Positions 1 through 64,000 of a stretch of 64,000 nucleotides of DNA are shown here, piece by piece. The translations under genes were made by a program, and so were the position numbers. Source of the stretch: Prosthecobacter sp. (GTDB lineage: Bacteria > Verrucomicrobiota > Verrucomicrobiia > Verrucomicrobiales > Verrucomicrobiaceae); the NCBI GenBank assembly GCA_021733925.1, contig JAIPJY010000009.1:1-64000 (forward strand), given 5' to 3'. The notes under the pieces were generated by a model. That model saw nothing but the letters and a program-made list of their open reading frames with translations, had not been told where the DNA came from and did no database searches. How positions within the stretch are numbered: position 1 is the stretch's first letter; every line of letters starts with the position of its first letter.

Positions 1-188
1 ATTTCCCAATCAAGCTCAACAGCCGTGCGACCCTCACCCCTTACGTTGCAGGCAACCTGCCAATGGGCCCGATGGATAATCTGTCTGACTCTGCAAGCCA
101 AGACTACGGCTTCGGCCTCGGCGGTGGTCCTTCCACCCCGTTCAACAGCATCGTGTATTACGGCGTGACCCTCAGCGTCCGCTTCTAA
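1..188 (+). CDS. Outer-membrane beta-barrel protein, C-terminal fragment (5' end outside window)
   Basis: The reading frame is open from the left edge to TAA at 186-188 and encodes about 61 residues. The last residues, GVTLSVRF, alternate polar and hydrophobic and end in Phe, the usual C-terminal beta-signal of outer-membrane barrels recognised by the BAM machinery. The preceding stretch is rich in Gly, Ser, Tyr and Asn, as in barrel strands and loops. A strong terminator follows, so this is the end of a transcription unit. The protein at 1427-2347 ends in a similar way (LSFAF), which suggests related porin-like proteins. Family and function cannot be fixed from this fragment. Confidence 0.6.
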   Translation, partial: FPIKLNSRATLTPYVAGNLPMGPMDNLSDSASQDYGFGLGGGPSTPFNSIVYYGVTLSVRF

Positions 189-226
189 TTCAGGTCGTTC
201 TCTGAACGATTCAAACCTTCAAGGTT

Positions 227-257
227 AACCTCCCGGCGCAAGCCGGGAGGTTTTTTT
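227..257 (+). terminator. Rho-independent terminator
   Basis: A perfect 11-bp stem (AACCTCCCGGC / GCCGGGAGGTT) with a GCAA tetraloop is followed by a run of seven T. It lies 38 bases after the stop codon of the barrel-protein fragment. Confidence 0.92.
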
Positions 258-1426
258 ATGTGAAGTGAATGCTGCTGAGCAGCCATTCCGTCCACATCAA
301 CAAGCATGGGTCCACTGAGTGAATACTGGGCCAGCGGCAAGTTCCAGCATTGAGCACAGAGCCCTGCTCCACGTGAGGGCATGGAAGCAATTTCCAGTTC
401 GCAGCCCCCGCCATCTGGCATCACCTCAGGTCAAGCTCAGGCAGGATGGGCCCATCAGTTCCAGCCCCGATTCAGAGCGACCTGATTTCGCTCGGGCCTA
501 GGATGGAGCGGGTCAGTCACGGGATGGGAGAGCATTTTAAAATTTGATGCAGCCTGCTTGGCTCATAATATCATGTGGACACAAAGCTAGTCCCCTCTCC
601 CCACGGCTGATATGGCAATGCCCAAGACGTTCTTGGGTGAGAGGCAAGATTAGAGGGCGTCCCATGCTGGCGAAGGGCACCTGTCGTCCCCTCACCCCAG
701 CCCTTTGACTCACTGCGTTCGCCCTTCGGGCCGCCTACGGCAGTCTATCTCCGCTTCGTTGCGGTTCCCCGAAGTAAAAAGATTCGTTGTCTTCGTATGT
801 CAGGGGCGTGGAGAGGGAGAACCGCTTTGGCTGCCTTGGATTTATCGGGCACATTATTATTTAAAATGCTCCAGGGATTCCGAAGGAGCGGCCCCCCAAA
901 ACCCGCCCTGTGCCTTTGCGCATATGACGTTCGGGCTTTCATGGCGTGGGCAGTTGTGATCAATACGCCGCACCCCACAGCGCCGCAGGATACCTTGGCA
1001 GCCTGTCAGGAGATCACTTTTTGCATTTCTATAATTTCTCGTCTTTAAAATGAAGGTCAAAAGCTTGGGCTTACCTAGCCCTGCTCATCTCTCAAGACGT
1101 GCACCTTGTTGGGTTTTTCATGAGCATCCGCTTCCAATCGTCTTCGAACACATCACTTTTCAAGCTGGCATCACATCGCAAGAAATGCGGCGCTTTTTGC
1201 TTTCCACGGATGCACCCGTTTACCAAAATAGGCGCTTAGCCGATGGCTTTACGTGAGTCGTTATAACAGCAATGCTTTATTGTTTAAATATCCTGAATTT
1301 ATGGAATGAAAGTATTATGATCGCGGCGATAACATGGCACGGCACCTGCTCTCTCATGTTGTCGCTGCACTGCCTTCCCGGCTGCTCAGCGCCTCAACAC
1401 CAACAATAACTAAACTCGACCAACAC
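258..1426. other. Gene-poor interval of about 1.2 kb
   Basis: The six frames contain only short overlapping open stretches with no recognisable domain, signal peptide or consistent codon use. Around 590-610 and 685-820 there are C-rich and G-rich blocks (for example CCCCTCTCCCC, CCCCTCACCCCAGCCC and GGAGAGGGAG) that resemble decayed dispersed intergenic repeats. The last 150 bases are AT-richer and probably carry the promoter of the barrel-protein gene at 1427, but no promoter can be placed with confidence. Confidence 0.5.
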
Positions 1427-2347
1427 ATGAAGCCCAAAAGCATGACATCATTCATAGCCAAGTCGGTTGCCGTTCTTGCTGCCTGTGCAGCGCTGAACGC
1501 CTCCGCTGGCACCGCACCCGTTAAAAACCCCGCCCCTCCCGTGGTGGAAGAATCAGGAGCTCTCTTCGACTCGATCGGAGCCACCTTCGACGCCGGTTAC
1601 GACAGCCGCTACTACTTCCGCGGTCTCTGGTTCGCCGACAACATCATGTGGACTGCACTCAACTTCAGCGTGCCGATCACTGAGAAGCTGACCTTTGGCA
1701 TCGGTGGTGCCTACATCAACACTGCTGGCACTCCCTTTGCTGGTTCCAAAAGTGGCTTCCAATATTCGGAAATCGACGCGATCACCAGTCTGTCCTACGA
1801 CGCAGGTTGGGCGAAGTTCGGAATGCAGTACCAGTACTACTTCTATCCAGATAACTACGGTGGCAGCTTCAATGGCGTCCCCATTGCAGGTGCAGACCCA
1901 GAGTTCGCACTCAAAGGTGCTGGTGAACTGGGCTTCACGGTTGCAGTGCCAATCCAGGCCTTCAACATCTATGCAGGCTACTACTATGACCTCCGGATCA
2001 ATGGTTCGTACTTCTCCCTCGGTGCGGACTACACCTTCGCGGTCACTGATTGGCTGAGCATCGTGCCTTCCGTCACAACCGGTTTCGGCATCGACTACTA
2101 CACCGGCAACGGTTCCGGTTCGATCCCTGGTGGCACCTTTGTTGGCAACAATGGTCAGAGCATGCAAAACGGTCCGACTTCCGGTTTCACCCACGTTCTC
2201 TACACGCTCGCCGTCCCGGTCAAACTGACCAAGTCGGTGACATGGACGACCTACGCGGCGTTGAACCACGGCGAAAAGCTTCGCACTCAGATCAACACCA
2301 CCCAGAACGAAATCTACTGGGGAACCAAGCTTAGCTTCGCGTTCTAA
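1427..2347 (+). CDS. Outer-membrane beta-barrel protein (porin-like), 306 aa
   Basis: The ATG at 1427 gives an N-terminus MKPKSMTSFIAKS followed by a hydrophobic stretch and an ASA-G cleavage site near residue 28, a standard Sec signal peptide. An ATG at 1442 would also give a good signal peptide, whereas the longer frame from 1334 adds about 30 residues without export character. The mature chain is rich in Tyr, Gly, Phe and Thr with alternating strand patterns (YDSRYYFRGLWF, YAGYYYDLRINGSYFSLGADYTF) and ends in LSFAF, so an outer-membrane barrel is likely. Similar Verrucomicrobia proteins are usually annotated as hypothetical or TorF-like barrels. It forms a single-gene unit, closed by a terminator at 2397. 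The substrate is unknown. Confidence 0.75.
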   Translation: MKPKSMTSFIAKSVAVLAACAALNASAGTAPVKNPAPPVVEESGALFDSIGATFDAGYDSRYYFRGLWFADNIMWTALNFSVPITEKLTFGIGGAYINTAGTPFAGSKSGFQYSEIDAITSLSYDAGWAKFGMQYQYYFYPDNYGGSFNGVPIAGADPEFALKGAGELGFTVAVPIQAFNIYAGYYYDLRINGSYFSLGADYTFAVTDWLSIVPSVTTGFGIDYYTGNGSGSIPGGTFVGNNGQSMQNGPTSGFTHVLYTLAVPVKLTKSVTWTTYAALNHGEKLRTQINTTQNEIYWGTKLSFAF

Positions 2348-2396
2348 TTCCTCGGGGCTTGACGCCCTTTTCAAACATATCTGATAATTAGGTTGG

Positions 2397-2433
2397 GCTC
2401 CCGATCAGTTCGCTGATCGGGAGCTTTTGTTTT
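2397..2433 (+). terminator. Rho-independent terminator
   Basis: A perfect 12-bp stem (GCTCCCGATCAG / CTGATCGGGAGC) with a TTCG tetraloop is followed by TTTTGTTTT. It separates the barrel-protein gene from the dehydratase gene that starts at 2470. Confidence 0.93.
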
Positions 2434-2469
2434 GGCACGGAACGCCTTCCCGTCTAGCATCCGTGCCGC

Positions 2470-4146
2470 ATGACTGAACATTCGCTCAACTGGAACTCGA
2501 ACAACCTCACCCATGGCTGGCAGCGCGGCGTCAACGCCTTCTTCTGGGGCCTGGGTTTTAAGCCCGAAGATTTCGACAAGGCACAAATCGGCATCGGTAC
2601 GCCGCTCCTTGACGGCAACATCTGCAATGTCCACGCGCATGAGCTCGCCCAGCTCATCGCCCAAGGCTGCAAAGAGGCAGGACTCATCGGCTTCCCCTTC
2701 GGCGTCTCGCCGGTAAGTGACAACATCACGCAGGGAAATGTCGGCGGCGCGGCATCTCTTTGCTCACGCAATCTCATGGCCAACGGGGCGGAGATGATCT
2801 GCACCTCGCACTGCTACGATGCGCTGATCGGCCTGCATCATTGCGACAAAAACGGCCCGGCCTTCGCCATGGCCTTGGCGCGCACCAATTACCCCGGCCT
2901 CATCGTCAACGGTGGCAGCATCATGCCCGGCTGCCACAAAGGCCACTCCACCTCCATCCTCGACGTCTATGATGCCGCTGCGAAGGAAAAGCAGGGAACG
3001 ATGACCTACGAGGAGTCTGAGCAGATCATCCGTACCGCCTGCCCTGGAGCCGGGGGCTGCGGCATCGCGGCATCATTCAACACCTGGGGCATCGCCCTCG
3101 AAGCCATGGGTCTCAGCCTGCCTGACACCTCCTCCATGCCGGCCATCGAAGCAGGGAAGCGCGAGGAATGCCTGCGCGTCGGCAAAGCCGTGCGCCGCCT
3201 GCTGGAGATGAATCTGCGCCCGCGCGACATCATCACCAAGGCCTCCATCACCAATGCCATGACCACCATCTGCGCCATCGGGGGCTCTACGAATGGTGTG
3301 CTGCACATCCTCGCGGTCGCACGTGAGGCCGGAGTTGATTTCACGCTGCGTGACGTACAGGCCATTGCCCGTCGTACGCCCGTTTTGTGCAATTTCGCAC
3401 CGCGCGGGCGTGGCACCATGGTCGATCTGCATCGCCTCGGCGGAACCACCATGCTGCTGAAGCACCTCATGAAAACCGGGCTGCTGGATGGCTCCTGCAT
3501 CACCGTCACCGGTCAAACGCTCGCGGAGAACGTCGCCAATGCCGCTGAAGTTCCCTTCCCCAACGAACTCATTGCTCCCATTGAGGCGCCGTTCAAAGAC
3601 TTCGCCGACATCCAGATCTGCTTTGGCAACCTCGCCCCCGACGGCATCGTCTTCAAAGTCTCCTCGCTGGACGAGCCACGCTTCCGTGGCAAAGCCATCT
3701 GCTTCACGGATTCCAAAGGCGTCTCCGATGCAGCCGCCGCCGGTCGCATTCAGCCCGGTCACATCGTGGTCATCCGTGGCTGCGGTCCGGTGGCGCTCGG
3801 CATGCCCGAGATGCACGTGGCCAGCGCCGCCCTCGCAGTGCCTGAGCTTTATGGCAAAGTGGCCCTGCTTTCAGACACTCGCGTCTCCGGCGTCTCTGGC
3901 GGTGCCGTGGGAGTGCATTGCAGCCCGGAAGCCGCCGTTGGCGGGCCGATTGCGGTGGTGAAAGATGGTGATGAAATCGAATTCGACCTGCTCGCAGGCA
4001 CCATTCACGTCAACGCCGACCTTGAGGCCCGCACTCAGACGATCTTCCCCGTCAGCCATCAGTTCGGCTACCTCGCTGACTTCGCCGCGACGGTGACTCA
4101 GGCCCATCAAGGCTGCGTGCCTCGCTGGGTGGCGGATCGCAAGTAA
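2470..4146 (+). CDS. IlvD/Edd-family dehydratase, divergent paralogue, 558 aa
   Basis: The family removes water from 2,3-dihydroxy acids using an iron-sulfur cluster and Mg2+. Conserved features are the three cluster-cysteine regions (NICN near residue 58, HHCDKN near 124, GAGGCG near 198) and the C-terminal active-site serine region (DTRVSGVSGG near 475). Several motifs differ from true dihydroxy-acid dehydratase: CDKNGPAF replaces CDKNMPG, and GGCGIAASFNTW replaces [12 protein letters not shown]. The canonical IlvD is present at 45505-47223, so this copy probably acts on another hydroxy-acid or sugar acid, which is inference. Length is normal for the family. The gene stands alone between a terminator and the convergent pdxA, 6 bases away. 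Confidence 0.85.
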   Translation: MTEHSLNWNSNNLTHGWQRGVNAFFWGLGFKPEDFDKAQIGIGTPLLDGNICNVHAHELAQLIAQGCKEAGLIGFPFGVSPVSDNITQGNVGGAASLCSRNLMANGAEMICTSHCYDALIGLHHCDKNGPAFAMALARTNYPGLIVNGGSIMPGCHKGHSTSILDVYDAAAKEKQGTMTYEESEQIIRTACPGAGGCGIAASFNTWGIALEAMGLSLPDTSSMPAIEAGKREECLRVGKAVRRLLEMNLRPRDIITKASITNAMTTICAIGGSTNGVLHILAVAREAGVDFTLRDVQAIARRTPVLCNFAPRGRGTMVDLHRLGGTTMLLKHLMKTGLLDGSCITVTGQTLAENVANAAEVPFPNELIAPIEAPFKDFADIQICFGNLAPDGIVFKVSSLDEPRFRGKAICFTDSKGVSDAAAAGRIQPGHIVVIRGCGPVALGMPEMHVASAALAVPELYGKVALLSDTRVSGVSGGAVGVHCSPEAAVGGPIAVVKDGDEIEFDLLAGTIHVNADLEARTQTIFPVSHQFGYLADFAATVTQAHQGCVPRWVADRK

Positions 4147-4152
4147 ATCACC

Positions 4153-5148
4153 TCAACTCGCCATCTTGGCCGCCAGCAGCACAGCCTCCACGAGGCTGCG
4201 CCCGTTGGCTTTGCCCTGCCATGCGATGTCGCATGCCGTACCGTGATCCACACTTGTGCGCGGCACCGGCAGCCCCAGCGTCGTGTTCACGGCTGTGTCA
4301 AACGCCAGCGCTTTCAGTGGGATGAGCGCCTGATCATGGTAGAGGCATATGTAGGCGTCCACCGTGCGGCGCTTTGGCGCGATGAATGCCGTGTCAGGCG
4401 GCAGCGGGCCTTCGATCGTGTGGCCTTTCGCACGCGCCGCCTTGATGGCAGGAACAATGATCAACTCCTCCTCGCCGCGGCCAAACAGGCCATGCTCACC
4501 CGCGTGAGGATTGAGCCCGCAGACTGCGATGCGCGGCTTCTTGCCGCGCACCCGCTGCACCGCCTCAGCTGTCAGTTCGATGACATCCAGAATGCGCTTG
4601 GACGTCAGCGCAGGAACCACATCCTGATAACCGATGTGCACCGTCACCAGACTGCAGATCATTTCCTCGGAGAAAAAGGTCATGCAGGAGCGCTCCGCCC
4701 GCATTTTCTCCGCAAACATCTCCGTGTGGCCGGGATACTTGATGCCAGCGGCATGCAGCGCCTCCTTGTTCAGCGGCGCAGTCGCCACCGCAGCGACTTG
4801 TTTTGCCAGGGCTGCCTCAATGCTTTTCTCCACGTAGCGATAACCCGCCGCACCGGTCTTGGCGCTGACAATGCCCGGCGTAAAATCCTCAGCATCAAAA
4901 CCAAAAAGATCTAGCACCGCCGGCTCGTCGATGCTCCCGCACTTCTCTGCCCATTCAATCTCGCTGATGATGCGCTTGGGAGCTGGGAGACCCGCCTGCC
5001 GCGCACAACGCGAAAGCAGCCGTGCATCCCCAAAAACCACCGGTGTGGCAAGCTCGCACACGTCAGCGTTCGCAAGCAGTTGCAGGCAGATTTCAGGGCC
5101 AACCCCCGCAGGGTCGCCCATGGTGATGGCTATGAGTGGTTTCGGCAT
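4153..5148 (-). CDS. pdxA: 4-hydroxythreonine-4-phosphate dehydrogenase PdxA, 331 aa
   Basis: PdxA oxidises 4-phosphohydroxy-L-threonine with NAD in the DXP-dependent route to pyridoxal phosphate. The N-terminus MPKPLIAITMGDPAGVGPEI is the family signature. YPGHTEMF, LNPHAGEHG and LYHDQALIPLK carry the metal-binding histidines and substrate-contacting residues, and TSVDHGTACDIA near the C-terminus is also typical. Length is standard. It is the last gene of a minus-strand run, 16 bases after the esterase stop. Some PdxA homologues (PdxA2) act on phosphorylated threonate, but no threonate kinase is nearby, so the B6 role is preferred. Confidence 0.93.
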   Translation of the reverse strand: MPKPLIAITMGDPAGVGPEICLQLLANADVCELATPVVFGDARLLSRCARQAGLPAPKRIISEIEWAEKCGSIDEPAVLDLFGFDAEDFTPGIVSAKTGAAGYRYVEKSIEAALAKQVAAVATAPLNKEALHAAGIKYPGHTEMFAEKMRAERSCMTFFSEEMICSLVTVHIGYQDVVPALTSKRILDVIELTAEAVQRVRGKKPRIAVCGLNPHAGEHGLFGRGEEELIIVPAIKAARAKGHTIEGPLPPDTAFIAPKRRTVDAYICLYHDQALIPLKALAFDTAVNTTLGLPVPRTSVDHGTACDIAWQGKANGRSLVEAVLLAAKMAS

Positions 5149-5164
5149 GAACCCTCACTCTGAC

Positions 5165-6007
5165 TCAACGCAGCACCTTGTCGAGGAACTTGGCAACGAG
5201 GGCCGTTCGTTCGTCGTCATAGAACTCCGCGCCGCCATGCAGGCTGCCGGGCAGCATGATCAAGGTTACCGGCAAGCCCAGGGACTCATAGGCTTTGGCC
5301 AGTTCCTGCGACTGCTGCGGCGGCATCTGCGGATCCGCATCCCCATGAATCAGCAGCAGCGGCGGATCATTCTTGTCGAGGTGCGTTACCGGACTCGCCA
5401 GCTTTGCCAGTTCAGGCTTTTTGTCCGGCGTATCTCCCAGCAGCAACTTCAGCGCAGGAATGCGGAAATCGAGGCCCTTCGGAGTGCTCTGGGAGAGAAT
5501 CGTCTCCAGGTTCGAAGCGCCGTAATAGCTTACGATGACCTGCACATCGCTGCTTTGATCCAGTTGCTCCCCGATGCTGCCTTCGAGCTCTTTGTTCCCG
5601 TTGCTCACGCCCACCAGCGCCGCCAGATGACCACCGGCTGAGGAGCCGATGATGGCGATCTTGGAGGCGTTGATGTGAAACACCCCCGCATTGGCCCGCA
5701 GAAAACGAATCGCCGCCTTGATGTCATGCACCTGTGCGGGAAACACCGCCTGCGTGGACAGCCGGTAATCCACACTCGCGATGGCGAAGCCCTTGTCATA
5801 CAGATCGGCAATCGGCACGTCCTTCTTGGATCCCGCCCGCCATCCTCCCCCATGCACATACACGATCAGCGGCGGATTCTCCCCCTGCGGACGATGCAGA
5901 TCCAGCTTGAGCGAAGTCTCCCCCACCTTGGCATATTCAATGTCTGTCTGGGTGTCCGCCAGTGCCGCAGTGGTGAGTAGAATCAGAGAACATAGGAACT
6001 TCATCAT
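5165..6007 (-). CDS. Exported alpha/beta-hydrolase (esterase/lipase, HSL-like), 280 aa
   Basis: The start ATG at 6007 overlaps the upstream stop codon (ATGA), which suggests coupled translation. Residues 1-17 form a short Sec signal peptide (MMKFLCSLIL followed by a small-residue cleavage region). The oxyanion motif HGGGW is at 52-56, the nucleophile serine is Ser123 in GSSAGG, and the acid and histidine are likely in HGDADPQMP and GSLHGGAEFY. This is the layout of BD-FAE/carboxylesterase-type hydrolases that deacylate small esters or carbohydrate decorations. It belongs to the unit with the RibK-like, DUF1501 and cytochrome genes. The substrate is unknown. Confidence 0.85.
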   Translation of the reverse strand: MMKFLCSLILLTTAALADTQTDIEYAKVGETSLKLDLHRPQGENPPLIVYVHGGGWRAGSKKDVPIADLYDKGFAIASVDYRLSTQAVFPAQVHDIKAAIRFLRANAGVFHINASKIAIIGSSAGGHLAALVGVSNGNKELEGSIGEQLDQSSDVQVIVSYYGASNLETILSQSTPKGLDFRIPALKLLLGDTPDKKPELAKLASPVTHLDKNDPPLLLIHGDADPQMPPQQSQELAKAYESLGLPVTLIMLPGSLHGGAEFYDDERTALVAKFLDKVLR

Positions 6008-6447
6008 GGCTCGATCATCATCTGCTCCGCAGGCACTTCCAGTTTGATTTTCGTGCCATAGCTCAGCCCCTCCGTCCACGGCAACAGCAGTTCCAGCACG
6101 TCCGGCTTTTGATAATGCACGGGCTTCGTGTCAGGATGCGGGTGGTAAATCCAGCCATAAACCGGCGTAGCTCCCTCGCGATGCACCGTGACATCAAAAA
6201 ATGAAAAATCCTCCGCCGGATCTTCGGGATGCCACTTGAGCGCACGAAACGTGTGCCGGGGCTGCACGACTCGATAACTCAGTGGCGCGATGCTCACGTT
6301 CAGCGTGCCAGGGTAAAACGCGCTCAGATCGAGCCCAAGTGCCGCAAAAAACGGCAACTGCATTCGCAGCGTGCCGCCGGGGAAACGGGGATTGCCATTC
6401 AAACCGGACGCCACGCGATGGCCCTGAACGATGGCGGCGGGAGTCAT
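6004..6447 (-). CDS. RibK-like (DUF120, CTP-dependent riboflavin kinase-type) cradle-loop barrel protein, 147 aa
   Basis: The sequence follows the pattern of archaeal CTP-dependent riboflavin kinase. An N-terminal IVQGHRVASGLNGN is followed by GTLRMQLPFF, the diagnostic PGTLNV (residues 46-51), a central strand region ending in YGWI, a Thr/His segment and a C-terminal LELLLPW...YGTKIKLEV. These match the strand order and nucleotide-loop motifs of that small barrel; the match is by eye and not tested. It starts 1 base after the DUF1501 stop and overlaps the esterase start. Bacteria normally make FMN with RibF, so the role here is open: a true kinase, or a binding protein using the same fold. 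No signal peptide is seen. Confidence 0.5.
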   Translation of the reverse strand: MTPAAIVQGHRVASGLNGNPRFPGGTLRMQLPFFAALGLDLSAFYPGTLNVSIAPLSYRVVQPRHTFRALKWHPEDPAEDFSFFDVTVHREGATPVYGWIYHPHPDTKPVHYQKPDVLELLLPWTEGLSYGTKIKLEVPAEQMMIEP

Positions 6448-6448
6448 G

Positions 6449-7861
6449 CTAGGCCAGAATTTGTTTGATCACATGACACGGGTCCACGCCTGTGAGTTTG
6501 AAGTCGAGACCCGCTTTGCTGAAAGTGAGACGTTCGTGATCAATGCCCAGGCAGTGCAGGATCGTCGCCTGCAGGTCGGCGACGTGAACTTCGTCCTCGA
6601 CTATGTTGAAGCCCATCTCATCCGTCGCACCGAGGGTGACGCCACCTTTAATGCCACCACCGGCCATCCACATGCTGAAGGCCTGCGGATGGTGGTCACG
6701 CCCCAAGCTGCGCCCCAGTGAGACACTGGCTTCCACCATCGGCGTGCGGCCAAATTCGCCACCCCAGACAACGAGCGTGCTGTCGAGCAGTCCGCGTTGT
6801 TTGAGGTCCTTGATCAGCGCGGCACTGGCCTGATCCGTGATGCCGCAGTTCTTCTTCACATTGCCCGCCACATCGCTGTGCGCGTCCCAGCCTTCGTTGT
6901 AGATGTTGATGAAACGCACGCCGCGCTCGACCATGCGCCGCGCCAGCAGGCAGGCGCGGGCAAAGGATGGAACCTTCGGATCGCAGCCATACATTTTCAA
7001 TGTAGCCTCGTCCTCCTTGGTGAGGTCCATCAGTTCTGGCGCGGAGCTTTGCAGACGGTAGGCCATCTCGTAATTCGCGATGCGTGTGCCCGTTTCGCTG
7101 TCGCCATCCAGCTTGAGACGGCGGTGGTTCATCGCGTTGATGAGTTCAATCGTGTCGCGCTGCGTGCCAGCCTCGATGCCCTGCGGTGTGCTCACATTCA
7201 GAATGGGATCGCCCGTGTTGCGGAAGCGCGTGCCGGAATAGAGGCTGGGCAGAAAGCCGCTGCTCCAGCAGGCCGCACCACCGCTGATACCACTGCCCGT
7301 GCTCATCACCACAAACGACGGCAGATCCCGCGTCTCGGCCCCGAGACCGTAAGTAATCCACGAGCCCATGCTGGGCCGCCCCGGCTGGGAGAAGCCCGTG
7401 TTCATGTAAATCTGCGCCGGTGCGTGGTTGAACTGCGTCGTGCGGCAGGATTTCACGATGGCGATGTCGTCCACCACAGACGCCAGATGTGGCAGCATCT
7501 CGGAAAGCTCCGCACCGCTCTGCCCGTGCTTCGCAAACTGATAGCGCGGCCCTAGCACCGCTGCGTCAGGCCGGATGAAGGCATACCTCTGCCCGCCGAT
7601 GATCGAAGGCGGCAGCGGCTTGCCTTCGTACTTTGTGAGCATGGGTTTGTTGTCGAACAACTCCAGCTGCGATGGTGCACCCGCCATGAACATGTGAATC
7701 ACGGCTTTAGCCTTCGGTCGAAAATGCGTCGGTGCGGCGGCATTCGGACTCTGCCCCGCGCCATACGCCGATTCCGCCAGCAGCGAGGCCAGCGCGATCT
7801 TGCCTGTGCCGACGGCGCAGTCCTGGAAAAAGTGACGACGGGTGATGTTGGAAGTGTTCAT
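6449..7861 (-). CDS. DUF1501 (sulfatase-like fold) Tat-exported protein, 470 aa
   Basis: The N-terminus carries a twin-arginine signal (TRRHFFQDCAVGTGKIALAS). The body has the DUF1501 landmarks AVIHMFMAGAPSQLELFDNKP, a conserved RTTQFNHAPAQIYMNTGF segment and, near the C-terminus, VWGGEFGRTPMVE with the histidine pair RDHHPQAFSMWMAGGGIKGG. DUF1501 proteins have an alkaline-phosphatase/sulfatase-like fold. In Planctomycetes and Verrucomicrobia they are almost always encoded next to PSCyt1/DUF1549/DUF1553 proteins, as here, where the start overlaps the upstream stop by 4 bases. Function is unproven; a partnership in periplasmic polymer turnover is usually suggested. Confidence 0.9.
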   Translation of the reverse strand: MNTSNITRRHFFQDCAVGTGKIALASLLAESAYGAGQSPNAAAPTHFRPKAKAVIHMFMAGAPSQLELFDNKPMLTKYEGKPLPPSIIGGQRYAFIRPDAAVLGPRYQFAKHGQSGAELSEMLPHLASVVDDIAIVKSCRTTQFNHAPAQIYMNTGFSQPGRPSMGSWITYGLGAETRDLPSFVVMSTGSGISGGAACWSSGFLPSLYSGTRFRNTGDPILNVSTPQGIEAGTQRDTIELINAMNHRRLKLDGDSETGTRIANYEMAYRLQSSAPELMDLTKEDEATLKMYGCDPKVPSFARACLLARRMVERGVRFINIYNEGWDAHSDVAGNVKKNCGITDQASAALIKDLKQRGLLDSTLVVWGGEFGRTPMVEASVSLGRSLGRDHHPQAFSMWMAGGGIKGGVTLGATDEMGFNIVEDEVHVADLQATILHCLGIDHERLTFSKAGLDFKLTGVDPCHVIKQILA

Positions 7862-10824
7862 GGATGCGTGATGGCTTCGTCAAGATTCAGTACGGCACGG
7901 CTCACATCGGTCCAGAGAGCCTCGCCTTCGACTTTCCTGCCGCGCTGCTTCTGCAGGAAGGCTTTGAGCATGGCCAGTTCGTCGGGCGCAGCAGGTCGTG
8001 TCGCGACGCGGCGGAAGATATTTTGCAGACGCTCATCATCAGTCTGCGATTCGGCGATCACTTGCTTCGCCATCGCCTGCGCAGCTTCCATGAACATCTG
8101 GTCGTTGAGCAGCGTAAGAGCTTGCAGCGGACTGTTGGAGACCTCGCGTTTAGCGAGGCAGGATTCACCGGTGGGCGCATCGAAAGTCGTGGCCATGGCA
8201 AAGGGTGCGGTGCGTTTGGTGAAGGTGTAGAGGCTGCGGCGGAAGTGATCCTCTCCCTCGCTGATCTTCCACTCCACTTTGCCGTAGGTGCCTTCGGAGG
8301 TCACGCTGGCAGGCTGCGGCGGATAGACGCCGGGGCCACCCATTTTAGGCGACAGCACACCGGCGGCTTTCAGCGCAGAATCACGAATGACTTCGGCATC
8401 CAGCCGGAAGCGTGCGCCACGTGCCAGCAGGATGTTCTCAGTATCCTTCTGGGCATGCTCAGGTGTGATGCGGCTGCTTTGTTTATAAGTGGCGCTCGTC
8501 ACAATGAGGCGATGCAGCTTCTTCACTGACCAGCCCTGCTTCACGAACTCAACGGCAAGCCAGTCGAGCAGTTCGGGATGCGAAGGCGGATCACTCTGAT
8601 AACCGAAGTCTTCAAGCGACTTCACGATGCCGCGCCCAAAGAACGCCTGCCATTGGCGGTTCACCGTCACGCGCGCAGTGAGCGGGTTTTCAGGTGCGAA
8701 CAACCACTTGGCAAAGGTAAGCCGATTTGCGGGTGCATCCTTGGGCAATGCTGGCAGGAACGCGGGAACACCCGGTGTGACCTCCTCCTTCGGCTGCAGG
8801 AATTCGCCGCGATGATAACGATGCGTGATGCGCGGATTGTTCGCAGGACGTTCATGCATCACGAGCGTGGGCTGACCGCGCGGCGGCGTCTTGCGGGCGA
8901 TAAGCAAGGGCTTGGCTGCCTTCTCCATTTCAGGCGCGCTCTCAAGAAAGCTCCGCAGCAACATTGCCCGTTTCGATTTGTCACCGCTGGCGAGCGCCTC
9001 CTCGACTTCCGCTGGAAGCCCCGTGGCCTCGGCGTGGTCACTGGTGGTGACGGAAATGCGGAAGTGTCCAAGAGGGCAGGCAAAGTGCTTTTCAAACAGC
9101 ATCTTCAAATCAAAGCCGTTTGTGAGATCGACCGGCTGGTCGAAATGAAACACCGCTGCATGATGCACGCCATAACCACCCAGCACCTGCCAGCCGCTGG
9201 ACATCTCGCCATCGATCGTGGCGCTGGCATTGTTCTTTTTCTTTGGCTTCGCGGCCGCTTTGGCCTTTGCCTTCGGGGCAGTGGCGTCACTGATGCGGTC
9301 CTCCTCGTCGTCGTTGGTGTCCTCAGCCCGGGCAATCTTGACGCGCTGACCGTTTTGCGAAGCCTGCAATTCGCTGATGAAGAAGCCGCCGAGTGGCCCC
9401 TCGTAGTTGGTGAGTCCGGGGCCGTCGTTTGGCAGACTGGGATGTGAAGTGACTTCAATGCGCAGGGCACGCACCCCCTTGATCGGTGCCTTGAAGCTCA
9501 GGTCATAGACATCACTCTTCGTGATGTCGCCGCTGCCGAGGATGAAGCCATCCGCCTGCTGCTCGAGATGCGGCATGGTGGTCTTCATCCCAGTGGGGCG
9601 AATGATTTCCCAGTTCGAAGCCCGATGAGATTCACCTTCAATCCATCCTGCAAAACGACTTTCCATCGCAGCCGTGCCACCGGGGAACTTGCCGGGCAGT
9701 TCGGCCTCGAGTTGGGCAATCTTCTCGGCCTGGGCCTTCTGCTCTGCCTCAATCTCAGGCGTGGGAATGAAATACGTGGGTTCGCTGGCGTTATTCAGCA
9801 GCGCCAGCGTGCGGTAATAATCGGTATGGAGGATAGGATCATACTTGTGCGTGTGGCACTGGCAGCAGTTCATGGTCAGTCCCATCCACGTCGTGCCAGT
9901 CACGCTCACACGGTCCACCATGGCGTAGAAGCGGTATTCATTGGGATCAATGCCGCCTTCCTCATTCAGCATCGTGTTGCGGTGAAACCCGGTGGCGATG
10001 AGATCTTCCGGCGTCGGCTTGGGCAGCATGTCACCGGCAAGTTGCTTGATGCTGAACTGATCAAAAGGCATGTCCGCGTTCAGCGCACGCACCACCCAGT
10101 CGCGGTAGGGCCAGATCTGGCGCGGGCGGTCTTTCTCAAAGCCGTTCGTATCCGCATAGCGCGCGAGGTCGAGCCAGCGCCGTGCCCAGCGCTCACCGTA
10201 CTGCTTGGATGCGAGCAATGAGTCCACGAGCCTGTCATAGGCGTCCGGTGCCTTGTTATTCACAAACGCATCCGCTTCCGCAGGAGTCGGTGGCAGGCCG
10301 ATGAGATCGAGATAAACACGGCGCACGAGCGCGTAGCGATCCGCCTCAGGCGAGGGCTGCAAGCCTTCCTTCTTCAAACGATCCTGGATAAAGGCGTCGA
10401 TGGGATGAATACCAGCCTTGGGCAGCGGGGCCTGCTTGGGCTGCACATAGGCCCAGTGCGCCTCGTACGGTGCCCCTTCCGCGACCCATGCCTTCAGAAT
10501 ATTCTTCGCACTCACCGGCAGAAAGGATTTCGTATGCGGCGGCGGCATGACCTCATCTTCATCGATCGAGAAGACACGCTTGATGAGTTCACTGGCGTCC
10601 GGCTTGCCCGGAGCGATGGCAATCTCACCGGACTTGCCCTGACCTATGGCTGAATCACGCAGATCCAGCCTCAGCTTGCCTTTGCGCCCATGGTCGTCCA
10701 TGCCGTGGCATTTGAAACAATGCTGCGCGAGCACGGGCCGCACGTCGCGGTTGAAATCAACGGCGTGGGCGGTGCTGAGGCCGACGAGGGCAAACAGGAG
10801 GCTCTGGCGGGTAATCAAGGACAT
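7858..10824 (-). CDS. PSCyt1-DUF1549-DUF1553 planctomycete-type cytochrome protein, 988 aa
   Basis: The protein starts with a signal peptide (residues 1-21) and a PSCyt1 c-type haem site, C36-FK-C39-H40. DUF1549 (PSCyt2) spans roughly 145-355 and contains a second CxxCH within NCCQCHTHKYDP near residue 318. A central variable domain (about 400-620) includes a low-complexity Lys/Ala stretch near 525-545. DUF1553 covers roughly 700-960 with RVTVNRQWQAFFGRGIV and SNSPLQALTLLNDQMF. The family is exported, probably haem-bearing, and paired with DUF1501 proteins. The 5' leader holds a large hairpin (10837-10872). It is the first gene of the unit running to pdxA. Confidence 0.92.
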   Translation of the reverse strand: MSLITRQSLLFALVGLSTAHAVDFNRDVRPVLAQHCFKCHGMDDHGRKGKLRLDLRDSAIGQGKSGEIAIAPGKPDASELIKRVFSIDEDEVMPPPHTKSFLPVSAKNILKAWVAEGAPYEAHWAYVQPKQAPLPKAGIHPIDAFIQDRLKKEGLQPSPEADRYALVRRVYLDLIGLPPTPAEADAFVNNKAPDAYDRLVDSLLASKQYGERWARRWLDLARYADTNGFEKDRPRQIWPYRDWVVRALNADMPFDQFSIKQLAGDMLPKPTPEDLIATGFHRNTMLNEEGGIDPNEYRFYAMVDRVSVTGTTWMGLTMNCCQCHTHKYDPILHTDYYRTLALLNNASEPTYFIPTPEIEAEQKAQAEKIAQLEAELPGKFPGGTAAMESRFAGWIEGESHRASNWEIIRPTGMKTTMPHLEQQADGFILGSGDITKSDVYDLSFKAPIKGVRALRIEVTSHPSLPNDGPGLTNYEGPLGGFFISELQASQNGQRVKIARAEDTNDDEEDRISDATAPKAKAKAAAKPKKKNNASATIDGEMSSGWQVLGGYGVHHAAVFHFDQPVDLTNGFDLKMLFEKHFACPLGHFRISVTTSDHAEATGLPAEVEEALASGDKSKRAMLLRSFLESAPEMEKAAKPLLIARKTPPRGQPTLVMHERPANNPRITHRYHRGEFLQPKEEVTPGVPAFLPALPKDAPANRLTFAKWLFAPENPLTARVTVNRQWQAFFGRGIVKSLEDFGYQSDPPSHPELLDWLAVEFVKQGWSVKKLHRLIVTSATYKQSSRITPEHAQKDTENILLARGARFRLDAEVIRDSALKAAGVLSPKMGGPGVYPPQPASVTSEGTYGKVEWKISEGEDHFRRSLYTFTKRTAPFAMATTFDAPTGESCLAKREVSNSPLQALTLLNDQMFMEAAQAMAKQVIAESQTDDERLQNIFRRVATRPAAPDELAMLKAFLQKQRGRKVEGEALWTDVSRAVLNLDEAITHP

Positions 10825-10836
10825 TAACGTACCAAC

Positions 10837-10872
10837 GGTTCAAACGGCCGCTTTTCGCCAGCCGTTTGAACC
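10837..10872 (-). promoter_or_regulatory. Hairpin between the giant gene and the cytochrome gene
   Basis: A perfect 12-bp inverted repeat (GGTTCAAACGGC / GCCGTTTGAACC) encloses a 12-base loop. It ends 12 bases before the ATG at 10824, so in the minus-strand transcript it overlaps the place where a ribosome-binding site would sit. No T-run follows, so a plain intrinsic terminator is less likely than a processing, attenuation or translation-control element. Confidence 0.55.
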
Positions 10873-10903
10873 GAGGGCACCCTTTGCGACCTCCAACCAA
10901 AAA

Positions 10904-13900
10904 TCAACGAACCTGCCTGCGACGGCGGAGCACCAGGCCGGAGAAACCCAGCAGTAGCAGCAGGGCACGGGATGGCTCTGGAACGATCACCACGATGCCG
11001 TAGCTGGCGAACAAATCCGTGTTGTACAGCAATCCCGAAAGGCTGAGGTCAGGCAGGTCCAGGTCTCCCAGCAGGCCCCCGTTCCGGTACTGGCCGCCAA
11101 CGCTGTAGCCGTTGGCAGTCAGCGTCGTCCAGTCGAGCAGGTTGAACACATCACCAAACTCAGGCTGGTAGTCGGTGCCGCTGTTGTTGCTGAAACTGAT
11201 GAGCCCTCCGCTTTGGAGAGTTAATTCACCCGTGACAATCAAACGGTCGTGGTTGCCCCCGGTCTGGGAGTCAAAGAATGTCCCCTGGCTGCTCAAATAA
11301 CTCGAAAAATCACCTGCGTTCAGATGCGCGCCGAAGTTGCTCGCATCATTGTAGTCCGCCCCGTTGGTGGCACCCATCTGGAGAGTCAGTCGCGTTGCTG
11401 GACTGCCGCCAACGAGTTCAAGGTTGCCATTCACCGTCAGCGCACCGATGCCGTCGCCCGCAGTGCCGATGGCGGAGGGATCCGAGGACATGCCCGGGCT
11501 CAGCGTGCCTGCGCCTCCGTTCGTCCCAATGATCAGGCTGCCAGTGCCCGTGATCACCGTGCCGGAGCCGCTCACGGGGCCGTCGAAAGTGAAATCGCCC
11601 GCATTCGAGACGGAGAAGTCAAAGGACGCCCCCGAGGCGACCTCGATCCAGCTTGTGGCGCTGATGTCCGCATCTTCTGCAACCGCCAGCGTGCCTTCCG
11701 AGACGGTCGTCTTGCCGGTGTAGGTGGTGGCGGCGTTCGTGAGCGTCACGGTGCCTGCTCCATCCTTGTTCACGCTGAGCACATCCCCAGGCTGTGCCAC
11801 GGTGATGGCCCCGGAGATGAGCACACCGCCCCCGGCGTCATTCGATGCGGAGGTGAGGGTCAGCTCACGGATGTTGTCCACGCCAGACAGCGTGCTGTGC
11901 TGCAACGTAATGGCCCCCAGGAACTCCGTGGTGCCGCTGGTGTAGATGCCGCCAATGACTGTGGCACCCGTGCCGTTCGTGTCATTGATGTCGATGGCCG
12001 TGCTGATGCTCAAACCGGAAGCACCGGCCACCAGGCCCACATCCGGATTCGCCTGATCCTTCAGCCAGTAAACGGGGTCTGTGCTGTCGCCATTGACCGT
12101 GGTGACATCCGCCGAAGCCATGAAGTAAAGGCCACCAGCCTGCGTGCTGCCATCGGTGACTCCGATACTGGTACCGTAGAGTATTTCGGTGGTTTCATCG
12201 AAGTCGGACGTGCGCACCAGATTCATATGGCTGCCCGTGGGATCAAGGCTGACCACTTGGTACACCCCGTTGCGTTCCGGATCATCGCCCTCGTCCTTGA
12301 CCAGGATGCGCTTGCCGATGTCCGCCGTGGTGATCGTCACACCATCCACCAGCGTCGACACACTCAGGAAGGCACCGCTGCCCGCACCACCTGCGCCATC
12401 GCTGGAGCCGTCAAAGCTGCCGCCCGCTGCAGGCGTGATGAGGGACCGCGTGGTGGCCACATAGGCTGCCGAGGCCAGTTCCCGGCGCGTGTCGCCGAGT
12501 TCCACCACTGTGGTCGAGAGCGCTCCGTTGTCGAAGACACTCAGCGTGCCGTGCCGGACCACCGTGCCGCCGTCGATGGCCGCACCCGCCGCCCAGATGC
12601 CACCCGAGTTGTAGTAGTTCTCCTTGTGAAGCTCCACGGTGCCGCTGCCGATCTTGATCAACGGTGTGACACCGGCATAGCCGCCATCAAAAATGGCATC
12701 GCCAAACTGGAACGTCGATGAGCCATCGGCTTCGACAAACACGTTCGTGGAGTAATCCTGATAGAGCGAAACGGTGCCACCCGTGCCAAACCCATAGGTG
12801 CCCGAGGTGGCCCGCGTGCCGATCACGGTGATGCCTTCGTCATTGCCGTCGAAGTTGTTCATGACCACCGGATTGACCACCGCCGTAGCGGTGCCGTCGA
12901 GCAGCAACTCCAGCCGTGTGTCCACCGGACTGCCCCCGATAAAGGGAATTCCGCCGAGATTGATGTAGTTGGAGGCATCTCCAAAGGCGGTGTTGCTGCC
13001 GCCGATCAGAGTTCCCTGCAGCACGGCCAGATTGTACTGACCGGCGACAAAGGTGTTGTTGCCGGACAGGCGCTGCGTGCCGTAGCCGACCTTGTAAAAG
13101 AACCCGCCGGAACCCGGATCTCCCAGATGGTCCACCGTTTGAATGACACCGGCGAAATCAGCCCCTAGGCTGTTGTCCGCACCGATCCTGAAACTGGAGT
13201 TTTCCATGTTCAGGAACGCGCCATTCTCCCCAGACAGCGAGCCGATCGTGACATCGAAACCGACCCGCGCCTCGTCCCAGTAGCTGCTCAGCTTGGCACC
13301 GCTGCTCACGATGAAACGTGAATAGGAAGACAAGGAGTTGTTTGACCCGGCAAACAGGGTGCCCTCCTCCACCGTAGTGGTGCCGGTGTAGCTGCTGAAG
13401 TCATCCAAGGCGACCCCGCCGGTGCTGGCTCCGAAGACGGTTTCACCGGCACCGGATTTCACCACGTTCAGCACCCCTTGATTGTCCAAGGTTTCACCAA
13501 AGGTCAGACCGTCGGCCATGCCCACACCGATATCCTGAAAGTTCAGGCCGGTTCGGGTGCCGTCTGCGGCGAACGTGATCGTGACATCCGTAAATGCGGC
13601 GTTTTCAATCTTCGCGGTGGGAGACAGACCGGCATTGCCGACAAAGAGGAAATCCTGCGTGAAGGTCTTGTCGATACCCGCCACCTGAAAGTGCCCCTGG
13701 GAGGCAAACTTCACGAGATTGTCATTCAGCGCATAGACATTGCCCAGTCGAACGATGGCGATCCGGTCCGCATCATCACCACCCTTGGTACTGCTGTTGT
13801 TGGTGATGAGCAGATCCCCGGTCCAGCCGCGGTTGTCACCGTTCAAACCGAAGATGGCGTTGATCACGAAGTCATCATAAGGATAGTTGAGGCTGCCGTT

Positions 13901-16900
13901 GGCGACGTTGCCAGAGCCGCCCTGGTTCACATACGTGGAGACACTGCGGTTGCCGATGATGCTGCCGTTAAAATTGATGAACACGGTTTCTGCATTGGTC
14001 GGAGCACCAACGGAACGGGTGTCATTCCGGGTGTTCGAAGAACTGGTGCTGGTACTGTCACGGACGTCGTCCTGGTAGTAAAACTCCACATCATCCTGCA
14101 GCGTGAGTGTTCCGTTGTAGTTGACCACGTCCGCATGGGCCAGATAACGGGCGCCGATGCGTTTGAGCTGATTGCCGAGGCCGGCGTCATCCCGCACGAT
14201 GATGTCCTGGGAAATGTTCGACACATCCCGATAGCCACCCTCATCGCGAAGGAACAGCTGCACGGCGGAGGAACCCGTCACAGCCTCACCCGCTATCTCG
14301 GCGGCGAGGTTGTGACCGAGAATGATCGGCAGCGTGCCGACGCCCAGCGGATTGCCCGCGCTGAACATGTCCACCGAACCTTCACTGATGATCAGCTGCC
14401 CGGTCCACTCGGGGCTGCTTTCACGAAAGCCCAGATAACCAGATCCCACCTTGGTGATGCCACCGTCGCCGGTTAGGTAACCGCCGTCGTCGTTGAAATA
14501 GATGGTTTGATTGGTGTTGATGACCGTCGCCCCGGCCAGCGTGTCAGCAGTCTGCACGCCATCAGTCGTGCCGGCATGGCCGAGGCTGTCGAACTGGAAT
14601 ACACCGCGCATGTAGGTTTGGAAGTAATGGGGATCTTCTGCCGTGTTGACCACGGACATATCCAGCGTGCTGCCGCCTTCAAAGGTGAACCATTCCTGAA
14701 TGTAAAAACTCTGCCTGGAGGTGTTGTTGACCGTGCCTGGATGAATGGCCAGCGTCGCACCGCTGTGCACCGTGGTGCCGTCCAAAAAGGCGAAGTTTGA
14801 GCCAAAGGGATTCACCGTGGCACTGCTCAGCCCCAGTGGCTCCCATACGAGGGTGCCTGCCCGGATATCCGTCAGGCCGCTGTAGGTGTTGTTGACTCCG
14901 CGGAGGACCAGTGTCCCATCGCCTGTCTTGTCGATCCGGCCCACGGCAGGATTCGCGGCATAATCGACGATCACATTGGCCTCCGAGGCGATCACGCCTC
15001 CATAGACGAGCCTGCTGTCTGCTGCGACGTACACTTCCATGCCATTGCCGCCAAGAGTGATGCCGCGATTCGCGTCGAGTTCAAAGCTCGTGGAGAGCAG
15101 GTCGATGGTGGCACTGCTGCCTGTGCCGCCGGTGACAGCGAAACTGCCACCCACTTCGGATTTGTTCCAGTCGTCGTCGCTGCTCTGGAACACAACGGAG
15201 CTGATGATGCCGCTGCCGGTGACAGTCGCCACCTTGAAGGTGGCCGTGCCTGCATTCCCATTCGTGATTGTGATGATGTCACCGACTGTGTAGTTGATGC
15301 CTCCTGTGTTCAGATTGACATCACCCACGGCTCCCGTGGGCGCGTCAGTCGCGAGAGTGCCTCCGTTGGCATAAATGCTGTCCACCAAGGCAGCACCCGG
15401 TGCGCCACCCAGATTTCCATCACTGGAAATGCTCAGCGTTCCATCATTGAGAAAGGTCCGGCCCGTGTAGGTGTTGTTGCCAGTAAGAATCAGCTCGCCG
15501 GAGCCGGTCTTCACCAGGGAGTTGCCCGCGCTGCTGCCTGCATTGTCAGCAATGACGGAACTGATGGTCAGCGTGGATGCGCCATACTGATGGACGATCA
15601 GGTCGGCATCCGCACCGGCACTGAGAGCACCGCCGGTGATGGTTTTATCGGAGGTGCCAGTGGCCACCAGCGAACTGACCATGATGCCGCCGCCGCTGAC
15701 CTCCAATCCGCCGGCATCCACCGTGATGGCGCCTGCCGCATCCGCGTCGAAGTGAATCGAATTGACCAATGCTCCCACACCTGTGGTTCCGGTAAAGCCC
15801 AGAGTCTCGCTGACATCATTGCCGTTCGTCCATGCGGACACGTCGTCGGTGTTCTCACGCGTGCCCCCTGCAAACACTGTGATGTCTCCTGCCGCGGTCA
15901 TGGCGAAGTCCAGCGCATTCAGCGTGTAGGTCCCCGCAGCGGCGTTGTAGGAATAGGTGTCGCCGTAGGTGGCCCACGCGATGGCGGTGCCATCGGTCGG
16001 GGCGCCGGTGCCCAGCAAGCTGATGACCGAGGTGCCGCCATTGGCATTTTCCACAAAGTTCACCGTGCCGCCCGAAAGGCGATTCAGGGCGATGGAGCTG
16101 GAACCGATGTTCATCGTGGTGGTAAGCCCATCCTTGGAGGTCACGATCACATCCGTGCCGCCAGCGGAGATGAGGGTCTGCGCCACTGGGAAGTGAGGAT
16201 CCACCACAACGGCGGCCCCGGTGTAATTGGCCGTTTCATCCTGAATGGAGCTGGCACCATCCATTTCGATGCCACCGCCTGCCAGGGTGATCATGGCACC
16301 GTTGTCGAAACGGCGTCCGGTGGCATTGCCGTAGTTCGTCAGCCGCAGCAGGCCGCCGGACATGTTGAGCTGCTCCACATCTCCGTTCTGCGCGTCACCG
16401 TTCACATCGTTCTGGCCGTTGTAGTTCACCACGCCGCGGCCGATTTTCGTGAACGAGGTGTGGGAGTCCGTGTCCGTGTCATCCAGCCGGTAATTGAGCT
16501 CCACCGTGCCCCCGCCGGCTGCATACACCGTCAGATCGCGCACAAACCGGTGAGACGAATTTGCTCCATTGAAAACGATCCGGTCCGTGCCGTCGCCAAA
16601 GGTCACCGTGCCGGAAGTGTTGGTGCCGGCCAGCATGTCGTTGCCATGGCCGTTGTAATTGTTGCTGCCATCTCCGCCAATATCGATACGACCGATGTTG
16701 AGGACCTGCCCCTGCTTGGTCAGGATGACGGCCACATTTTGAGTGCCATCGTTGGTGCCACCATAAGAGCCGCTCAGCCGCAGTCCGCTCTGACCGTTGG
16801 CGGCGTCCATTCGTTCCGCTGCCAGCGGGGTCCAGAAATTGCCCTCGCCCTCATAGCGCAGGACGCCGTTTTCCACGCGGATCTGCCCGGCGGCATTCCA

Positions 16901-19900
16901 CTGCTGACGCACGTTGACGATCATTTCATTGCTGCCCGCAATCTGGAAGCGCAGCACCTGGTTCTCGTTGTCACTGGTCACCGGAGCAGACACGACACCG
17001 TTCACATTGTCACTGAACTGGCCGTTGATGTTGATGATGCCCCCAGCTGAGTTGCCGGCAATGGCACCGACCGTCCGCGCATCGTTCAGGTAAATGTCTG
17101 TACTGATCGGATTGTCCACCTCGTTGCCATAGATGTTGCCGTTGATGTTCAGCGTGTCACGGGCATTGACGCCGAGGCGGGCGGTGTACACCCAGTTGCC
17201 GAGGTTGTCCACGGTGTCGATGATGACATTGCCGCCCCAGGTGTTGTTGCCTGAGTTGCTGTAGAGCACGCTGCGGGACGTGTCGAGCACGCCCACCAAC
17301 AAGTCAGGCGGCGTGGCGCTGATGGTGGAGTTGAGAACGTTGGTGCCCAGTTCGAGGTAGAGCGCCCCGGAGCCTTCGGTCCTGACCAAAGTGGATCCTC
17401 CCAGCGCGTTCTGGTCACGAATGACGAGAATGCCTTCAGCAATATTGGTGTCACCCGTATACGTGTTTGAATTGTCCAAATAAATCGTCTGCGCCCCGGC
17501 CTTGGTCAGGCCGCCGCTGCCTTGGATGGTGGAGCGGATGAGAGCGCTGTTGCCGCTCTCATTGACGAGGATCGCCTCGCGGGTGCCGAAGTCCAGAAAG
17601 CCGCCGGCGATGTACTGGTTGCTGCCGGGGCTGGTGCCGCTGATGTCGCGGCCAAAAAGCAGCATGCCCGAACCGTTGGTGTCCACACCGATGCCATTGG
17701 TGGCACCCGAGGAATCGCCCAGATAAAGGGTCACGTCGGCATTGAGCACCAGCACGGATCCAAGTTCATTGGTGTTGTTGCTGTTGGTCGTGGAAGTGGG
17801 TGTGTTGGTGCCGAAGCGGAGCGAATTCATCCCGATAGTGGCCGTGATCCGGTTAGGGTTGTCGCCATACCAGTTCACATCCCCGTCACGCGTGACGTTG
17901 TAGTTGAGCAGGAGGTTCTGGTTCACGCCGTAGAGCACGGTGTAGTCACCGTCCATGACCCCATTCACGGGCAGGTCGGAGCTGTGCAGATACTCCGTGT
18001 CAAAATCCAGCGGACGCAGTTCGGTCGGGTTCACGCTGTCAAAGGTCATGAAATGATTGGAGATGTTGTTCACACCGCCAAAGGCCCCCAGAACGATGGA
18101 CTGGGTTGTCGTACCATTGCCGGTGCCGCCGCCATACTGTTCCGTTCCGGCGGCATCCGTGATGGAAAGACGGGCATCACCACCTGAAAGCGAGCCAAAG
18201 GAGTCCGGGGTGTTGTCGATCACCTGAAACTGCGTGATCGAACCCGCCTGACGGGTGTAGCTGGCAAAGGTCAATGTGGTGAGCTGAGGCGTGGAATCGT
18301 CCAGATCAAAGTTCACCTTCCCGGAACCGGTTTCCTGCAGCAGGGCACCCAAAGTTTCATTGACGGCTGCGGCACCATTGCCAATCAGGCGCAGACGGGC
18401 GTTGCCACGCAGTTGCAGCGCGGTGCTGTCACCAAGGCGACCAACACCATCGGTTCCCTGGTCCAGCACGGACACGGAGTTGTCCAGATACACGCTGCCA
18501 TCACGGCTGATCACCAGCGCAGAGAGTGAGGAGAGCGCGCCATTGGCGTCGGCAAGCACCAGCCCACCTTGAGAGCTCACTGACTGCCCGCCGGGACCGG
18601 CACGCTGGACGTAGATGTCTCCTGAAATGGAGTTGTTCGCTGTCAGGATCAAGCTTCCGGTGTTCACTTTGCTGAAGCCGCCCGTGCCACCGATGGTGCC
18701 GGAAACATAATGCTCCTCAGGGGAGGTTCGATTGCTGGTGGTGGTGTCGTTCACATCAAAGATGTTGGTGGTCGCCGCCCCGGTGAAATTGATGTCGCCG
18801 CTCCAGATGAGCTGCCCCGCCCCAGTCGTCACGTTCGAGCCAAGGTCACTGACGATCCAGCCGCCGTTGACATTGAGCGTGGCCGTTTGCGTGGACTCGG
18901 TGTTGATCAGATACAGACGGGGAAAGATACGAAATCCAGTGCCGCCCGTCGTGACTAGACCGTCTCCGAGATTGATGACGGGCACATTGATGTTCTGGGA
19001 GTCCGCGCTTCCCGCAGTTCCATAGAAACGCACCTCGCCATTGAAGATGTCGAGGCTGGTGATGTTGGTGAGGATTCCAGGGGTGACGAGGGCGTCGTTG
19101 AATGTCAGCGTGCCTGTCCCCACATTGCGGATGATGCCCGGACCGACGATCGCGGTGCTCATCGTGGCGGAGTTGGTGAACTCGAGCGTCCCGCCGTTGA
19201 GTTCGATGGAGCCTGCCCCTGAGACATTGCTGGCCGTCTGCGTGGTGCCGTTCAAATCAATGATCCCGCCGGCATTGGCCGTGAAGAGGTAACCCGTGCC
19301 GACTCCGGACCCGGTGGTGACGCCCGTGGCAAATCGGATGGTGCCGTTGTTGGCCGTGAAAGTGCCCAGCCCGTCCGCGCTCTGCACGATGGTCAGGACG
19401 CCGCCGCCATCCTGCGTCAGCTTGGCTGTGTCACCGAGACTTGCATTGAAGTCGTAGTCACCAGCTTTCGTCACGGTCAGGGTCGCGTCCCCCAGAACGC
19501 GGCTGGTGGCACCGTTGCCGATCAGTTCCAGAATGGTGTCATTGTAGTCCACATCCAGCCAGGCTCCTGCTTGAAGCGTGATGGAGATGTTGGCGTCGAC
19601 GGCGTCCGTCGCGGTGAGGCGCAGCTGCGCGCCGGTAATTACATCGATCATGCCCCCGGCAGTGTCTGAGGTGACCTTGTCCATCCGCACGCCACCCAGA
19701 CGAGGATCTCCATCAATCACGTCCGCATAGCCAATCGTCAGGGTTCCACCGTGGAGTTCCACGTCCTCATTGATATTAAAATACTGCCCGGTGGCGGCCG
19801 CGATGGTTCCGCCCGCACCGCCGGCCTTCAATTCGATGAAGCCCCTGGAGGTTGCATCCAGACTACGGTCAAAGGCATCGGTGATGATGATGCCCCCGTC

Positions 19901-22900
19901 CAAGGACAGAATGGGTGTGCCGGAAACACTGGGATTTGCGGCATTGGCGCTGGCGGCCCATTCGTAAATGCCGGTGCCGTCAAAGTAGGTGGTGAGCGTC
20001 GGCTCGGATGCAGTGCCGAAATTATCTGCATAAATTCTCACGATCGCGTTGTTCTGCCCGGTGATCAGACCATTGGAGGGCAGCAACTGCGCACCCGTCC
20101 AGCCGAGGGCGGTGTTGATCTGAATGATCGAACGATCCTCAAAGGTAAGCGTGCCCGTGCCGTTCAGGCCCTCAGGATTTTGCGCCAGGAAACGACCGCG
20201 GGATTGAACGGTCACGTCACCGTTGATCCCAAACACTGAGGCGTCCACACGCTGCTGGCTGTATTGAGTGCTGCCGTATTGTTGCAGCGTACCGCCGTCG
20301 AGCACCTGGATGCTGGCGATGCCGGTGCCGCTGCCCATGGCGGTGGATTGACCGAGCTCCAACGTCGCTCCTGCCTCGACCAAAAAGGTCAGCGGACTGC
20401 CGTTCGAAGTGTCACCAAAGACAGTGCTGTCATCATCCAATCTCGTGATCCCGCCCGTCACATGCGCAAACAACGCTCCAGGCGCAGCACCGATGATCAC
20501 CGGCCCGCCAGCAGTGGTGGTATTGCCAAAAGCCAAAGTGTAGCCGCTCTGTCCTTCCCCGTTTTGATTCGAGACCAGCAATCCATGAAGCTCGAAATCG
20601 CTGCCGTTCACGGTGATGGTGCCAAGGTCCCAGGTGCGGGTGTTGCGGTCCGTGCCAAACCCCTTCCAGGGCGTGCCGACGCCGATGGTAACGCCGGAGG
20701 TGGCTGTGGTGGTCGCACCAGGACTGAAATAGAACTGCATGTCGTTCGGCAGATTCTGGATGGTGTTGTTGCCCGTTCCCATATTGGCCGAATTGGATCC
20801 ATGAACCACCGTGGCTCCCGCATCGAGGTGGATCTCCCCTCCCGCAGTGACTGCACCTGCGACGTAGGTGATGCTGTTCAGGCCGCCACCGCCGCTGCTT
20901 GAGGAAGCCCCGCCAAAGGCGCTGGTGCCGTCGACGGTGAACCGGTCACCCGGTGTATTAAATACGGTGGTGCTGCTGTCGAGATAGATCGAGCCGCCTT
21001 CAAAGACGCTGTAACCCTCCGTCGAAGAGGTGGCACCCTGACGGCGCAGAAGCAGGTTCGCGCGTGTCACAAAGACCGGACCCGTGCCAAAATACGCCCG
21101 GTTGCTCACGGTGCCCGTGTAAACGTTGCCTGCACCATTGATGTAGGTGCCGCCCGTGTAGGTGTTGTCAGCCACGCTGTAGAGCACCAGATTGCCACCC
21201 TGAGTCTTCACCAGCGCGGTCGGCATGTCGCCATCAACAATGATCGAGTTGATGTAGATGTTCGACTGCGCATTGTGCACATACAAGGCCCCGCCGTTGG
21301 CCGTGAGTGTGGCACTGCCACCGCTTTCCGGCTTGATGGTCTTGTAGAAATTGCCCAGGGTCAGCAGACCGCCTGTATCCAATGTCAGCGTGCTTCCGTC
21401 TGCCTGCTCAATGGTCGCCGCGCTGTTTGTGCTGGTCCATTTCAAGGAATTGATCGTCAGGTCACCAATGGTTGTGGTCTCCGCCCCTAGAGTTATATCC
21501 ACATTGTCCGCAGCCCCGGCGGTCGTGATGTCCGTGGAAGTATATTCAGCGATCGATACTCCGTTCACGGCATCATAAGCGGCAAAGTTCACCTGGTTCA
21601 CCAGCGCCCAGCCGCCCAGCAGGCCGTCGTTCACCGGCGTCGGGATGCTGTTGAAAATAATGTGAGGATTGCCGATTCCTTCCTGCCCCAGCGTCCCATA
21701 CGACGTACTCCAGTCGAAGTCCGCCGTGGCACCAATCGTGAGATGAAGATCGCCAAAAGACATGGCCGCCGAAGCGGCGCTGCTCGACCGCTGCACGAAG
21801 AAGCGCGAAGACCCACGGTCCAGATAAAGGTCGCCAAAATTCTGCACCCACGTAGCCACCGCACCACTGTTGTTGGAATAATAGGTGATGCGGCCGCCCT
21901 CCATGTGAACCGATGCGGTTTCATTGATCATCGAGTATTGAGGCGTCGATCCCAGAGAATAATACTGCAGCTGAAAATCACCCCCTGAACGTATGGTGTA
22001 ACTCGCAGCCCCCGCCAGCGAAGGCAGATTGTTCACCTGACCTCGATCAATGCCGGGCTGCAGCCGCACAAGGCCGCTGTCCACGATGAAGTCCCCGGTA
22101 AACGTGCCGGAACTATCGCCGTCCAGACGCAGTTCACCGAACCCCGTCTTGGTGAGCGTACCACCACCGCTGATCACCCCACTGAGGCGCATGGAGCCCC
22201 AGCCGTAGGCGTTGCGTGTGACGTCCAGCGTCCCACCGCCGGCGCCAACCGTGATGTCGCGGGTGGTGTAGAAATTATTCCCCAGCGCCCGCAAAGTCCC
22301 GCCATCGAGAACGATGTTGCCGCCGCCCGTTCCAAGACTCTCATCCTTATAAACCTCAATGACGCCTGCATTGATCGTGGTGTCGCCAGTGTAGCTGTTC
22401 AACAGTCCAAGATTCAGCGTGCCCGCCCCGGTCTTGGTCAGTCCTGCGGTCCCCGCAATGTCCGACAGCACACCCGCCTGACTGCCTGCTGCGACATAGA
22501 TGGTGGCCGCGCCACCCAGCGCCAGCGTACTGCCACTGAGCGTATATCCATCACTGTCAAACTGCACGGTGCCCGTTTGAACCGGCCCGCCAAGAGTCAC
22601 CAAGCCTCCAGTGCCGGAGAAGATGGCGGTGTCAGTCAGCGAATTCAGCCAGGCAACATCAGCAGAAACACCGTCCCACCAATTGGGAGTCGTAGTATCC
22701 CAGGTACCCGCGCCACCAAGGCCGGTGCCATCCACGAGGTTTCCAGTGGCATCGGCATCGCCGTCCCAATAAAACGTGGCAGCACGTGCAGGTTGCGTGC
22801 CTGTTTCCATGACGAGGGCGATTAGAAGCAAAACTGACACCCTGAAGAAAGATGAGAGCAAAAAGGGTGGTTTAGGATCAAGCATCATCAGTTTCGGTGC

Positions 22901-22939
22901 TGCGAATCCTCGGATTGGTTGGAGGAGTTTTTGTTGCAT
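10904..22939 (-). CDS. Giant autotransporter-associated beta-strand repeat protein with PEP-CTERM anchor, 4011 aa
   Basis: The N-terminus has a hydrophobic export segment (about residues 28-45) ending in ARA-A, followed by FYWDGDADATGN and a W-rich start typical of these proteins. At least ten PATR-type repeats (PF12951) occur along the chain, with patterns such as LTKTGAGTLNL...YTGDTTINAG and KTGSGELILTGNNTYTGRT. Together they predict a very long right-handed beta-helix. There is no autotransporter barrel at the C-terminus. The end is VPEPSRALLLLLGFSGLVLRRRR, a PEP-CTERM tripartite signal (motif, transmembrane helix, arginine tail) processed by exosortase. It is therefore probably a surface- or matrix-anchored filament. 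Starts at 22888 or 22885 are possible. A tail-fibre-like insert lies near residues 3500-3630. Confidence 0.93.
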   Translation of the reverse strand: MQQKLLQPIRGFAAPKLMMLDPKPPFLLSSFFRVSVLLLIALVMETGTQPARAATFYWDGDADATGNLVDGTGLGGAGTWDTTTPNWWDGVSADVAWLNSLTDTAIFSGTGGLVTLGGPVQTGTVQFDSDGYTLSGSTLALGGAATIYVAAGSQAGVLSDIAGTAGLTKTGAGTLNLGLLNSYTGDTTINAGVIEVYKDESLGTGGGNIVLDGGTLRALGNNFYTTRDITVGAGGGTLDVTRNAYGWGSMRLSGVISGGGTLTKTGFGELRLDGDSSGTFTGDFIVDSGLVRLQPGIDRGQVNNLPSLAGAASYTIRSGGDFQLQYYSLGSTPQYSMINETASVHMEGGRITYYSNNSGAVATWVQNFGDLYLDRGSSRFFVQRSSSAASAAMSFGDLHLTIGATADFDWSTSYGTLGQEGIGNPHIIFNSIPTPVNDGLLGGWALVNQVNFAAYDAVNGVSIAEYTSTDITTAGAADNVDITLGAETTTIGDLTINSLKWTSTNSAATIEQADGSTLTLDTGGLLTLGNFYKTIKPESGGSATLTANGGALYVHNAQSNIYINSIIVDGDMPTALVKTQGGNLVLYSVADNTYTGGTYINGAGNVYTGTVSNRAYFGTGPVFVTRANLLLRRQGATSSTEGYSVFEGGSIYLDSSTTVFNTPGDRFTVDGTSAFGGASSSSGGGGLNSITYVAGAVTAGGEIHLDAGATVVHGSNSANMGTGNNTIQNLPNDMQFYFSPGATTTATSGVTIGVGTPWKGFGTDRNTRTWDLGTITVNGSDFELHGLLVSNQNGEGQSGYTLAFGNTTTAGGPVIIGAAPGALFAHVTGGITRLDDDSTVFGDTSNGSPLTFLVEAGATLELGQSTAMGSGTGIASIQVLDGGTLQQYGSTQYSQQRVDASVFGINGDVTVQSRGRFLAQNPEGLNGTGTLTFEDRSIIQINTALGWTGAQLLPSNGLITGQNNAIVRIYADNFGTASEPTLTTYFDGTGIYEWAASANAANPSVSGTPILSLDGGIIITDAFDRSLDATSRGFIELKAGGAGGTIAAATGQYFNINEDVELHGGTLTIGYADVIDGDPRLGGVRMDKVTSDTAGGMIDVITGAQLRLTATDAVDANISITLQAGAWLDVDYNDTILELIGNGATSRVLGDATLTVTKAGDYDFNASLGDTAKLTQDGGGVLTIVQSADGLGTFTANNGTIRFATGVTTGSGVGTGYLFTANAGGIIDLNGTTQTASNVSGAGSIELNGGTLEFTNSATMSTAIVGPGIIRNVGTGTLTFNDALVTPGILTNITSLDIFNGEVRFYGTAGSADSQNINVPVINLGDGLVTTGGTGFRIFPRLYLINTESTQTATLNVNGGWIVSDLGSNVTTGAGQLIWSGDINFTGAATTNIFDVNDTTTSNRTSPEEHYVSGTIGGTGGFSKVNTGSLILTANNSISGDIYVQRAGPGGQSVSSQGGLVLADANGALSSLSALVISRDGSVYLDNSVSVLDQGTDGVGRLGDSTALQLRGNARLRLIGNGAAAVNETLGALLQETGSGKVNFDLDDSTPQLTTLTFASYTRQAGSITQFQVIDNTPDSFGSLSGGDARLSITDAAGTEQYGGGTGNGTTTQSIVLGAFGGVNNISNHFMTFDSVNPTELRPLDFDTEYLHSSDLPVNGVMDGDYTVLYGVNQNLLLNYNVTRDGDVNWYGDNPNRITATIGMNSLRFGTNTPTSTTNSNNTNELGSVLVLNADVTLYLGDSSGATNGIGVDTNGSGMLLFGRDISGTSPGSNQYIAGGFLDFGTREAILVNESGNSALIRSTIQGSGGLTKAGAQTIYLDNSNTYTGDTNIAEGILVIRDQNALGGSTLVRTEGSGALYLELGTNVLNSTISATPPDLLVGVLDTSRSVLYSNSGNNTWGGNVIIDTVDNLGNWVYTARLGVNARDTLNINGNIYGNEVDNPISTDIYLNDARTVGAIAGNSAGGIININGQFSDNVNGVVSAPVTSDNENQVLRFQIAGSNEMIVNVRQQWNAAGQIRVENGVLRYEGEGNFWTPLAAERMDAANGQSGLRLSGSYGGTNDGTQNVAVILTKQGQVLNIGRIDIGGDGSNNYNGHGNDMLAGTNTSGTVTFGDGTDRIVFNGANSSHRFVRDLTVYAAGGGTVELNYRLDDTDTDSHTSFTKIGRGVVNYNGQNDVNGDAQNGDVEQLNMSGGLLRLTNYGNATGRRFDNGAMITLAGGGIEMDGASSIQDETANYTGAAVVVDPHFPVAQTLISAGGTDVIVTSKDGLTTTMNIGSSSIALNRLSGGTVNFVENANGGTSVISLLGTGAPTDGTAIAWATYGDTYSYNAAAGTYTLNALDFAMTAAGDITVFAGGTRENTDDVSAWTNGNDVSETLGFTGTTGVGALVNSIHFDADAAGAITVDAGGLEVSGGGIMVSSLVATGTSDKTITGGALSAGADADLIVHQYGASTLTISSVIADNAGSSAGNSLVKTGSGELILTGNNTYTGRTFLNDGTLSISSDGNLGGAPGAALVDSIYANGGTLATDAPTGAVGDVNLNTGGINYTVGDIITITNGNAGTATFKVATVTGSGIISSVVFQSSDDDWNKSEVGGSFAVTGGTGSSATIDLLSTSFELDANRGITLGGNGMEVYVAADSRLVYGGVIASEANVIVDYAANPAVGRIDKTGDGTLVLRGVNNTYSGLTDIRAGTLVWEPLGLSSATVNPFGSNFAFLDGTTVHSGATLAIHPGTVNNTSRQSFYIQEWFTFEGGSTLDMSVVNTAEDPHYFQTYMRGVFQFDSLGHAGTTDGVQTADTLAGATVINTNQTIYFNDDGGYLTGDGGITKVGSGYLGFRESSPEWTGQLIISEGSVDMFSAGNPLGVGTLPIILGHNLAAEIAGEAVTGSSAVQLFLRDEGGYRDVSNISQDIIVRDDAGLGNQLKRIGARYLAHADVVNYNGTLTLQDDVEFYYQDDVRDSTSTSSSNTRNDTRSVGAPTNAETVFINFNGSIIGNRSVSTYVNQGGSGNVANGSLNYPYDDFVINAIFGLNGDNRGWTGDLLITNNSSTKGGDDADRIAIVRLGNVYALNDNLVKFASQGHFQVAGIDKTFTQDFLFVGNAGLSPTAKIENAAFTDVTITFAADGTRTGLNFQDIGVGMADGLTFGETLDNQGVLNVVKSGAGETVFGASTGGVALDDFSSYTGTTTVEEGTLFAGSNNSLSSYSRFIVSSGAKLSSYWDEARVGFDVTIGSLSGENGAFLNMENSSFRIGADNSLGADFAGVIQTVDHLGDPGSGGFFYKVGYGTQRLSGNNTFVAGQYNLAVLQGTLIGGSNTAFGDASNYINLGGIPFIGGSPVDTRLELLLDGTATAVVNPVVMNNFDGNDEGITVIGTRATSGTYGFGTGGTVSLYQDYSTNVFVEADGSSTFQFGDAIFDGGYAGVTPLIKIGSGTVELHKENYYNSGGIWAAGAAIDGGTVVRHGTLSVFDNGALSTTVVELGDTRRELASAAYVATTRSLITPAAGGSFDGSSDGAGGAGSGAFLSVSTLVDGVTITTADIGKRILVKDEGDDPERNGVYQVVSLDPTGSHMNLVRTSDFDETTEILYGTSIGVTDGSTQAGGLYFMASADVTTVNGDSTDPVYWLKDQANPDVGLVAGASGLSISTAIDINDTNGTGATVIGGIYTSGTTEFLGAITLQHSTLSGVDNIRELTLTSASNDAGGGVLISGAITVAQPGDVLSVNKDGAGTVTLTNAATTYTGKTTVSEGTLAVAEDADISATSWIEVASGASFDFSVSNAGDFTFDGPVSGSGTVITGTGSLIIGTNGGAGTLSPGMSSDPSAIGTAGDGIGALTVNGNLELVGGSPATRLTLQMGATNGADYNDASNFGAHLNAGDFSSYLSSQGTFFDSQTGGNHDRLIVTGELTLQSGGLISFSNNSGTDYQPEFGDVFNLLDWTTLTANGYSVGGQYRNGGLLGDLDLPDLSLSGLLYNTDLFASYGIVVIVPEPSRALLLLLGFSGLVLRRRRQVR

Positions 22940-23023
22940 GCGTCCAGAATACCGGTTTCACGCTGTTGAAATCTATTCGTCGAACCTGCAATTAATCCGG
23001 GCATCATGCCCATCGCTGGTTAC

Positions 23024-23055
23024 GCCAATGGCCCTCCGTGTAAGCCATTGGCTTA
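23024..23055. promoter_or_regulatory. Inverted repeats between the giant gene and the histidine kinase gene
   Basis: GCCAATGGC (23024-23032) and GCCATTGGC (23044-23052) form a 9-bp inverted repeat with an 11-base spacer. The right copy lies inside a nearly perfect 15-base palindrome, TAAGCCATTGGCTTA (23041-23055). The position in the divergent gap, upstream of both genes, fits a regulator site. No regulator can be assigned. Confidence 0.45.
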
Positions 23056-23101
23056 ACGCTCAAAGGCTCATTGCCGATTGTGCAAAGAGGCACCCATTGT
23101 C

Positions 23102-24676
23102 ATGTTACAAATGTCTCCTTTGTCAGACCATTCCATGCCGCATACACGACCATCTTCCTACGGATTGCATCCAGCAAAGAATGCCCAAGTCGCTCGTGAT
23201 TTGCCCGCCTCGGCCGCCCCCCCACGCCTGCCGGCAGAAGATGCTTTGGTCAGCAACGAGGAAGCATCCTTGGAATCAAAGGTCATCGGCCAGCTGCCGG
23301 CCCTGATTGCAGGGTTTGATCTGAACCGGCGCTACATCTACTGCAATGCGGCCTATCGTGAATGGTTTGGTCTGGACCCTCAGAGTTTGATCGGCCGGCG
23401 GTTTGAAGAGGTCGTGGGTGATGCCGTCTATCAGATAGCCAAACCGTATGTGCAGCAGGCTCTCGCCGGTAACGACGCTAATTTCGAAGGCTCCTTTGTC
23501 TACAATCACGGTCCAACACGCCACGTAAACGTGCATTACTCCCCCCAGCGCAATGACAATGGACAGGTGACAGGTTATGTCTCGCTCACAGTCGATGTCT
23601 CACGGCAACGAACGGCCGAACAGCGGCTGCGGGAACTGACCGCAGAACTGGAAGCCAAGGTCGAGGCGCGCACTCAGGAGCTGCACCAGACCCTGGAAGC
23701 CCTGCAGGCCACGGTTCAAAGCGCCCCTGACACCGTTCTGGTGCTGGATGCTTCCGGGAAGACCATCAACGCCAATCCAGCCGCGCAGCGCCTCTTTGGC
23801 CTGCCCCCCGAACAATTGATCGGCCAGCCATTGAGCGCCTTTCTTCCCGTGGCCGACGTGGAGGAGTTCAGCGAGTTCTTTGAAGAGTCCAAACGCGCAT
23901 CTCCGGCCATCCGTTCCATCGCACCCCGCGAGTCCATGCTCCGGCATGCCAGCGGCTCATTGATCCCGATCGAGGTGGCCATTGGTGTCAGCCCGCGGCT
24001 CGACCACTTCACAGCCTTCATCCGGGACATCTCCAGACGTCGGGGACTGGAAACCGAGCTGATGCGTGTCGCAGTAGATGAACGCCGGCACATCGCGCAG
24101 GATTTGCACGACAGCCTATGCCAGGAAATCAGCGCGGTCCATTTCGCAGTGGTCGCCCTGGCACAACGCCTGAAGTCGGGCCAGTCCACCGAGGCTGAAA
24201 CCACCCGTAAAATCGGACTCATGGTTGAGGAAACCCTCGATCATGCACGCCACATCGCCCACGGCCTGGGTCCCGTGATGGAGGAGGGCGACGACTTGGT
24301 GCGTGCTCTCAGGCGGCTGGCACGCACCACGGAAGATCTGTGCAAGCTGCCCTGCAGCATGCAGTCCAACGGCCAGTTTTCGGATGTGGATCGTGACGTC
24401 GGAACCCAGTTGTACTTCATCGCGCAGGAAGCGCTGAACAATGCGCTCCGTCATGCGCATGCCAGCAGGATCGACATCGAGCTCTCCCGTGAAAAGAACG
24501 AAGTGGTGCTGCGCGTATCGGACAACGGCAGCGGCTTCCATCCCTCAGTCGAGTCTTCCGGCCGCGGACTGCGCTTCATGCGCTACCGGGCCGCCGGCGT
24601 CAGCGGCAGCTTGCGCTTGCGCAACCGGCAGGCCGAAGGCACAGAACTGGAATGTCGCGTGCCGCTGGTGTCCTGA
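23102..24676 (+). CDS. Soluble double-PAS histidine kinase (HisKA_3/NarX-type), 524 aa
   Basis: ATG at 23102 is preferred because the frame upstream opens only with TTG at 23078; ATG at 23111 is also possible. The layout is PAS 1 (about 61-172), a coiled-coil linker (172-205), PAS 2 (about 206-312), an HisKA_3 dimerisation helix with the phospho-acceptor histidine in AQDLHDSLCQE (His336), and an HATPase domain with the N-box ALNNALRHAHA and G-box VSDNGSGF. No membrane segment is present, so the signal is probably cytoplasmic. Its partner is the NarL-type regulator 37 bases downstream. It is divergent from the giant PEP-CTERM gene, so control of that gene is plausible but unproven. Confidence 0.92.
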   Translation: MLQMSPLSDHSMPHTRPSSYGLHPAKNAQVARDLPASAAPPRLPAEDALVSNEEASLESKVIGQLPALIAGFDLNRRYIYCNAAYREWFGLDPQSLIGRRFEEVVGDAVYQIAKPYVQQALAGNDANFEGSFVYNHGPTRHVNVHYSPQRNDNGQVTGYVSLTVDVSRQRTAEQRLRELTAELEAKVEARTQELHQTLEALQATVQSAPDTVLVLDASGKTINANPAAQRLFGLPPEQLIGQPLSAFLPVADVEEFSEFFEESKRASPAIRSIAPRESMLRHASGSLIPIEVAIGVSPRLDHFTAFIRDISRRRGLETELMRVAVDERRHIAQDLHDSLCQEISAVHFAVVALAQRLKSGQSTEAETTRKIGLMVEETLDHARHIAHGLGPVMEEGDDLVRALRRLARTTEDLCKLPCSMQSNGQFSDVDRDVGTQLYFIAQEALNNALRHAHASRIDIELSREKNEVVLRVSDNGSGFHPSVESSGRGLRFMRYRAAGVSGSLRLRNRQAEGTELECRVPLVS

Positions 24677-24713
24677 GACCCGGCTTTTCGGCATTACCAC
24701 CAAGTAAGCCGAC

Positions 24714-25400
24714 ATGAAGTCCTCCCAACAATCCCGTGTCCGTGTGCTGCTCGTAGATGATCATCCCTTCCTGCGGCAGGGCGTTGCCTTGACCATTCAG
24801 ACGGCCGATGACCTTGAGGTCTGCGGCGAAGCGCCCGACTCCGCCACCGCCCTTGACCTGGAAGAGGCCACCCGCCCGGATGTGGTGGTGACGGACCTGA
24901 CGCTGCCGGACAAGGGCGGACTGGAGCTCATTCACCTGCTTTGCGAACGCCGCCCCGGTCTGAAGATACTCGTTCTCTCCATGCACGATGAGGATCTCTA
25001 CGCCGAGCGTTCCCTGCGCGCCGGAGCCAAGGGCTACCTGATGAAAAGCAAGGCGCCCGAACTTCTAGTCTCAGCCATTCGCGAAGTTGCCAACGGGCGT
25101 ATTTATGTCAGTGGCAATCTCGCCCAGCGACTCCTGCATGTCCTCACCCAGCCGGCAGCCGCCCCCTCGGAACGCGCGGACGATCTCAAGGCCCTGAGTG
25201 CTCGCGAGTTCGCGGTCTTCGAACTCATTGGACGCGGAAAAACAGCCAAGGAAATCGCCCACATGCTCGGCATCAGCTCCAAAACCGTCGATGTCCATCG
25301 CGTACGCATTCGCGACAAACTCAATATTCAGACCAATCCCGACCTGATCCATCACGCCGTCCGCTGGGTTCAGGCGCACGAAGGTGGCACCGTCGTTTGA
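24714..25400 (+). CDS. NarL/FixJ-type response regulator (REC-LuxR HTH), 228 aa
   Basis: The receiver domain has the acidic pair D15-D16 (LLVDDHPF), the phospho-acceptor D61 (VVVTDLTLP) and the conserved lysine in GAKGYLMKSKA. The C-terminal LuxR helix-turn-helix runs from LSAREFAVFELIGRGKTAKE through ISSKTVDVHRVRIRDKL. The length is standard. It lies 37 bases after the histidine kinase and almost certainly forms a two-component system with it. Its targets are unknown. Confidence 0.94.
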   Translation: MKSSQQSRVRVLLVDDHPFLRQGVALTIQTADDLEVCGEAPDSATALDLEEATRPDVVVTDLTLPDKGGLELIHLLCERRPGLKILVLSMHDEDLYAERSLRAGAKGYLMKSKAPELLVSAIREVANGRIYVSGNLAQRLLHVLTQPAAAPSERADDLKALSAREFAVFELIGRGKTAKEIAHMLGISSKTVDVHRVRIRDKLNIQTNPDLIHHAVRWVQAHEGGTVV

Positions 25401-25410
25401 TTGGCGCGGC

Positions 25411-26193
25411 TCAATATCCACCTGCGCCTATCTTCCCACCGCCCGCACCATTCTCTCCAGCGGCTTCACGTTTGCGGTAGTCATCCATCATGGCCGCAGT
25501 CGCCGTGGCACCGCAGCGTGATCCGCCGAGGTCGCGCACTTTGATGAGGCCGTCCAGATCACGCACACCACCGGCGGCCTTCACTTGAACTTTGGGGCTG
25601 CAACTGGCGCGCATGAGGGCCAGATCATGCTCAGTAGCACCTTTGTAATTGTAGCTGCCATCGGCCTGCTTCACGAAGCCATAACCAGTGCTCGTCTTGA
25701 CCCAGTCGGCTCCTGCGCGTTCGCAGATCTCGCAGAGCTTGCGCTTGAAGTCATCACTGCTGAGTCCTGCGCCGCCGTTGGTCAGATAATCGTTTTCAAA
25801 AATGACCTTCACCTTCGCACCATGCTTGTGTGCCTCGTCGCAGACTGCTTTCACATCGGCCTCAACATAGTTCCAGTCACCTCCCAGCGCCTTGCCAAGA
25901 TTCACCACCATGTCGATCTCGTTCGCGCCATCTTTGCAGGCCAGCTCCGTCTCGTAGCGCTTGGATTCCGTGGCGCTGTTGCCATGCGGAAAGCCGATCA
26001 CGCAGCCGACGAGCACGCCGGAACCACTCAACCACCCGACCGCCTGCTTCACGGCGTAAGGCTTGATGCAAACCGAGGCCACCTGGTACTGCACCGCCAG
26101 TTTGCACCCGGCTTCGAGGTCCGCATCCGTCATCGTGGGATGCAGGAGGCTATGATCGATCATCTTGGCAAGGTCGGAGTAGCTGTATTTCAT
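25411..26193 (-). CDS. deoC: Deoxyribose-phosphate aldolase DeoC, 260 aa
   Basis: DeoC splits 2-deoxyribose 5-phosphate into acetaldehyde and glyceraldehyde 3-phosphate in deoxynucleoside salvage. The TIM-barrel signatures are visible: NEIDMVVNLG, KVIFENDYL, the Schiff-base lysine in DWVKTSTGYG and the second lysine in VQVKAAGGVRD. The ATG at 26193 (MKYSYSDLAKMIDHSLL) is the natural start; the frame stays open to a TTG at 26208, but that lies inside the operator palindrome. The divergent GntR/UTRA regulator is its likely repressor. No other deo gene is next to it. Confidence 0.95.
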   Translation of the reverse strand: MKYSYSDLAKMIDHSLLHPTMTDADLEAGCKLAVQYQVASVCIKPYAVKQAVGWLSGSGVLVGCVIGFPHGNSATESKRYETELACKDGANEIDMVVNLGKALGGDWNYVEADVKAVCDEAHKHGAKVKVIFENDYLTNGGAGLSSDDFKRKLCEICERAGADWVKTSTGYGFVKQADGSYNYKGATEHDLALMRASCSPKVQVKAAGGVRDLDGLIKVRDLGGSRCGATATAAMMDDYRKREAAGENGAGGGKIGAGGY

Positions 26194-26196
26194 AAT

Positions 26197-26228
26197 TGGC
26201 TTAGCCAATTTATAAATTGGCTAAGCCA
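26197..26228. promoter_or_regulatory. Perfect 32-bp palindromic operator between deoC and gntR
   Basis: The 32 bases from 26197 to 26228 equal their own reverse complement. They consist of two inverted copies of TTGGCTTAGCCAA-like half-sites around a central TTTATAAA. The site lies 3 bases upstream of the deoC ATG and upstream of the GTG start of the regulator, so a bound protein would block both promoters. Confidence 0.8.
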
Positions 26229-26264
26229 CTTGTCAAAGCCCGATTTGCCAGCAAAGTCGCCACC

Positions 26265-27017
26265 GTGGCCAAATCAGCGTCCTTTCACGAGCAATTGATC
26301 GAAAAACTGCGAAAACTCCTTCGCGGTCGTCAGTTCGTACCCGGGGCGAAGTTTTTGACCGAACGCGAGATCGCCGAACGGTTCGACACAAGCCGCCCCA
26401 CGGCCAACAAGGCGCTCAGCAGCCTCGTTTCGACCGGCTTGCTGGAGTTCCGTCAAGGCGCGGGAACCTTCGTACGTGAGAGCGTGCTGGACTACGATCT
26501 GCAGCATCTCGTGAGCTTCACGGAAAAAGCCAAATCGGCAGGGAAGAAACCAGGCACACAGGTCATCGCCCTGCAAAAGCTGTCCGCTGCCGATGCACCT
26601 GCAGCCCTTGCCTTGAAGGTGCCGCACGGCGAGCCGCTGTTTTTCCTGGAGCGAGTTCGTCTCGCCGATGGGCAGCCCGTGATTTACGAGCGCAGACATG
26701 TCGTGGCACGTTTTTGCAAGGGCATGACCAAAGCCGATGCCAAAGGCTCGCTCTATGGTTTCTGGACCACGAAATGCCGGCTGGCCATCTCCGGTGCTGA
26801 AGAATCCATCCGCGCCGTAAACGCCACACCCGCCCAGGCCTCGGCGCTCGGCATCAAAACAAACACCGCATGCCTGCTGGTCATCGCCACCGGCTTTCTC
26901 GAAGGCGGCGTACCCCTCTGGTACGAAGAAACCCTTTATCGCAGCGACGCCTATGAGTTTCGCAATCAGCTCGGCGGAGTGTCTGGCCCCAAACCCGCGC
27001 AGGGTCGCATGCGCTGA
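26265..27017 (+). CDS. GntR-family regulator with UTRA ligand domain, 250 aa
   Basis: The GntR winged helix-turn-helix covers roughly residues 5-75 (LIEKLRKLLRGRQFVPGAKF, TEREIAERFDTSRPTANKAL, FRQGAGTFV). The UTRA effector domain follows, with EPLFFLERVRLADGQPVIYERRHV and a C-terminal GVPLWYEETLYRSDAYEF. The GTG at 26265 (MAKSASFHEQLIEKL) is chosen because the only earlier start is a TTG at 26217 inside the palindrome; the longer form cannot be excluded. Divergent pairing with deoC across a perfect palindrome suggests autoregulation and control of deoC, with a sugar phosphate as possible ligand. These last points are inference. Confidence 0.9.
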   Translation: MAKSASFHEQLIEKLRKLLRGRQFVPGAKFLTEREIAERFDTSRPTANKALSSLVSTGLLEFRQGAGTFVRESVLDYDLQHLVSFTEKAKSAGKKPGTQVIALQKLSAADAPAALALKVPHGEPLFFLERVRLADGQPVIYERRHVVARFCKGMTKADAKGSLYGFWTTKCRLAISGAEESIRAVNATPAQASALGIKTNTACLLVIATGFLEGGVPLWYEETLYRSDAYEFRNQLGGVSGPKPAQGRMR

Positions 27018-27024
27018 GGCGCTT

Positions 27025-28458
27025 TTATTCGAGTCGGATCTCCGGACTCGACAAGGTCAGGGTGGAACCGTTTTCCTCCTGGGTGTGGACGGTGATGATA
27101 TCGAGTGTCTTCACGTCACCTTCGATGGAGATTTCGCCGCTGTAGGTATGAGCGCCGGTTTTTTTCAGTGGCGCTGAAGTCCATTCATCAAACTCCATGG
27201 CAATGGAGTAATCAGGGTGACGATTCACAGACCACCAAACGGTGTTTTCCTGCGGCTCGCTGTGGTCGGTAAAGACAACCTTCACCGCGAGCCGGTGCGC
27301 TGCCTTGTCCCACTGCGTGGTGACCTGCGGTGGCGCCACCATGTGACGTGTGCCGAAGAAGTGATGCAGTGCAAAGGCACGAAGATTTTCATCCACCTCC
27401 GGCAGGCCACCGACGGATTTGACAAAACCGGCCTCCTTCGCGCCACCGTGCTGACCGCCGGGGACGATGTAAACGGGCAACTGCGGAAAGCGTCGGCCAA
27501 GCTCGACAAGACCGGGGCTGACATTGTCGTTGGAGCCTTGGTTGTAGAAAATTTCAGTGCCGCGTTGTTTCAGCACATCAAGGTAGTTCGTCGTGCGGCA
27601 GGCTGCCCAGGCGGCATTGCACGCCGTTTTCATCTCCGCGTCACTCCATCCGGCATCACGCGCCATTTTCACAGTGATGCGTTCATCCGAACGCGCCTTC
27701 TGTCGCACGAGCAGCTTTTCGCGGCCCACGGGATCGGTCATCGCGGCGATGAACTCTTCGTTCATCTGCGTGATCTCCTCAGGCAACATCCCTTCCACGT
27801 AAGTACCGCCGGGGCTTTCGATCACCGGCGCAACAACCGGCATGAAGGCCGTGAATCGGTCATCCGCAATACCCGCCGCTGCCGTGGCCACACCGCGCTT
27901 CGAGCCCCCAGTGGCAAGCACCTTCTTCGGCTGAAACACCTCCTTCTCCGCCACCGCCGCCGTGAGCGCACGCATGTCGCTGATGCCCCAGATCCAGGCA
28001 GGTGTGTAGCGCGTGTCCTTGGTCTGAATGAAGTGCTCCTCCATCATGAGATGAAGTTTTCCCACAGGCTCCATCGCATCAATCGGCACCATGCCGATGA
28101 AGACAAGGCCGACGCCATTCTCCTTGAGCAGTCGCAGCTTTGCACCCGACGCAGCGGCAGGCTTCAACTGCAAGCCGGTGTTCTCGATGATCACATTGGT
28201 GCAAACACCGGTCGCCGGGGCGAGCATCGTCACCGGCAGCCGCACCTTCATCCCGGGCCACCACTCACACACGGTGATCTCGACAAGCTTTTGACGAATC
28301 GCCGCGTCTTTCGGATTGAGATGCCAGTCGGCAATGACCTTCGTTTCCAGCGTCGCGGTGTCGCGGATGGATGCCATGTCGAAACGGCCAATCGTGATGT
28401 CTGCACGGAGGGCAGAGATGGACAACAGGCAGGCGATGAAAAAGGCGGCTGGTTTCAT
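27025..28458 (-). CDS. Exported alpha/beta-hydrolase, PhoPQ-activated pathogenicity-related family, 477 aa
   Basis: A signal peptide covers residues 1-19 (ISALRA-D). The nucleophile motif GGSKRG (Ser186) with TPAWIWGISDMRALTAAVAE before it matches the PhoPQ_related family (PF10142), whose characterised relatives are exported hydrolases of unknown substrate. The acid and histidine are likely in NQGSNDNVSPG and VPGGQHGGAKE. The last 120 residues (WWSVNRHPDYSI...) form an extra beta-rich domain. It converges with the GntR gene (7 bases) and is separated from ahpC by a terminator. A glucuronoyl-esterase-like function is an alternative reading. Confidence 0.8.
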   Translation of the reverse strand: MKPAAFFIACLLSISALRADITIGRFDMASIRDTATLETKVIADWHLNPKDAAIRQKLVEITVCEWWPGMKVRLPVTMLAPATGVCTNVIIENTGLQLKPAAASGAKLRLLKENGVGLVFIGMVPIDAMEPVGKLHLMMEEHFIQTKDTRYTPAWIWGISDMRALTAAVAEKEVFQPKKVLATGGSKRGVATAAAGIADDRFTAFMPVVAPVIESPGGTYVEGMLPEEITQMNEEFIAAMTDPVGREKLLVRQKARSDERITVKMARDAGWSDAEMKTACNAAWAACRTTNYLDVLKQRGTEIFYNQGSNDNVSPGLVELGRRFPQLPVYIVPGGQHGGAKEAGFVKSVGGLPEVDENLRAFALHHFFGTRHMVAPPQVTTQWDKAAHRLAVKVVFTDHSEPQENTVWWSVNRHPDYSIAMEFDEWTSAPLKKTGAHTYSGEISIEGDVKTLDIITVHTQEENGSTLTLSSPEIRLE

Positions 28459-28520
28459 GCCTCATTTAACGACTCACAGCGCAGAGTTCTGCCATGATTG
28501 ATGTGCAAAGAAGCGGTGGA

Positions 28521-28557
28521 AATAAAAACAGCCTTGCGGACAAAACCCGCAAGGCTG
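28521..28557 (-). terminator. Rho-independent terminator of the peroxiredoxin gene
   Basis: Read on the minus strand, an 11-bp stem CAGCCTTGCGG / CCGCAAGGCTG with a 7-base loop is followed by TTTTTATTT. It lies 22 bases after the stop codon of the peroxiredoxin gene. Confidence 0.92.
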
Positions 28558-28579
28558 TGAAGGAAGTCTCGGAGAGCGG

Positions 28580-29191
28580 TTACGCAGCGAGTGCGCCGGC
28601 CACGTTGCCGACGATGTCCTTGCCAGGCGTAAGAGTCTTCGCACCCGGTGTCCACTTGGCCGGGCAGGCTTCGGTGGGGTTGGCGATCAGGTGAACGTTC
28701 GCTTCCATCTTGCGCACGAGTTCCGCAGCGTTGCGGCCCACGTTGTAGAAGTTCACCTCGGAGGAGACCAGCTTGCCATCGGGATTGATCATGAAGGTGC
28801 CGCGCAGGGCGAGGCCTGTGGCGGCGTCATACACGCCAAAGAGACGGCTCACGGCACCCGTGGTATCTGCAGCCAGCGTGTAGCGCACGTTTTTGAGCAG
28901 ACCTTCCGTATTGCGCCACATCATGTGCGCAAATTTGGTGTCCGTGGACACGGCGATCACACGCGCACCCAGCTTCTCCAGCTGCGCGTGTTCTTCGGCC
29001 AGGTCGGCGAGTTCCGTGGGGCAGACGAATGTGAAGTCCGCAGGATAGAACATGAGGATGGTCCACATGCCTGCGCTGCGAATGTCGGCCAGCGACACCT
29101 TGGCGAAGTCACCCAGTGCGGGTTCATAGGTTTCCATTTCGAAGTCGGGCACCGTGGCGCCGACGGACACAAAGGCAGGGGATGTTTCCAT
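28580..29191 (-). CDS. ahpC: AhpC/Prx1-type 2-Cys peroxiredoxin, 203 aa
   Basis: It reduces hydrogen peroxide and organic peroxides. The peroxidatic cysteine is Cys57 in FYPADFTFVCPTE, and the resolving cysteine is Cys176 in NPTEACPAKW. GTFMINPDGKLVSSEVNFYNVGRN is the conserved C-terminal core. The ATG at 29191 is preferred; the frame continues upstream only to a TTG. It forms a single-gene unit closed by the terminator at 28521. No AhpF or regulator is adjacent, so the electron donor is not known. Confidence 0.95.
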   Translation of the reverse strand: METSPAFVSVGATVPDFEMETYEPALGDFAKVSLADIRSAGMWTILMFYPADFTFVCPTELADLAEEHAQLEKLGARVIAVSTDTKFAHMMWRNTEGLLKNVRYTLAADTTGAVSRLFGVYDAATGLALRGTFMINPDGKLVSSEVNFYNVGRNAAELVRKMEANVHLIANPTEACPAKWTPGAKTLTPGKDIVGNVAGALAA

Positions 29192-29304
29192 GAGTATGCG
29201 AGTTTTTAGGGGTAAGGGCGCTTCCAAAAACGCCTGGGGGCGCGACTTTTGCCGCCCAATCGTTCACCGGTCAAACGCTAAGGCGAGAGAAGGTGGCCGA
29301 AGCC

Positions 29305-31686
29305 TCACTTGCTCCTGAAAATCTCACTCTGCACCACGGCCAAAATCAGATCGCGCATACCATGGCCCCGGGCCTTGGATTGCGCGACGAGCTGCTCGAT
29401 CTCACCGCGGTCGGCAAAAGTCATGGCGCGGCCGGTGGCGAAGGTGAGCAGCTTTTCGGTGACGCAGCGGGCGACGCGGTCCTGATCGGCCAGTAGGATT
29501 TTTTGGAAGTCCGCCATGCTGGCAAATTTCGTGCCAGTGCTGAGTTCACCAGAGGCATCGACAGGTGGACCGAGGCGATAGCGCACACGCCGGCCTTCGA
29601 CCTTGAGATTCACCTGTTCGCCCTTGTCGATGCTGCGGAAGCGGTCGCGCCAACCACCGATAACGTCATAGCTTTCCAGCGCGAAACCGGGCGGATCAAT
29701 GATGCGGTGACAGCCATTGCAGCTTTCCATGTTGCGATGCTTGTCGAGCAGTTCGCGCAGGGTCGTGGCACCCCGGATGTCAGGCTCCACTCCGGGGATG
29801 CCGGGAGGCGGTGGCGGCGGCTCCATGCCGAGGAGTCGGTCCATGACGAAGATGCCCCGTACCACCGGCGAGGTGTTGGTGCCATTGGCGGAAACTTTCA
29901 GCACGCTCGCCTGAGTCAAAATGCCGCCGCGATGGCTGTCTGCAGGCAGTCTAACCTTCCGCATCTCCAGACCGCTGACGCCAGAAATATTGTACAGCCG
30001 CGCAAGACGCGAATTAATGATGGCAAAATCTGAATCAATGAGATTGGCGATGCTGAGATTGCTCCGCACCAGCTCGGTGACAAAACCACGCGTCTCGCGC
30101 AGCATCGAGTCGAGCAGCAGCCCGTCGTATTCGGGATAGAGCTGCTTGTCAGGGGTGGTGAAGTCGATCTCACGCAGGTTCAACCAGCCATCGGTGAAGT
30201 CCGCGATGAAGCGTTCCAACGCGGCGTTTTTCAGCAGCCGTTCCGTTTGCGCGCGGAGCACGGCAGGCTGCGTGACCTTGGCAGAGAGCAGTTCCGCATC
30301 TGTGGCACTGCGGGTGAGAAAGTAGCTCAGGCGCGTGGCCAGTTGCGAGTCATTGAGCCTCCCGGCAGGCTCCTTCAGATACAGAAAATCCGGTGAACAC
30401 AGCGCAGCGATGGCCGCCGTGCGGATCGCGGTGAGATAGTTCTGACTCTCCGCCCATTCGGCATCGAACAGCTTGAAATACGGCTCGGCATCAGCCGCAT
30501 TGACCGGCCTGCGAAATGCGGCGGCGAGAAAAGCAGGCAGCGCTTTGCGTGAATCCGCCACCGGGTCAGCGCTCATGGCGGTGAAGACCGGCTTGTAGTT
30601 CGCCTTGCCCTTCATCCACGGCTTCTCCGGCGGCAGTTCGCTCAGTTTCGCATCGCCAAGCAGCAAGGTCTGGCCACGCGGTGGCCACTCGCTGATGAAC
30701 GGGCCTTCAAGCTCGGCACTTTGCAGCGCCAGTCCTTCGCCCGGGTATTTGTCTGGACCGTCTTTGACGGCGGAATGTCCATCGGGGCCGTTCAGTCCCT
30801 GTGCGCTGATCCACACGCCATGGTTCTGCGGCATGTGCAGCGTGATTTCGACCGTGCCGGACTTGCCCACAGGCAGTTCATGATAGCTGCGAGTGCGCGT
30901 GTCGGCATTGCGAAAATTGAAACTCCCCGTGAGCAGCGCAAACACGACCGGCTCCTCGATCTGGTAGCCATAGCCGGTGACACGCAGTTTGTACGTGCCC
31001 GCCGCCTTCGCCCGCAAATTGGGAATCACCGTGCTGGGAAAACCGCCTTCATTGAAGACCACGATGGCTCCATCCTTACGCTTCAGCCAGTGCTTGCCGA
31101 GGTTGGCTTTATTGCGGTCACTTTCCAGCGTAGCGCGCTCCGTGGTTTTCTCGGGCTGCTTGTCCTGCAGGAAGGCCGCATTGATCGCCAGCTCTGCCGC
31201 CTCCATGTAGCGCAGCATCTGGATGCCCGAGATTGAGAGCGCCTCACCGATGTTGTCGAATCCCTTGGCGCGTCCGTCTTCCGGCAGCGAATCAATGACG
31301 TTCACCTGCACACCGAGCAGATCGTTGATCGTGTTCTGATACTCATTGCGGTTCAGACGGCGCAGCACGGTGCCTTTTTGCGCATTGTATTTGGCCGTCA
31401 AATCGGTGCCCAGCGCTGTCATGAACCCTTGTTCCTCATCCACGGAAGGCTGCTTCTTTTTAGGCGGAGGCATCTCACCTGCCGCGACACGATCAAACAC
31501 ACGCACCCACTTCCTCATTGCAGCCGCATCCGCGACATCGGTGGACAACGCAGACAGATCCAGATCGCCCTTTTTGACCTCACCATCATGGCAGTCCATG
31601 CAGTGCTGATCCAGAAAAGGCTGGATGGCAGGCTGCGCAGCGAAGACTGCCGTCGAAAACAGAAGAAGGAGCCAGAGATGCTTCAT
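29305..31686 (-). CDS. DUF1592-type exported cytochrome protein (PSCyt1-DUF1587-DUF1592-DUF1588-DUF1585), 793 aa
   Basis: A signal peptide (1-16) is followed by a PSCyt1 haem site C29-MD-C32-H33. DUF1587 begins near residue 107 (LRRLNRNEYQNTINDLLGV). A beta-rich domain spans about 210-350. The DUF1592 part contains RLSYFLTRSATDAEL, and the DUF1588 part carries a second CxxCH, C-NG-C-HRIIDPPGFALE, near residue 656. DUF1585 forms the end. The family is known from Planctomycetes and Verrucomicrobia, is exported and probably binds two c-type haems; its biochemical role is not settled. It is the third gene of a DUF1592-DUF1552-DUF1592 unit. Confidence 0.9.
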   Translation of the reverse strand: MKHLWLLLLFSTAVFAAQPAIQPFLDQHCMDCHDGEVKKGDLDLSALSTDVADAAAMRKWVRVFDRVAAGEMPPPKKKQPSVDEEQGFMTALGTDLTAKYNAQKGTVLRRLNRNEYQNTINDLLGVQVNVIDSLPEDGRAKGFDNIGEALSISGIQMLRYMEAAELAINAAFLQDKQPEKTTERATLESDRNKANLGKHWLKRKDGAIVVFNEGGFPSTVIPNLRAKAAGTYKLRVTGYGYQIEEPVVFALLTGSFNFRNADTRTRSYHELPVGKSGTVEITLHMPQNHGVWISAQGLNGPDGHSAVKDGPDKYPGEGLALQSAELEGPFISEWPPRGQTLLLGDAKLSELPPEKPWMKGKANYKPVFTAMSADPVADSRKALPAFLAAAFRRPVNAADAEPYFKLFDAEWAESQNYLTAIRTAAIAALCSPDFLYLKEPAGRLNDSQLATRLSYFLTRSATDAELLSAKVTQPAVLRAQTERLLKNAALERFIADFTDGWLNLREIDFTTPDKQLYPEYDGLLLDSMLRETRGFVTELVRSNLSIANLIDSDFAIINSRLARLYNISGVSGLEMRKVRLPADSHRGGILTQASVLKVSANGTNTSPVVRGIFVMDRLLGMEPPPPPPGIPGVEPDIRGATTLRELLDKHRNMESCNGCHRIIDPPGFALESYDVIGGWRDRFRSIDKGEQVNLKVEGRRVRYRLGPPVDASGELSTGTKFASMADFQKILLADQDRVARCVTEKLLTFATGRAMTFADRGEIEQLVAQSKARGHGMRDLILAVVQSEIFRSK

Positions 31687-31706
31687 GAGCAGAATATGAA
31701 CTCACA

Positions 31707-32975
31707 TCAGGCCGTGGCCAATCCATCCATCTCGGTTTCGCTCGTGGCAAAACGTTCGTCCTGCAGGCCAAGACGGTGCAACGCGCTGAGATAGAGATTC
31801 GGCAGCGGGTAGTTGTTCTTCTGGTCAAACGCGAGGTGCTGTCCGTGCTTGAACCCACCGCCGGCAAACAGCACCGGCATGTTCTTGTTATCATGTGCGG
31901 AGGCATTGCCGAGATTGGAGGTGAGCAGCACCATCGTATCGTCCAGCAACTTGTCGCCCTTGAGCTTGCGCAGGAAAGCACCCCACTGATTGACCACACC
32001 CTGCTCGACGATGGCGAGCTGCGCCAACTTCTCCTCATCCATGCCGTGATGGCTGAGATTGTGATAGGCCTCATTCACGCCCTCGATGCCCTGCACATTG
32101 TTGCCGGTGATGTGCAGCGTGACGAAGCGCGTGCTGTCAGTGGCCAGCGCCATGTGGATGATGTCCAGAAAGATGCCATCCACCGCGACTTCATTGTCAC
32201 GAGGAATTTTGGCCGGCGGCTTAAGCGCGACTTTCGGCTTGGGCCTGTGCGTCCAGGCTTCATTCGCTGCCAGCCGCTTTTCAAGATCGCGCACGCTCGT
32301 AAACCATGCGTCGAGTTTGTCACGGTCCCCCGCCCCGAGTTCCCGCTGCAGCGTCTTCGCCTCCGCGCCCACCACATCCATCACACTGCGCCCGCTGCGG
32401 ATCAGCTCCGCCTGTCGCTCCTGTTCAACTGGTGTGTCATTGACGAACAACCGCGTGAACAACCGCATGGCGCTGTTCTCCGCAGGAATCATGGAACCAT
32501 TCTCCGTGTAGGACGGGCTTGTCTGGCTGTTGGTGTTCAGCACCAGCGAAGGAAACCGCGTTTCGTGCCCCAGATGCTTTGCCATGAGTTGATCCAGCGA
32601 GATCGTGTTGCGCGAGGTGGCGCCACGCGCATTGCGGCAGGCCGAATAAATGCTGCCCTCCGCCGTATGCCCGCCGGTGACCCCTGGATGTGACGAGCCG
32701 GACACCACCGTGAAATCATCCCGCAAATCCTGAATGCTCTTCAGGTAGCGCGAGGGCTTGTAGGTAAGACCCGCCCCTTCAGGAACGAGATTCGGATTGT
32801 GCAGCCCAAGCGCCATGCTCACCCCGACAAAGCGCTTCGCCTGTTTCGACTCCTTCACCACCGCAAACGCCGGCGTCATGGCCTCCAGCAAAGGCAGACC
32901 CAGCGAGATGCCCGCACCACGCAGCATGGCACGGCGAGAAATACTGGCACCAAAGTTAAAATGGACGGTTTTCAT
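31707..32975 (-). CDS. DUF1552 Tat-exported protein, 422 aa
   Basis: A twin-arginine signal (SRRAMLRGAGISLGLPLLEA) opens the protein. Diagnostic DUF1552 segments follow: FVGVSMALGLHNPNLVPEGAG, DLRDDFTVVSGSSHPGV, a SLDQLMAKHLG block, TLHITGNNVQGIEG, YHNLSHHG and LLTSNLGNASAHDNKNMPVLFAGGGFKHGQH. The conserved His/Asp residues suggest a sulfatase-like hydrolase fold related to DUF1501, which is inference. It lies between two DUF1592 genes with 17- and 20-base gaps, a pairing seen repeatedly in these phyla. Confidence 0.9.
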   Translation of the reverse strand: MKTVHFNFGASISRRAMLRGAGISLGLPLLEAMTPAFAVVKESKQAKRFVGVSMALGLHNPNLVPEGAGLTYKPSRYLKSIQDLRDDFTVVSGSSHPGVTGGHTAEGSIYSACRNARGATSRNTISLDQLMAKHLGHETRFPSLVLNTNSQTSPSYTENGSMIPAENSAMRLFTRLFVNDTPVEQERQAELIRSGRSVMDVVGAEAKTLQRELGAGDRDKLDAWFTSVRDLEKRLAANEAWTHRPKPKVALKPPAKIPRDNEVAVDGIFLDIIHMALATDSTRFVTLHITGNNVQGIEGVNEAYHNLSHHGMDEEKLAQLAIVEQGVVNQWGAFLRKLKGDKLLDDTMVLLTSNLGNASAHDNKNMPVLFAGGGFKHGQHLAFDQKNNYPLPNLYLSALHRLGLQDERFATSETEMDGLATA

Positions 32976-32992
32976 GTTGGAAATGGGAACGG

Positions 32993-35317
32993 TTACTTGC
33001 TGAGAAAAATCTCGCTTAAAACGGCATTGCGAATGAGGGAACGCATTCCGTAACCACCTTGCGCCGTCGTGGAGATGACTTTCTCTCGCGCCTCTTCATT
33101 GCTGAAGCGCAGCGGAGCGCCGGTGGAATAGGTGAGGAAGTGCGTGGCAAAACCACGGGCAAGCAGATCGGCATGCTGCGTGTAGATGTCCTGCCAGGAG
33201 TGAATGTCGGTGAAGGTCTGCCCCTCGGGTGTCACGCCGGCCGGGTCCACTTTGGCTCCCCGGTTGTTTCTGCCGTAACCGGTGCGCCAGACGCCGACAG
33301 GATCGTAATTTTCGAGCGCAAATCCAGGCGGATCGATGGTCTGATGGCAGCTCGCGCAGCTCTCATTGTTGCGGTGCTTGTCCAGTTGATCGCGGATGGA
33401 GGTCGCGCCGCGAATGTCGGGTTCGATGGCAGGAACGCCAGGTGGGGGCGGCGGAATGTGATTGCCCAGAATGCGCTCATTGATGAAAACACCACGCACG
33501 ACCGGCGAGGTGCTGGTGCCGTCCGCTGTGACTTTGAGGATCGCCCCCTGCGTGACGAGTCCGCCGCGAATGTCCTTTGCAGTCAGCGCCACTTTTTGCA
33601 GACCGTCCCCGGTCTTGACGGTCGCTTCAGTTCGATAGTGCCGCGCCAGCCTGCCATTGAGAAAAGCAAAGTCCGACTCCACCAGATTCGTGATGCTCAG
33701 ATCCTGTTTGATCAATTCGGCGAAGTAGGCGCGCGTCTCCTGCAGCATGGATTCCTGCACCACGGCGTCAAAGGTCGGAAACTGCCGCGTGTCCGGCGTC
33801 GTGAAGTCGATCTCCTTCAGCTTGAGCCACTGGTCCGTGAAACTGGTCACAAAGCGCTCGGACTTCGGATGCGCCAGCAGGCGCTCCACCTGCTGCGCCA
33901 GCACCTGCGGATCGTGCAGCTTCTTTTCGTTCGCGAGCTGGATGAGCTTGTAGTCCGGCATGGACACCCACAGCGCGTAGCTGAGCCGCGAAGCAATCGC
34001 GTGATCATCAAGCAAGCCCGGAGCCTCAATGAAAGTCAGGAAACGCGGCGAACACAAAATGGCTCGGTAGGCGCTGCGCAGCGCCTCGGCGGGCGGCTCC
34101 CCATCCGCGAGCGCTTTGCGGGCAATGTCTCGATACGCGGCGGTTTGCTCCTCCGTCACAGGCCGGCGGAAGGCACGCCGCGCAAAGCGGGTGACGAGCT
34201 TCTCGACCGCGGCGGCATCCGCCGTTTGCACATCGGCCTCGCCAAACAGATTCTTCCGCAACGCCGCACGATCCGCGTTCGGGTAGATGCGCTCAATGTC
34301 GATGCCCGCGTGCGCTATGCCAGCAAAGCCTTCCTTGGCCAGATCACGCCCCACGAAGGAAACATTGCCGCCTTTCGCACCGCTCGGAGGGTGCTTGTAG
34401 GTGGCGTCGTTGGGCTTGAGTTCGAGCCGATGCTTCTCCTGAATCCACGCCTCAAAGACCATGTCTCTTTGAGTGCTCGTGGCCTCCACGAGGCCAATCA
34501 TGTACAGCATGGGCGCATTCGATTCACACTCGCCGGAGCGCAGCGTCCCCCAGACCGCACCATCGCTGCCCGGATTGATAGCCTGCACTCCGTGCAGCGT
34601 GATGCGATACCACCCGCTCTCAGGCATAAACGTCGGTGTGCGTCCAAAAAACTGCAGCGTCATCGGCCAGGTGATGCTCCTGCCATCACGCAGGTCCGGC
34701 CCGCGATAGTTGCCCCCGCGATTCTTGGTCAGCATTTCCGGCGTGTAGTGTTTCTGATAGGTTTCGTCGCCCTTCAGCGCCCGCTGAAAAGCATCGGTCA
34801 GCGCGAGATCGGCCACATCAAGATAACGCGCCAGCAGATGCTGCGAAAGCTGCTGCCCTGCCGCCACCGTTTCAAATCCGTAAGACGCCCGGTCTTCTGG
34901 CAGCAGCACCTTGAGCGGCATGTCGATGCCAAGCAGATCATGCATCGTGTTCTCATACTCCGTGCGCGTGAGCCTGCGGCTGCGAGTGCGTCCATTGGCG
35001 GCGATGTCCGCTGCATCCGCCTTCAACAGCGCAGGCTTGAGGCTCGCGAGAAAACTCTCCGCGTCAGCTTTCGCTGGCTGCGGTTTCTTTTTGGGCGGCA
35101 TTTCTCCTTCGCGCACCCGCTCAAAGATTTTTTGCCAGCTTTGGAACACATCAGCATTCGCGAGATCAAACTTCAGCGCGCCAAGATCGAGCCCGCCCTT
35201 CTTCACGTCGACGTCATGACACTCGACGCAATGCTGATCCAGAAACGCGGGCAGCGGCTGAGGCAATTCGGCGAAAACAGCCGGAGAGAAGAGGATAAGG
35301 AGCCACCAAGGTTTCAT
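32993..35317 (-). CDS. DUF1592-type exported cytochrome protein, second copy, 774 aa
   Basis: It has the same architecture as the protein at 29305-31686. The signal peptide (1-16) is followed by a PSCyt1 site C30-VE-C33-H34, DUF1587 (RRLTRTEYENTMHDLLGIDM), a beta-rich middle, DUF1592 (RLSYALWVSMPDYKL), a second haem site C-AS-C-HQTIDPPGFALE near residue 655, and DUF1585 at the end. The middle domain (about 190-350) differs strongly from the other copy, so the two probably recognise different partners or substrates. It is the promoter-proximal gene of the cluster, and its start is 60 bases from the divergent Gfo/Idh/MocA gene. Confidence 0.9.
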   Translation of the reverse strand: MKPWWLLILFSPAVFAELPQPLPAFLDQHCVECHDVDVKKGGLDLGALKFDLANADVFQSWQKIFERVREGEMPPKKKPQPAKADAESFLASLKPALLKADAADIAANGRTRSRRLTRTEYENTMHDLLGIDMPLKVLLPEDRASYGFETVAAGQQLSQHLLARYLDVADLALTDAFQRALKGDETYQKHYTPEMLTKNRGGNYRGPDLRDGRSITWPMTLQFFGRTPTFMPESGWYRITLHGVQAINPGSDGAVWGTLRSGECESNAPMLYMIGLVEATSTQRDMVFEAWIQEKHRLELKPNDATYKHPPSGAKGGNVSFVGRDLAKEGFAGIAHAGIDIERIYPNADRAALRKNLFGEADVQTADAAAVEKLVTRFARRAFRRPVTEEQTAAYRDIARKALADGEPPAEALRSAYRAILCSPRFLTFIEAPGLLDDHAIASRLSYALWVSMPDYKLIQLANEKKLHDPQVLAQQVERLLAHPKSERFVTSFTDQWLKLKEIDFTTPDTRQFPTFDAVVQESMLQETRAYFAELIKQDLSITNLVESDFAFLNGRLARHYRTEATVKTGDGLQKVALTAKDIRGGLVTQGAILKVTADGTSTSPVVRGVFINERILGNHIPPPPPGVPAIEPDIRGATSIRDQLDKHRNNESCASCHQTIDPPGFALENYDPVGVWRTGYGRNNRGAKVDPAGVTPEGQTFTDIHSWQDIYTQHADLLARGFATHFLTYSTGAPLRFSNEEAREKVISTTAQGGYGMRSLIRNAVLSEIFLSK

Positions 35318-35377
35318 GAACAGGTTTTTAACGCGTCAACTGTTGAAATCTGACCAGTCATTCACCGTTAAAAGGTG

Positions 35378-36742
35378 ATGTCTACATTTCCCCGCCGCCA
35401 TTTCATCAAGACCACCGCCATGAGCGCCCTCGCCGGGCCAAACATTCTGCGTGCGGCTGACTCAAAACAAAAGATCCGCGTCGCCTGCGTGGGCATCGGC
35501 CAGATGGGCAACGGCGCAGTCAGCGGTTCGCGCGATGAAGAGATTGTGGCGTTTTGCGATGTGGACTGGCGCGATCTCGGTGGCCGCAGCGCCGCCGAAA
35601 TCGCCAAGAAGCATCCGAAGGTGCCTAAGTTCACCGACTTCCGCGAGATGCTCGACAAGAAAGGCAGCGAAATCGACGCGGTGCTCGTGTCCACGCCGGA
35701 TCACATCCATTTCCCTGCGGCGATGGCCGCGATGGAGGCCAAGAAGCACCTCTTTGTGCAGAAGCCGCTGGCACATAACATCTGGCAGGTACGCACCCTG
35801 CAAAAGGCCGCGAAAAAATACGGCGTACAGACCGTCATGGGCAATCAAGGCCACTGCTGGGAAGGCATCCGTCTCGTGAAAGAATGGTTCGAAGCCGGGG
35901 TGCTCGGTGAAGTAAAGGAAGTCCACTGCTGGACGGACCGGCCCAAGGGCAAGGTGGGTTTCATCAATCCACCGCCAGCGCAGCCCGCGAAAACGGCTCC
36001 CGTTCCGGAAGGTCTCTCATGGGATCTGTGGCAGGGGCCTGTGGCTCAGCGTGAGTACAGTCCGGAGTATCTGCCGCAATTCTGGCGCGGCTGGTGGGAT
36101 TACGGCTGCGGCGGCCTGGGCGACATCGGCTGCCACTGCCTCGACGCCCCGTTTTGGGCGCTGCAACTCGGCATGCCGGAGAAAGTCGAAGTCGTGGAGC
36201 AGGAAAAGTGGGAGCACCGCGCCTACACCGCCCCGGCATCCCACATCATCTTCCACTTTGCCGCACGCGGCGAAATGCCTCCTGTGCAGATTCACTGGTA
36301 TGAAGGCGGCCTGCTTCCCGAGGCACTGCCGGGCATGACGAAAGGCCTGCCGGACAACGGCATGATCATGAAAGGCAGCAAGGAGACCCTCTTCTCCGAC
36401 GGCATGCGCGTGCAGAGTCCCCAGCTCTGGCCCCGTGAACGCATGACCCCGCTGATCGACATCCTGCGCCGCAAGCCGCTCCCACGTTCCGTCGCCGGTG
36501 AGCCCATCGGCGAGCTCTTCGCCGCCATCCGTGGCGACATTCCAAACGCAGGCTCCCACTTCGACTACTCCTGTCCACTGACCGAACTCGTGAACACCGG
36601 CGTGCTGGCCATCCGCTCCGGCAAAACCATCGAATGGGACGCCGCCAACATGAAGGTCAAAGGCGCCCCCGAATTCGATGCCTGGATCAAGGAGCCCGTG
36701 CGCGATGGCTGGAGCTATGGCGAAAACCTGTGGCAGGCCTGA
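35378..36742 (+). CDS. Tat-exported Gfo/Idh/MocA-family oxidoreductase, 454 aa
   Basis: The ATG at 35378 is preferred over the GTG directly before it. The N-terminus (FPRRHFIKTTAMSALAG) is a twin-arginine signal. The Rossmann NAD(P)-binding loop is VGIGQMGNGA, and the family EKP-type motif appears as VQKPLAHN. A glycine- and cysteine-rich segment, YGCGGLGDIGCHCLDAPFWAL, follows near 240-262, as is common in the exported Planctomycetes/Verrucomicrobia branch. The branch probably acts on sugar units outside the cytoplasm with a tightly held cofactor; the substrate is unknown. It is first in a three-gene unit with a sulfatase (8 bases downstream) and a beta-helix protein. Confidence 0.9.
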   Translation: MSTFPRRHFIKTTAMSALAGPNILRAADSKQKIRVACVGIGQMGNGAVSGSRDEEIVAFCDVDWRDLGGRSAAEIAKKHPKVPKFTDFREMLDKKGSEIDAVLVSTPDHIHFPAAMAAMEAKKHLFVQKPLAHNIWQVRTLQKAAKKYGVQTVMGNQGHCWEGIRLVKEWFEAGVLGEVKEVHCWTDRPKGKVGFINPPPAQPAKTAPVPEGLSWDLWQGPVAQREYSPEYLPQFWRGWWDYGCGGLGDIGCHCLDAPFWALQLGMPEKVEVVEQEKWEHRAYTAPASHIIFHFAARGEMPPVQIHWYEGGLLPEALPGMTKGLPDNGMIMKGSKETLFSDGMRVQSPQLWPRERMTPLIDILRRKPLPRSVAGEPIGELFAAIRGDIPNAGSHFDYSCPLTELVNTGVLAIRSGKTIEWDAANMKVKGAPEFDAWIKEPVRDGWSYGENLWQA

Positions 36743-36749
36743 TCACACC

Positions 36750-38195
36750 ATGATCCGACTCCTCGCTCTCCTGCTGCTGATTCCGCTCGTGTCTTTCGCC
36801 GCGAAGCCGCCCAACATTCTCTACATCCTCGCCGATGACCTTGGTTACGGCGATCTCGCCTGTTACGGCGGCAAGGTCGTCCAGACCCCGCGCATCGACC
36901 AGATGCGTGCGGAGGGTCTGAAGCTCACGCAGCATTACTCCGGCTCTTGCATGTGTGCTCCCACGCGCTCGTCCCTGCTCACCGGATTTCACACGGGGCA
37001 CGGCCGCATCCGCAACAACGGCTCGCATCTGAAACCTGCGGGCAAAGGCCAGCCAACACTGTTGCCTGGGGATGTGACAGTCGCCGAGGTGCTCAAGCGG
37101 GCGGGCTACACCACTGGCGTGATCGGCAAGTGGGGCTGCGGCGAGGAAGGGTCCACCGGTGTTCCGAATGAGCAAGGCTTCGATGAATGGTTCGGCTACC
37201 TCAATCAAGGCAATGCCCACCACTACTACCCGCCGTTCCTCTGGCGGAATCGCGAAAAAGTTCTCTACCCTGACAACCCCGAAAAGCGCACGCATTACAG
37301 CCACGATCTGTTCACGCAGGCGGGCCTGGAATTCATCCGGCAGCAGCAGGGCAAGGACTCGCCGTTCTTTCTCTACATGGCCTACACCATTCCCCACGTG
37401 GATCTCGATGTGCCGGTCGACTCCAAGGCCCCCTACATCGGCAGCATCGAAGAGACGCAGCCCTACGGTACCCCCGGCGGCCAGCATTACCGCCATGAAC
37501 CGCGCCCGCATGCCACCTTTGCCGGCATGATCAGCCGCCTCGACCGCGATGTCGGCCGCATGCTCGACCTGCTCAACGAGCTTGGCATCGCCAAGGACAC
37601 GCTGGTCATTTTCTCCAGCGACAACGGCCCCACTTCCGCTGGCGGCGCGGACCCAAAGTTCTTCGATGGCAACGGCCCGCTGCGCGGCATCAAGTTTGAG
37701 CTCTATGAAGGCGGCATCCGCTGTCCCTTCATCGCCTGGCGCCCGGGCACTATTGCCCCGAACTCCGAGTCCGCCCACATCTCCGCCCACTGGGACATGC
37801 TGCCTACCTTTGCCGAACTCGCCGGAGTCAAAGCCCCTTCCGGACTCGACGGCATCTCCATGGCCCCACTTCTGACCGGCCACCCTGAGACACAAAAGCC
37901 GCATGCCAATCTCTACTGGGAAGCCTACAACAACGGCGGACAGCAGGCCGTCAGACGCGGCCCGTGGAAGGCCGTGCGCACCGGCATCCTCAAGAACCCA
38001 AAGAAAGCCCTCGAACTCTACAATCTCGACTCCGACCTGGCCGAATCCACAGATGTCGCAGCGCAGCATCCTGACATCGCCGCCGAGATGCTCGCTCTGA
38101 TGCAGGAAAGCCATACCGCCAACGAACACTACGACTGGAAGCCCATGCCCAACGAAACCAAGGGCAAAGCGAAAACGGGCGGGAAAAAGAAGTGA
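36750..38195 (+). CDS. Exported arylsulfatase-type sulfatase, 481 aa
   Basis: The ATG at 36750 gives a signal peptide (MIRLLALLLLIPLVSFA) with cleavage before AKPPNILYI. Metal residues are in ILADDLGYGD (Asp29, Asp30). The formylglycine motif is C69-APTR with downstream SSLLTG, so the enzyme needs an anaerobic- or FGE-type maturase encoded elsewhere. GVIGKWGCG replaces the usual GKWHLG, and FSSDNGP and LYEGGIRCPFIAWRPG are typical S1-family motifs. The Lys/Gly-rich tail is unusual. It lies in an operon with Gfo/Idh/MocA and beta-helix proteins, which suggests attack on a sulfated polysaccharide. Confidence 0.92.
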   Translation: MIRLLALLLLIPLVSFAAKPPNILYILADDLGYGDLACYGGKVVQTPRIDQMRAEGLKLTQHYSGSCMCAPTRSSLLTGFHTGHGRIRNNGSHLKPAGKGQPTLLPGDVTVAEVLKRAGYTTGVIGKWGCGEEGSTGVPNEQGFDEWFGYLNQGNAHHYYPPFLWRNREKVLYPDNPEKRTHYSHDLFTQAGLEFIRQQQGKDSPFFLYMAYTIPHVDLDVPVDSKAPYIGSIEETQPYGTPGGQHYRHEPRPHATFAGMISRLDRDVGRMLDLLNELGIAKDTLVIFSSDNGPTSAGGADPKFFDGNGPLRGIKFELYEGGIRCPFIAWRPGTIAPNSESAHISAHWDMLPTFAELAGVKAPSGLDGISMAPLLTGHPETQKPHANLYWEAYNNGGQQAVRRGPWKAVRTGILKNPKKALELYNLDSDLAESTDVAAQHPDIAAEMLALMQESHTANEHYDWKPMPNETKGKAKTGGKKK

Positions 38196-38208
38196 CCCCT
38201 TCCAACTG

Positions 38209-39090
38209 ATGCATGCAAATCCCGTTCTCTTCAGCATCACCCTCATGGTGCTTGCCTGCGCAGCCACTGCTCAGGAAGTCCGCCGCACTCCGCTGACGCT
38301 GAAAGACGGCGGCACCCCCGACAAGCCCGCTGTCTTTGACGGCAAGGGCATGATCATAGATCTTGGCATCGATGTGACCTCCCACGATTGGGAAAAGCAG
38401 GGCGACGTGTGGACCTCGCGAGGCCCCTTTGACAAGCATCCAGTCGTTGAGGACGTCCAACGTGCCGCGCTCTTCATCGAAGAAGTGCCAATTCAGATCA
38501 TGCGGGATCGCACCGCAGAGCAAAAGACCGGCGAGAAAGGCAAAGTCATCTTCATGTCACCCGAAACGCTGCAACCCGGGCAGATGGGCTTCAAAGCAGA
38601 CGGCTCCATCTATTTCCGCTGGCCTTCAGGCAAAACTCCGAGCACCGCAAAAATCTACCTGCCACCGGCTGGACTGGCGAGCTGTGTGAACATCGCCTGC
38701 TCCTACCTCACAGTGCGTAACATCACCGCGCTGCATGCCGCCAACGACGGCTTCAACATTCACGGCAAACGCCTGGGCATCCGCCTGGAAAACGTGAAGG
38801 CTTTTTCCAATGGCGACGAAGGCATCAGCGCCCATGAAACGGTGCAGATGGACGTGGTGGACTCCGAGATTGCCTGGAACGGTTCCTCCGCCGGCGGCGT
38901 GGCCGATGTCAACGACAGCATCACGACCTACACCCACTGCGAACTCCATCACAATCTCGGCGCCGCATTCAGCTTTGCCGGAAAATCACACCGCGTGACC
39001 CACTGCCTCATCCATCATCAGTCAAAGGACATTGAGTTGCGCGAAGACGCCAAGGTGGAGCAAGTGGACAACGAGTGGCGCAAACCGTGA
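38209..39090 (+). CDS. Exported right-handed parallel beta-helix protein, 293 aa
   Basis: A signal peptide covers residues 1-21 (ATAQ-E). From about residue 150 the chain shows parallel beta-helix (PbH1/pectate-lyase-like) rungs: SYLTVRNITALHAANDGFNI, GIRLENVKAFSNGDEGIS, VDVVDSEIAWNGSSAGGVAD and THCELHHNLGAAFSFAG. Such folds often bind or cut polysaccharides. The N-terminal half is probably a cap domain. It follows the sulfatase by 13 bases, so all three genes are likely co-transcribed. Lyase activity cannot be shown from motifs alone; a carbohydrate-binding role is equally possible. Confidence 0.75.
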   Translation: MHANPVLFSITLMVLACAATAQEVRRTPLTLKDGGTPDKPAVFDGKGMIIDLGIDVTSHDWEKQGDVWTSRGPFDKHPVVEDVQRAALFIEEVPIQIMRDRTAEQKTGEKGKVIFMSPETLQPGQMGFKADGSIYFRWPSGKTPSTAKIYLPPAGLASCVNIACSYLTVRNITALHAANDGFNIHGKRLGIRLENVKAFSNGDEGISAHETVQMDVVDSEIAWNGSSAGGVADVNDSITTYTHCELHHNLGAAFSFAGKSHRVTHCLIHHQSKDIELREDAKVEQVDNEWRKP

Positions 39091-39096
39091 ACTGGT

Positions 39097-40383
39097 TCAG
39101 GCTTGGTTGATGTCGAGCACGCCAGTGCTGAAACCAAACTGACCGGCTTCGACGCCCATACGCTGCGCCAGAGAGACGAACAGATTGGAAAAGACGTGCT
39201 TCTCTTTGTCGATGGCGATGTGGCGACCATGCTTATAACCGCCACCAGCGAACACCATCGGGATGTTCGCCGTGCTGTGGGAGCTGGCATTGCCGAGATT
39301 TGAGCCAAAGATGACCGCCGTGCTGTCGAGCAGCGGGCGGCCGTTGTCCTGCGTCTGTTTGAGCTTGGCGAGGAAACTGGCAAACGCCGTGAACTCGGCC
39401 TTCTCGATGATCTCCAGCTCTTCGATCTTCGCGGGATCCTGGCCGTGATGGGAGAGATTGTGCCAGTCGTTCTTCACCCCCGCGATTTCCGGCACGGCAT
39501 TCATGCCGCTAAGACGTAAAGTGACCGTGCGGGTGGAGTCAGTCTGAAGGGCCAGGACGATCAGGTCCTGCATGAGTTTCATTTTGCCGATGGCATCCGT
39601 GCGGCTCTGAATGTCGGTCGGCGGCTTCGCGTCCACCTTTGGCTTCGGCCGCTGCACCCAGGCCTCGTTTTGCACCAGCCGACCTTCGAGATCACGCACG
39701 GCAGAGAAGTATTCATCCAGTTTTTCCTGATCCCGTTTCCCAAGATCATTGTGCAGCTTTTTCGCCTGCCCCATGACGGTGTCGAGAATGCTTCGCCCGC
39801 GCTTCAAGTCGCGCACCTGCGCCGCAACCTGCGCGGGCGTGCCATCCACAAAGAGCTGCTGAAAAGCCTTCGAGGGCGACGATTCCGCAGGCAGCGGCAC
39901 CCCGCTGGCCGACCACGACAACGATTCGCTGCCCGTGCCGAGAATCAGACTCGGAAACCGCGTCTGCGAGCCGATGCGCTCGGCGATGAACTGGTCGATC
40001 GAGATCGTATTCTTGAAGCCGGCGAGTCCGGGATGCTTCGCGGAGGTCAGCCAGGTCATTTCGGACGTGTGCCCATTGGCGCCGTTCTGCTCCATGTGCT
40101 GTAATCCAGAGAGAACGGAAAAATCGCCCTTCAAATCCTTCAACGGCTCCAGGTAAGGCGTGAGGGCATAGTCCGCACCCGTCTCCTGGGGAAACAGAAA
40201 AGGCGTGTGAAAACCAAGTGTCGCACACATCGCCAAAAAACGCGGCGGAGGCTGTCCCACCGCCGCCTGCGCCCGTGTGGCAAAGGCAGGCACCATCGCC
40301 TCAAGAAACGGCAGCGCGAGCATCGTCCCCGTACCACGTAGAAAGGCACGTCGGTCCAGATGACATTTGGTGGCGGTGTTCAT
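39097..40383 (-). CDS. DUF1552 Tat-exported protein, second copy, 428 aa
   Basis: The Tat signal (DRRAFLRGTGTMLALPFLEA) is followed by the same landmarks as the copy at 31707-32975: MCATLGFHTPFLFPQETGAD, DLKGDFSVLSGLQHMEQNGA, ISIDQFIAERIG, LRLSGMNAVPEIAG, WHNLSHHGQD and IFGSNLGNASSHSTANIPM. Unlike the first copy it has no DUF1592 partner next to it; the upstream gene is a PhoD-like phosphatase 54 bases away. Either the partner is elsewhere or this copy works on its own. Its 3' end converges with the beta-helix gene (6 bases). Confidence 0.9.
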   Translation of the reverse strand: MNTATKCHLDRRAFLRGTGTMLALPFLEAMVPAFATRAQAAVGQPPPRFLAMCATLGFHTPFLFPQETGADYALTPYLEPLKDLKGDFSVLSGLQHMEQNGANGHTSEMTWLTSAKHPGLAGFKNTISIDQFIAERIGSQTRFPSLILGTGSESLSWSASGVPLPAESSPSKAFQQLFVDGTPAQVAAQVRDLKRGRSILDTVMGQAKKLHNDLGKRDQEKLDEYFSAVRDLEGRLVQNEAWVQRPKPKVDAKPPTDIQSRTDAIGKMKLMQDLIVLALQTDSTRTVTLRLSGMNAVPEIAGVKNDWHNLSHHGQDPAKIEELEIIEKAEFTAFASFLAKLKQTQDNGRPLLDSTAVIFGSNLGNASSHSTANIPMVFAGGGYKHGRHIAIDKEKHVFSNLFVSLAQRMGVEAGQFGFSTGVLDINQA

Positions 40384-40437
40384 GGGGCGTGTGGGTGAAA
40401 ACGAATGACCGGGCCGCAGTCTGTCAGTTCCGCCGTC

Positions 40438-41892
40438 TCAGGCAACGGAACGTTTAAACTTCATCTCATACCCAACGGCACCATCCACATCGCGCAGTTG
40501 AAAGACGATCTCGCTTTCCGCACCGTTCGGATGAAGCTCGACGCAAAGGAATCCGCCCTTCACGCGATGGAACTTATGATAGGCCTTGTCCTCGCCCGGG
40601 GAGCCGCCCGCATGCGAGTTGCTGGCCGCTCCGACACTGAACTCCTGCACGCCCGAGGTCGGATGCACGGAATGGTACTGCCAGTGGCGGTCACCACACA
40701 CGACAAAAAAATTGTCCGGCACATTCCCCTGCAGCCAGGAACGGATCTCATCGCCCTCATGCGAAAATCCTTCGTTGCTGTGGTTGTCGTTCTTCTTCTC
40801 ACGATCCGGGCCAACGAGCGGCGTCGGACTCACAAGAACCTTCCACGTAGCCGTGCTCTCTTTGACCGTGCGTTTGAACCACGCCTTCTGCTCCGCACCC
40901 CAGATCGTCTTGTCGGGACCGTCGGGCATCGTGTTTGGAGAGCGGAAGTCACGCCCGTCGGTGAACCACACCTGCAAATCACGCCCCCAGCGGATGGTGC
41001 GAAAGTCGCTGTCACCGATGGGTGCCTGCTCGCGGAAAATCTGCACACCTTCATTGAAGGTGAGTTCTCCCGCCTTCATCCCCGGCCATGAATCATTCGT
41101 GAGCGTGTCATGGTCATCCTTCAGCCAGTAGGTCGAGGTGCTGCGCGTGGCGTCAACCAGACGCGGCAGGCTGAACATGCGCTCCCAGTGCAGCCGCGCG
41201 AGCGCGGGCGACACGGCGCGCGGCGGATTGCTGTCATAATAAACAAGGTCGCCCGTCATCACGATGAAGCGCGGATCAAGCGCCGTCATGGAAGGATAAA
41301 TCGGATGCCCATCGGCATGATCACGATCCTGATATCCCTGACACGTCATCACGCAGAATCGCAACTCAGTGGGCGCTACAAGATCCGGTGCCGTATAAAA
41401 TTTGCCTTTAAAACTCCCATTCGCCACACCATCCGCCCCCGCCGTTTCACTGAGATAATGATAGGTGCTGCCAGGCTTGAGCGCACTCAGCTTGAACTGA
41501 TGAATGCCATCCTTGTCCGCGCTCACCTCCGCCCACGGCGTTTCGACAGCATCGCTCAAATCCTCCTTCAATCCATAGCGCACACGCGCCTTGCCTGACG
41601 CCGCCGGGCATGCACCCTCGATCTCATGCACCGCAGGCACAGCCTGCTGCTTTTCCTTCGCGCCTTTGACCTTCTTCGTTTTGTCGAAAGTGACCCCCTG
41701 ATTGTTGCGCTCCGACGCCTGGGTCAGTCGCGTCCAAACAATCGCCGTCGTGTCCGTCACCTCACCCACACGAGTCCCCGTGGCCTGAAACGGCCCTGCC
41801 GCAGCCGCTTGCACCAGCCAAGGCGCGGCGAGCGCAGCACTGGCGGTGGTTTGAATAAAACGACGACGGTTGAGTGAAGATGCCTGGCTCAT
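40438..41892 (-). CDS. PhoD-like alkaline phosphatase/phosphodiesterase, Tat-exported, 484 aa
   Basis: The ATG at 41892 gives MSQASSLNRRRFIQTT, a twin-arginine signal; the frame upstream lacks protein character and overlaps a repeat. An N-terminal fibronectin-like PhoD_N domain (VGEVTDTTAIVWTRL) is followed by the metallophosphatase core: FCVMTCQGYQD, MTGDLVYYD, WLKDDHDTLTND, LWFTDGRDFR-type region and VCGDRHWQYHS. PhoD enzymes hydrolyse phosphodiesters or teichoic-acid-like polymers and use Fe/Ca. The gene probably forms a pair with the downstream DUF1552 gene. Confidence 0.88.
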   Translation of the reverse strand: MSQASSLNRRRFIQTTASAALAAPWLVQAAAAGPFQATGTRVGEVTDTTAIVWTRLTQASERNNQGVTFDKTKKVKGAKEKQQAVPAVHEIEGACPAASGKARVRYGLKEDLSDAVETPWAEVSADKDGIHQFKLSALKPGSTYHYLSETAGADGVANGSFKGKFYTAPDLVAPTELRFCVMTCQGYQDRDHADGHPIYPSMTALDPRFIVMTGDLVYYDSNPPRAVSPALARLHWERMFSLPRLVDATRSTSTYWLKDDHDTLTNDSWPGMKAGELTFNEGVQIFREQAPIGDSDFRTIRWGRDLQVWFTDGRDFRSPNTMPDGPDKTIWGAEQKAWFKRTVKESTATWKVLVSPTPLVGPDREKKNDNHSNEGFSHEGDEIRSWLQGNVPDNFFVVCGDRHWQYHSVHPTSGVQEFSVGAASNSHAGGSPGEDKAYHKFHRVKGGFLCVELHPNGAESEIVFQLRDVDGAVGYEMKFKRSVA

Positions 41893-41997
41893 GGTTCTGC
41901 CATGAACGTCATCAGCGCCCTTTTCTGTCTCCCGCCTTTGTCCGTCACCGAAACACTTATCACCACCGTTCACAGCCACGGCGTGCATAATATCCCA

Positions 41998-42056
41998 AAC
42001 CCCAAAGGGGTTGCGTAACATAGCGAAGGGTTGCCGAGCCTCAGCGAGGCTACCCT
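41998..42056. repeat. REP-like palindromic intergenic element
   Basis: Two hairpins lie close together. AACCCC-AAA-GGGGTT occupies 41998-42012. A nested structure follows, AGGGT (42027-42031) and ACCCT (42052-42056) flanking AGCCTC-AGC-GAGGCT (42037-42051). The compact double-hairpin form between two minus-strand genes resembles dispersed REP-type elements. Confidence 0.55.
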
Positions 42057-42176
42057 GGGTTTTGGCAGTCAAATCCGGAAAGCAAATCCATAGCTCCGCC
42101 ACACCATGCCGACCACCAGCAGCGTCTTCACCACGTCCCGCCGCACGCATACGCTCTCGCGCCCCACCATCCCCCC

Positions 42177-43052
42177 TCACAGCCTCAGCTTCTTCACCAG
42201 CAAGGCTTCCTTCTCCGCATCACTCATCGCCTTGTACTCCACCTTGCACTTCGGCAGCGCGGCCTTGATTGCCTCCACATCGGCATCCGAAATATCCACC
42301 GTCTCGATCTTCAATTTCGCCAGCTTCGGCAGCGCCTGAAGCTGCGGAATCATCTTCGCGCTGAGCCGCGCCTCCGTGAGTTCCAAAGACTCCAGCGTCT
42401 TGATCTGCGCGATGACCCCCATCGTCGATTCATCAAAACTCACCGGCGAATCCTTGCCCCACTCCGGCAGACGCTGCCCCATGCGCAGCGCAGTCAGATT
42501 CGTCAGCTTCACCAAATTCGCATTCCCCGCCTGCGTTTGCGCCGTGTGCCACGTGCGGAATTCCTTGAGCTGCGTGAGTTGCCCAATCGCATCCATCGCC
42601 ACATCCCCTGCCGTCGATCCCGCGAACGTCAACCTCTCCAGCTTCGGCAGTGCCTTCAGTTCCACCAAGCCGCTGCCCGTGAAATCCTTCGACCGAAACG
42701 CCGGATGAAAAAACGCCAGCGATTTGAGCTTCTGAAAAGCCGCAAAGTGCTTGTAGCCCGCGTCCGTCAGCAGAATGCCATCCGTGCTGAGCTGTTCCAG
42801 CTCCACGAGTCCGGTAAGCAGCGCGATCGTCTCATCCGTGATTGTCTTGCCGCTGATGCTGAGATTTTTGATCGTGGTGAAGCTGCCCAGCGCACGGAAA
42901 TCCGCCTCGGTAAAGGCATCACACTTCACCTGCACCTGGGTGACGACACCAGCCGTCTCCGTGACCTTCGCCCCCAGTTTTTCGAGAGAGGCGACATCAG
43001 CCGCCCGAAGGCAGCCACACAGGGCAGAAAGCAGTACAACAGCAAGTTTCAT
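42177..43052 (-). CDS. Exported leucine-rich-repeat-like protein, 291 aa
   Basis: The ATG at 43052 gives a clean signal peptide ([19 protein letters not shown]); an ATG at 43061 adds three residues. The mature chain holds roughly eight 24-residue repeats of the LxxLxxLxLxxxxI type ([96 protein letters not shown]). These are the cysteine-free LRR type common in Planctomycetes and Verrucomicrobia. It is probably a periplasmic or surface binding protein with an unknown partner. It lies downstream of the UDP-glucose pyrophosphorylase gene by about 45 bases. Confidence 0.82.
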
Positions 43053-43096
43053 GAGAGGCATGAAACGTCTCCGTTCAGAACTTTCTCACGAACCAT

Positions 43097-44533
43097 TCAG
43101 CCAACGCTGATCGGCCCCTCATGCACTCCTGCCTTCAATTTCACCGGTGCTTGCGTGTGATTGTGAATCACCGCATCTCCTTTGAAAACAACACCGGCAC
43201 TGCATTCCACCGGACCATGCACCAGCAGGCTGCGGCAGTGCAGCAGGCTGGGCGTATGTGGAAAATTCTGCTCCAGACCGTCCACCAGCTTGCACAGCTT
43301 TTGATCCAGATGCAGGTGCGGCGGCTGGCCATTGCGGCTGGGATGCAGCCTCAGGCAGAAGTCCTCCGTGAGTTCATACGCGTCTGAGCGCACCGCCAGC
43401 AGATCGCTCGTGGTCTTCACCGGCGCAAACCGTACACGCGAGACCTCAATGGCACCCGCTCCGGCAAAGCACTCAATGGCCGCCCCCATCGCCGTCTCCA
43501 ATTGCACCACCGCTGGCGAAGTGGCATCGCGCGGATCCACCGTCTTCTTGTTCATGATCGGCGGCAGCGGAATCAGCCCGTCATTCTCTTCGAGCGCAGC
43601 TTTCAGCGCCTGCAGATCAATCCACAGGTTGTTCGTGTTGAAGTAGCGATGCTCGTCGATGTTTTGAAACAGATGCTCGTCGGATTTCGGACATTGGGCA
43701 GACTCACGCAGCAGGTAGCGCCCGTCGCTCAGCCTCACCGCCAGATGCCCGCCCTTCTTGTCCGATTCCGTACGGCGTGTGACCTCCATCACAAACGGCA
43801 TGCCGCTGTCCGCAAACCACGCGAGGATCGCCGGATCGAGCGTGGCACCGAGGTTGTCCGAATTCGACACGAAAGCATATCTCACCCCGCTGCCGAGCAG
43901 TCGCTCAAGCCAGCCCGAACCCGCGAGGCACGCATAGATGTCGCCATGGCCCGGCGGGCACCATTCCTGATCAGGACTCGCAGGCGCAGTCGCAGGCTCC
44001 AGCGAGCTGGCCAGCACCTTCGGCACCTTGTTCTGCATCAGCTCCCACGTCTCACGTCCGCCCAGTTGCGGAAAACGTTTCGCAAGATGCTCCGCCGAAT
44101 CTGCCGAAGTACTAAAACTGTTCATCAGCATGAACATTGGCACCTCACCACCCGTCTGCGAGCGCAGCAGCAGAATCTGCTGCGCAATCAAATCGAGAAA
44201 CGTGTCCTCACCGCGCACCGGCAGCAGCGACTTCGCCTTCTCCAATCCCATGCCCGTGCCGAGCCCCCCGTTGAGCTTGATGACCACCGTCTGCTTCAGC
44301 AATTCCGCTGCACGCTCCGTCGCCGGAGCCGTGAGCGCATCCGCACAGGGAAGCTCCTGCGCCGGTGCAATGGTGGTTTCAGGAATCATCCCCGTCTCAC
44401 CCGCAAGCAGCGCCGCATAGCTGCCGCGAAACGCACGAATGGCGGACTCACTCAGGCCTTCAGCCTGCATTTTCTGACGAAAAGGGGCGAAGGACGTTTC
44501 AATGCTCTCGGAAGTAAGGGAGGAATGACTCAT
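43097..44533 (-). CDS. UTP-glucose-1-phosphate uridylyltransferase, eukaryote-type (UGP2-like), 478 aa
   Basis: It makes UDP-glucose from UTP and glucose 1-phosphate. The uridine-binding loop VVIKLNGGLGTGMGLEKAKS (residues 82-101) and VPMFMLMNSFSTSADS, QEWCPPGHGDIYACL, YAFVSNSDNLGATLD and FNTNNLWIDL belong to the UDPGP family found in eukaryotes and some bacteria, not the GalU family. A C-terminal left-handed beta-helix-like segment (VVFKGDAVIHNHTQAPVKLK) completes the fold. Length matches. UDP-glucose could feed the exopolysaccharide block at 47-51 kb or trehalose/glycogen synthesis. Activity on UDP-GlcNAc is less likely but not excluded. Confidence 0.92.
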   Translation of the reverse strand: MSHSSLTSESIETSFAPFRQKMQAEGLSESAIRAFRGSYAALLAGETGMIPETTIAPAQELPCADALTAPATERAAELLKQTVVIKLNGGLGTGMGLEKAKSLLPVRGEDTFLDLIAQQILLLRSQTGGEVPMFMLMNSFSTSADSAEHLAKRFPQLGGRETWELMQNKVPKVLASSLEPATAPASPDQEWCPPGHGDIYACLAGSGWLERLLGSGVRYAFVSNSDNLGATLDPAILAWFADSGMPFVMEVTRRTESDKKGGHLAVRLSDGRYLLRESAQCPKSDEHLFQNIDEHRYFNTNNLWIDLQALKAALEENDGLIPLPPIMNKKTVDPRDATSPAVVQLETAMGAAIECFAGAGAIEVSRVRFAPVKTTSDLLAVRSDAYELTEDFCLRLHPSRNGQPPHLHLDQKLCKLVDGLEQNFPHTPSLLHCRSLLVHGPVECSAGVVFKGDAVIHNHTQAPVKLKAGVHEGPISVG

Positions 44534-44605
44534 GCAGCCCCAAGGCTAAAGTATCCGTTTGCCGAGGCAAATGCTGATTCATAAGACATCCCGCAGTCGG
44601 CATTG

Positions 44606-45373
44606 TTACAACACCGGCACCGACGGCAGCCGCACGCTCAAAATATAAGCGATGATGTCCCAGCGCTGCGCCTCAGTAAGAGTCGCATCAAAGCTGACCA
44701 TCGGCGTGCCATTCAAACCTGTGGCCAGCACACGAAACAAATCTGCCGGATTGTCCCCGCAGCGCAGATGCGCCTGACGCAGATCGACCGGCGCAGCTGG
44801 AATCCCCCAGATGTCCTTCAGGCTGATCGCCGCCGGCCCTTTCCCGTCCGCCTTTTCGCCGTGGCAGGCGGCACAGTTGACGGCAAAAAGCTTCTGCCCC
44901 GCCTGCGCATGCATTTTGAGTTCATCCGCCGCCTTGAACCACTCCGGTGGCGGAGAAAACTTCAAAGCAGGAGCATAATTCTCCGGCTTCTTCCAGCGGC
45001 GTGAAAACGATTTCAGATAGCCGATCACGGCCTCCACCTCGTCCTTCTGCAAATGACTGAACATGCCCATCGCCGTTCCGCTCAGACCACCGGTGATGGT
45101 GCGGCGCAGATCCGCATCCGTCGGCAGCATGCCATAGGGCGTGGAGCGAAATTTAAACATCCCCTCGCGAAACGACCTCGGCTTCGGCTTCAGCGTCGGA
45201 CTCAGCTCCCCGTTCCCATCCCCCCGCGGCCCGTGGCAGACGATGCAGTTGCGCTCATACACATACTTCCCCTGCATGTAGAGATTGAAGTCCAGCGGCG
45301 CACCACCACCGGCCTCCTCTGCTTGCAGCAGGGAGCCCAGCAGGATCAAAAAAGCTGCAGCCAGACACTTCAT
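44606..45373 (-). CDS. Exported dihaem c-type cytochrome, 255 aa
   Basis: The ATG at 45373 opens a signal peptide (MKCLAAAFLILLGSLLQAEE). Two cytochrome c domains follow, with haem sites C43-IV-C46-H47 and C167-AA-C170-H171. Candidate axial methionines are in ITGGLSGTAMGMF and GLNGTPMVSF. The gap to the UDP-glucose pyrophosphorylase gene is 72 bases, and it is divergent from canonical ilvD (131 bases). The redox partner is unknown; similar proteins serve as electron carriers to terminal oxidases or to alcohol/sugar dehydrogenases. Confidence 0.9.
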   Translation of the reverse strand: MKCLAAAFLILLGSLLQAEEAGGGAPLDFNLYMQGKYVYERNCIVCHGPRGDGNGELSPTLKPKPRSFREGMFKFRSTPYGMLPTDADLRRTITGGLSGTAMGMFSHLQKDEVEAVIGYLKSFSRRWKKPENYAPALKFSPPPEWFKAADELKMHAQAGQKLFAVNCAACHGEKADGKGPAAISLKDIWGIPAAPVDLRQAHLRCGDNPADLFRVLATGLNGTPMVSFDATLTEAQRWDIIAYILSVRLPSVPVL

Positions 45374-45504
45374 CGGTCCACCTTTGTGCAGCCACCCCCA
45401 CATGACCACGCCATGTTTGCCAAATCCTGCGCATGGCCTGCTTCAAAGGCAGCTTGCGCGACGGGGCATGCCCGCCATTTTGCACGTTCCAAATCCACCC
45501 CTTT

Positions 45505-47223
45505 ATGTCCAAGAAAGCCTCCGCCGCCAAGTCCGACCTCCATCGCAAACACAGTGCCATCGTTGTTGATGGTGTCGAGCGCGCCGCCTCACGCGCCATG
45601 CTGCATGCAGTGGGTTTTTCGCGGAAGGACTTCAACAAATCACAAATCGGCATCGCTTCGACCTGGAGCATGGTGACTCCGTGCAACATGCACATCGACC
45701 GCCTCGCCAAGGAAAGTGCGAAGGGCGTGGATGCCGCCGGTGGGAAGAGCATCATCTTCAACACCATCACCATCTCCGACGGCATCTCCATGGGCACCGA
45801 GGGCATGAAGTACTCCCTCGTCTCCCGTGAAGTCATCGCAGACTCCATCGAGACCGTCGTAGGCTGCGAAGGCATGGATGGCTTCGTCGCCATCGGCGGC
45901 TGTGACAAAAACATGCCGGGCTGCATCATGGCCATGGGCCGGTTGAACCGTCCGAGCGTCTTTGTCTATGGCGGCACCATTCTGCCAGGCTGTGTCGGCT
46001 TGGAGAAAAAGGATGCGGACATCGTCACCGTCTTCGAAGCCGTGGGCCTGCACGCCAACTGCAAGATCACCGACAAGCAGCTCATCGACATCGAAGAGCA
46101 CAGCATTCCCGGGGAAGGCTCCTGCGGCGGCATGTACACCGCCAACACCATGGCCAGCGCCATCGAGGCCCTCGGCATGAGCCTGCCAAACTCCGGCGCG
46201 CAGGCCGCCGTTTCAAATGAGAAACTCATCGACTGCTTCGATGCCGGCGCCGCCGTGATGCACATGATCAAGCGTGGCATCACCCCGCGTGACATCATGA
46301 CGAAGGAAGCCTTCGAAAACGCCATCACCCTCATCATCACCCTCGGCGGCTCCACCAACGCCGTCCTCCACCTCATCGCCATGGCTCACAGCGCCGGCGT
46401 GAAGCTCGGCATCGAAGACTTCGTCCGCATCGGCAAGAAGACACCGGTGCTCGCAGACGTGAAGCCAAGCGGCAAGTACTTCATGAACGACCTCGTGAAG
46501 ATCGGCGGCACCGTCCCGCTCATCCGCATCCTGATCAACGAAGGACTCATGCACGGCGACTGCCTCACCGTCACCGGCAAGACCATGAAGGAGAACATGA
46601 AAAACTCCAAGATCGTCTGGCCCAAAGACCAGCAGATCGTCCGCCCGCTCAGCAATCCCCTCAAGAAAGACAGCCACCTCGTCATCTTCAAAGGCAACCT
46701 CTGCCCCGAAGGTGCCGTCGGCAAAATTTCCGGCAAAGAAGGCCTCAAATTCGAAGGCAAGGCCATCGTGTTCGAGTCCGAAGAGACCGCTCTGCAGGCC
46801 ATCCTCAATGACAAGGTCAAGAAAGGCCACGTCATCGTCGTCCGCATGGAAGGCCCGAAAGGCGGCCCCGGCATGCGCGAGATGCTCTCCCCCACCTCCG
46901 CCATCATGGGCAAAGGCCTCGGCAAAGACGTCGCCTTCATCACGGACGGCCGCTTCAGCGGCGGCAGCCACGGCTTCGTCGTCGGCCACGTCACCCCCGA
47001 AGCCTTCGTGGGCGGCCCGATTGCCGTCATCAAAAACGGCGACCCCATCACCATCGACGCCGAAAAGCGCGCCATCACCCTCGGCATTCCCGCCACGGAA
47101 CTGAAGGCACGCCTCGCCAAATGGAAGCAGCCCAAGCCACGCTACACCCGCGGTGTCCTCGCCAAGTACGCCAAGCTCACCAGCAACGCGAGCCAGGGCG
47201 CAGTGACGGACCTGGGCCTCTGA
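45505..47223 (+). CDS. ilvD: Dihydroxy-acid dehydratase IlvD, 572 aa
   Basis: IlvD dehydrates 2,3-dihydroxy-isovalerate and -methylvalerate in valine and isoleucine synthesis. All canonical motifs are present: [45 protein letters not shown] with the Mg-binding lysine, [12 protein letters not shown], and the serine region [20 protein letters not shown]. The ATG at 45505 is used; the frame opens earlier but adds 24 residues without family similarity. It is convergent with the exopolysaccharide block, with twin hairpins at 47246-47307 between them. Compare the divergent copy at 2470-4146. Confidence 0.96.
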
Positions 47224-47245
47224 TGGCTGGTTGAAACCGGAGGAC

Positions 47246-47307
47246 GGGGATCATCTTGATCCCCGTTTCAGGCTGATGGATCGTGGAGGGATCAAGATGA
47301 TCCCTCC
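47246..47307. repeat. Twin hairpins between convergent ilvD and the exopolysaccharide block
   Basis: GGGGATCA-TCT-TGATCCCC (47246-47264) and GGAGGGATCA-AGA-TGATCCCTCC (47285-47307) are two hairpins with 3-base loops. They share the GGGATCA/TGATCCC core, in opposite orientation, so they can also pair with each other. No T-run follows either. They may be a bidirectional stop signal or a REP-like pair. Confidence 0.6.
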
Positions 47308-47329
47308 CTACCAGTCACGCTTCTCTTCC

Positions 47330-47890
47330 TCAATCCGGCACGATGATCTGATCTTCAGGCTGGAGCTTGATGTCGCGGGAAGGGTCGGCGCTGATGTCCT
47401 TGAGATTGATCTCCGTGGTCACCCCATTGCGGATCAGCTTGGTCTTGCTGGGCTTGGCAAAAGGCGAAAAGCCTCCGGCTGCGGAGATCGCTTTCAGCAC
47501 GGTCATGCTGGAGCTGTACGGCACCGTTCCATTGCCCTTGATGCCTCCCACGACATAGATCATTCGAGCGGTGCTGGCACTGTCATCCGTGGTCACGGTC
47601 ACAGTCGGACGGGTGTAAATTTCACGGTCCTTGTAAGTCTGCTCAATGGCGCGCTGCAGGCTGGAGGGCTTGAGCCCGGCGGCGCGCACTTCCCCAATGT
47701 GAAGCAGGTTGACGGTGCCGTTGTCGCTGATCGTGTACACCTTGCTGATCTGCGGCACTTCATTATCAGGGATGCCCCCGATGGAGATCGTAACGCGATT
47801 AGTAGGCTTGAGGGCGATTTCGCCGTTCTGCGCATGCGCTGATGCCAGGGCGCAAACAGCGAGGATGCAGGAGAGAATGCGTGTGTTCAT
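47330..47890 (-). CDS. Polysaccharide biosynthesis/export protein (Wza-like, SLBB), 186 aa
   Basis: A Sec signal peptide (1-20, SAHA-Q) precedes a poly-export domain (VTISIGGIPDNEVPQISKVY, VNLLHIGEVRAAGLKPSSLQ, IYTRPTVTVTT) and one SLBB domain (IYVVGGIKGNGTVPYSSSMT through LQPEDQIIVPD). The family forms the periplasmic/outer-membrane channel for capsule or exopolysaccharide export. It has only one SLBB and no lipoprotein cysteine, so it is shorter than Wza and probably relies on the barrel protein at 50228-51430 for the outer-membrane pore. It is last in the export unit, 21 bases after the kinase gene. Confidence 0.85.
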   Translation of the reverse strand: MNTRILSCILAVCALASAHAQNGEIALKPTNRVTISIGGIPDNEVPQISKVYTISDNGTVNLLHIGEVRAAGLKPSSLQRAIEQTYKDREIYTRPTVTVTTDDSASTARMIYVVGGIKGNGTVPYSSSMTVLKAISAAGGFSPFAKPSKTKLIRNGVTTEINLKDISADPSRDIKLQPEDQIIVPD

Positions 47891-47911
47891 ACAGTGCGTG
47901 TTTGAGTGGAA

Positions 47912-49042
47912 TTAAAAGACATCGTCACCATCCAAACGCGAGACTGACTGGGAACTTCCCAATGCAGTGGCGGTGGTTTCAGCTTTGATTTTACGTCGGC
48001 GGGATTTTCCTCCCGAACCGCCATTGGGCGAATTCGTCGGCGAGTAATAAGTGTAGTAGCTCGTGTAGTACTGATACTGCGCATCACTGCGCAGATCGAC
48101 GTTGTTGAGGACCACCCCCACCACTTTGCCACCGACGTTTTCAACGCTCTGCTTCACACGCATGAGCATGTGGCGTGGCAGTTTGCGGTGCTGCACCACG
48201 ATCATCGTCATGTCGGCCAGATTGGCGAGCACTGAGGCGTCGCTAACCCCAAGGATGGGTGGCGAGTCGATCAGGACGAGATCAAAGCGGCTTTTGACTT
48301 CGGTGATCAGATCCACCATGCGCTGGGAGTTGAGCAATCCCGCGCTGTCCGCTGGCAGCAGTCCGCTGGGAAGGAAAAAGAGATTCTCCACCGGCGTGCG
48401 CAGCACCACATCTTCCAGCCGGATGTCGGTCGTAAGGTAATTGGTGAGGCCCGTGGCGTGGCTGACATCGAAATGCGTGTGCAGGCTCGGACGGCGCAAA
48501 TCAGCATCAATCAGCAGCACGTTGTATCCGCCCTGGGCGCAGACATAAGCGAGGTTCACCATCGTGGTGGATTTCCCCTCCCCTGCCCCGCCGCTGACGA
48601 TACTGAGGCAGTTGGCGTCCGGCGTTTTTCGGTTGAATTCAATGTTCGTGCGCAGAATGCGGTAGGCTTCGGCGTCGGGATTGAACCCGCTGGAACGGTG
48701 CAGCACCCCGACGTCCTTCGGCACCACCGCCAAAACGGGCACGCCCAGATAGCGCTCCACGTCATCGAGGTTCTTCACCGTCGTATCCATGTACTCGAGG
48801 AAGAAAGCGAGCCCAAGACCAAACATCAGACCCAGCACACCGCCCAGGGCGAGATGCAGAGGCACATTGGGCTTGGCAGGCTTTCCTTCCGGCTCTGCTT
48901 CAGAATAAATGGTGGCGGGCGATTTCACCAGCTCGATGCCCGCCTTTTCCTCAAAGTAGCGCGAGCGCATTTTGACCAGCAAATCTTCCAGGTAGGTGAC
49001 TTCGTCCTTGGCAGTCTTGTACTCCGTGTAAAGAGACGACAT
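47912..49042 (-). CDS. Bacterial tyrosine kinase (CpsD/Wzc kinase half) with second Wzz transmembrane segment, 376 aa
   Basis: Residues 1-35 continue the coiled coil of the upstream chain-length protein in the same frame, after a TAG at 49067-49069. A transmembrane helix follows (about 61-83, LHLALGGVLGLMFGLGLAFF), then the BY-kinase domain with Walker A GGAGEGKSTT (Lys157), Walker A' LLIDADLRRP and Walker B LVLIDSPP. A tyrosine cluster, YQYYTSYYTYYSP, sits near 330-342 as the autophosphorylation tail. The proposed ATG at 49042 may be an internal start only; the natural protein would be a single chain of roughly 730 residues beginning at 50110. It controls polymer length and export. Confidence 0.85.
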   Translation of the reverse strand: MSSLYTEYKTAKDEVTYLEDLLVKMRSRYFEEKAGIELVKSPATIYSEAEPEGKPAKPNVPLHLALGGVLGLMFGLGLAFFLEYMDTTVKNLDDVERYLGVPVLAVVPKDVGVLHRSSGFNPDAEAYRILRTNIEFNRKTPDANCLSIVSGGAGEGKSTTMVNLAYVCAQGGYNVLLIDADLRRPSLHTHFDVSHATGLTNYLTTDIRLEDVVLRTPVENLFFLPSGLLPADSAGLLNSQRMVDLITEVKSRFDLVLIDSPPILGVSDASVLANLADMTMIVVQHRKLPRHMLMRVKQSVENVGGKVVGVVLNNVDLRSDAQYQYYTSYYTYYSPTNSPNGGSGGKSRRRKIKAETTATALGSSQSVSRLDGDDVF

Positions 49043-49066
49043 GTTTTGCAGTTCCTGCTTGGCGTC

Positions 49067-50110
49067 CTAATTGTATTCCTTGAGGGCTTCGCGCTTCTTC
49101 CTCGACGCATCCTGCCGGTTTTGCAGGCCCTTCACATGCGACTGGGCAGCACCCACGATGAGAGATTGGTACTCCGCCAGCTGACTGTCCACACTCAACA
49201 CCTGCGGATGCAGGCGTCCCCGCCCTTCATTGACCAATCCTTCACGCGCGACCTTGAGGTCCTGCAGCTTCATGGTGATGGCTGTGATGTTTTGATTTTC
49301 CAGTTGAAGTCCGGAGGCCTGATCAATGAGTTCGTCAGGAGTCAGCTTGCTCACCTGGTCGATCTGCGACTGCAAAGCCAGGACTTCCTGATCGGCGATC
49401 ATGAGCGCCTGCTCGCGTGAGATGACCATGGAGTCTTTCTCACTGCGCATCTCACCGCCAGGATTCAGCGAGCTGCCGCCGCCAACGATCCAGTCACCAA
49501 CAATGCCAGCCTTGCGTCTGGCTTCCTGAGACCGCACCTGCGCCTGCCCCCGAAGCGACTCCTGATCGGAAATTTGCTGCTGCAGCACGTCCAGGGCCTT
49601 CTGCTTCTTGCCGCTCTCGATGCTGTTGCGCTGGTCCATGTAGCTCTTGGCCACTTCATTGGCGATGATGGCCGCGAGCTGCGCATCCTGATCGTAGTAA
49701 TCAATGATGACAAAGTCTGAGCGCAGCATCGACTGCGTTTCGAGGTTGGAGCGCAATTTCGCCAGTGCGGCCTGCCGGTTCGGCAGTTCCCATTTTTTGG
49801 CAAGCTCGAGTTTTTCGATGACCGGATAAAGCGTGGTGGGCTTGGTGATCGTCTCGAACTGGGTTTTGATGTATTCCTGCGTGAAGGCAAGACCGTCGCT
49901 GCGATTGCGATCAAACACATTGATGTCCTGCGTGATGCGCTCAATGGTCATTTCGACATGACCGCGATACTTGCGCGGCATGATGTAAGTGAGCACCGCC
50001 GCCGCTGCGAAGATCAGGATGAACGAGAGCGAGATGAGTCCAAAGCGATTCTTGACCACCTGCCAGGTGTCCATCGCATGCTTCTGCAGTTCGGTGCCGG
50101 ACTCGTTCAT
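49067..50110 (-). CDS. Wzz/GumC-type chain-length determinant, first half, ending at an in-frame TAG, 347 aa
   Basis: The first cytoplasmic/membrane helix is at about 24-44 (FGLISLSFILIFAAAAVLTY), followed by the periplasmic Wzz domain (YRGHVEMTIERI) and long coiled coils through residue 347. Wzz proteins need a second membrane helix near the C-terminus. Here it is missing, because the frame stops at TAG in the middle of the coiled coil (REALKEYN-stop-DAKQELQN); the reading frame then continues directly into the kinase half. Both parts together match the usual Wzz-kinase fusion. The stop may be a mutation, a sequencing error or a real regulatory feature. Confidence 0.8.
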   Translation of the reverse strand: MNESGTELQKHAMDTWQVVKNRFGLISLSFILIFAAAAVLTYIMPRKYRGHVEMTIERITQDINVFDRNRSDGLAFTQEYIKTQFETITKPTTLYPVIEKLELAKKWELPNRQAALAKLRSNLETQSMLRSDFVIIDYYDQDAQLAAIIANEVAKSYMDQRNSIESGKKQKALDVLQQQISDQESLRGQAQVRSQEARRKAGIVGDWIVGGGSSLNPGGEMRSEKDSMVISREQALMIADQEVLALQSQIDQVSKLTPDELIDQASGLQLENQNITAITMKLQDLKVAREGLVNEGRGRLHPQVLSVDSQLAEYQSLIVGAAQSHVKGLQNRQDASRKKREALKEYN

Positions 50111-50161
50111 GACTGCTCGGGTTTGATTATTCGGAGAGGTTAAGAAAGCGGTCTTAAAATG

Positions 50162-50205
50162 CCGCCAGCGGGAGATTCGTGGTGTCCGAATCTGCCCGCC
50201 GGCGG
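50162..50205 (-). promoter_or_regulatory. Long hairpin between the barrel gene and the Wzz gene
   Basis: CCGCCAGCGGG-A-GATTCG and CGAATC-TG-CCCGCCGGCGG pair with one mismatch and a small internal bulge around a 7-base loop. On the minus strand it is followed by CATTTTAAG. It lies inside the 117-base gap and could attenuate transcription into the wzz-kinase genes or stabilise the barrel transcript. Confidence 0.55.
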
Positions 50206-50227
50206 ATTGTCGTTTGGGCTGTTGGGA

Positions 50228-51430
50228 CTAAAAGGTGGCCGTGGCTCCGAGGGAGACTTGGTTGCGTTTGAATTCCACCAGATCGTTGTTGGACAGCTGC
50301 GTGGAGAATGAGTAGTTGGCATTCAGATTGACGTTGTCCATCAGCTGATAACCAATGCCTGCATTAAGGAAAACCGAGTCCTGCGTCTGATCTGGAGTGG
50401 TGCCCCCTGAGAGCTCAGAGTGCGCATAGCTCGCTCCGCCGTTGACGCTGAAACGCTTGGTGACCTGATGATTCAGCTGCACACCGGTGTTCACCCCATA
50501 GCTGCTTCTGTAGCTGCCGAGCAGCGCACCATTGAAACCCAGCATCGAAAACCAGCGCAACTGCGTCTGTTTTGCCACCGCATAGTTGAGCGCGGCTTCA
50601 GCATAGGGTTTCGTTTGGCTCCCATTGGCGTTTTGGTAAAGTTCCGCACCAGCTCGCACTGAAGTGGACATGTTCTCGCTCCACGCATGGTCGACTCCAG
50701 CCAGGGCGAAATGTGAATGGTAGTTTTGGAACCCGCTCTGGGTGTAGTCCATCAGGCGGTAGCGATACTCTGCCGTCAGACTGGTCCGTTGCCCAACTTT
50801 ATACGCAAATTGCTGGGCCAGCAGATGCGAATAGCGGTCCTGTGATGTGGCTACCGCTGAGTTCTCGTAGGCGATGCCGTCGAACGTGTAGGAGGTGGTG
50901 GTTGAGAACCGTGGCGTCCATGCGTAGCTGACATTAAAATTGTTGTAGCCGTATAGAAATTGGCCGTTCCACAGTGCGCTGGTGGCACCGTAACCAAATG
51001 CACTGTTGGGATTGGTACCGTAGGTGAGGTAGAAATTGTTGCTCACCTTCAGACGTTCCGAAAACTGGTGCTCGAAATTGAAGGTCGCCCGGCCATTGTA
51101 AAAAGTGCTGCCGTAAACCGGCACTCCGTTCACGTATTCAAGGACGCTGGCCTCAAGACTGAAGCTGTAGGGCGTGGTCTGGTCCGCATGGGTGTAGGAC
51201 GTCCCAGCACCAACCTGCATGTACCACGAATCAATGTTGCTCAGCGAGGCCGAAGGCACCTTGTACTTGAGCACGTCATAGCCGGTGTTGCCGGTGATTG
51301 AAAACGTCAGCGGCTCCTCGGTGCTGAAATCGGCCGAATAATTTTGGATCCCGACCAGCCCCTGCGCACGCAATGCCGCAGGGCTGAGTACAGCGACTGC
51401 CAGGATAAGCATTGCCAGTTTAATACGCAT
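50228..51430 (-). CDS. Outer-membrane beta-barrel protein of the exopolysaccharide locus, 400 aa
   Basis: A signal peptide (1-22, ALRA-Q) is followed by a chain of alternating beta strands rich in Tyr, Asn, Ser and Gly (TSYTFDGIAYENSAVAT, RTSLTAEYRYRLMDYTQSGF, KRFSVNGGASYAHSEL) and a C-terminal strand ending QVSLGATATF. These features mark an outer-membrane barrel. Similar barrels (outer_membrane beta-barrel family, BBP2/GfcD-like) occur in Gram-negative EPS export systems with short Wza-like proteins. It is first in the unit with the Wzz, kinase and SLBB genes, which supports a role as the outer-membrane exit pore. The exact family is not certain. Confidence 0.8.
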   Translation of the reverse strand: MRIKLAMLILAVAVLSPAALRAQGLVGIQNYSADFSTEEPLTFSITGNTGYDVLKYKVPSASLSNIDSWYMQVGAGTSYTHADQTTPYSFSLEASVLEYVNGVPVYGSTFYNGRATFNFEHQFSERLKVSNNFYLTYGTNPNSAFGYGATSALWNGQFLYGYNNFNVSYAWTPRFSTTTSYTFDGIAYENSAVATSQDRYSHLLAQQFAYKVGQRTSLTAEYRYRLMDYTQSGFQNYHSHFALAGVDHAWSENMSTSVRAGAELYQNANGSQTKPYAEAALNYAVAKQTQLRWFSMLGFNGALLGSYRSSYGVNTGVQLNHQVTKRFSVNGGASYAHSELSGGTTPDQTQDSVFLNAGIGYQLMDNVNLNANYSFSTQLSNNDLVEFKRNQVSLGATATF

Positions 51431-51486
51431 GGGTTGTGGGAACAGTTCTAATGATCAATGTTGCTGCATATTGCCTTGCAAAATGA

Positions 51487-52065
51487 TCAAGGTATTGCGT
51501 TCGAAGGCGAAACTGGATTGGTCGTCGTCCGAGGTGGCAGCGGACCTGACACAGGCGGCGAAAGGAAAACCCCACGAACCGGCCCCATCGAGACAGAGGG
51601 CTCAGGAGAATCCAAAGTTTTGGGTTCAGGTGAATCTAAGACCGGGTTTTTCCCCGGGTTTTTTTCAAAGCTTGGGTTTTTTCCAGAGACCTCAATCGGG
51701 CGTTCTTCTGCGACTGTGACAGCTTTTAAACCAGGGAACAAAGCTGCAGCCGACTCGTTTATGGCCACTTCCATTTTGGGTGCCACGCTCACACCAGTTT
51801 TCACAATCTGTCCTGCAAGCGCCTCATCTGCCTTGGAAGCGGTGATCGCTATTTTCACAATTTCACCCGCACATCCTTCATTGATGACCAGCGCATCTTC
51901 CAGAATCATCAGCACCTTGGATGGATCTTTTTCAATCGCAGTTTTAACATCATTGCAGATGTCGGCACAATTATTTGCAGACTGCCCCATTGCATTGAAC
52001 GACAATGCCACGCTCAAGATGATGACCAATTGCTTGGCGATGGGTTTCAAAAGGAATGCATTCAT
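51487..52065 (-). CDS. Secreted protein with Asn/Pro-rich repeat tail, unknown function, 192 aa
   Basis: The ATG at 52065 gives a signal peptide (MNAFLLKPIAKQLVIILSVA, cleavage near FNAMGQ-S). The middle part, NNCADICNDVKTAIEKDPSK to ALFPGLKAVTV, is helical and has three cysteines, suitable for one disulfide pair. The C-terminal third is low complexity with two internal repeats: KNP repeats (GKNPSFEKNPGKNP) and DSPEP repeats (LDSPEPKTLDSPEPS), followed by a Pro-rich end. I do not recognise the family. It lies 56 bases upstream of the exopolysaccharide block in the same direction and next to tRNA-Gly. A surface or matrix role is a guess. Confidence 0.6.
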   Translation of the reverse strand: MNAFLLKPIAKQLVIILSVALSFNAMGQSANNCADICNDVKTAIEKDPSKVLMILEDALVINEGCAGEIVKIAITASKADEALAGQIVKTGVSVAPKMEVAINESAAALFPGLKAVTVAEERPIEVSGKNPSFEKNPGKNPVLDSPEPKTLDSPEPSVSMGPVRGVFLSPPVSGPLPPRTTTNPVSPSNAIP

Positions 52066-52102
52066 GACAGTTGTTGATTTGGAGTGGTTCCCCATTTTTC
52101 AG

Positions 52103-52173
52103 AGCGGGTAGTGGGAATCGAACCCACATGGCCAGCGTGGAAGGCTGGAACTTTACCACTAAGCTATACCCGC
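52103..52173 (-). tRNA. tRNA-Gly (anticodon TCC)
   Basis: On the minus strand the sequence folds into a 7-bp acceptor (GCGGGTA / TACCCGC), a D-arm with GGTAAAG, an anticodon stem CCAGC / GCTGG around CTTCCAC (anticodon TCC) and a T-arm GTGGG-TTCGATT-CCCAC. The discriminator base is T and CCA is not encoded. It reads glycine codons GGA and GGG. Confidence 0.96.
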
Positions 52174-52568
52174 AATAACAACTGAATTTTTGCACCCAAT
52201 TGGCAACTTGCAACCAATAATTTTAGAAATTATGGAATTAATGAAATTAAGGACCTTTCGATAACCAAAAGATGCATAAAGACATTACCACTGAACTAAA
52301 AAACGGCAATCGTATAATCAGTCAGCGTCGAACTTTCCTTTGGGACGAATGGTCCCACCGAGCACACTAGGTGGTACGAGCCGTCCATAAAATATCGTCT
52401 GCGCTTTATCTACGCTGCCACACGGAGGGTGCTGTTCTTGTAACTAAATCATGCTTTTTTCAGTTTTCCGTGGCTTCTCACATTTCAATTTTGTACAATT
52501 AGAGACGCTTTTTTCCAATTACCCCTCCCATTTAATTTCGTCAGTCCGTTGTATAAAAAATTTCACTC
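52174..52568. other. AT-rich non-coding interval upstream of the Trp-repeat gene
   Basis: No gene is visible. The stretch is markedly AT-richer than the rest of the window. At 52285-52299 the reverse strand reads TTAGTTCAGTGGTAA, which looks like the D-arm of a tRNA, but the surrounding bases do not fold into a tRNA. The rest shows no clear promoter or terminator. Confidence 0.4.
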
Positions 52569-53891
52569 ATGAAAACATTACAAACACACCTGGCTGCTTG
52601 TGCTGCGTTGTTCTTTTCCGCATTTTCCGAGTGTCCCGCACAAATTCCAACATCGGATACTGGTGAAATAAGTCATAAAATTGACTATGAACCCGAACTC
52701 AAGATTATCCTTGAAAATCCGAATTTCGAAATCCGTCGCAAGCTGCTGGTGGAATTCGCTGAAAGAATAGGAACTACCGATCCACAAAATGCATGGTTGA
52801 TGCGCAATAAAATAATGAACCAGCCAGACTTGTTATCTTTTGCGTCTTCTTTGATGAAGATTTGGGGGAGGGATCAGCCATTAAAAGCAGTAGAACTCAC
52901 ACTCACTAATCCTGATGGTGAATTCCGCATGTTTATTACGAACGCAGCTCTCGCTGGGTGGGCGTCCAAAGACCATTTCAAAGCAATGGAATGGGCATCC
53001 AAAAATCTCTCACCCTTTTATCGCAGGACCGCTTTAGCTACTATTGGTCAAATCTGGGCTCTTAAAAATCCTGTTGAGGCCATTGAATGGGGCTCAAACC
53101 TGAGAATTGAGGTGGAGCGTGTGTTTTATATCGCCGAAATTCTAACTACATGGACAAACACCAACCCTTATGAGGCAGTTCAATGGGCGTCCAAACTGCC
53201 TCTTGGAAAATTCCACGATCTGATGGTTTCCCAAGTTATTTTCACATGGGTTAATTATTATCCAATAATGGCGGTCGAATGGCTGCTGTCAACCCCCGAA
53301 CACCAATGGCTATTGCCAGCTACCTTGGCAAAGTGGACTAAGTTTGACCACCTTGCTGCCATAAATTCTTTGACAAATATACAGGACCAAAAACTCAAAC
53401 TTTCTTGTCAAATCGCTATCATTGATGAGTGGGCTTATTTCAATCCAGAAGCAGCATGCAAATGGGCAAGCACCCAATTAAAAGACGAGCAAATTACAAA
53501 TGCCATCAAAACAACCATTGGGAACTGGGCCGCCGATTACCCATTGGAGGTTTTGAAATGGGCTCAGGATATAAAACTGGAAACCAACAGCAGCGCGCCC
53601 ATGGAAGCAGCCCTGGAATCTTGGGCTCGTGCTGACTTCAAGGCCTGCCTCACTTGGGTAAACCAGCAAAAAAAAGGCCATGAGAGGGACATTGGGCTCA
53701 GCAAAGTTTCAGATGTCTTGATGGAAACCGAACCCAGGACCGCCGCCGATATTGCACTTTCTATCAGTGATTTAGCACTTCAAAAAAAGAGTCTGCTGAA
53801 CGTTCTAGAGACGTGGAAACTAAACAGCCCGGAAAATTCGGAGAATTGGATTAAAAATCATCCCCACATTCTAAAACTATTGAATCAATAG
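52569..53891 (+). CDS. Exported protein made of about ten Trp-rich helical repeats, unknown function, 440 aa
   Basis: A signal peptide (1-24, ending in CPAQ) is followed by about ten repeats of about 32 residues. The consensus is W-x3-[NDY]-P-x2-A-x2-W-[AG]-S followed by a helix and another W (DHFKAMEWASKNL, NPVEAIEWGSNL, NPYEAVQWASKL, NPEAACKWASTQ, YPLEVLKWAQD). This predicts a helical solenoid similar in logic to TPR or HEAT proteins. Repeats of this style are widespread in Verrucomicrobia proteins of unknown function. The gene is AT-richer than its neighbours, suggesting a separate origin. It converges with the metallopeptidase-like gene at 54015. Likely role: protein or ligand binding in the periplasm or on the surface. 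Confidence 0.7.
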   Translation: MKTLQTHLAACAALFFSAFSECPAQIPTSDTGEISHKIDYEPELKIILENPNFEIRRKLLVEFAERIGTTDPQNAWLMRNKIMNQPDLLSFASSLMKIWGRDQPLKAVELTLTNPDGEFRMFITNAALAGWASKDHFKAMEWASKNLSPFYRRTALATIGQIWALKNPVEAIEWGSNLRIEVERVFYIAEILTTWTNTNPYEAVQWASKLPLGKFHDLMVSQVIFTWVNYYPIMAVEWLLSTPEHQWLLPATLAKWTKFDHLAAINSLTNIQDQKLKLSCQIAIIDEWAYFNPEAACKWASTQLKDEQITNAIKTTIGNWAADYPLEVLKWAQDIKLETNSSAPMEAALESWARADFKACLTWVNQQKKGHERDIGLSKVSDVLMETEPRTAADIALSISDLALQKKSLLNVLETWKLNSPENSENWIKNHPHILKLLNQ

Positions 53892-54014
53892 CCAAGGTAC
53901 CAACACCTATTCCCTGTCCCGGAATTTAGGCCAGTATCTGGAGGCGTCCGGCAACAGTTGACTAATTGGTTTGGAATCATATCTGCCTCGACAGCTTCTC
54001 GGCTGAGCACCGAG

Positions 54015-54536
54015 CTATGGGTGTGAGTGACGCTGCAGAAGATTTTTGTAGATTCGATCCAAATCAGCCAGTCTACCCCTGAGAATAAAAAATGTTCTTC
54101 GCTGTGCTTCCAGAACACTATCACCTCCGAGATCCATGTGAGTTATCTGATCAGACTGGCTTATTACGCTGCGATCTCCAACGACATCAATAAAGCTGGG
54201 CAGATATATTCGGTTCGAACTATCAAGGAAATGCTCGGCAAAGCTGCCTCCAAGTTTAATTAACGCCATCCGCTTCCCTACGTAGCCACGTCCTAAATTC
54301 GTTTGCCCTTTCCAAAATGTTCCCACCCCGGATTTGTATAGCTGAAATACTCTGGCGCTAACGGATGAAAGCCCGCAAGCTTTTGCAACTGTAAAATGTC
54401 CAGCTTCATGAATTGAAGCAAATGCGAGCGTTCCAATAGGAGCCTCCAACAAATTTATTTCGGAAGCTGCTAGATTTTCGCGCCCCGATATTACAAAAGC
54501 CACGAGGTAAATTCTGCAATACTTGAAGATTAGCAT
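54015..54536 (-). CDS. Small M41/FtsH-peptidase-like protein with HEAGH motif, 173 aa
   Basis: The zinc motif HEAGH (residues 43-47) sits in LAFASIHEAGHFTVAKACGL, close to the peptidase-domain helix of FtsH (YHEAGHAL). GGSFAEHF and SQSDQITHMDLGGD later in the chain could correspond to the FtsH AE..F helix and the third metal-ligand aspartate. There is no AAA+ domain and no clear signal peptide; residues 1-20 are moderately hydrophobic. It would be a stand-alone peptidase or an inactive relative. The DNA is AT-rich compared with the neighbourhood. No partner gene is evident apart from the convergent Trp-repeat gene. The assignment is by motif only. Confidence 0.55.
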   Translation of the reverse strand: MLIFKYCRIYLVAFVISGRENLAASEINLLEAPIGTLAFASIHEAGHFTVAKACGLSSVSARVFQLYKSGVGTFWKGQTNLGRGYVGKRMALIKLGGSFAEHFLDSSNRIYLPSFIDVVGDRSVISQSDQITHMDLGGDSVLEAQRRTFFILRGRLADLDRIYKNLLQRHSHP

Positions 54537-54592
54537 AAGGACATTTTAGAGCATTGTACTTAAAAATGCTATTGGCAAATTGTTAGCCCATA

Positions 54593-55081
54593 TCACAGCC
54601 ACTTCACTTCATGCGAAAGCATGGTGTCGTCATCAAAGGCAAACCGCCCCATGAAACGCCGGCGCTCGATCAATGTCTGCGCCAGCCAGTGGATGTCATC
54701 CGCCCACATTTCATCAAAAGGTAGCGCATCCAGCGAGGTCCAGAGCGGCACCGCCTCGGGCGTTTCCACCGCCTCCCCTTCATGCTGCGTGGCCACAAAG
54801 ACATCGACGTGCATGCACAGACCATCCACAAACTGAAACCAAAGCTCACCGTGGTGCACCGGATTCAGCGCGGTTACTCCGAGTTCCTCCTGCGTTTCAC
54901 GCACCGCGCATTGCAGCGAGGTCTCGCCAGGATCCATTTTGCCTCCGGGCCCGTTGATCTTGCCGGCACCCAGGCCACGCTTTTTACGAATGAGCAAAAC
55001 TTCGCGCTTTGCCTCATCGATGACGAACATCAGTGTCGCACGAACCCCCGGCTCCCATGTTTTCCAGTCGGTGATCACCAT
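54593..55081 (-). CDS. MTH1-like Nudix hydrolase (8-oxo-dGTP diphosphatase type), 162 aa
   Basis: The ATG at 55081 is used; the open frame upstream overlaps the DUF502 gene and lacks similarity. The Nudix box GGKMDPGETSLQCAVRETQE (residues 46-65, continuing ELG) has all catalytic residues. The rest parallels human MTH1: RKKRGLGAGKINGPGG in front of the box, and LPFDEMWADDIHW followed by RRRFMGRFAFDDD at the end, matching the substrate-pocket Trp and Asp pair. It probably cleanses oxidised purine nucleotides. The stop of DUF502 lies 4 bases upstream, so the two are likely co-expressed. Confidence 0.9.
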   Translation of the reverse strand: MVITDWKTWEPGVRATLMFVIDEAKREVLLIRKKRGLGAGKINGPGGKMDPGETSLQCAVRETQEELGVTALNPVHHGELWFQFVDGLCMHVDVFVATQHEGEAVETPEAVPLWTSLDALPFDEMWADDIHWLAQTLIERRRFMGRFAFDDDTMLSHEVKWL

Positions 55082-55085
55082 GGAC

Positions 55086-55985
55086 TCAGCGTTTCTTCCA
55101 TGGCAGGGCTCGCAGCCAGCGTTTTCCACTCTTGATGTCCATGGATTGCGCCAGGATCTCCGTGTCTCCCGCATCAAAATCCTCCGCACGCGGCAGACCG
55201 GCAGGCAGCTCAAACTCAGGTTCAGGCACCGGCAGCTGTTCGGGCAGGGGCGCCGCCGGCGGTTTTTGATTCAACGGTGCCAGGCCATTGAGCGGCGAAA
55301 CCAGCCCGCCGGAGATGATCATCTTCATCGCTTCTTCAATCGTAATCGGCGCATCCGTGATCTTGTCCGAATCCACCACAAGAAGAAAGCCGGTCATCGG
55401 ACTCGGCGCCGTGGGCAGCAGAACGCAGGTCAGCGCCTTGCCCGTCTGCGGATCACAGTACTGACCGGTGGCAAACCCAATCATGCGCATGCCCGGGACG
55501 GGGTAGTCGATGTACACCACACGCTTAAAATTCTGCTTCGCCCCGCCTCCTAGGCTGCGGAAGGCATCGATCACCTGCTTGAGCGGCCGGTAGATGACAG
55601 CAACCAAAGGAATGCGCAGCAGCAGTTTGTCGACAGCGGTGACAATGTGCACGCCGATCACGTTGGTGGCCATGAAGCCAAGTCCCAAAATGGCCAGCAC
55701 CGAAAACAGGAAGCCAATGAAGTTGGTCAGACTTCCCAGCTTCGGATCCTCAATGTTCAGGATCGGCTCCTCAGAGAACTCGTTGACGAGATTCACCACC
55801 TGCGCCAGCACCGGCTTGCTCCACGCGTGCAGGATGTCGTAGATCGAAAACAGGATCCAAAACGTGATGATCAGCGGCAGCGCCAGCGCCAGTCCCGCGA
55901 GAAACTTGTTCCGCAACCACACGCCCCAGCCTTTCGGCGCATGCGCCTCGGGCATTGGAATCGAACTGGGGGTTTCAAGCGCCAT
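55086..55985 (-). CDS. DUF502 inner-membrane protein, 299 aa
   Basis: Two transmembrane helices are visible at about 29-51 (LAGLALALPLIITFWILFSI) and 87-110 (LTNFIGFLFSVLAILGLGFM). The conserved core IPLVAVIYRPLKQVIDAF and VVYIDYPVPGMRMIGFATG is diagnostic of DUF502. The C-terminal 70 residues are proline- and glutamate-rich and variable. The function of the family is unknown; plant members are endomembrane proteins. It is followed directly by the Nudix gene. Confidence 0.88.
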   Translation of the reverse strand: MALETPSSIPMPEAHAPKGWGVWLRNKFLAGLALALPLIITFWILFSIYDILHAWSKPVLAQVVNLVNEFSEEPILNIEDPKLGSLTNFIGFLFSVLAILGLGFMATNVIGVHIVTAVDKLLLRIPLVAVIYRPLKQVIDAFRSLGGGAKQNFKRVVYIDYPVPGMRMIGFATGQYCDPQTGKALTCVLLPTAPSPMTGFLLVVDSDKITDAPITIEEAMKMIISGGLVSPLNGLAPLNQKPPAAPLPEQLPVPEPEFELPAGLPRAEDFDAGDTEILAQSMDIKSGKRWLRALPWKKR

Positions 55986-56060
55986 TTAAAACAGCTTCAC
56001 TGTGAAGATGAGAACGTATGGCAGCTGCTTTGTTCAGCAAAAATTTGCACTCTGACTGAA

Positions 56061-57155
56061 TTACGCTCCCACCAGCATTCTGGCCGGGTTTTCAATGCAA
56101 TCTTTGATACGAATCAAGAACGCCACCGCTTCCTTGCCATCGACCACACGGTGATCGTAGCTGAGCGCGAGGTACATCATCGGGCGGATGACCACCTGGC
56201 CATCGACCGCCACCGGGCGCTGTTGAATGCTGTGCATGCCGAGAATCGCACTCTGCGGCGGATTGATGATCGGGGTGCTAAGCAGTGACCCGTACACGCC
56301 ACCGTTGGAGATGGTGAAAACACCACCCGTGAGGTCGCTGACCTGGATCTTGCCCTCTTTGGACTTGGCCGCATAGCCGAGAATATCCTTCTCGAGCTCC
56401 GCGAAACTTTTCTGATCCGCATCACGCAGCACCGGCACGATCAGCCCACGCTCAGTGCCCACGGCCACGCCGATGTCGAAAAAGTGCTGCTGCACGATCT
56501 CTTCTCCTTCAACGCGCACGTTGACCTGTGGCACCGCCTTCAGGGCTTCGACCACCGCCTTGATGAAGAAGCTCATGAAGCCGAGCTTCACACCGTTCTT
56601 CTTCACAAAGCTGTCCTGCAGCTTCGAACGCAACGCCATGACATTGCTCATGTCACACTCGTTGAACGTGGTGAGAATGGCTGCGGTGCGCTGCGCAGTG
56701 ACCAGCTGATCCGCAATCTTCTTGCGCAGCGGGCTCATCTTTTTGCGCGTGATACGGCCTTCCGGCGCAGCCGGGGCTGCCTTGGCCACCGGCGCAGGTT
56801 CAGGCTTGGGCACCACTTTGAACTCAGTGACGTTCGCAGGCTTTTCCGGCTCTGCTTTGGCAGCAGGAGCAGCCGCGGGCGCTGCCTTGGGAGCTTCGGC
56901 CTTCGCAGCAGGGGCGGCGGCGCTTTCGTCGATCTGGCCCACCACGGCACCCACCTCGACATCATCGCCGGCCTGTTTGCCAATGTGCAGCGCACCACTG
57001 CTTTCAGCGGTGACTTCAGCGGCGACCTTGTCGGTTTCCAGAGTGAGCAGGATGTCGCCAGTTTTGACGAAGTCTCCTTCATTGAAGTGCCATTTGGCAA
57101 TCTGACCACCGGCGACAGATTCGCCGAGTGCGGGTATTTTAATGTCTGAGGGCAT
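56061..57155 (-). CDS. sucB: Dihydrolipoyllysine succinyltransferase (E2o) SucB without peripheral-subunit-binding domain, 364 aa
   Basis: E2o transfers the succinyl group from lipoate to CoA in the 2-oxoglutarate dehydrogenase complex. The lipoyl domain (1-78) has the modified lysine in [10 protein letters not shown] (Lys43). An Ala/Pro-rich linker (about 79-133) leads directly to [20 protein letters not shown] and the catalytic domain, with [14 protein letters not shown] near the C-terminus. The usual 35-residue binding domain for E1/E3 (LSPAVRRLLAE-type) is not present between linker and catalytic core, so the protein is about 40 residues shorter than E. coli SucB and resembles mitochondrial DLST. 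It lies 35 bases after sucA. Confidence 0.94.
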
Positions 57156-57190
57156 GACGGGTGTTGGGAGAAAATCTTGGACGGGTCAAT

Positions 57191-59956
57191 TCACACGCTG
57201 AACGCCCCCTCGACCAGATTTTCCTGTTCGAGGGTGTGAATGGCTTTGGAACCGGCGGCGGGGCTGGAACTGCGCTCCCGGCCGGAGTAGCGCAGCTTGT
57301 GGTTGGAGAGTTCTTCGAGACGCGGACGGATGTAGTAGAAGGCGCCCATGTTGCGAGGCTCCTCCTGGCACCAGATCCACTTCTTCTGCGCACGCGGATA
57401 TTTGGCGACGATCTCCCTCAGCATGTCGTAGTTCAGCGGGTAAAGCTGCTCGATGCGAATGATGGCAGCGTTCTTGATTTTGTGCTCCTCGCGGAAGGCC
57501 AGCAGGTCATAATAGACCTTGCCGCTGCACAGAATGAGACGCGTGATGCGCTCCGGCGCTGCCAGCAGCTGATCATCATCCAGCACTTCCTTGAAGGTGG
57601 TTCCTTCGGCCATTTCACTGAGCTTGGACACGCACTTCGGATGCCTCAGCAGGCTCTTCGGCGTCATCACGATCAGCGGCTTGCGCGTGCTGCGCTTGAT
57701 CTGGCGGCGCAGTGCGTGGAAATACTGCGCAGGCGTGGTGAAGTTGCACACCTGCATGTTGCCACCCGCGCAGAGTTGCAGGAAGCGCTCAAGCCTTGCA
57801 CTCGAATGCTCCGGCCCCTGCCCTTCGTAACCATGCGGCAGCAGCAGCGTGATGTGGCTCGGGCGCTGCCATTTGCTTTCCGCACTGGCGATGAACTGGT
57901 CGATGATGACCTGCGCGCCGTTCACGAAGTCGCCAAACTGCGCCTCCCAGCAGACAAGAAGGTTTTGAGTGAGAAGCGAATAGCCGTAGTCAAAACCAAG
58001 CACGGCGGCTTCTGACAGCAGGCTGTTATACACGCAGTAGCGGCCCTGTTCAGCCGCCAGATTGTTCAGCGGAATGTGACGCTCCCGGGTCTGGGAATCA
58101 TAAAACACACTGTGACGCTGGCTGAAGGTGCCACGCCGCACATCCTGACCGCTCAGGCGCACGCCATGGCCTTCCGTGAGCAACGTGCCAAAGGCCAGTG
58201 ACTCGGCATAGGCCCAGTCGATGCCTTCACCCGCCTCAATGGCCTTCTTGCGCGCCGCGAGGAAGCGTTTCGCAATCGTCGGATGCAGGTTGAATTCCTC
58301 CGGCACCTCAAGCAGGCGCTGGCCGATCTTTTGCAGCGTCTCCAGCTCCACCCCTGTATTGACGGGGTTGTAGTCATACTCCGGCTGCGGCATGGCCATG
58401 CTGCCTTCAAAAGGATTCCCGCCATCAGCGTTCTTGTCACGTTTCGCCAGGGTCGTGACGCCCTCCTCCAGCTCGTCATCCAGCTCGCGTTGCAGTGCGG
58501 CGGAGCCAGCTTCATCCAGCACCCCGGAGGCTGCCAGATCAAGTCGGTACAGCGTCGCCGTGGACGGATGCTCGGCAATCGCGCGCGCCATGTTCGGTTG
58601 CGTAAATCCGGGCTCGTCGGTTTCGTTGTGCCCGTAACGGCGGTAGCACACAATGTCGATGATCACGTCGCGACCAAAGGTCTGGCGGAATTCAAACGCG
58701 AGTCTCGTCGCGTTCATCACTTCCAGCGGGCAGTCTCCATTCACATGGAGGACGGGCGCTTCGATCATCTTCGCCACATCCGTGCAGTAGTCCGAACTGC
58801 GGGCGTCTTCCGGCATCGTGGTGAAACCGATCTGATTGTTGACGATGATGTGGATCGTACCGCCTGTGCGGTAGCCGGGCAGCTGGGAAAGGTTCAGCAC
58901 TTCGGCCACGAGACCCTGGCCGGCAAAGGCCGCATCACCGTGAATGAGAACAGGGATCACCATTTTACGGTCCTTGGTGTCATTCAGCGCACGCTGGCGC
59001 GCACGCGCCATGCCTTCGACCACCGGATCCACAGCTTCCAGATGGCTCGGATTCGGCGCGAGCATCACCCCGATCGAATCACCGCCGCTGGTCTGCCTCA
59101 CCGTTTCAAAACCGAGGTGGTACTTCACGTCGCCATCACCGGAGACCATGTTCGGCACATAATTCTCGCTGAACTCATAAAAGAGATACTCCAGCGGCTT
59201 GCGCAGGAAATTGGCCAGCACACTCAGACGTCCGCGATGCGCCATCCCCAGGATGATCTCCTTGCCGCCGGCGGCTGGCATGGCTTCGAGAATCGTCTCC
59301 AGCGCCACCAGCATCGACTCCCCGCCCTCGACGGAAAAGCGCTTCTGGCCCACGAAACGACGGTGCAGGAAGCGCTCGAACGATTCAGCTTCCAGCAGCC
59401 AGCGCAGCGCATTGATCTGATCCTGCGCGGCAGGCTTGGCATCCAGGTCACGTCCTTCGATGCGGTCCAGCAACCACGCCTGCACTTCAGGATGGTGAAT
59501 GTGCATGAACTCATAGCCTGTCTTGCCGCAATAAATGCGCTGCAACTCCGCCAGCATCGTTTTCAGCTTCATCGGCTGCCCATTGCGGAACAGATGAGTC
59601 TGCACGTCCTCCTCCAGATCGTCCGAGGTAAACCCAAGACCCGCCAGCGTGAGCGATGGAATTTCCGGACCTGCTGCATCGAGCGGATCAAGGTGCGCCG
59701 CTGTGTGGCCCAGCGCGCGGAAGTTTTGCAGCGCGTTCGACACACGCATGCGGAAGTTCAGCGTCTGCTCAGAAAGCGGGGCTCCGCCAGCACCGGCAGC
59801 TTCCCCGCCTTTCGTGGGTAGCCGGGCCATGCCCAGTTCAAAACCTTCAAAAAACGAAGACCAAAGCGGTTCGACGGAACCAGCATCTTTTTTCCAGTCC
59901 GCGTATTTGGACTCGAGGAAATCCGCGTTTGCGCGGTACGGCAATGTAGCACTCAT
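57191..59956 (-). CDS. sucA: 2-oxoglutarate dehydrogenase E1 component SucA, 921 aa
   Basis: The thiamine-diphosphate E1 decarboxylates 2-oxoglutarate and loads lipoate. The N-terminal segment (NADFLESKYADWKKDAGSV), HRGRLSVLANFL, HLGFETVRQTSGG and SHLEAVDPVVEG are typical. The ThDP site HGDAAFAGQGLVAEVLNLSQ with IVNNQIGFTT follows, and FDYGYSLLTQNLLVCWEAQF with LLPHGYEGQGPEHSSARLER lies in the C-terminal half. The ATG at 59956 (MSATLPYRANADFLE) is chosen over an earlier start. It is operonic with sucB. The E3 gene (lpd) is not in the window. Confidence 0.96.
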   Translation of the reverse strand: MSATLPYRANADFLESKYADWKKDAGSVEPLWSSFFEGFELGMARLPTKGGEAAGAGGAPLSEQTLNFRMRVSNALQNFRALGHTAAHLDPLDAAGPEIPSLTLAGLGFTSDDLEEDVQTHLFRNGQPMKLKTMLAELQRIYCGKTGYEFMHIHHPEVQAWLLDRIEGRDLDAKPAAQDQINALRWLLEAESFERFLHRRFVGQKRFSVEGGESMLVALETILEAMPAAGGKEIILGMAHRGRLSVLANFLRKPLEYLFYEFSENYVPNMVSGDGDVKYHLGFETVRQTSGGDSIGVMLAPNPSHLEAVDPVVEGMARARQRALNDTKDRKMVIPVLIHGDAAFAGQGLVAEVLNLSQLPGYRTGGTIHIIVNNQIGFTTMPEDARSSDYCTDVAKMIEAPVLHVNGDCPLEVMNATRLAFEFRQTFGRDVIIDIVCYRRYGHNETDEPGFTQPNMARAIAEHPSTATLYRLDLAASGVLDEAGSAALQRELDDELEEGVTTLAKRDKNADGGNPFEGSMAMPQPEYDYNPVNTGVELETLQKIGQRLLEVPEEFNLHPTIAKRFLAARKKAIEAGEGIDWAYAESLAFGTLLTEGHGVRLSGQDVRRGTFSQRHSVFYDSQTRERHIPLNNLAAEQGRYCVYNSLLSEAAVLGFDYGYSLLTQNLLVCWEAQFGDFVNGAQVIIDQFIASAESKWQRPSHITLLLPHGYEGQGPEHSSARLERFLQLCAGGNMQVCNFTTPAQYFHALRRQIKRSTRKPLIVMTPKSLLRHPKCVSKLSEMAEGTTFKEVLDDDQLLAAPERITRLILCSGKVYYDLLAFREEHKIKNAAIIRIEQLYPLNYDMLREIVAKYPRAQKKWIWCQEEPRNMGAFYYIRPRLEELSNHKLRYSGRERSSSPAAGSKAIHTLEQENLVEGAFSV

Positions 59957-60228
59957 GTGGGGGGGCGAGCAGAATGCTCCCATTCGTTACGAGTGCAAAT
60001 GCGGAAAGGCACATTTCCAGCCATTTTTGCGGGTGGACCACCCTCCCCTCTACAGGCTAGCCAGTGTTTTAACGCGCACCGCAAGTAGGGCCGCCACTCC
60101 CGTCTGCCGTCCCCCCGTCAGTCCCATCCGACCAATCCGACCGATTCCGGCCGCACGCCACCCTCCACACCCGCAAGCAAAAGGCCAAAATCGCACACCC
60201 ATTTCGAAGGATTGCAGTAATCTCCACC

Positions 60229-61665
60229 ATGCCCTCCTCCGCCTCCCGCGCGGCCCCGCAGCCGCTCTACAAACAAATCGCCGACACCGTGGCGAAGATG
60301 ATCCACGACGGCGTCCTGCGGCCCGGCGAACGCACCCCCTCCCTGCGCGCCATCTGCGATCAGCATGGCGTGAGCATGAGCACCGCCGTGCAGGCCTTCG
60401 TGGAGCTCGAATCCTCCGGCCTCGTCGAGCCCCGGCACAAGTCCGGCTTTTTCGTCAAATTCCCGCCCCAGGCCCTCTTCGATCTCCCCGGCCCACCCCG
60501 CGTCCCCATGTCCGGCAGCCTGGGAAACCGCCACGCCAGCCTGTTTGACGCCGTGGTTTCAGCCAATGTGATCGCCCTCGGCGGCGCTGTCCCCAGCCCG
60601 GACATCCTTCCCACCGTCAAACTCAACCGCATGCTCGCCGAAAAGGCCCGCCACGCCGGAGCCCGTGGCGTCATGTATGATCTGCCCCCAGGCTCCGAAC
60701 TCCTGCGCCGCCAGATCAGCAAACGCATGCTCAAAGGCGGTGCCGTCGTCGCACCCGCAGACATCATCACCACCTGCGGCGCCACCGAGGCCCTCATGCT
60801 TTGCCTCCGCGCCGTCACCAAACCGGGCGATGTCGTCGCGGTCGAATCCCCCATCTACTTCGGCATCCTGCACGTCCTCGAGGCCCTCTCTCTGCGCGCC
60901 CTCGAAATCCCCACCGATTCCCAGCATGGCCTGCGCCTCGATGTCCTCGAACGCGTTCTAAAAACCCAGCCCGTACACGCCTGCATCGCCCTCCCCGCCT
61001 TCAGCAACCCCCTCGGAGCCGCCATGTCCGATGACGCCAAGCAGCGCCTCGTCGCCCTCCTCAAAAAATATCAAATCCCCCTCATCGAAGACGACGTCTT
61101 TGGCGAGCTCCCCTTTGGGCCCAAACGCGCCCGCACCTGCAAGTCCTACGACGACTCCGGACTCGTCCTGTTTTGCAGCTCCTTCTCCAAGACCCTCGCA
61201 CCCGGCTATCGCGTCGGCTGGGTCGTCCCCGGCCGCTACTACCACGCCGTTCGCATGGCCAAGCTCACCCACACCCTGGCCACCGCCACCCTCCCCGAGC
61301 TCGCCATCGCCGGCTTCCTCGCCGAAGGCGGCTACGACCACTGGCTCCGCAGCGTCCGCACCATCTACAAGGAGAACGTTGCCCGCATGAGGCGCGCCAT
61401 TCTCGAAGAGTTCCCCGCCGGCACCACCGTCACCACACCTCAGGGCGGCTTTCTCCTCTGGGTTACCATGCCTCCCAAGGTCGATGCCATTGCCCTCTAC
61501 GACCGCGCCCTCGCCAAAGGCATCAGCATCGCCCCCGGCCACCTGTTTTCGCTCGAACCCCGCTACACCCACTGCATCCGCATCTCCTGCGGCGAGCCCT
61601 GGTCCCCCCGCCTCGCCGCCGCCATCCACACCCTTGGCGCCCTCGCACACCGCCAAATCAAATAG
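60229..61665 (+). CDS. MocR-type GntR regulator/aminotransferase-like protein, 478 aa
   Basis: A GntR winged helix (residues 5-75, AAPQPLYKQIADTVAKMIHD, GVSMSTAVQAFVELESSGLV) is fused to a fold-type I aminotransferase domain (about 110-475). The PLP lysine lies in CSSFSKTLAPGYRVGW near residue 320, with IEDDVFGEL for cofactor binding and FSLEPRYTHCIRISCG at the end. MocR proteins use PLP or an amino-acid adduct to sense metabolites, often vitamin B6, GABA or taurine. No divergent target gene is adjacent, since sucA is about 270 bases upstream in the opposite direction, so the target is unknown. Confidence 0.92.
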   Translation: MPSSASRAAPQPLYKQIADTVAKMIHDGVLRPGERTPSLRAICDQHGVSMSTAVQAFVELESSGLVEPRHKSGFFVKFPPQALFDLPGPPRVPMSGSLGNRHASLFDAVVSANVIALGGAVPSPDILPTVKLNRMLAEKARHAGARGVMYDLPPGSELLRRQISKRMLKGGAVVAPADIITTCGATEALMLCLRAVTKPGDVVAVESPIYFGILHVLEALSLRALEIPTDSQHGLRLDVLERVLKTQPVHACIALPAFSNPLGAAMSDDAKQRLVALLKKYQIPLIEDDVFGELPFGPKRARTCKSYDDSGLVLFCSSFSKTLAPGYRVGWVVPGRYYHAVRMAKLTHTLATATLPELAIAGFLAEGGYDHWLRSVRTIYKENVARMRRAILEEFPAGTTVTTPQGGFLLWVTMPPKVDAIALYDRALAKGISIAPGHLFSLEPRYTHCIRISCGEPWSPRLAAAIHTLGALAHRQIK

Positions 61666-61930
61666 CAGACTCCCGGCCTGAGTACATCCCATAAAAAGCT
61701 CTCATCGTGGCATTGAATGCACAATACACGCCGCATCCCTCCATCTCTGGAAGCATTTTCCAATTTTCAGTTCTCAGTTCTCAGTTTGCCATCCTCACCG
61801 CCTTGCCCTTCGCTGCGCAGCCTGCCCTGAGCAGCATAGCGAAAATAGCGCACCCATTCCCCCTCTGTACCGCCCCCCTTTCCCCCATCTGTATCTACCC
61901 GCCTTTCCAGCACGTGAGAAGGTTCTCCCC

Positions 61931-62188
61931 ATGAACCCCCACCTCACTCCCCTGTTCGCAGTCATGAGCCCCGAAGGACTCCTCGGCCTGAAAATTATCG
62001 GCATCATTGGCCTCATCCTCCTCATCCCCCTCGGCATCCTCCTCTACCGCAATCAAGACCGCCTGTTTGGACGTTCCAGTGACACCCCCAGCGAATCCAG
62101 CGGTAGCCTCACTTATGGCCTCGCCCAAACCTGGCTCGTCTACGTCGGCCTCATCCACCTCGCCCTCTGGCTCACCTTCGGCCTCTAA
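61931..62188 (+). CDS. Small membrane protein with two helices, unknown function, 85 aa
   Basis: Two hydrophobic segments (LKIIGIIGLILLIPLGILLY at about 20-39 and WLVYVGLIHLALWLTFGL at the end) flank a short polar loop (NQDRLFGRSSDTPSES). The ATG at 61931 or the one at 61964 could be used. Codon use matches nearby genes. I do not recognise a family; it may be lineage-specific. It stands between the MocR-type gene and the convergent accD. Confidence 0.55.
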   Translation: MNPHLTPLFAVMSPEGLLGLKIIGIIGLILLIPLGILLYRNQDRLFGRSSDTPSESSGSLTYGLAQTWLVYVGLIHLALWLTFGL

Positions 62189-62238
62189 AAAGTTGCCCAG
62201 TTGCGCCGCAACTGGTCCCCTTCTTCCTTCTTAATTTC

Positions 62239-63075
62239 TCACTTCGCCCCGCCCATATACCGCAACACCCTGGCCAGCGTCGAACGCATGTCCTTGCGGT
62301 CCACGATCATGTCCACCAGCCCATGCTTCATCATGAATTCCGCAGTCTGGAATCCAGGCGGGAGATCCGCATGCGTCGTTTCCTTCACTACACGCGGACC
62401 GGCAAACCCAATCATGCACTTCGGCTCGGCAATGATGAGATCTCCCAGCGTGGCGAAACTCGCGGTGACACCACCCGTCGTCGGATGCGTGAGTACAGAA
62501 ATATAAGGCAGGCGAGCCTCGGAATGGCGGGCCAGCGCTCCGCTCGTCTTCGCCATCTGCATCAGGCTCAGAATTCCCTCATGCATGCGAGCACCGCCGG
62601 AGGCGGAAAAGACGATGACCGGCTTGCGCTCCGCCGTGGCAGCTTCGATGGCACGGGTGATTTTTTCACCCACCACGCTGCCCATGCTGGCACCAAGGAA
62701 GCGGAAATCCATGATCGCCACCAAAACGGGAATCCCCTCAATCACGGCACGCCCGGTGACGACCGCCTCGGTCAGCCCGGTCTTGGCCTGGTACGCCTTC
62801 ACCTTGTCCAGATAGCCTTTGAAGCCGAGGGCGTTCACGGAATCGAGACTCTTGTCCATTTCCACAAAGCTGCCTTCGTCCACCAGACTGGCGATGCGCT
62901 CTTCTGAAGCGATGGTGAAATGGTAGCCGCAGCTCGTGCAGACACGGAGGTTTTTGGCCAGCGCCTGCTCAAAGAGGCTCTCATTGCACGAAGGGCACTT
63001 CGTCCAAAGGCCTTCCGGCATGTCGCGCTTCTTTTCGCCTAAATCGTCAACGTTGCGTTTTTTGAAAAATCCCAT
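62239..63075 (-). CDS. accD: Acetyl-CoA carboxylase carboxyltransferase subunit beta AccD, 278 aa
   Basis: It catalyses carboxyl transfer to acetyl-CoA in the first step of fatty-acid synthesis, together with AccA. The N-terminal zinc ribbon uses Cys27, Cys30, Cys46 and Cys49 (TKCPSCNESL, RVCTSCGYHF). The crotonase-like core has ASGGARMHEGILSLMQMAKT, SVLTHPTTGGVTASFA, and IGFAGPRVVKET. Length is standard. It lies downstream of comF, with a gap of about 140 bases, in the same direction. Confidence 0.95.
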   Translation of the reverse strand: MGFFKKRNVDDLGEKKRDMPEGLWTKCPSCNESLFEQALAKNLRVCTSCGYHFTIASEERIASLVDEGSFVEMDKSLDSVNALGFKGYLDKVKAYQAKTGLTEAVVTGRAVIEGIPVLVAIMDFRFLGASMGSVVGEKITRAIEAATAERKPVIVFSASGGARMHEGILSLMQMAKTSGALARHSEARLPYISVLTHPTTGGVTASFATLGDLIIAEPKCMIGFAGPRVVKETTHADLPPGFQTAEFMMKHGLVDMIVDRKDMRSTLARVLRYMGGAK

Positions 63076-63218
63076 GGTAGGTCAGTCGGTATGGCATCCG
63101 GCATCATCAGGCCTGCTGGTGCGCCTCCTCGATTTGCATGTCGCAGGAGTTGCAGGGAGGAAATTCCACCCGGCGTTCACACTGTCAGGCCCGGCCAAAG
63201 TCGGACGCGAGGGCGATC

Positions 63219-63968
63219 CTAGCCGCGTGTTGTGGTGATGACCACCACTTTTTCTGCTCCACCCTCCCTCCGCAAAACCCGGGCGCACTCGCTCGTCGTC
63301 GCCCCCGTGGTGAAAACATCGTCCACCAGCAGGATGCGCCGCCCCTGAAGGTTGATCCGGGACTGCCAGCGCCTCGGCTGCCGCACGGCAAACGCCCCGC
63401 GCAGATTCTTCAGCCGCTCCTCACGGTGCAACCCCGCCTGCGAATCCGTCTCCCGCGTCCGCAGCAGCGCTTTCGCGGCGGGAATCCCCGTCAAACGCGA
63501 CAGCCGCTGGCACAGCTCCCAGCTTTGATTGAACTCCCGGTCCACTTCCCGGCTGCGATGCAGCGGCACCGGCACCAGCAGCCACTCCGCCAGATTTTCC
63601 CGCGCCAGCCGGGGCTCCTCCAAAACACGCAGCATCAGGGAGGCCAGCGCCCCGCGCAGCTGCAGCCGACGCTCATACTTGAACTGGTGAATCAGCTCCC
63701 GCATCACCCCCTCCGCATGGCAGGCCGCCACGGCAAACTCAAACTCCAGCCGCCGTCCGCTGCAGTTCGCACAGCGGAACTCGTGCGTCAGCGCCCCCTC
63801 ATAGACTTCGCCACATACCATGCAGTAAGGTGCCTCCACCAGCGGCAGCACATCGGCACACACCCGGCAAAAGCAGCCGTCTTCCACCGGCTCCTTGCAC
63901 ACGCAGCACAGCGGCGGATACACCAGGTCCACCCACGCACGCCACACGGGTCGCAGCAGCCGCTGCAC
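63219..63968 (-). CDS. ComF-family phosphoribosyltransferase-like protein, 249 aa (start uncertain, may extend past the edge)
   Basis: ComF proteins are linked to DNA uptake; in other species they bind late competence helicases or phosphoribosyl substrates. Here a cysteine cluster (Cys21, 22, 24, 32, 34, 37 and YCMVCGE, RCANCSG) forms a zinc ribbon. The phosphoribosyltransferase loop RRILLVDDVFTTGATTSECA lies near the C-terminus. The indicated start is GTG at 63968, and the frame stays open upstream to the window edge, so the true start could be outside. Whether this lineage is naturally competent is not known. Confidence 0.85.
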   Translation of the reverse strand: MQRLLRPVWRAWVDLVYPPLCCVCKEPVEDGCFCRVCADVLPLVEAPYCMVCGEVYEGALTHEFRCANCSGRRLEFEFAVAACHAEGVMRELIHQFKYERRLQLRGALASLMLRVLEEPRLARENLAEWLLVPVPLHRSREVDREFNQSWELCQRLSRLTGIPAAKALLRTRETDSQAGLHREERLKNLRGAFAVRQPRRWQSRINLQGRRILLVDDVFTTGATTSECARVLRREGGAEKVVVITTTRG

Positions 63969-64000
63969 ACGCGATGGATCTAAAGGACCGGGATAAGACA

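Follow-up and report, generated by a model that had tools for sequence, protein, structure and literature searches.

A private in-frame TAG in a Wzc-type polysaccharide co-polymerase gene of a Prosthecobacter genome

Why does a gene for a Wzc-type polysaccharide co-polymerase and tyrosine kinase carry a stop codon near the middle of its reading frame? The gene lies in a 64,000-nucleotide stretch of a Prosthecobacter sp. contig, which was analysed as a whole and is referred to here as the window. An earlier note on this DNA had offered four readings of the stop: a nonsense mutation, a sequencing error, reinitiation of translation at a nearby ATG, and amber readthrough. Because the stop appears private to this genome, the first two stand as the likely options, while the last two are left unsupported. 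We think it reasonably probable that the stop is a recent private nonsense mutation, which would have disabled one export apparatus.

The interrupted gene and its two halves

Read on the minus strand from 50110 to 47912, the frame has a single in-frame TAG at codon 348 (49067-49069) and is otherwise open (Table 1). Rereading of the sequence confirmed the site as originally described: there is no frameshift at the TAG, and the frame continues as DAKQELQNM, in which DAKQELQN is followed by the ATG at 49042, and runs on to the terminal stop at 47912.

Table 1. Positions of the interrupted gene, its parts, and the flanking export genes in the window
Feature	Position	Strand	Details
Wzc-type polysaccharide co-polymerase/BY-kinase (PCP-2a) gene with one in-frame TAG	47912..50110	-	732 codons (TAG included) and terminal stop
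In-frame TAG	49067..49069	-	codon 348; this genome only
N-terminal fragment	49070..50110	-	347 aa; contains membrane helix 1 plus the larger part of the periplasmic domain
C-terminal open frame from the first ATG past the TAG	47912..49042	-	376 aa; contains membrane helix 2 and the BY-kinase
Membrane helix 1	49973..50059	-	residues 18-46; hydropathy
Long helix carrying the stop	48926..49207	-	residues 302-395; AlphaFold2 model of an intact orthologue
Membrane helix 2	48791..48865	-	residues 416-440; hydropathy
BY-kinase domain	48056..48670	-	TIGR01007 stretch
Walker A	48569-48592	-
Tyrosine cluster	48044-48076	-	extends slightly beyond the TIGR01007 stretch
Downstream OPX-type export protein	47330..47890	-	186 aa; Poly_export and SLBB
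Upstream outer-membrane beta-barrel	50228..51430	-	400 aa; BBP2_2; C-terminal Phe followed by TAG as the gene's own stop

The stop separates two membrane helices predicted from hydropathy (approximately residues 18-46 and 416-440). One hydrophobic stretch lies in the first half (19-residue windows starting at residues 18-28) and the other in the second half (windows starting at 416-422). Matches of the first half to NCBIfam are to chain-length determinants (best 2.9e-8, all under the curated cut-offs), and no match was found for it in Pfam. The second half is a BY-kinase (NCBIfam TIGR01007, 1.4e-51, above the cut-off) with Walker A, A', and B motifs at residues 507-514, 532-539, and 612-618, respectively, and with seven tyrosines within residues 679-689. 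Hydropathy, NCBIfam matches, and motifs agree in leaving each half without the parts of the other, as the earlier note had claimed. Its placement of the stop inside a helix is borne out by an AlphaFold2 model of an intact orthologue. The model is poor overall (mean pLDDT 57.9, pTM 0.31) and too poor for a fold search, and only its helices were used. Nevertheless, the helix at residues 302-395 is locally confident (ten-residue blocks of 74-87 over residues 301-390), with codon 348 in mid-helix; further helices are modeled at residues 23-47 and 416-443, with low confidence overall.

The gene is an ordinary PCP-2a gene, in which a Wzz-like co-polymerase is fused to a tyrosine autokinase. Two membrane helices enclose the periplasmic domain in both the hydropathy profile and the orthologue model, and the BY-kinase has all three Walker motifs and the tyrosine cluster. 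The order of parts, the BY-kinase motifs, and the tyrosine tail are the same in PCP-2a proteins such as Wzc (PDB entries 7nhr and 9r62). A profile of the orthologues matches 7nhr over residues 303-689 (8.9e-34), and the N-terminal part lies outside this best PDB stretch. In contrast to PCP-2a Wzc, the gene is here broken by one in-frame TAG, whereas its full-length relatives were found intact.

The stop among relatives and its age

The intact orthologue was searched against 48 genomes of the genus, own genome included. Among the matches listed, there are 39 full-length orthologue places in 38 genomes (identity 63% or more), and only one of the 39, the copy in the window, has an internal stop. 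In each of the 38 others, co-polymerase and kinase are on one chain. Two separate genes with a conserved stop, which had been named as the mark of a real split, occur at none of these 38 places. The continuous frame that the earlier note proposed to look for was found in all 29 relatives that were fetched (30 loci minus the own copy), each with a single open frame of 723-734 aa. On the strength of these listed places and fetched relatives, we reject a natural split conserved in the genus.

The aligned codon 348 is a sense codon in all 29 fetched relatives and encodes 13 Glu, 13 Asp, 1 Gly, 1 Lys, and 1 Gln. Gln (CAG) and Lys (AAG), which the earlier note had placed one base change away from the stop, are thus not what most relatives encode there, the residue being acidic in 26. 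Given this spread of residues, codon 348 appears to lie at a helix position that is acidic in most relatives rather than at a conserved boundary, and the TAG, on the sequences compared, appears to be private to this genome.

Among the matches listed, only fragments of the orthologue are found in two genomes (G016 and G023), and 8 of the 48 genomes, several of them incomplete drafts, have no orthologue and only distant paralogues. Because of these eight, the gene would appear to be dispensable in the genus. We also considered and rejected recurrent breakage of paralogues: four paralogue matches listed were flagged for an internal stop, but in all four the stop is at the C-terminal end, where the match overran the gene. 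A match of 24% identity in G061 was also flagged with an internal stop.

The gene differs from that of the closest relative (G027) at 41 of 2199 bases, which affect 38 codons silently and 3 non-silently, the stop being one of the three. This excess of silent changes suggests that normal constraint acted on the gene until a short time ago. When changes were assigned to lineages by majority rule with five outgroup genomes, 23 fell on the own lineage across the whole gene. Two of them are non-silent, namely, the stop and a change from Val to Ile at residue 504, which is Val in all 20 aligned relatives; two among 23 are too few to demonstrate relaxed constraint. The first 1500 bases contain 10 differences from G027, of which the stop and two silent changes were assigned to the own lineage.

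The third-position divergence of the gene from G027 (0.052) is the lowest among 81 ORFs compared on the contig (median 0.232). In 250-base steps, the window is 98.8-99.6% identical to G027 from 48.5 to 50.0 kb. Identity is lower, at 84-95%, in 34 of 40 aligned blocks listed for the contig. Because of this difference between a tract of about 99% identity and most of the contig, positions 48500-50000 are likely a recent recombination tract between the two lineages. From the lineage assignment, the stop is probably younger than that exchange, up to which constraint would have acted on the gene.

We propose that codon 348 became TAG in this genome alone, through one substitution of recent date. 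Such a single nonsense event needs no special cause, since 238 of the 6579 possible single substitutions in the gene (3.6%) create a stop. Translation would end at the TAG and yield a 347-residue piece held by one membrane helix, and if translation restarted at the ATG 24 bases further along, the product would consist of the kinase and the second helix and would lack the periplasmic domain. Because neither piece should be able to assemble the octameric co-polymerase, the sampled cells have probably lost this route of export. Nonsense pseudogenes are ordinary in bacterial genomes; the gene resembles them in its single private stop and otherwise open frame, and we found no difference. The species is represented by one genome, and the gene shows little further decay, which fits both a base error and a very young mutation.

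Restart, readthrough, and consensus error

Might the two halves instead be made and work together? The stop could end one chain and the ATG 24 bases on could start a second, with the two assembling together. An AGGA ends ten bases ahead of that ATG, and the downstream half lacks nothing from membrane helix 2 onward. However, no other full-length place among the matches listed is split, and the Met encoded at 49042 does not point to an evolved restart because it is also present in unsplit near-clade orthologues. Known two-chain systems are also cut elsewhere. In the PCP-2b pair CapA/CapB of Staphylococcus aureus, the transmembrane and extracytoplasmic parts are on one chain and the kinase is separate, according to PMC12004946. 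If both pieces are made here, the likeness to CapA/CapB would consist in co-polymerase and kinase being on two chains. The CapA/CapB cut, however, falls after the membrane part and leaves the kinase alone separate, whereas the stop at residue 348 precedes the second membrane helix at residue 416, unlike in a bipartite PCP-2b pair. We consider a working split of this kind to be very unlikely. Even less credible is a new type of two-chain co-polymerase, divided within the periplasmic helix, whose two membrane-anchored pieces re-form the coiled coil and function; a split at this position is not among the PCP-2 arrangements in the passages of PMC12004946 considered here.

Amber readthrough or recoding that yields some full-length protein is, in our judgment, the least probable reading of all. 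It would suit a second half that is in frame and little decayed, but the stop is not conserved among the full-length orthologues listed, and TAG ends the neighboring gene at the expected place. The search for a suppressor tRNA that had been suggested as a check came out negative, with a CTA anticodon in none of 48 tRNA hits in the own genome (93% complete; 150 of 173 first-look candidates scored). Anticodons were read with ARAGORN for 46 of the 48 and by eye for the other two (C48:30306-30378 and C48:31372-31442). No readthrough structure was found in the RNA after the stop, whose fold is less stable than the mean of its shuffles (z +1.16), with 178 of 200 shuffles folding at least as well. 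Given no conservation of the stop, no CTA tRNA found, and no notable structure after the stop, an evolved split and readthrough are both unsupported, and we regard both as unlikely. Genome-wide reassignment of TAG is ruled out, as TAG ends ordinary genes: it is the terminal stop of 12 of the 90 compared ORFs of this genome, the TAG in question counted among the 12, and of the upstream barrel gene, and is therefore an ordinary stop here.

The tRNA search also turned up two side observations. A one-strand array of many tRNA-like genes, nine of them called by ARAGORN, occupies G000:C48:30118-33206 (L107:10115-13206). It includes Rfam hits over the cut-off and further degenerate units visible by eye, and the long frame that it encloses resembles a membrane transporter on visual inspection. 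No CTA anticodon was seen in the array, and no tRNA was found on contig C48 outside it. Elsewhere, a tRNA at G000:C11:116602-116674 (L115:202-278) has an eight-base anticodon loop, and ARAGORN gives its type as unknown (ctcg). A 91-base query with this tRNA, run in 47 genomes of the genus, matched in full in the own copy only.

The main rival of the nonsense mutation is a consensus error, in which a base was miscalled or taken from a minority strain in a draft genome that is probably metagenome assembled, with the real gene intact. The genome is a draft of 127 contigs and 7.3 Mb at 93% completeness. The genome collection yielded 16 named loci, every one from a metagenome-assembled genome, and we infer that this genome is one as well. 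Moreover, a single substitution separates the frame from an open one in a gene otherwise near-identical to that of G027 at the protein level. Against an error stands the rarity of such substitutions in the assembly. In a comparison from G027 to the own genome (G000), which included 121 ORFs with a coding signature (87, 11, and 23 on three contig pairs), dropped ORFs aligned over less than half, and covered stops but not frameshifts, this is the lone near-mid-gene stop. Two of the 121 ORFs have stops in G000 at 15-90% of their length, namely, this gene and a 221-aa ORF (residue 46), where the stop is perhaps a start-site difference. Comparison the other way, from G000 to G027, flagged 2 of 122 ORFs (residue 88 of 580 and residues 52-59 of 257). 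We hold a consensus error to be possible, though not what we expect.

A cruder unfiltered scan flagged 12 and 14 ORFs; with a filter for coding signature, the numbers were 11 of 89 and 11 of 90 (any stop, or less than 85% aligned). The stops in the filtered scan, other than the one in this gene, lie near one end of the ORF and were assumed to be start-site differences. A generally poor assembly is unsupported by the filtered scan and the 121-ORF comparison, with frameshifts outside the reach of both. Separately, a 396-aa ORF at C103:165051-166241 matches G027 in two frames, a possible frameshift in either genome.

The export genes and their setting

The gene belongs to an export block in which an outer-membrane barrel, Wzc, and OPX genes follow one another on the same strand. 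The barrel gene ends in a codon for Phe, a C-terminal residue typical of outer-membrane barrels. A G027-like record has the same order and the same frame lengths, as judged on frame lengths alone. In a more distant Prosthecobacter sp. (L044), barrel and Wzc genes are followed by two tandem OPX genes (L044:7193-8395), compared with one in the window. The barrel gene and short OPX gene that flank the Wzc gene recall EpsY/EpsX of Myxococcus xanthus, a composite OPX/beta-barrel translocon according to PMC12004946. This comparison rests on the barrel, Wzc, and OPX genes, with glycosyltransferase, flippase, and polymerase genes outside it, and the OPX protein of the window has a weak match to EpsY, below the cut-off.

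Under the nonsense mutation, how much would be lost? The own genome has at least three other BY-kinase frames above the cut-off (823, 762, and 751 aa on contigs C76, C39, and C74, respectively). Two of the three have a co-polymerase-type N-terminal match, to Wzz above the cut-off on C39 and to a chain-length determinant below the cut-off on C74. Because these frames remain, polysaccharide export as a whole could continue without this gene, and the proposal that the stop switches off exopolysaccharide export can be retained for this apparatus but not as a general statement.

Nothing on this locus appeared among the papers listed by a literature search; a wzc change described in PMC12119577 is a missense change. 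The finding is ordinary and has little importance beyond annotation. An annotation of the gene as interrupted should be confined to this genome, without the species being described as lacking it. If the stop is real, it adds one more polysaccharide-export gene lost to a point mutation. An error, in turn, would illustrate that a stop in a single draft genome needs reads.

Two other features of the window lie near the block. The segment at 52176-54592, adjoining a tRNA-Gly(tcc) gene (52102-52173), has no match longer than 300 bases in G027:C79 and may mark a variable site at a tRNA gene. A UTP-glucose-1-phosphate uridylyltransferase gene (PF01704) lies at 43097-44533, a few kilobases from the export genes, and is a possible source of sugar precursor.
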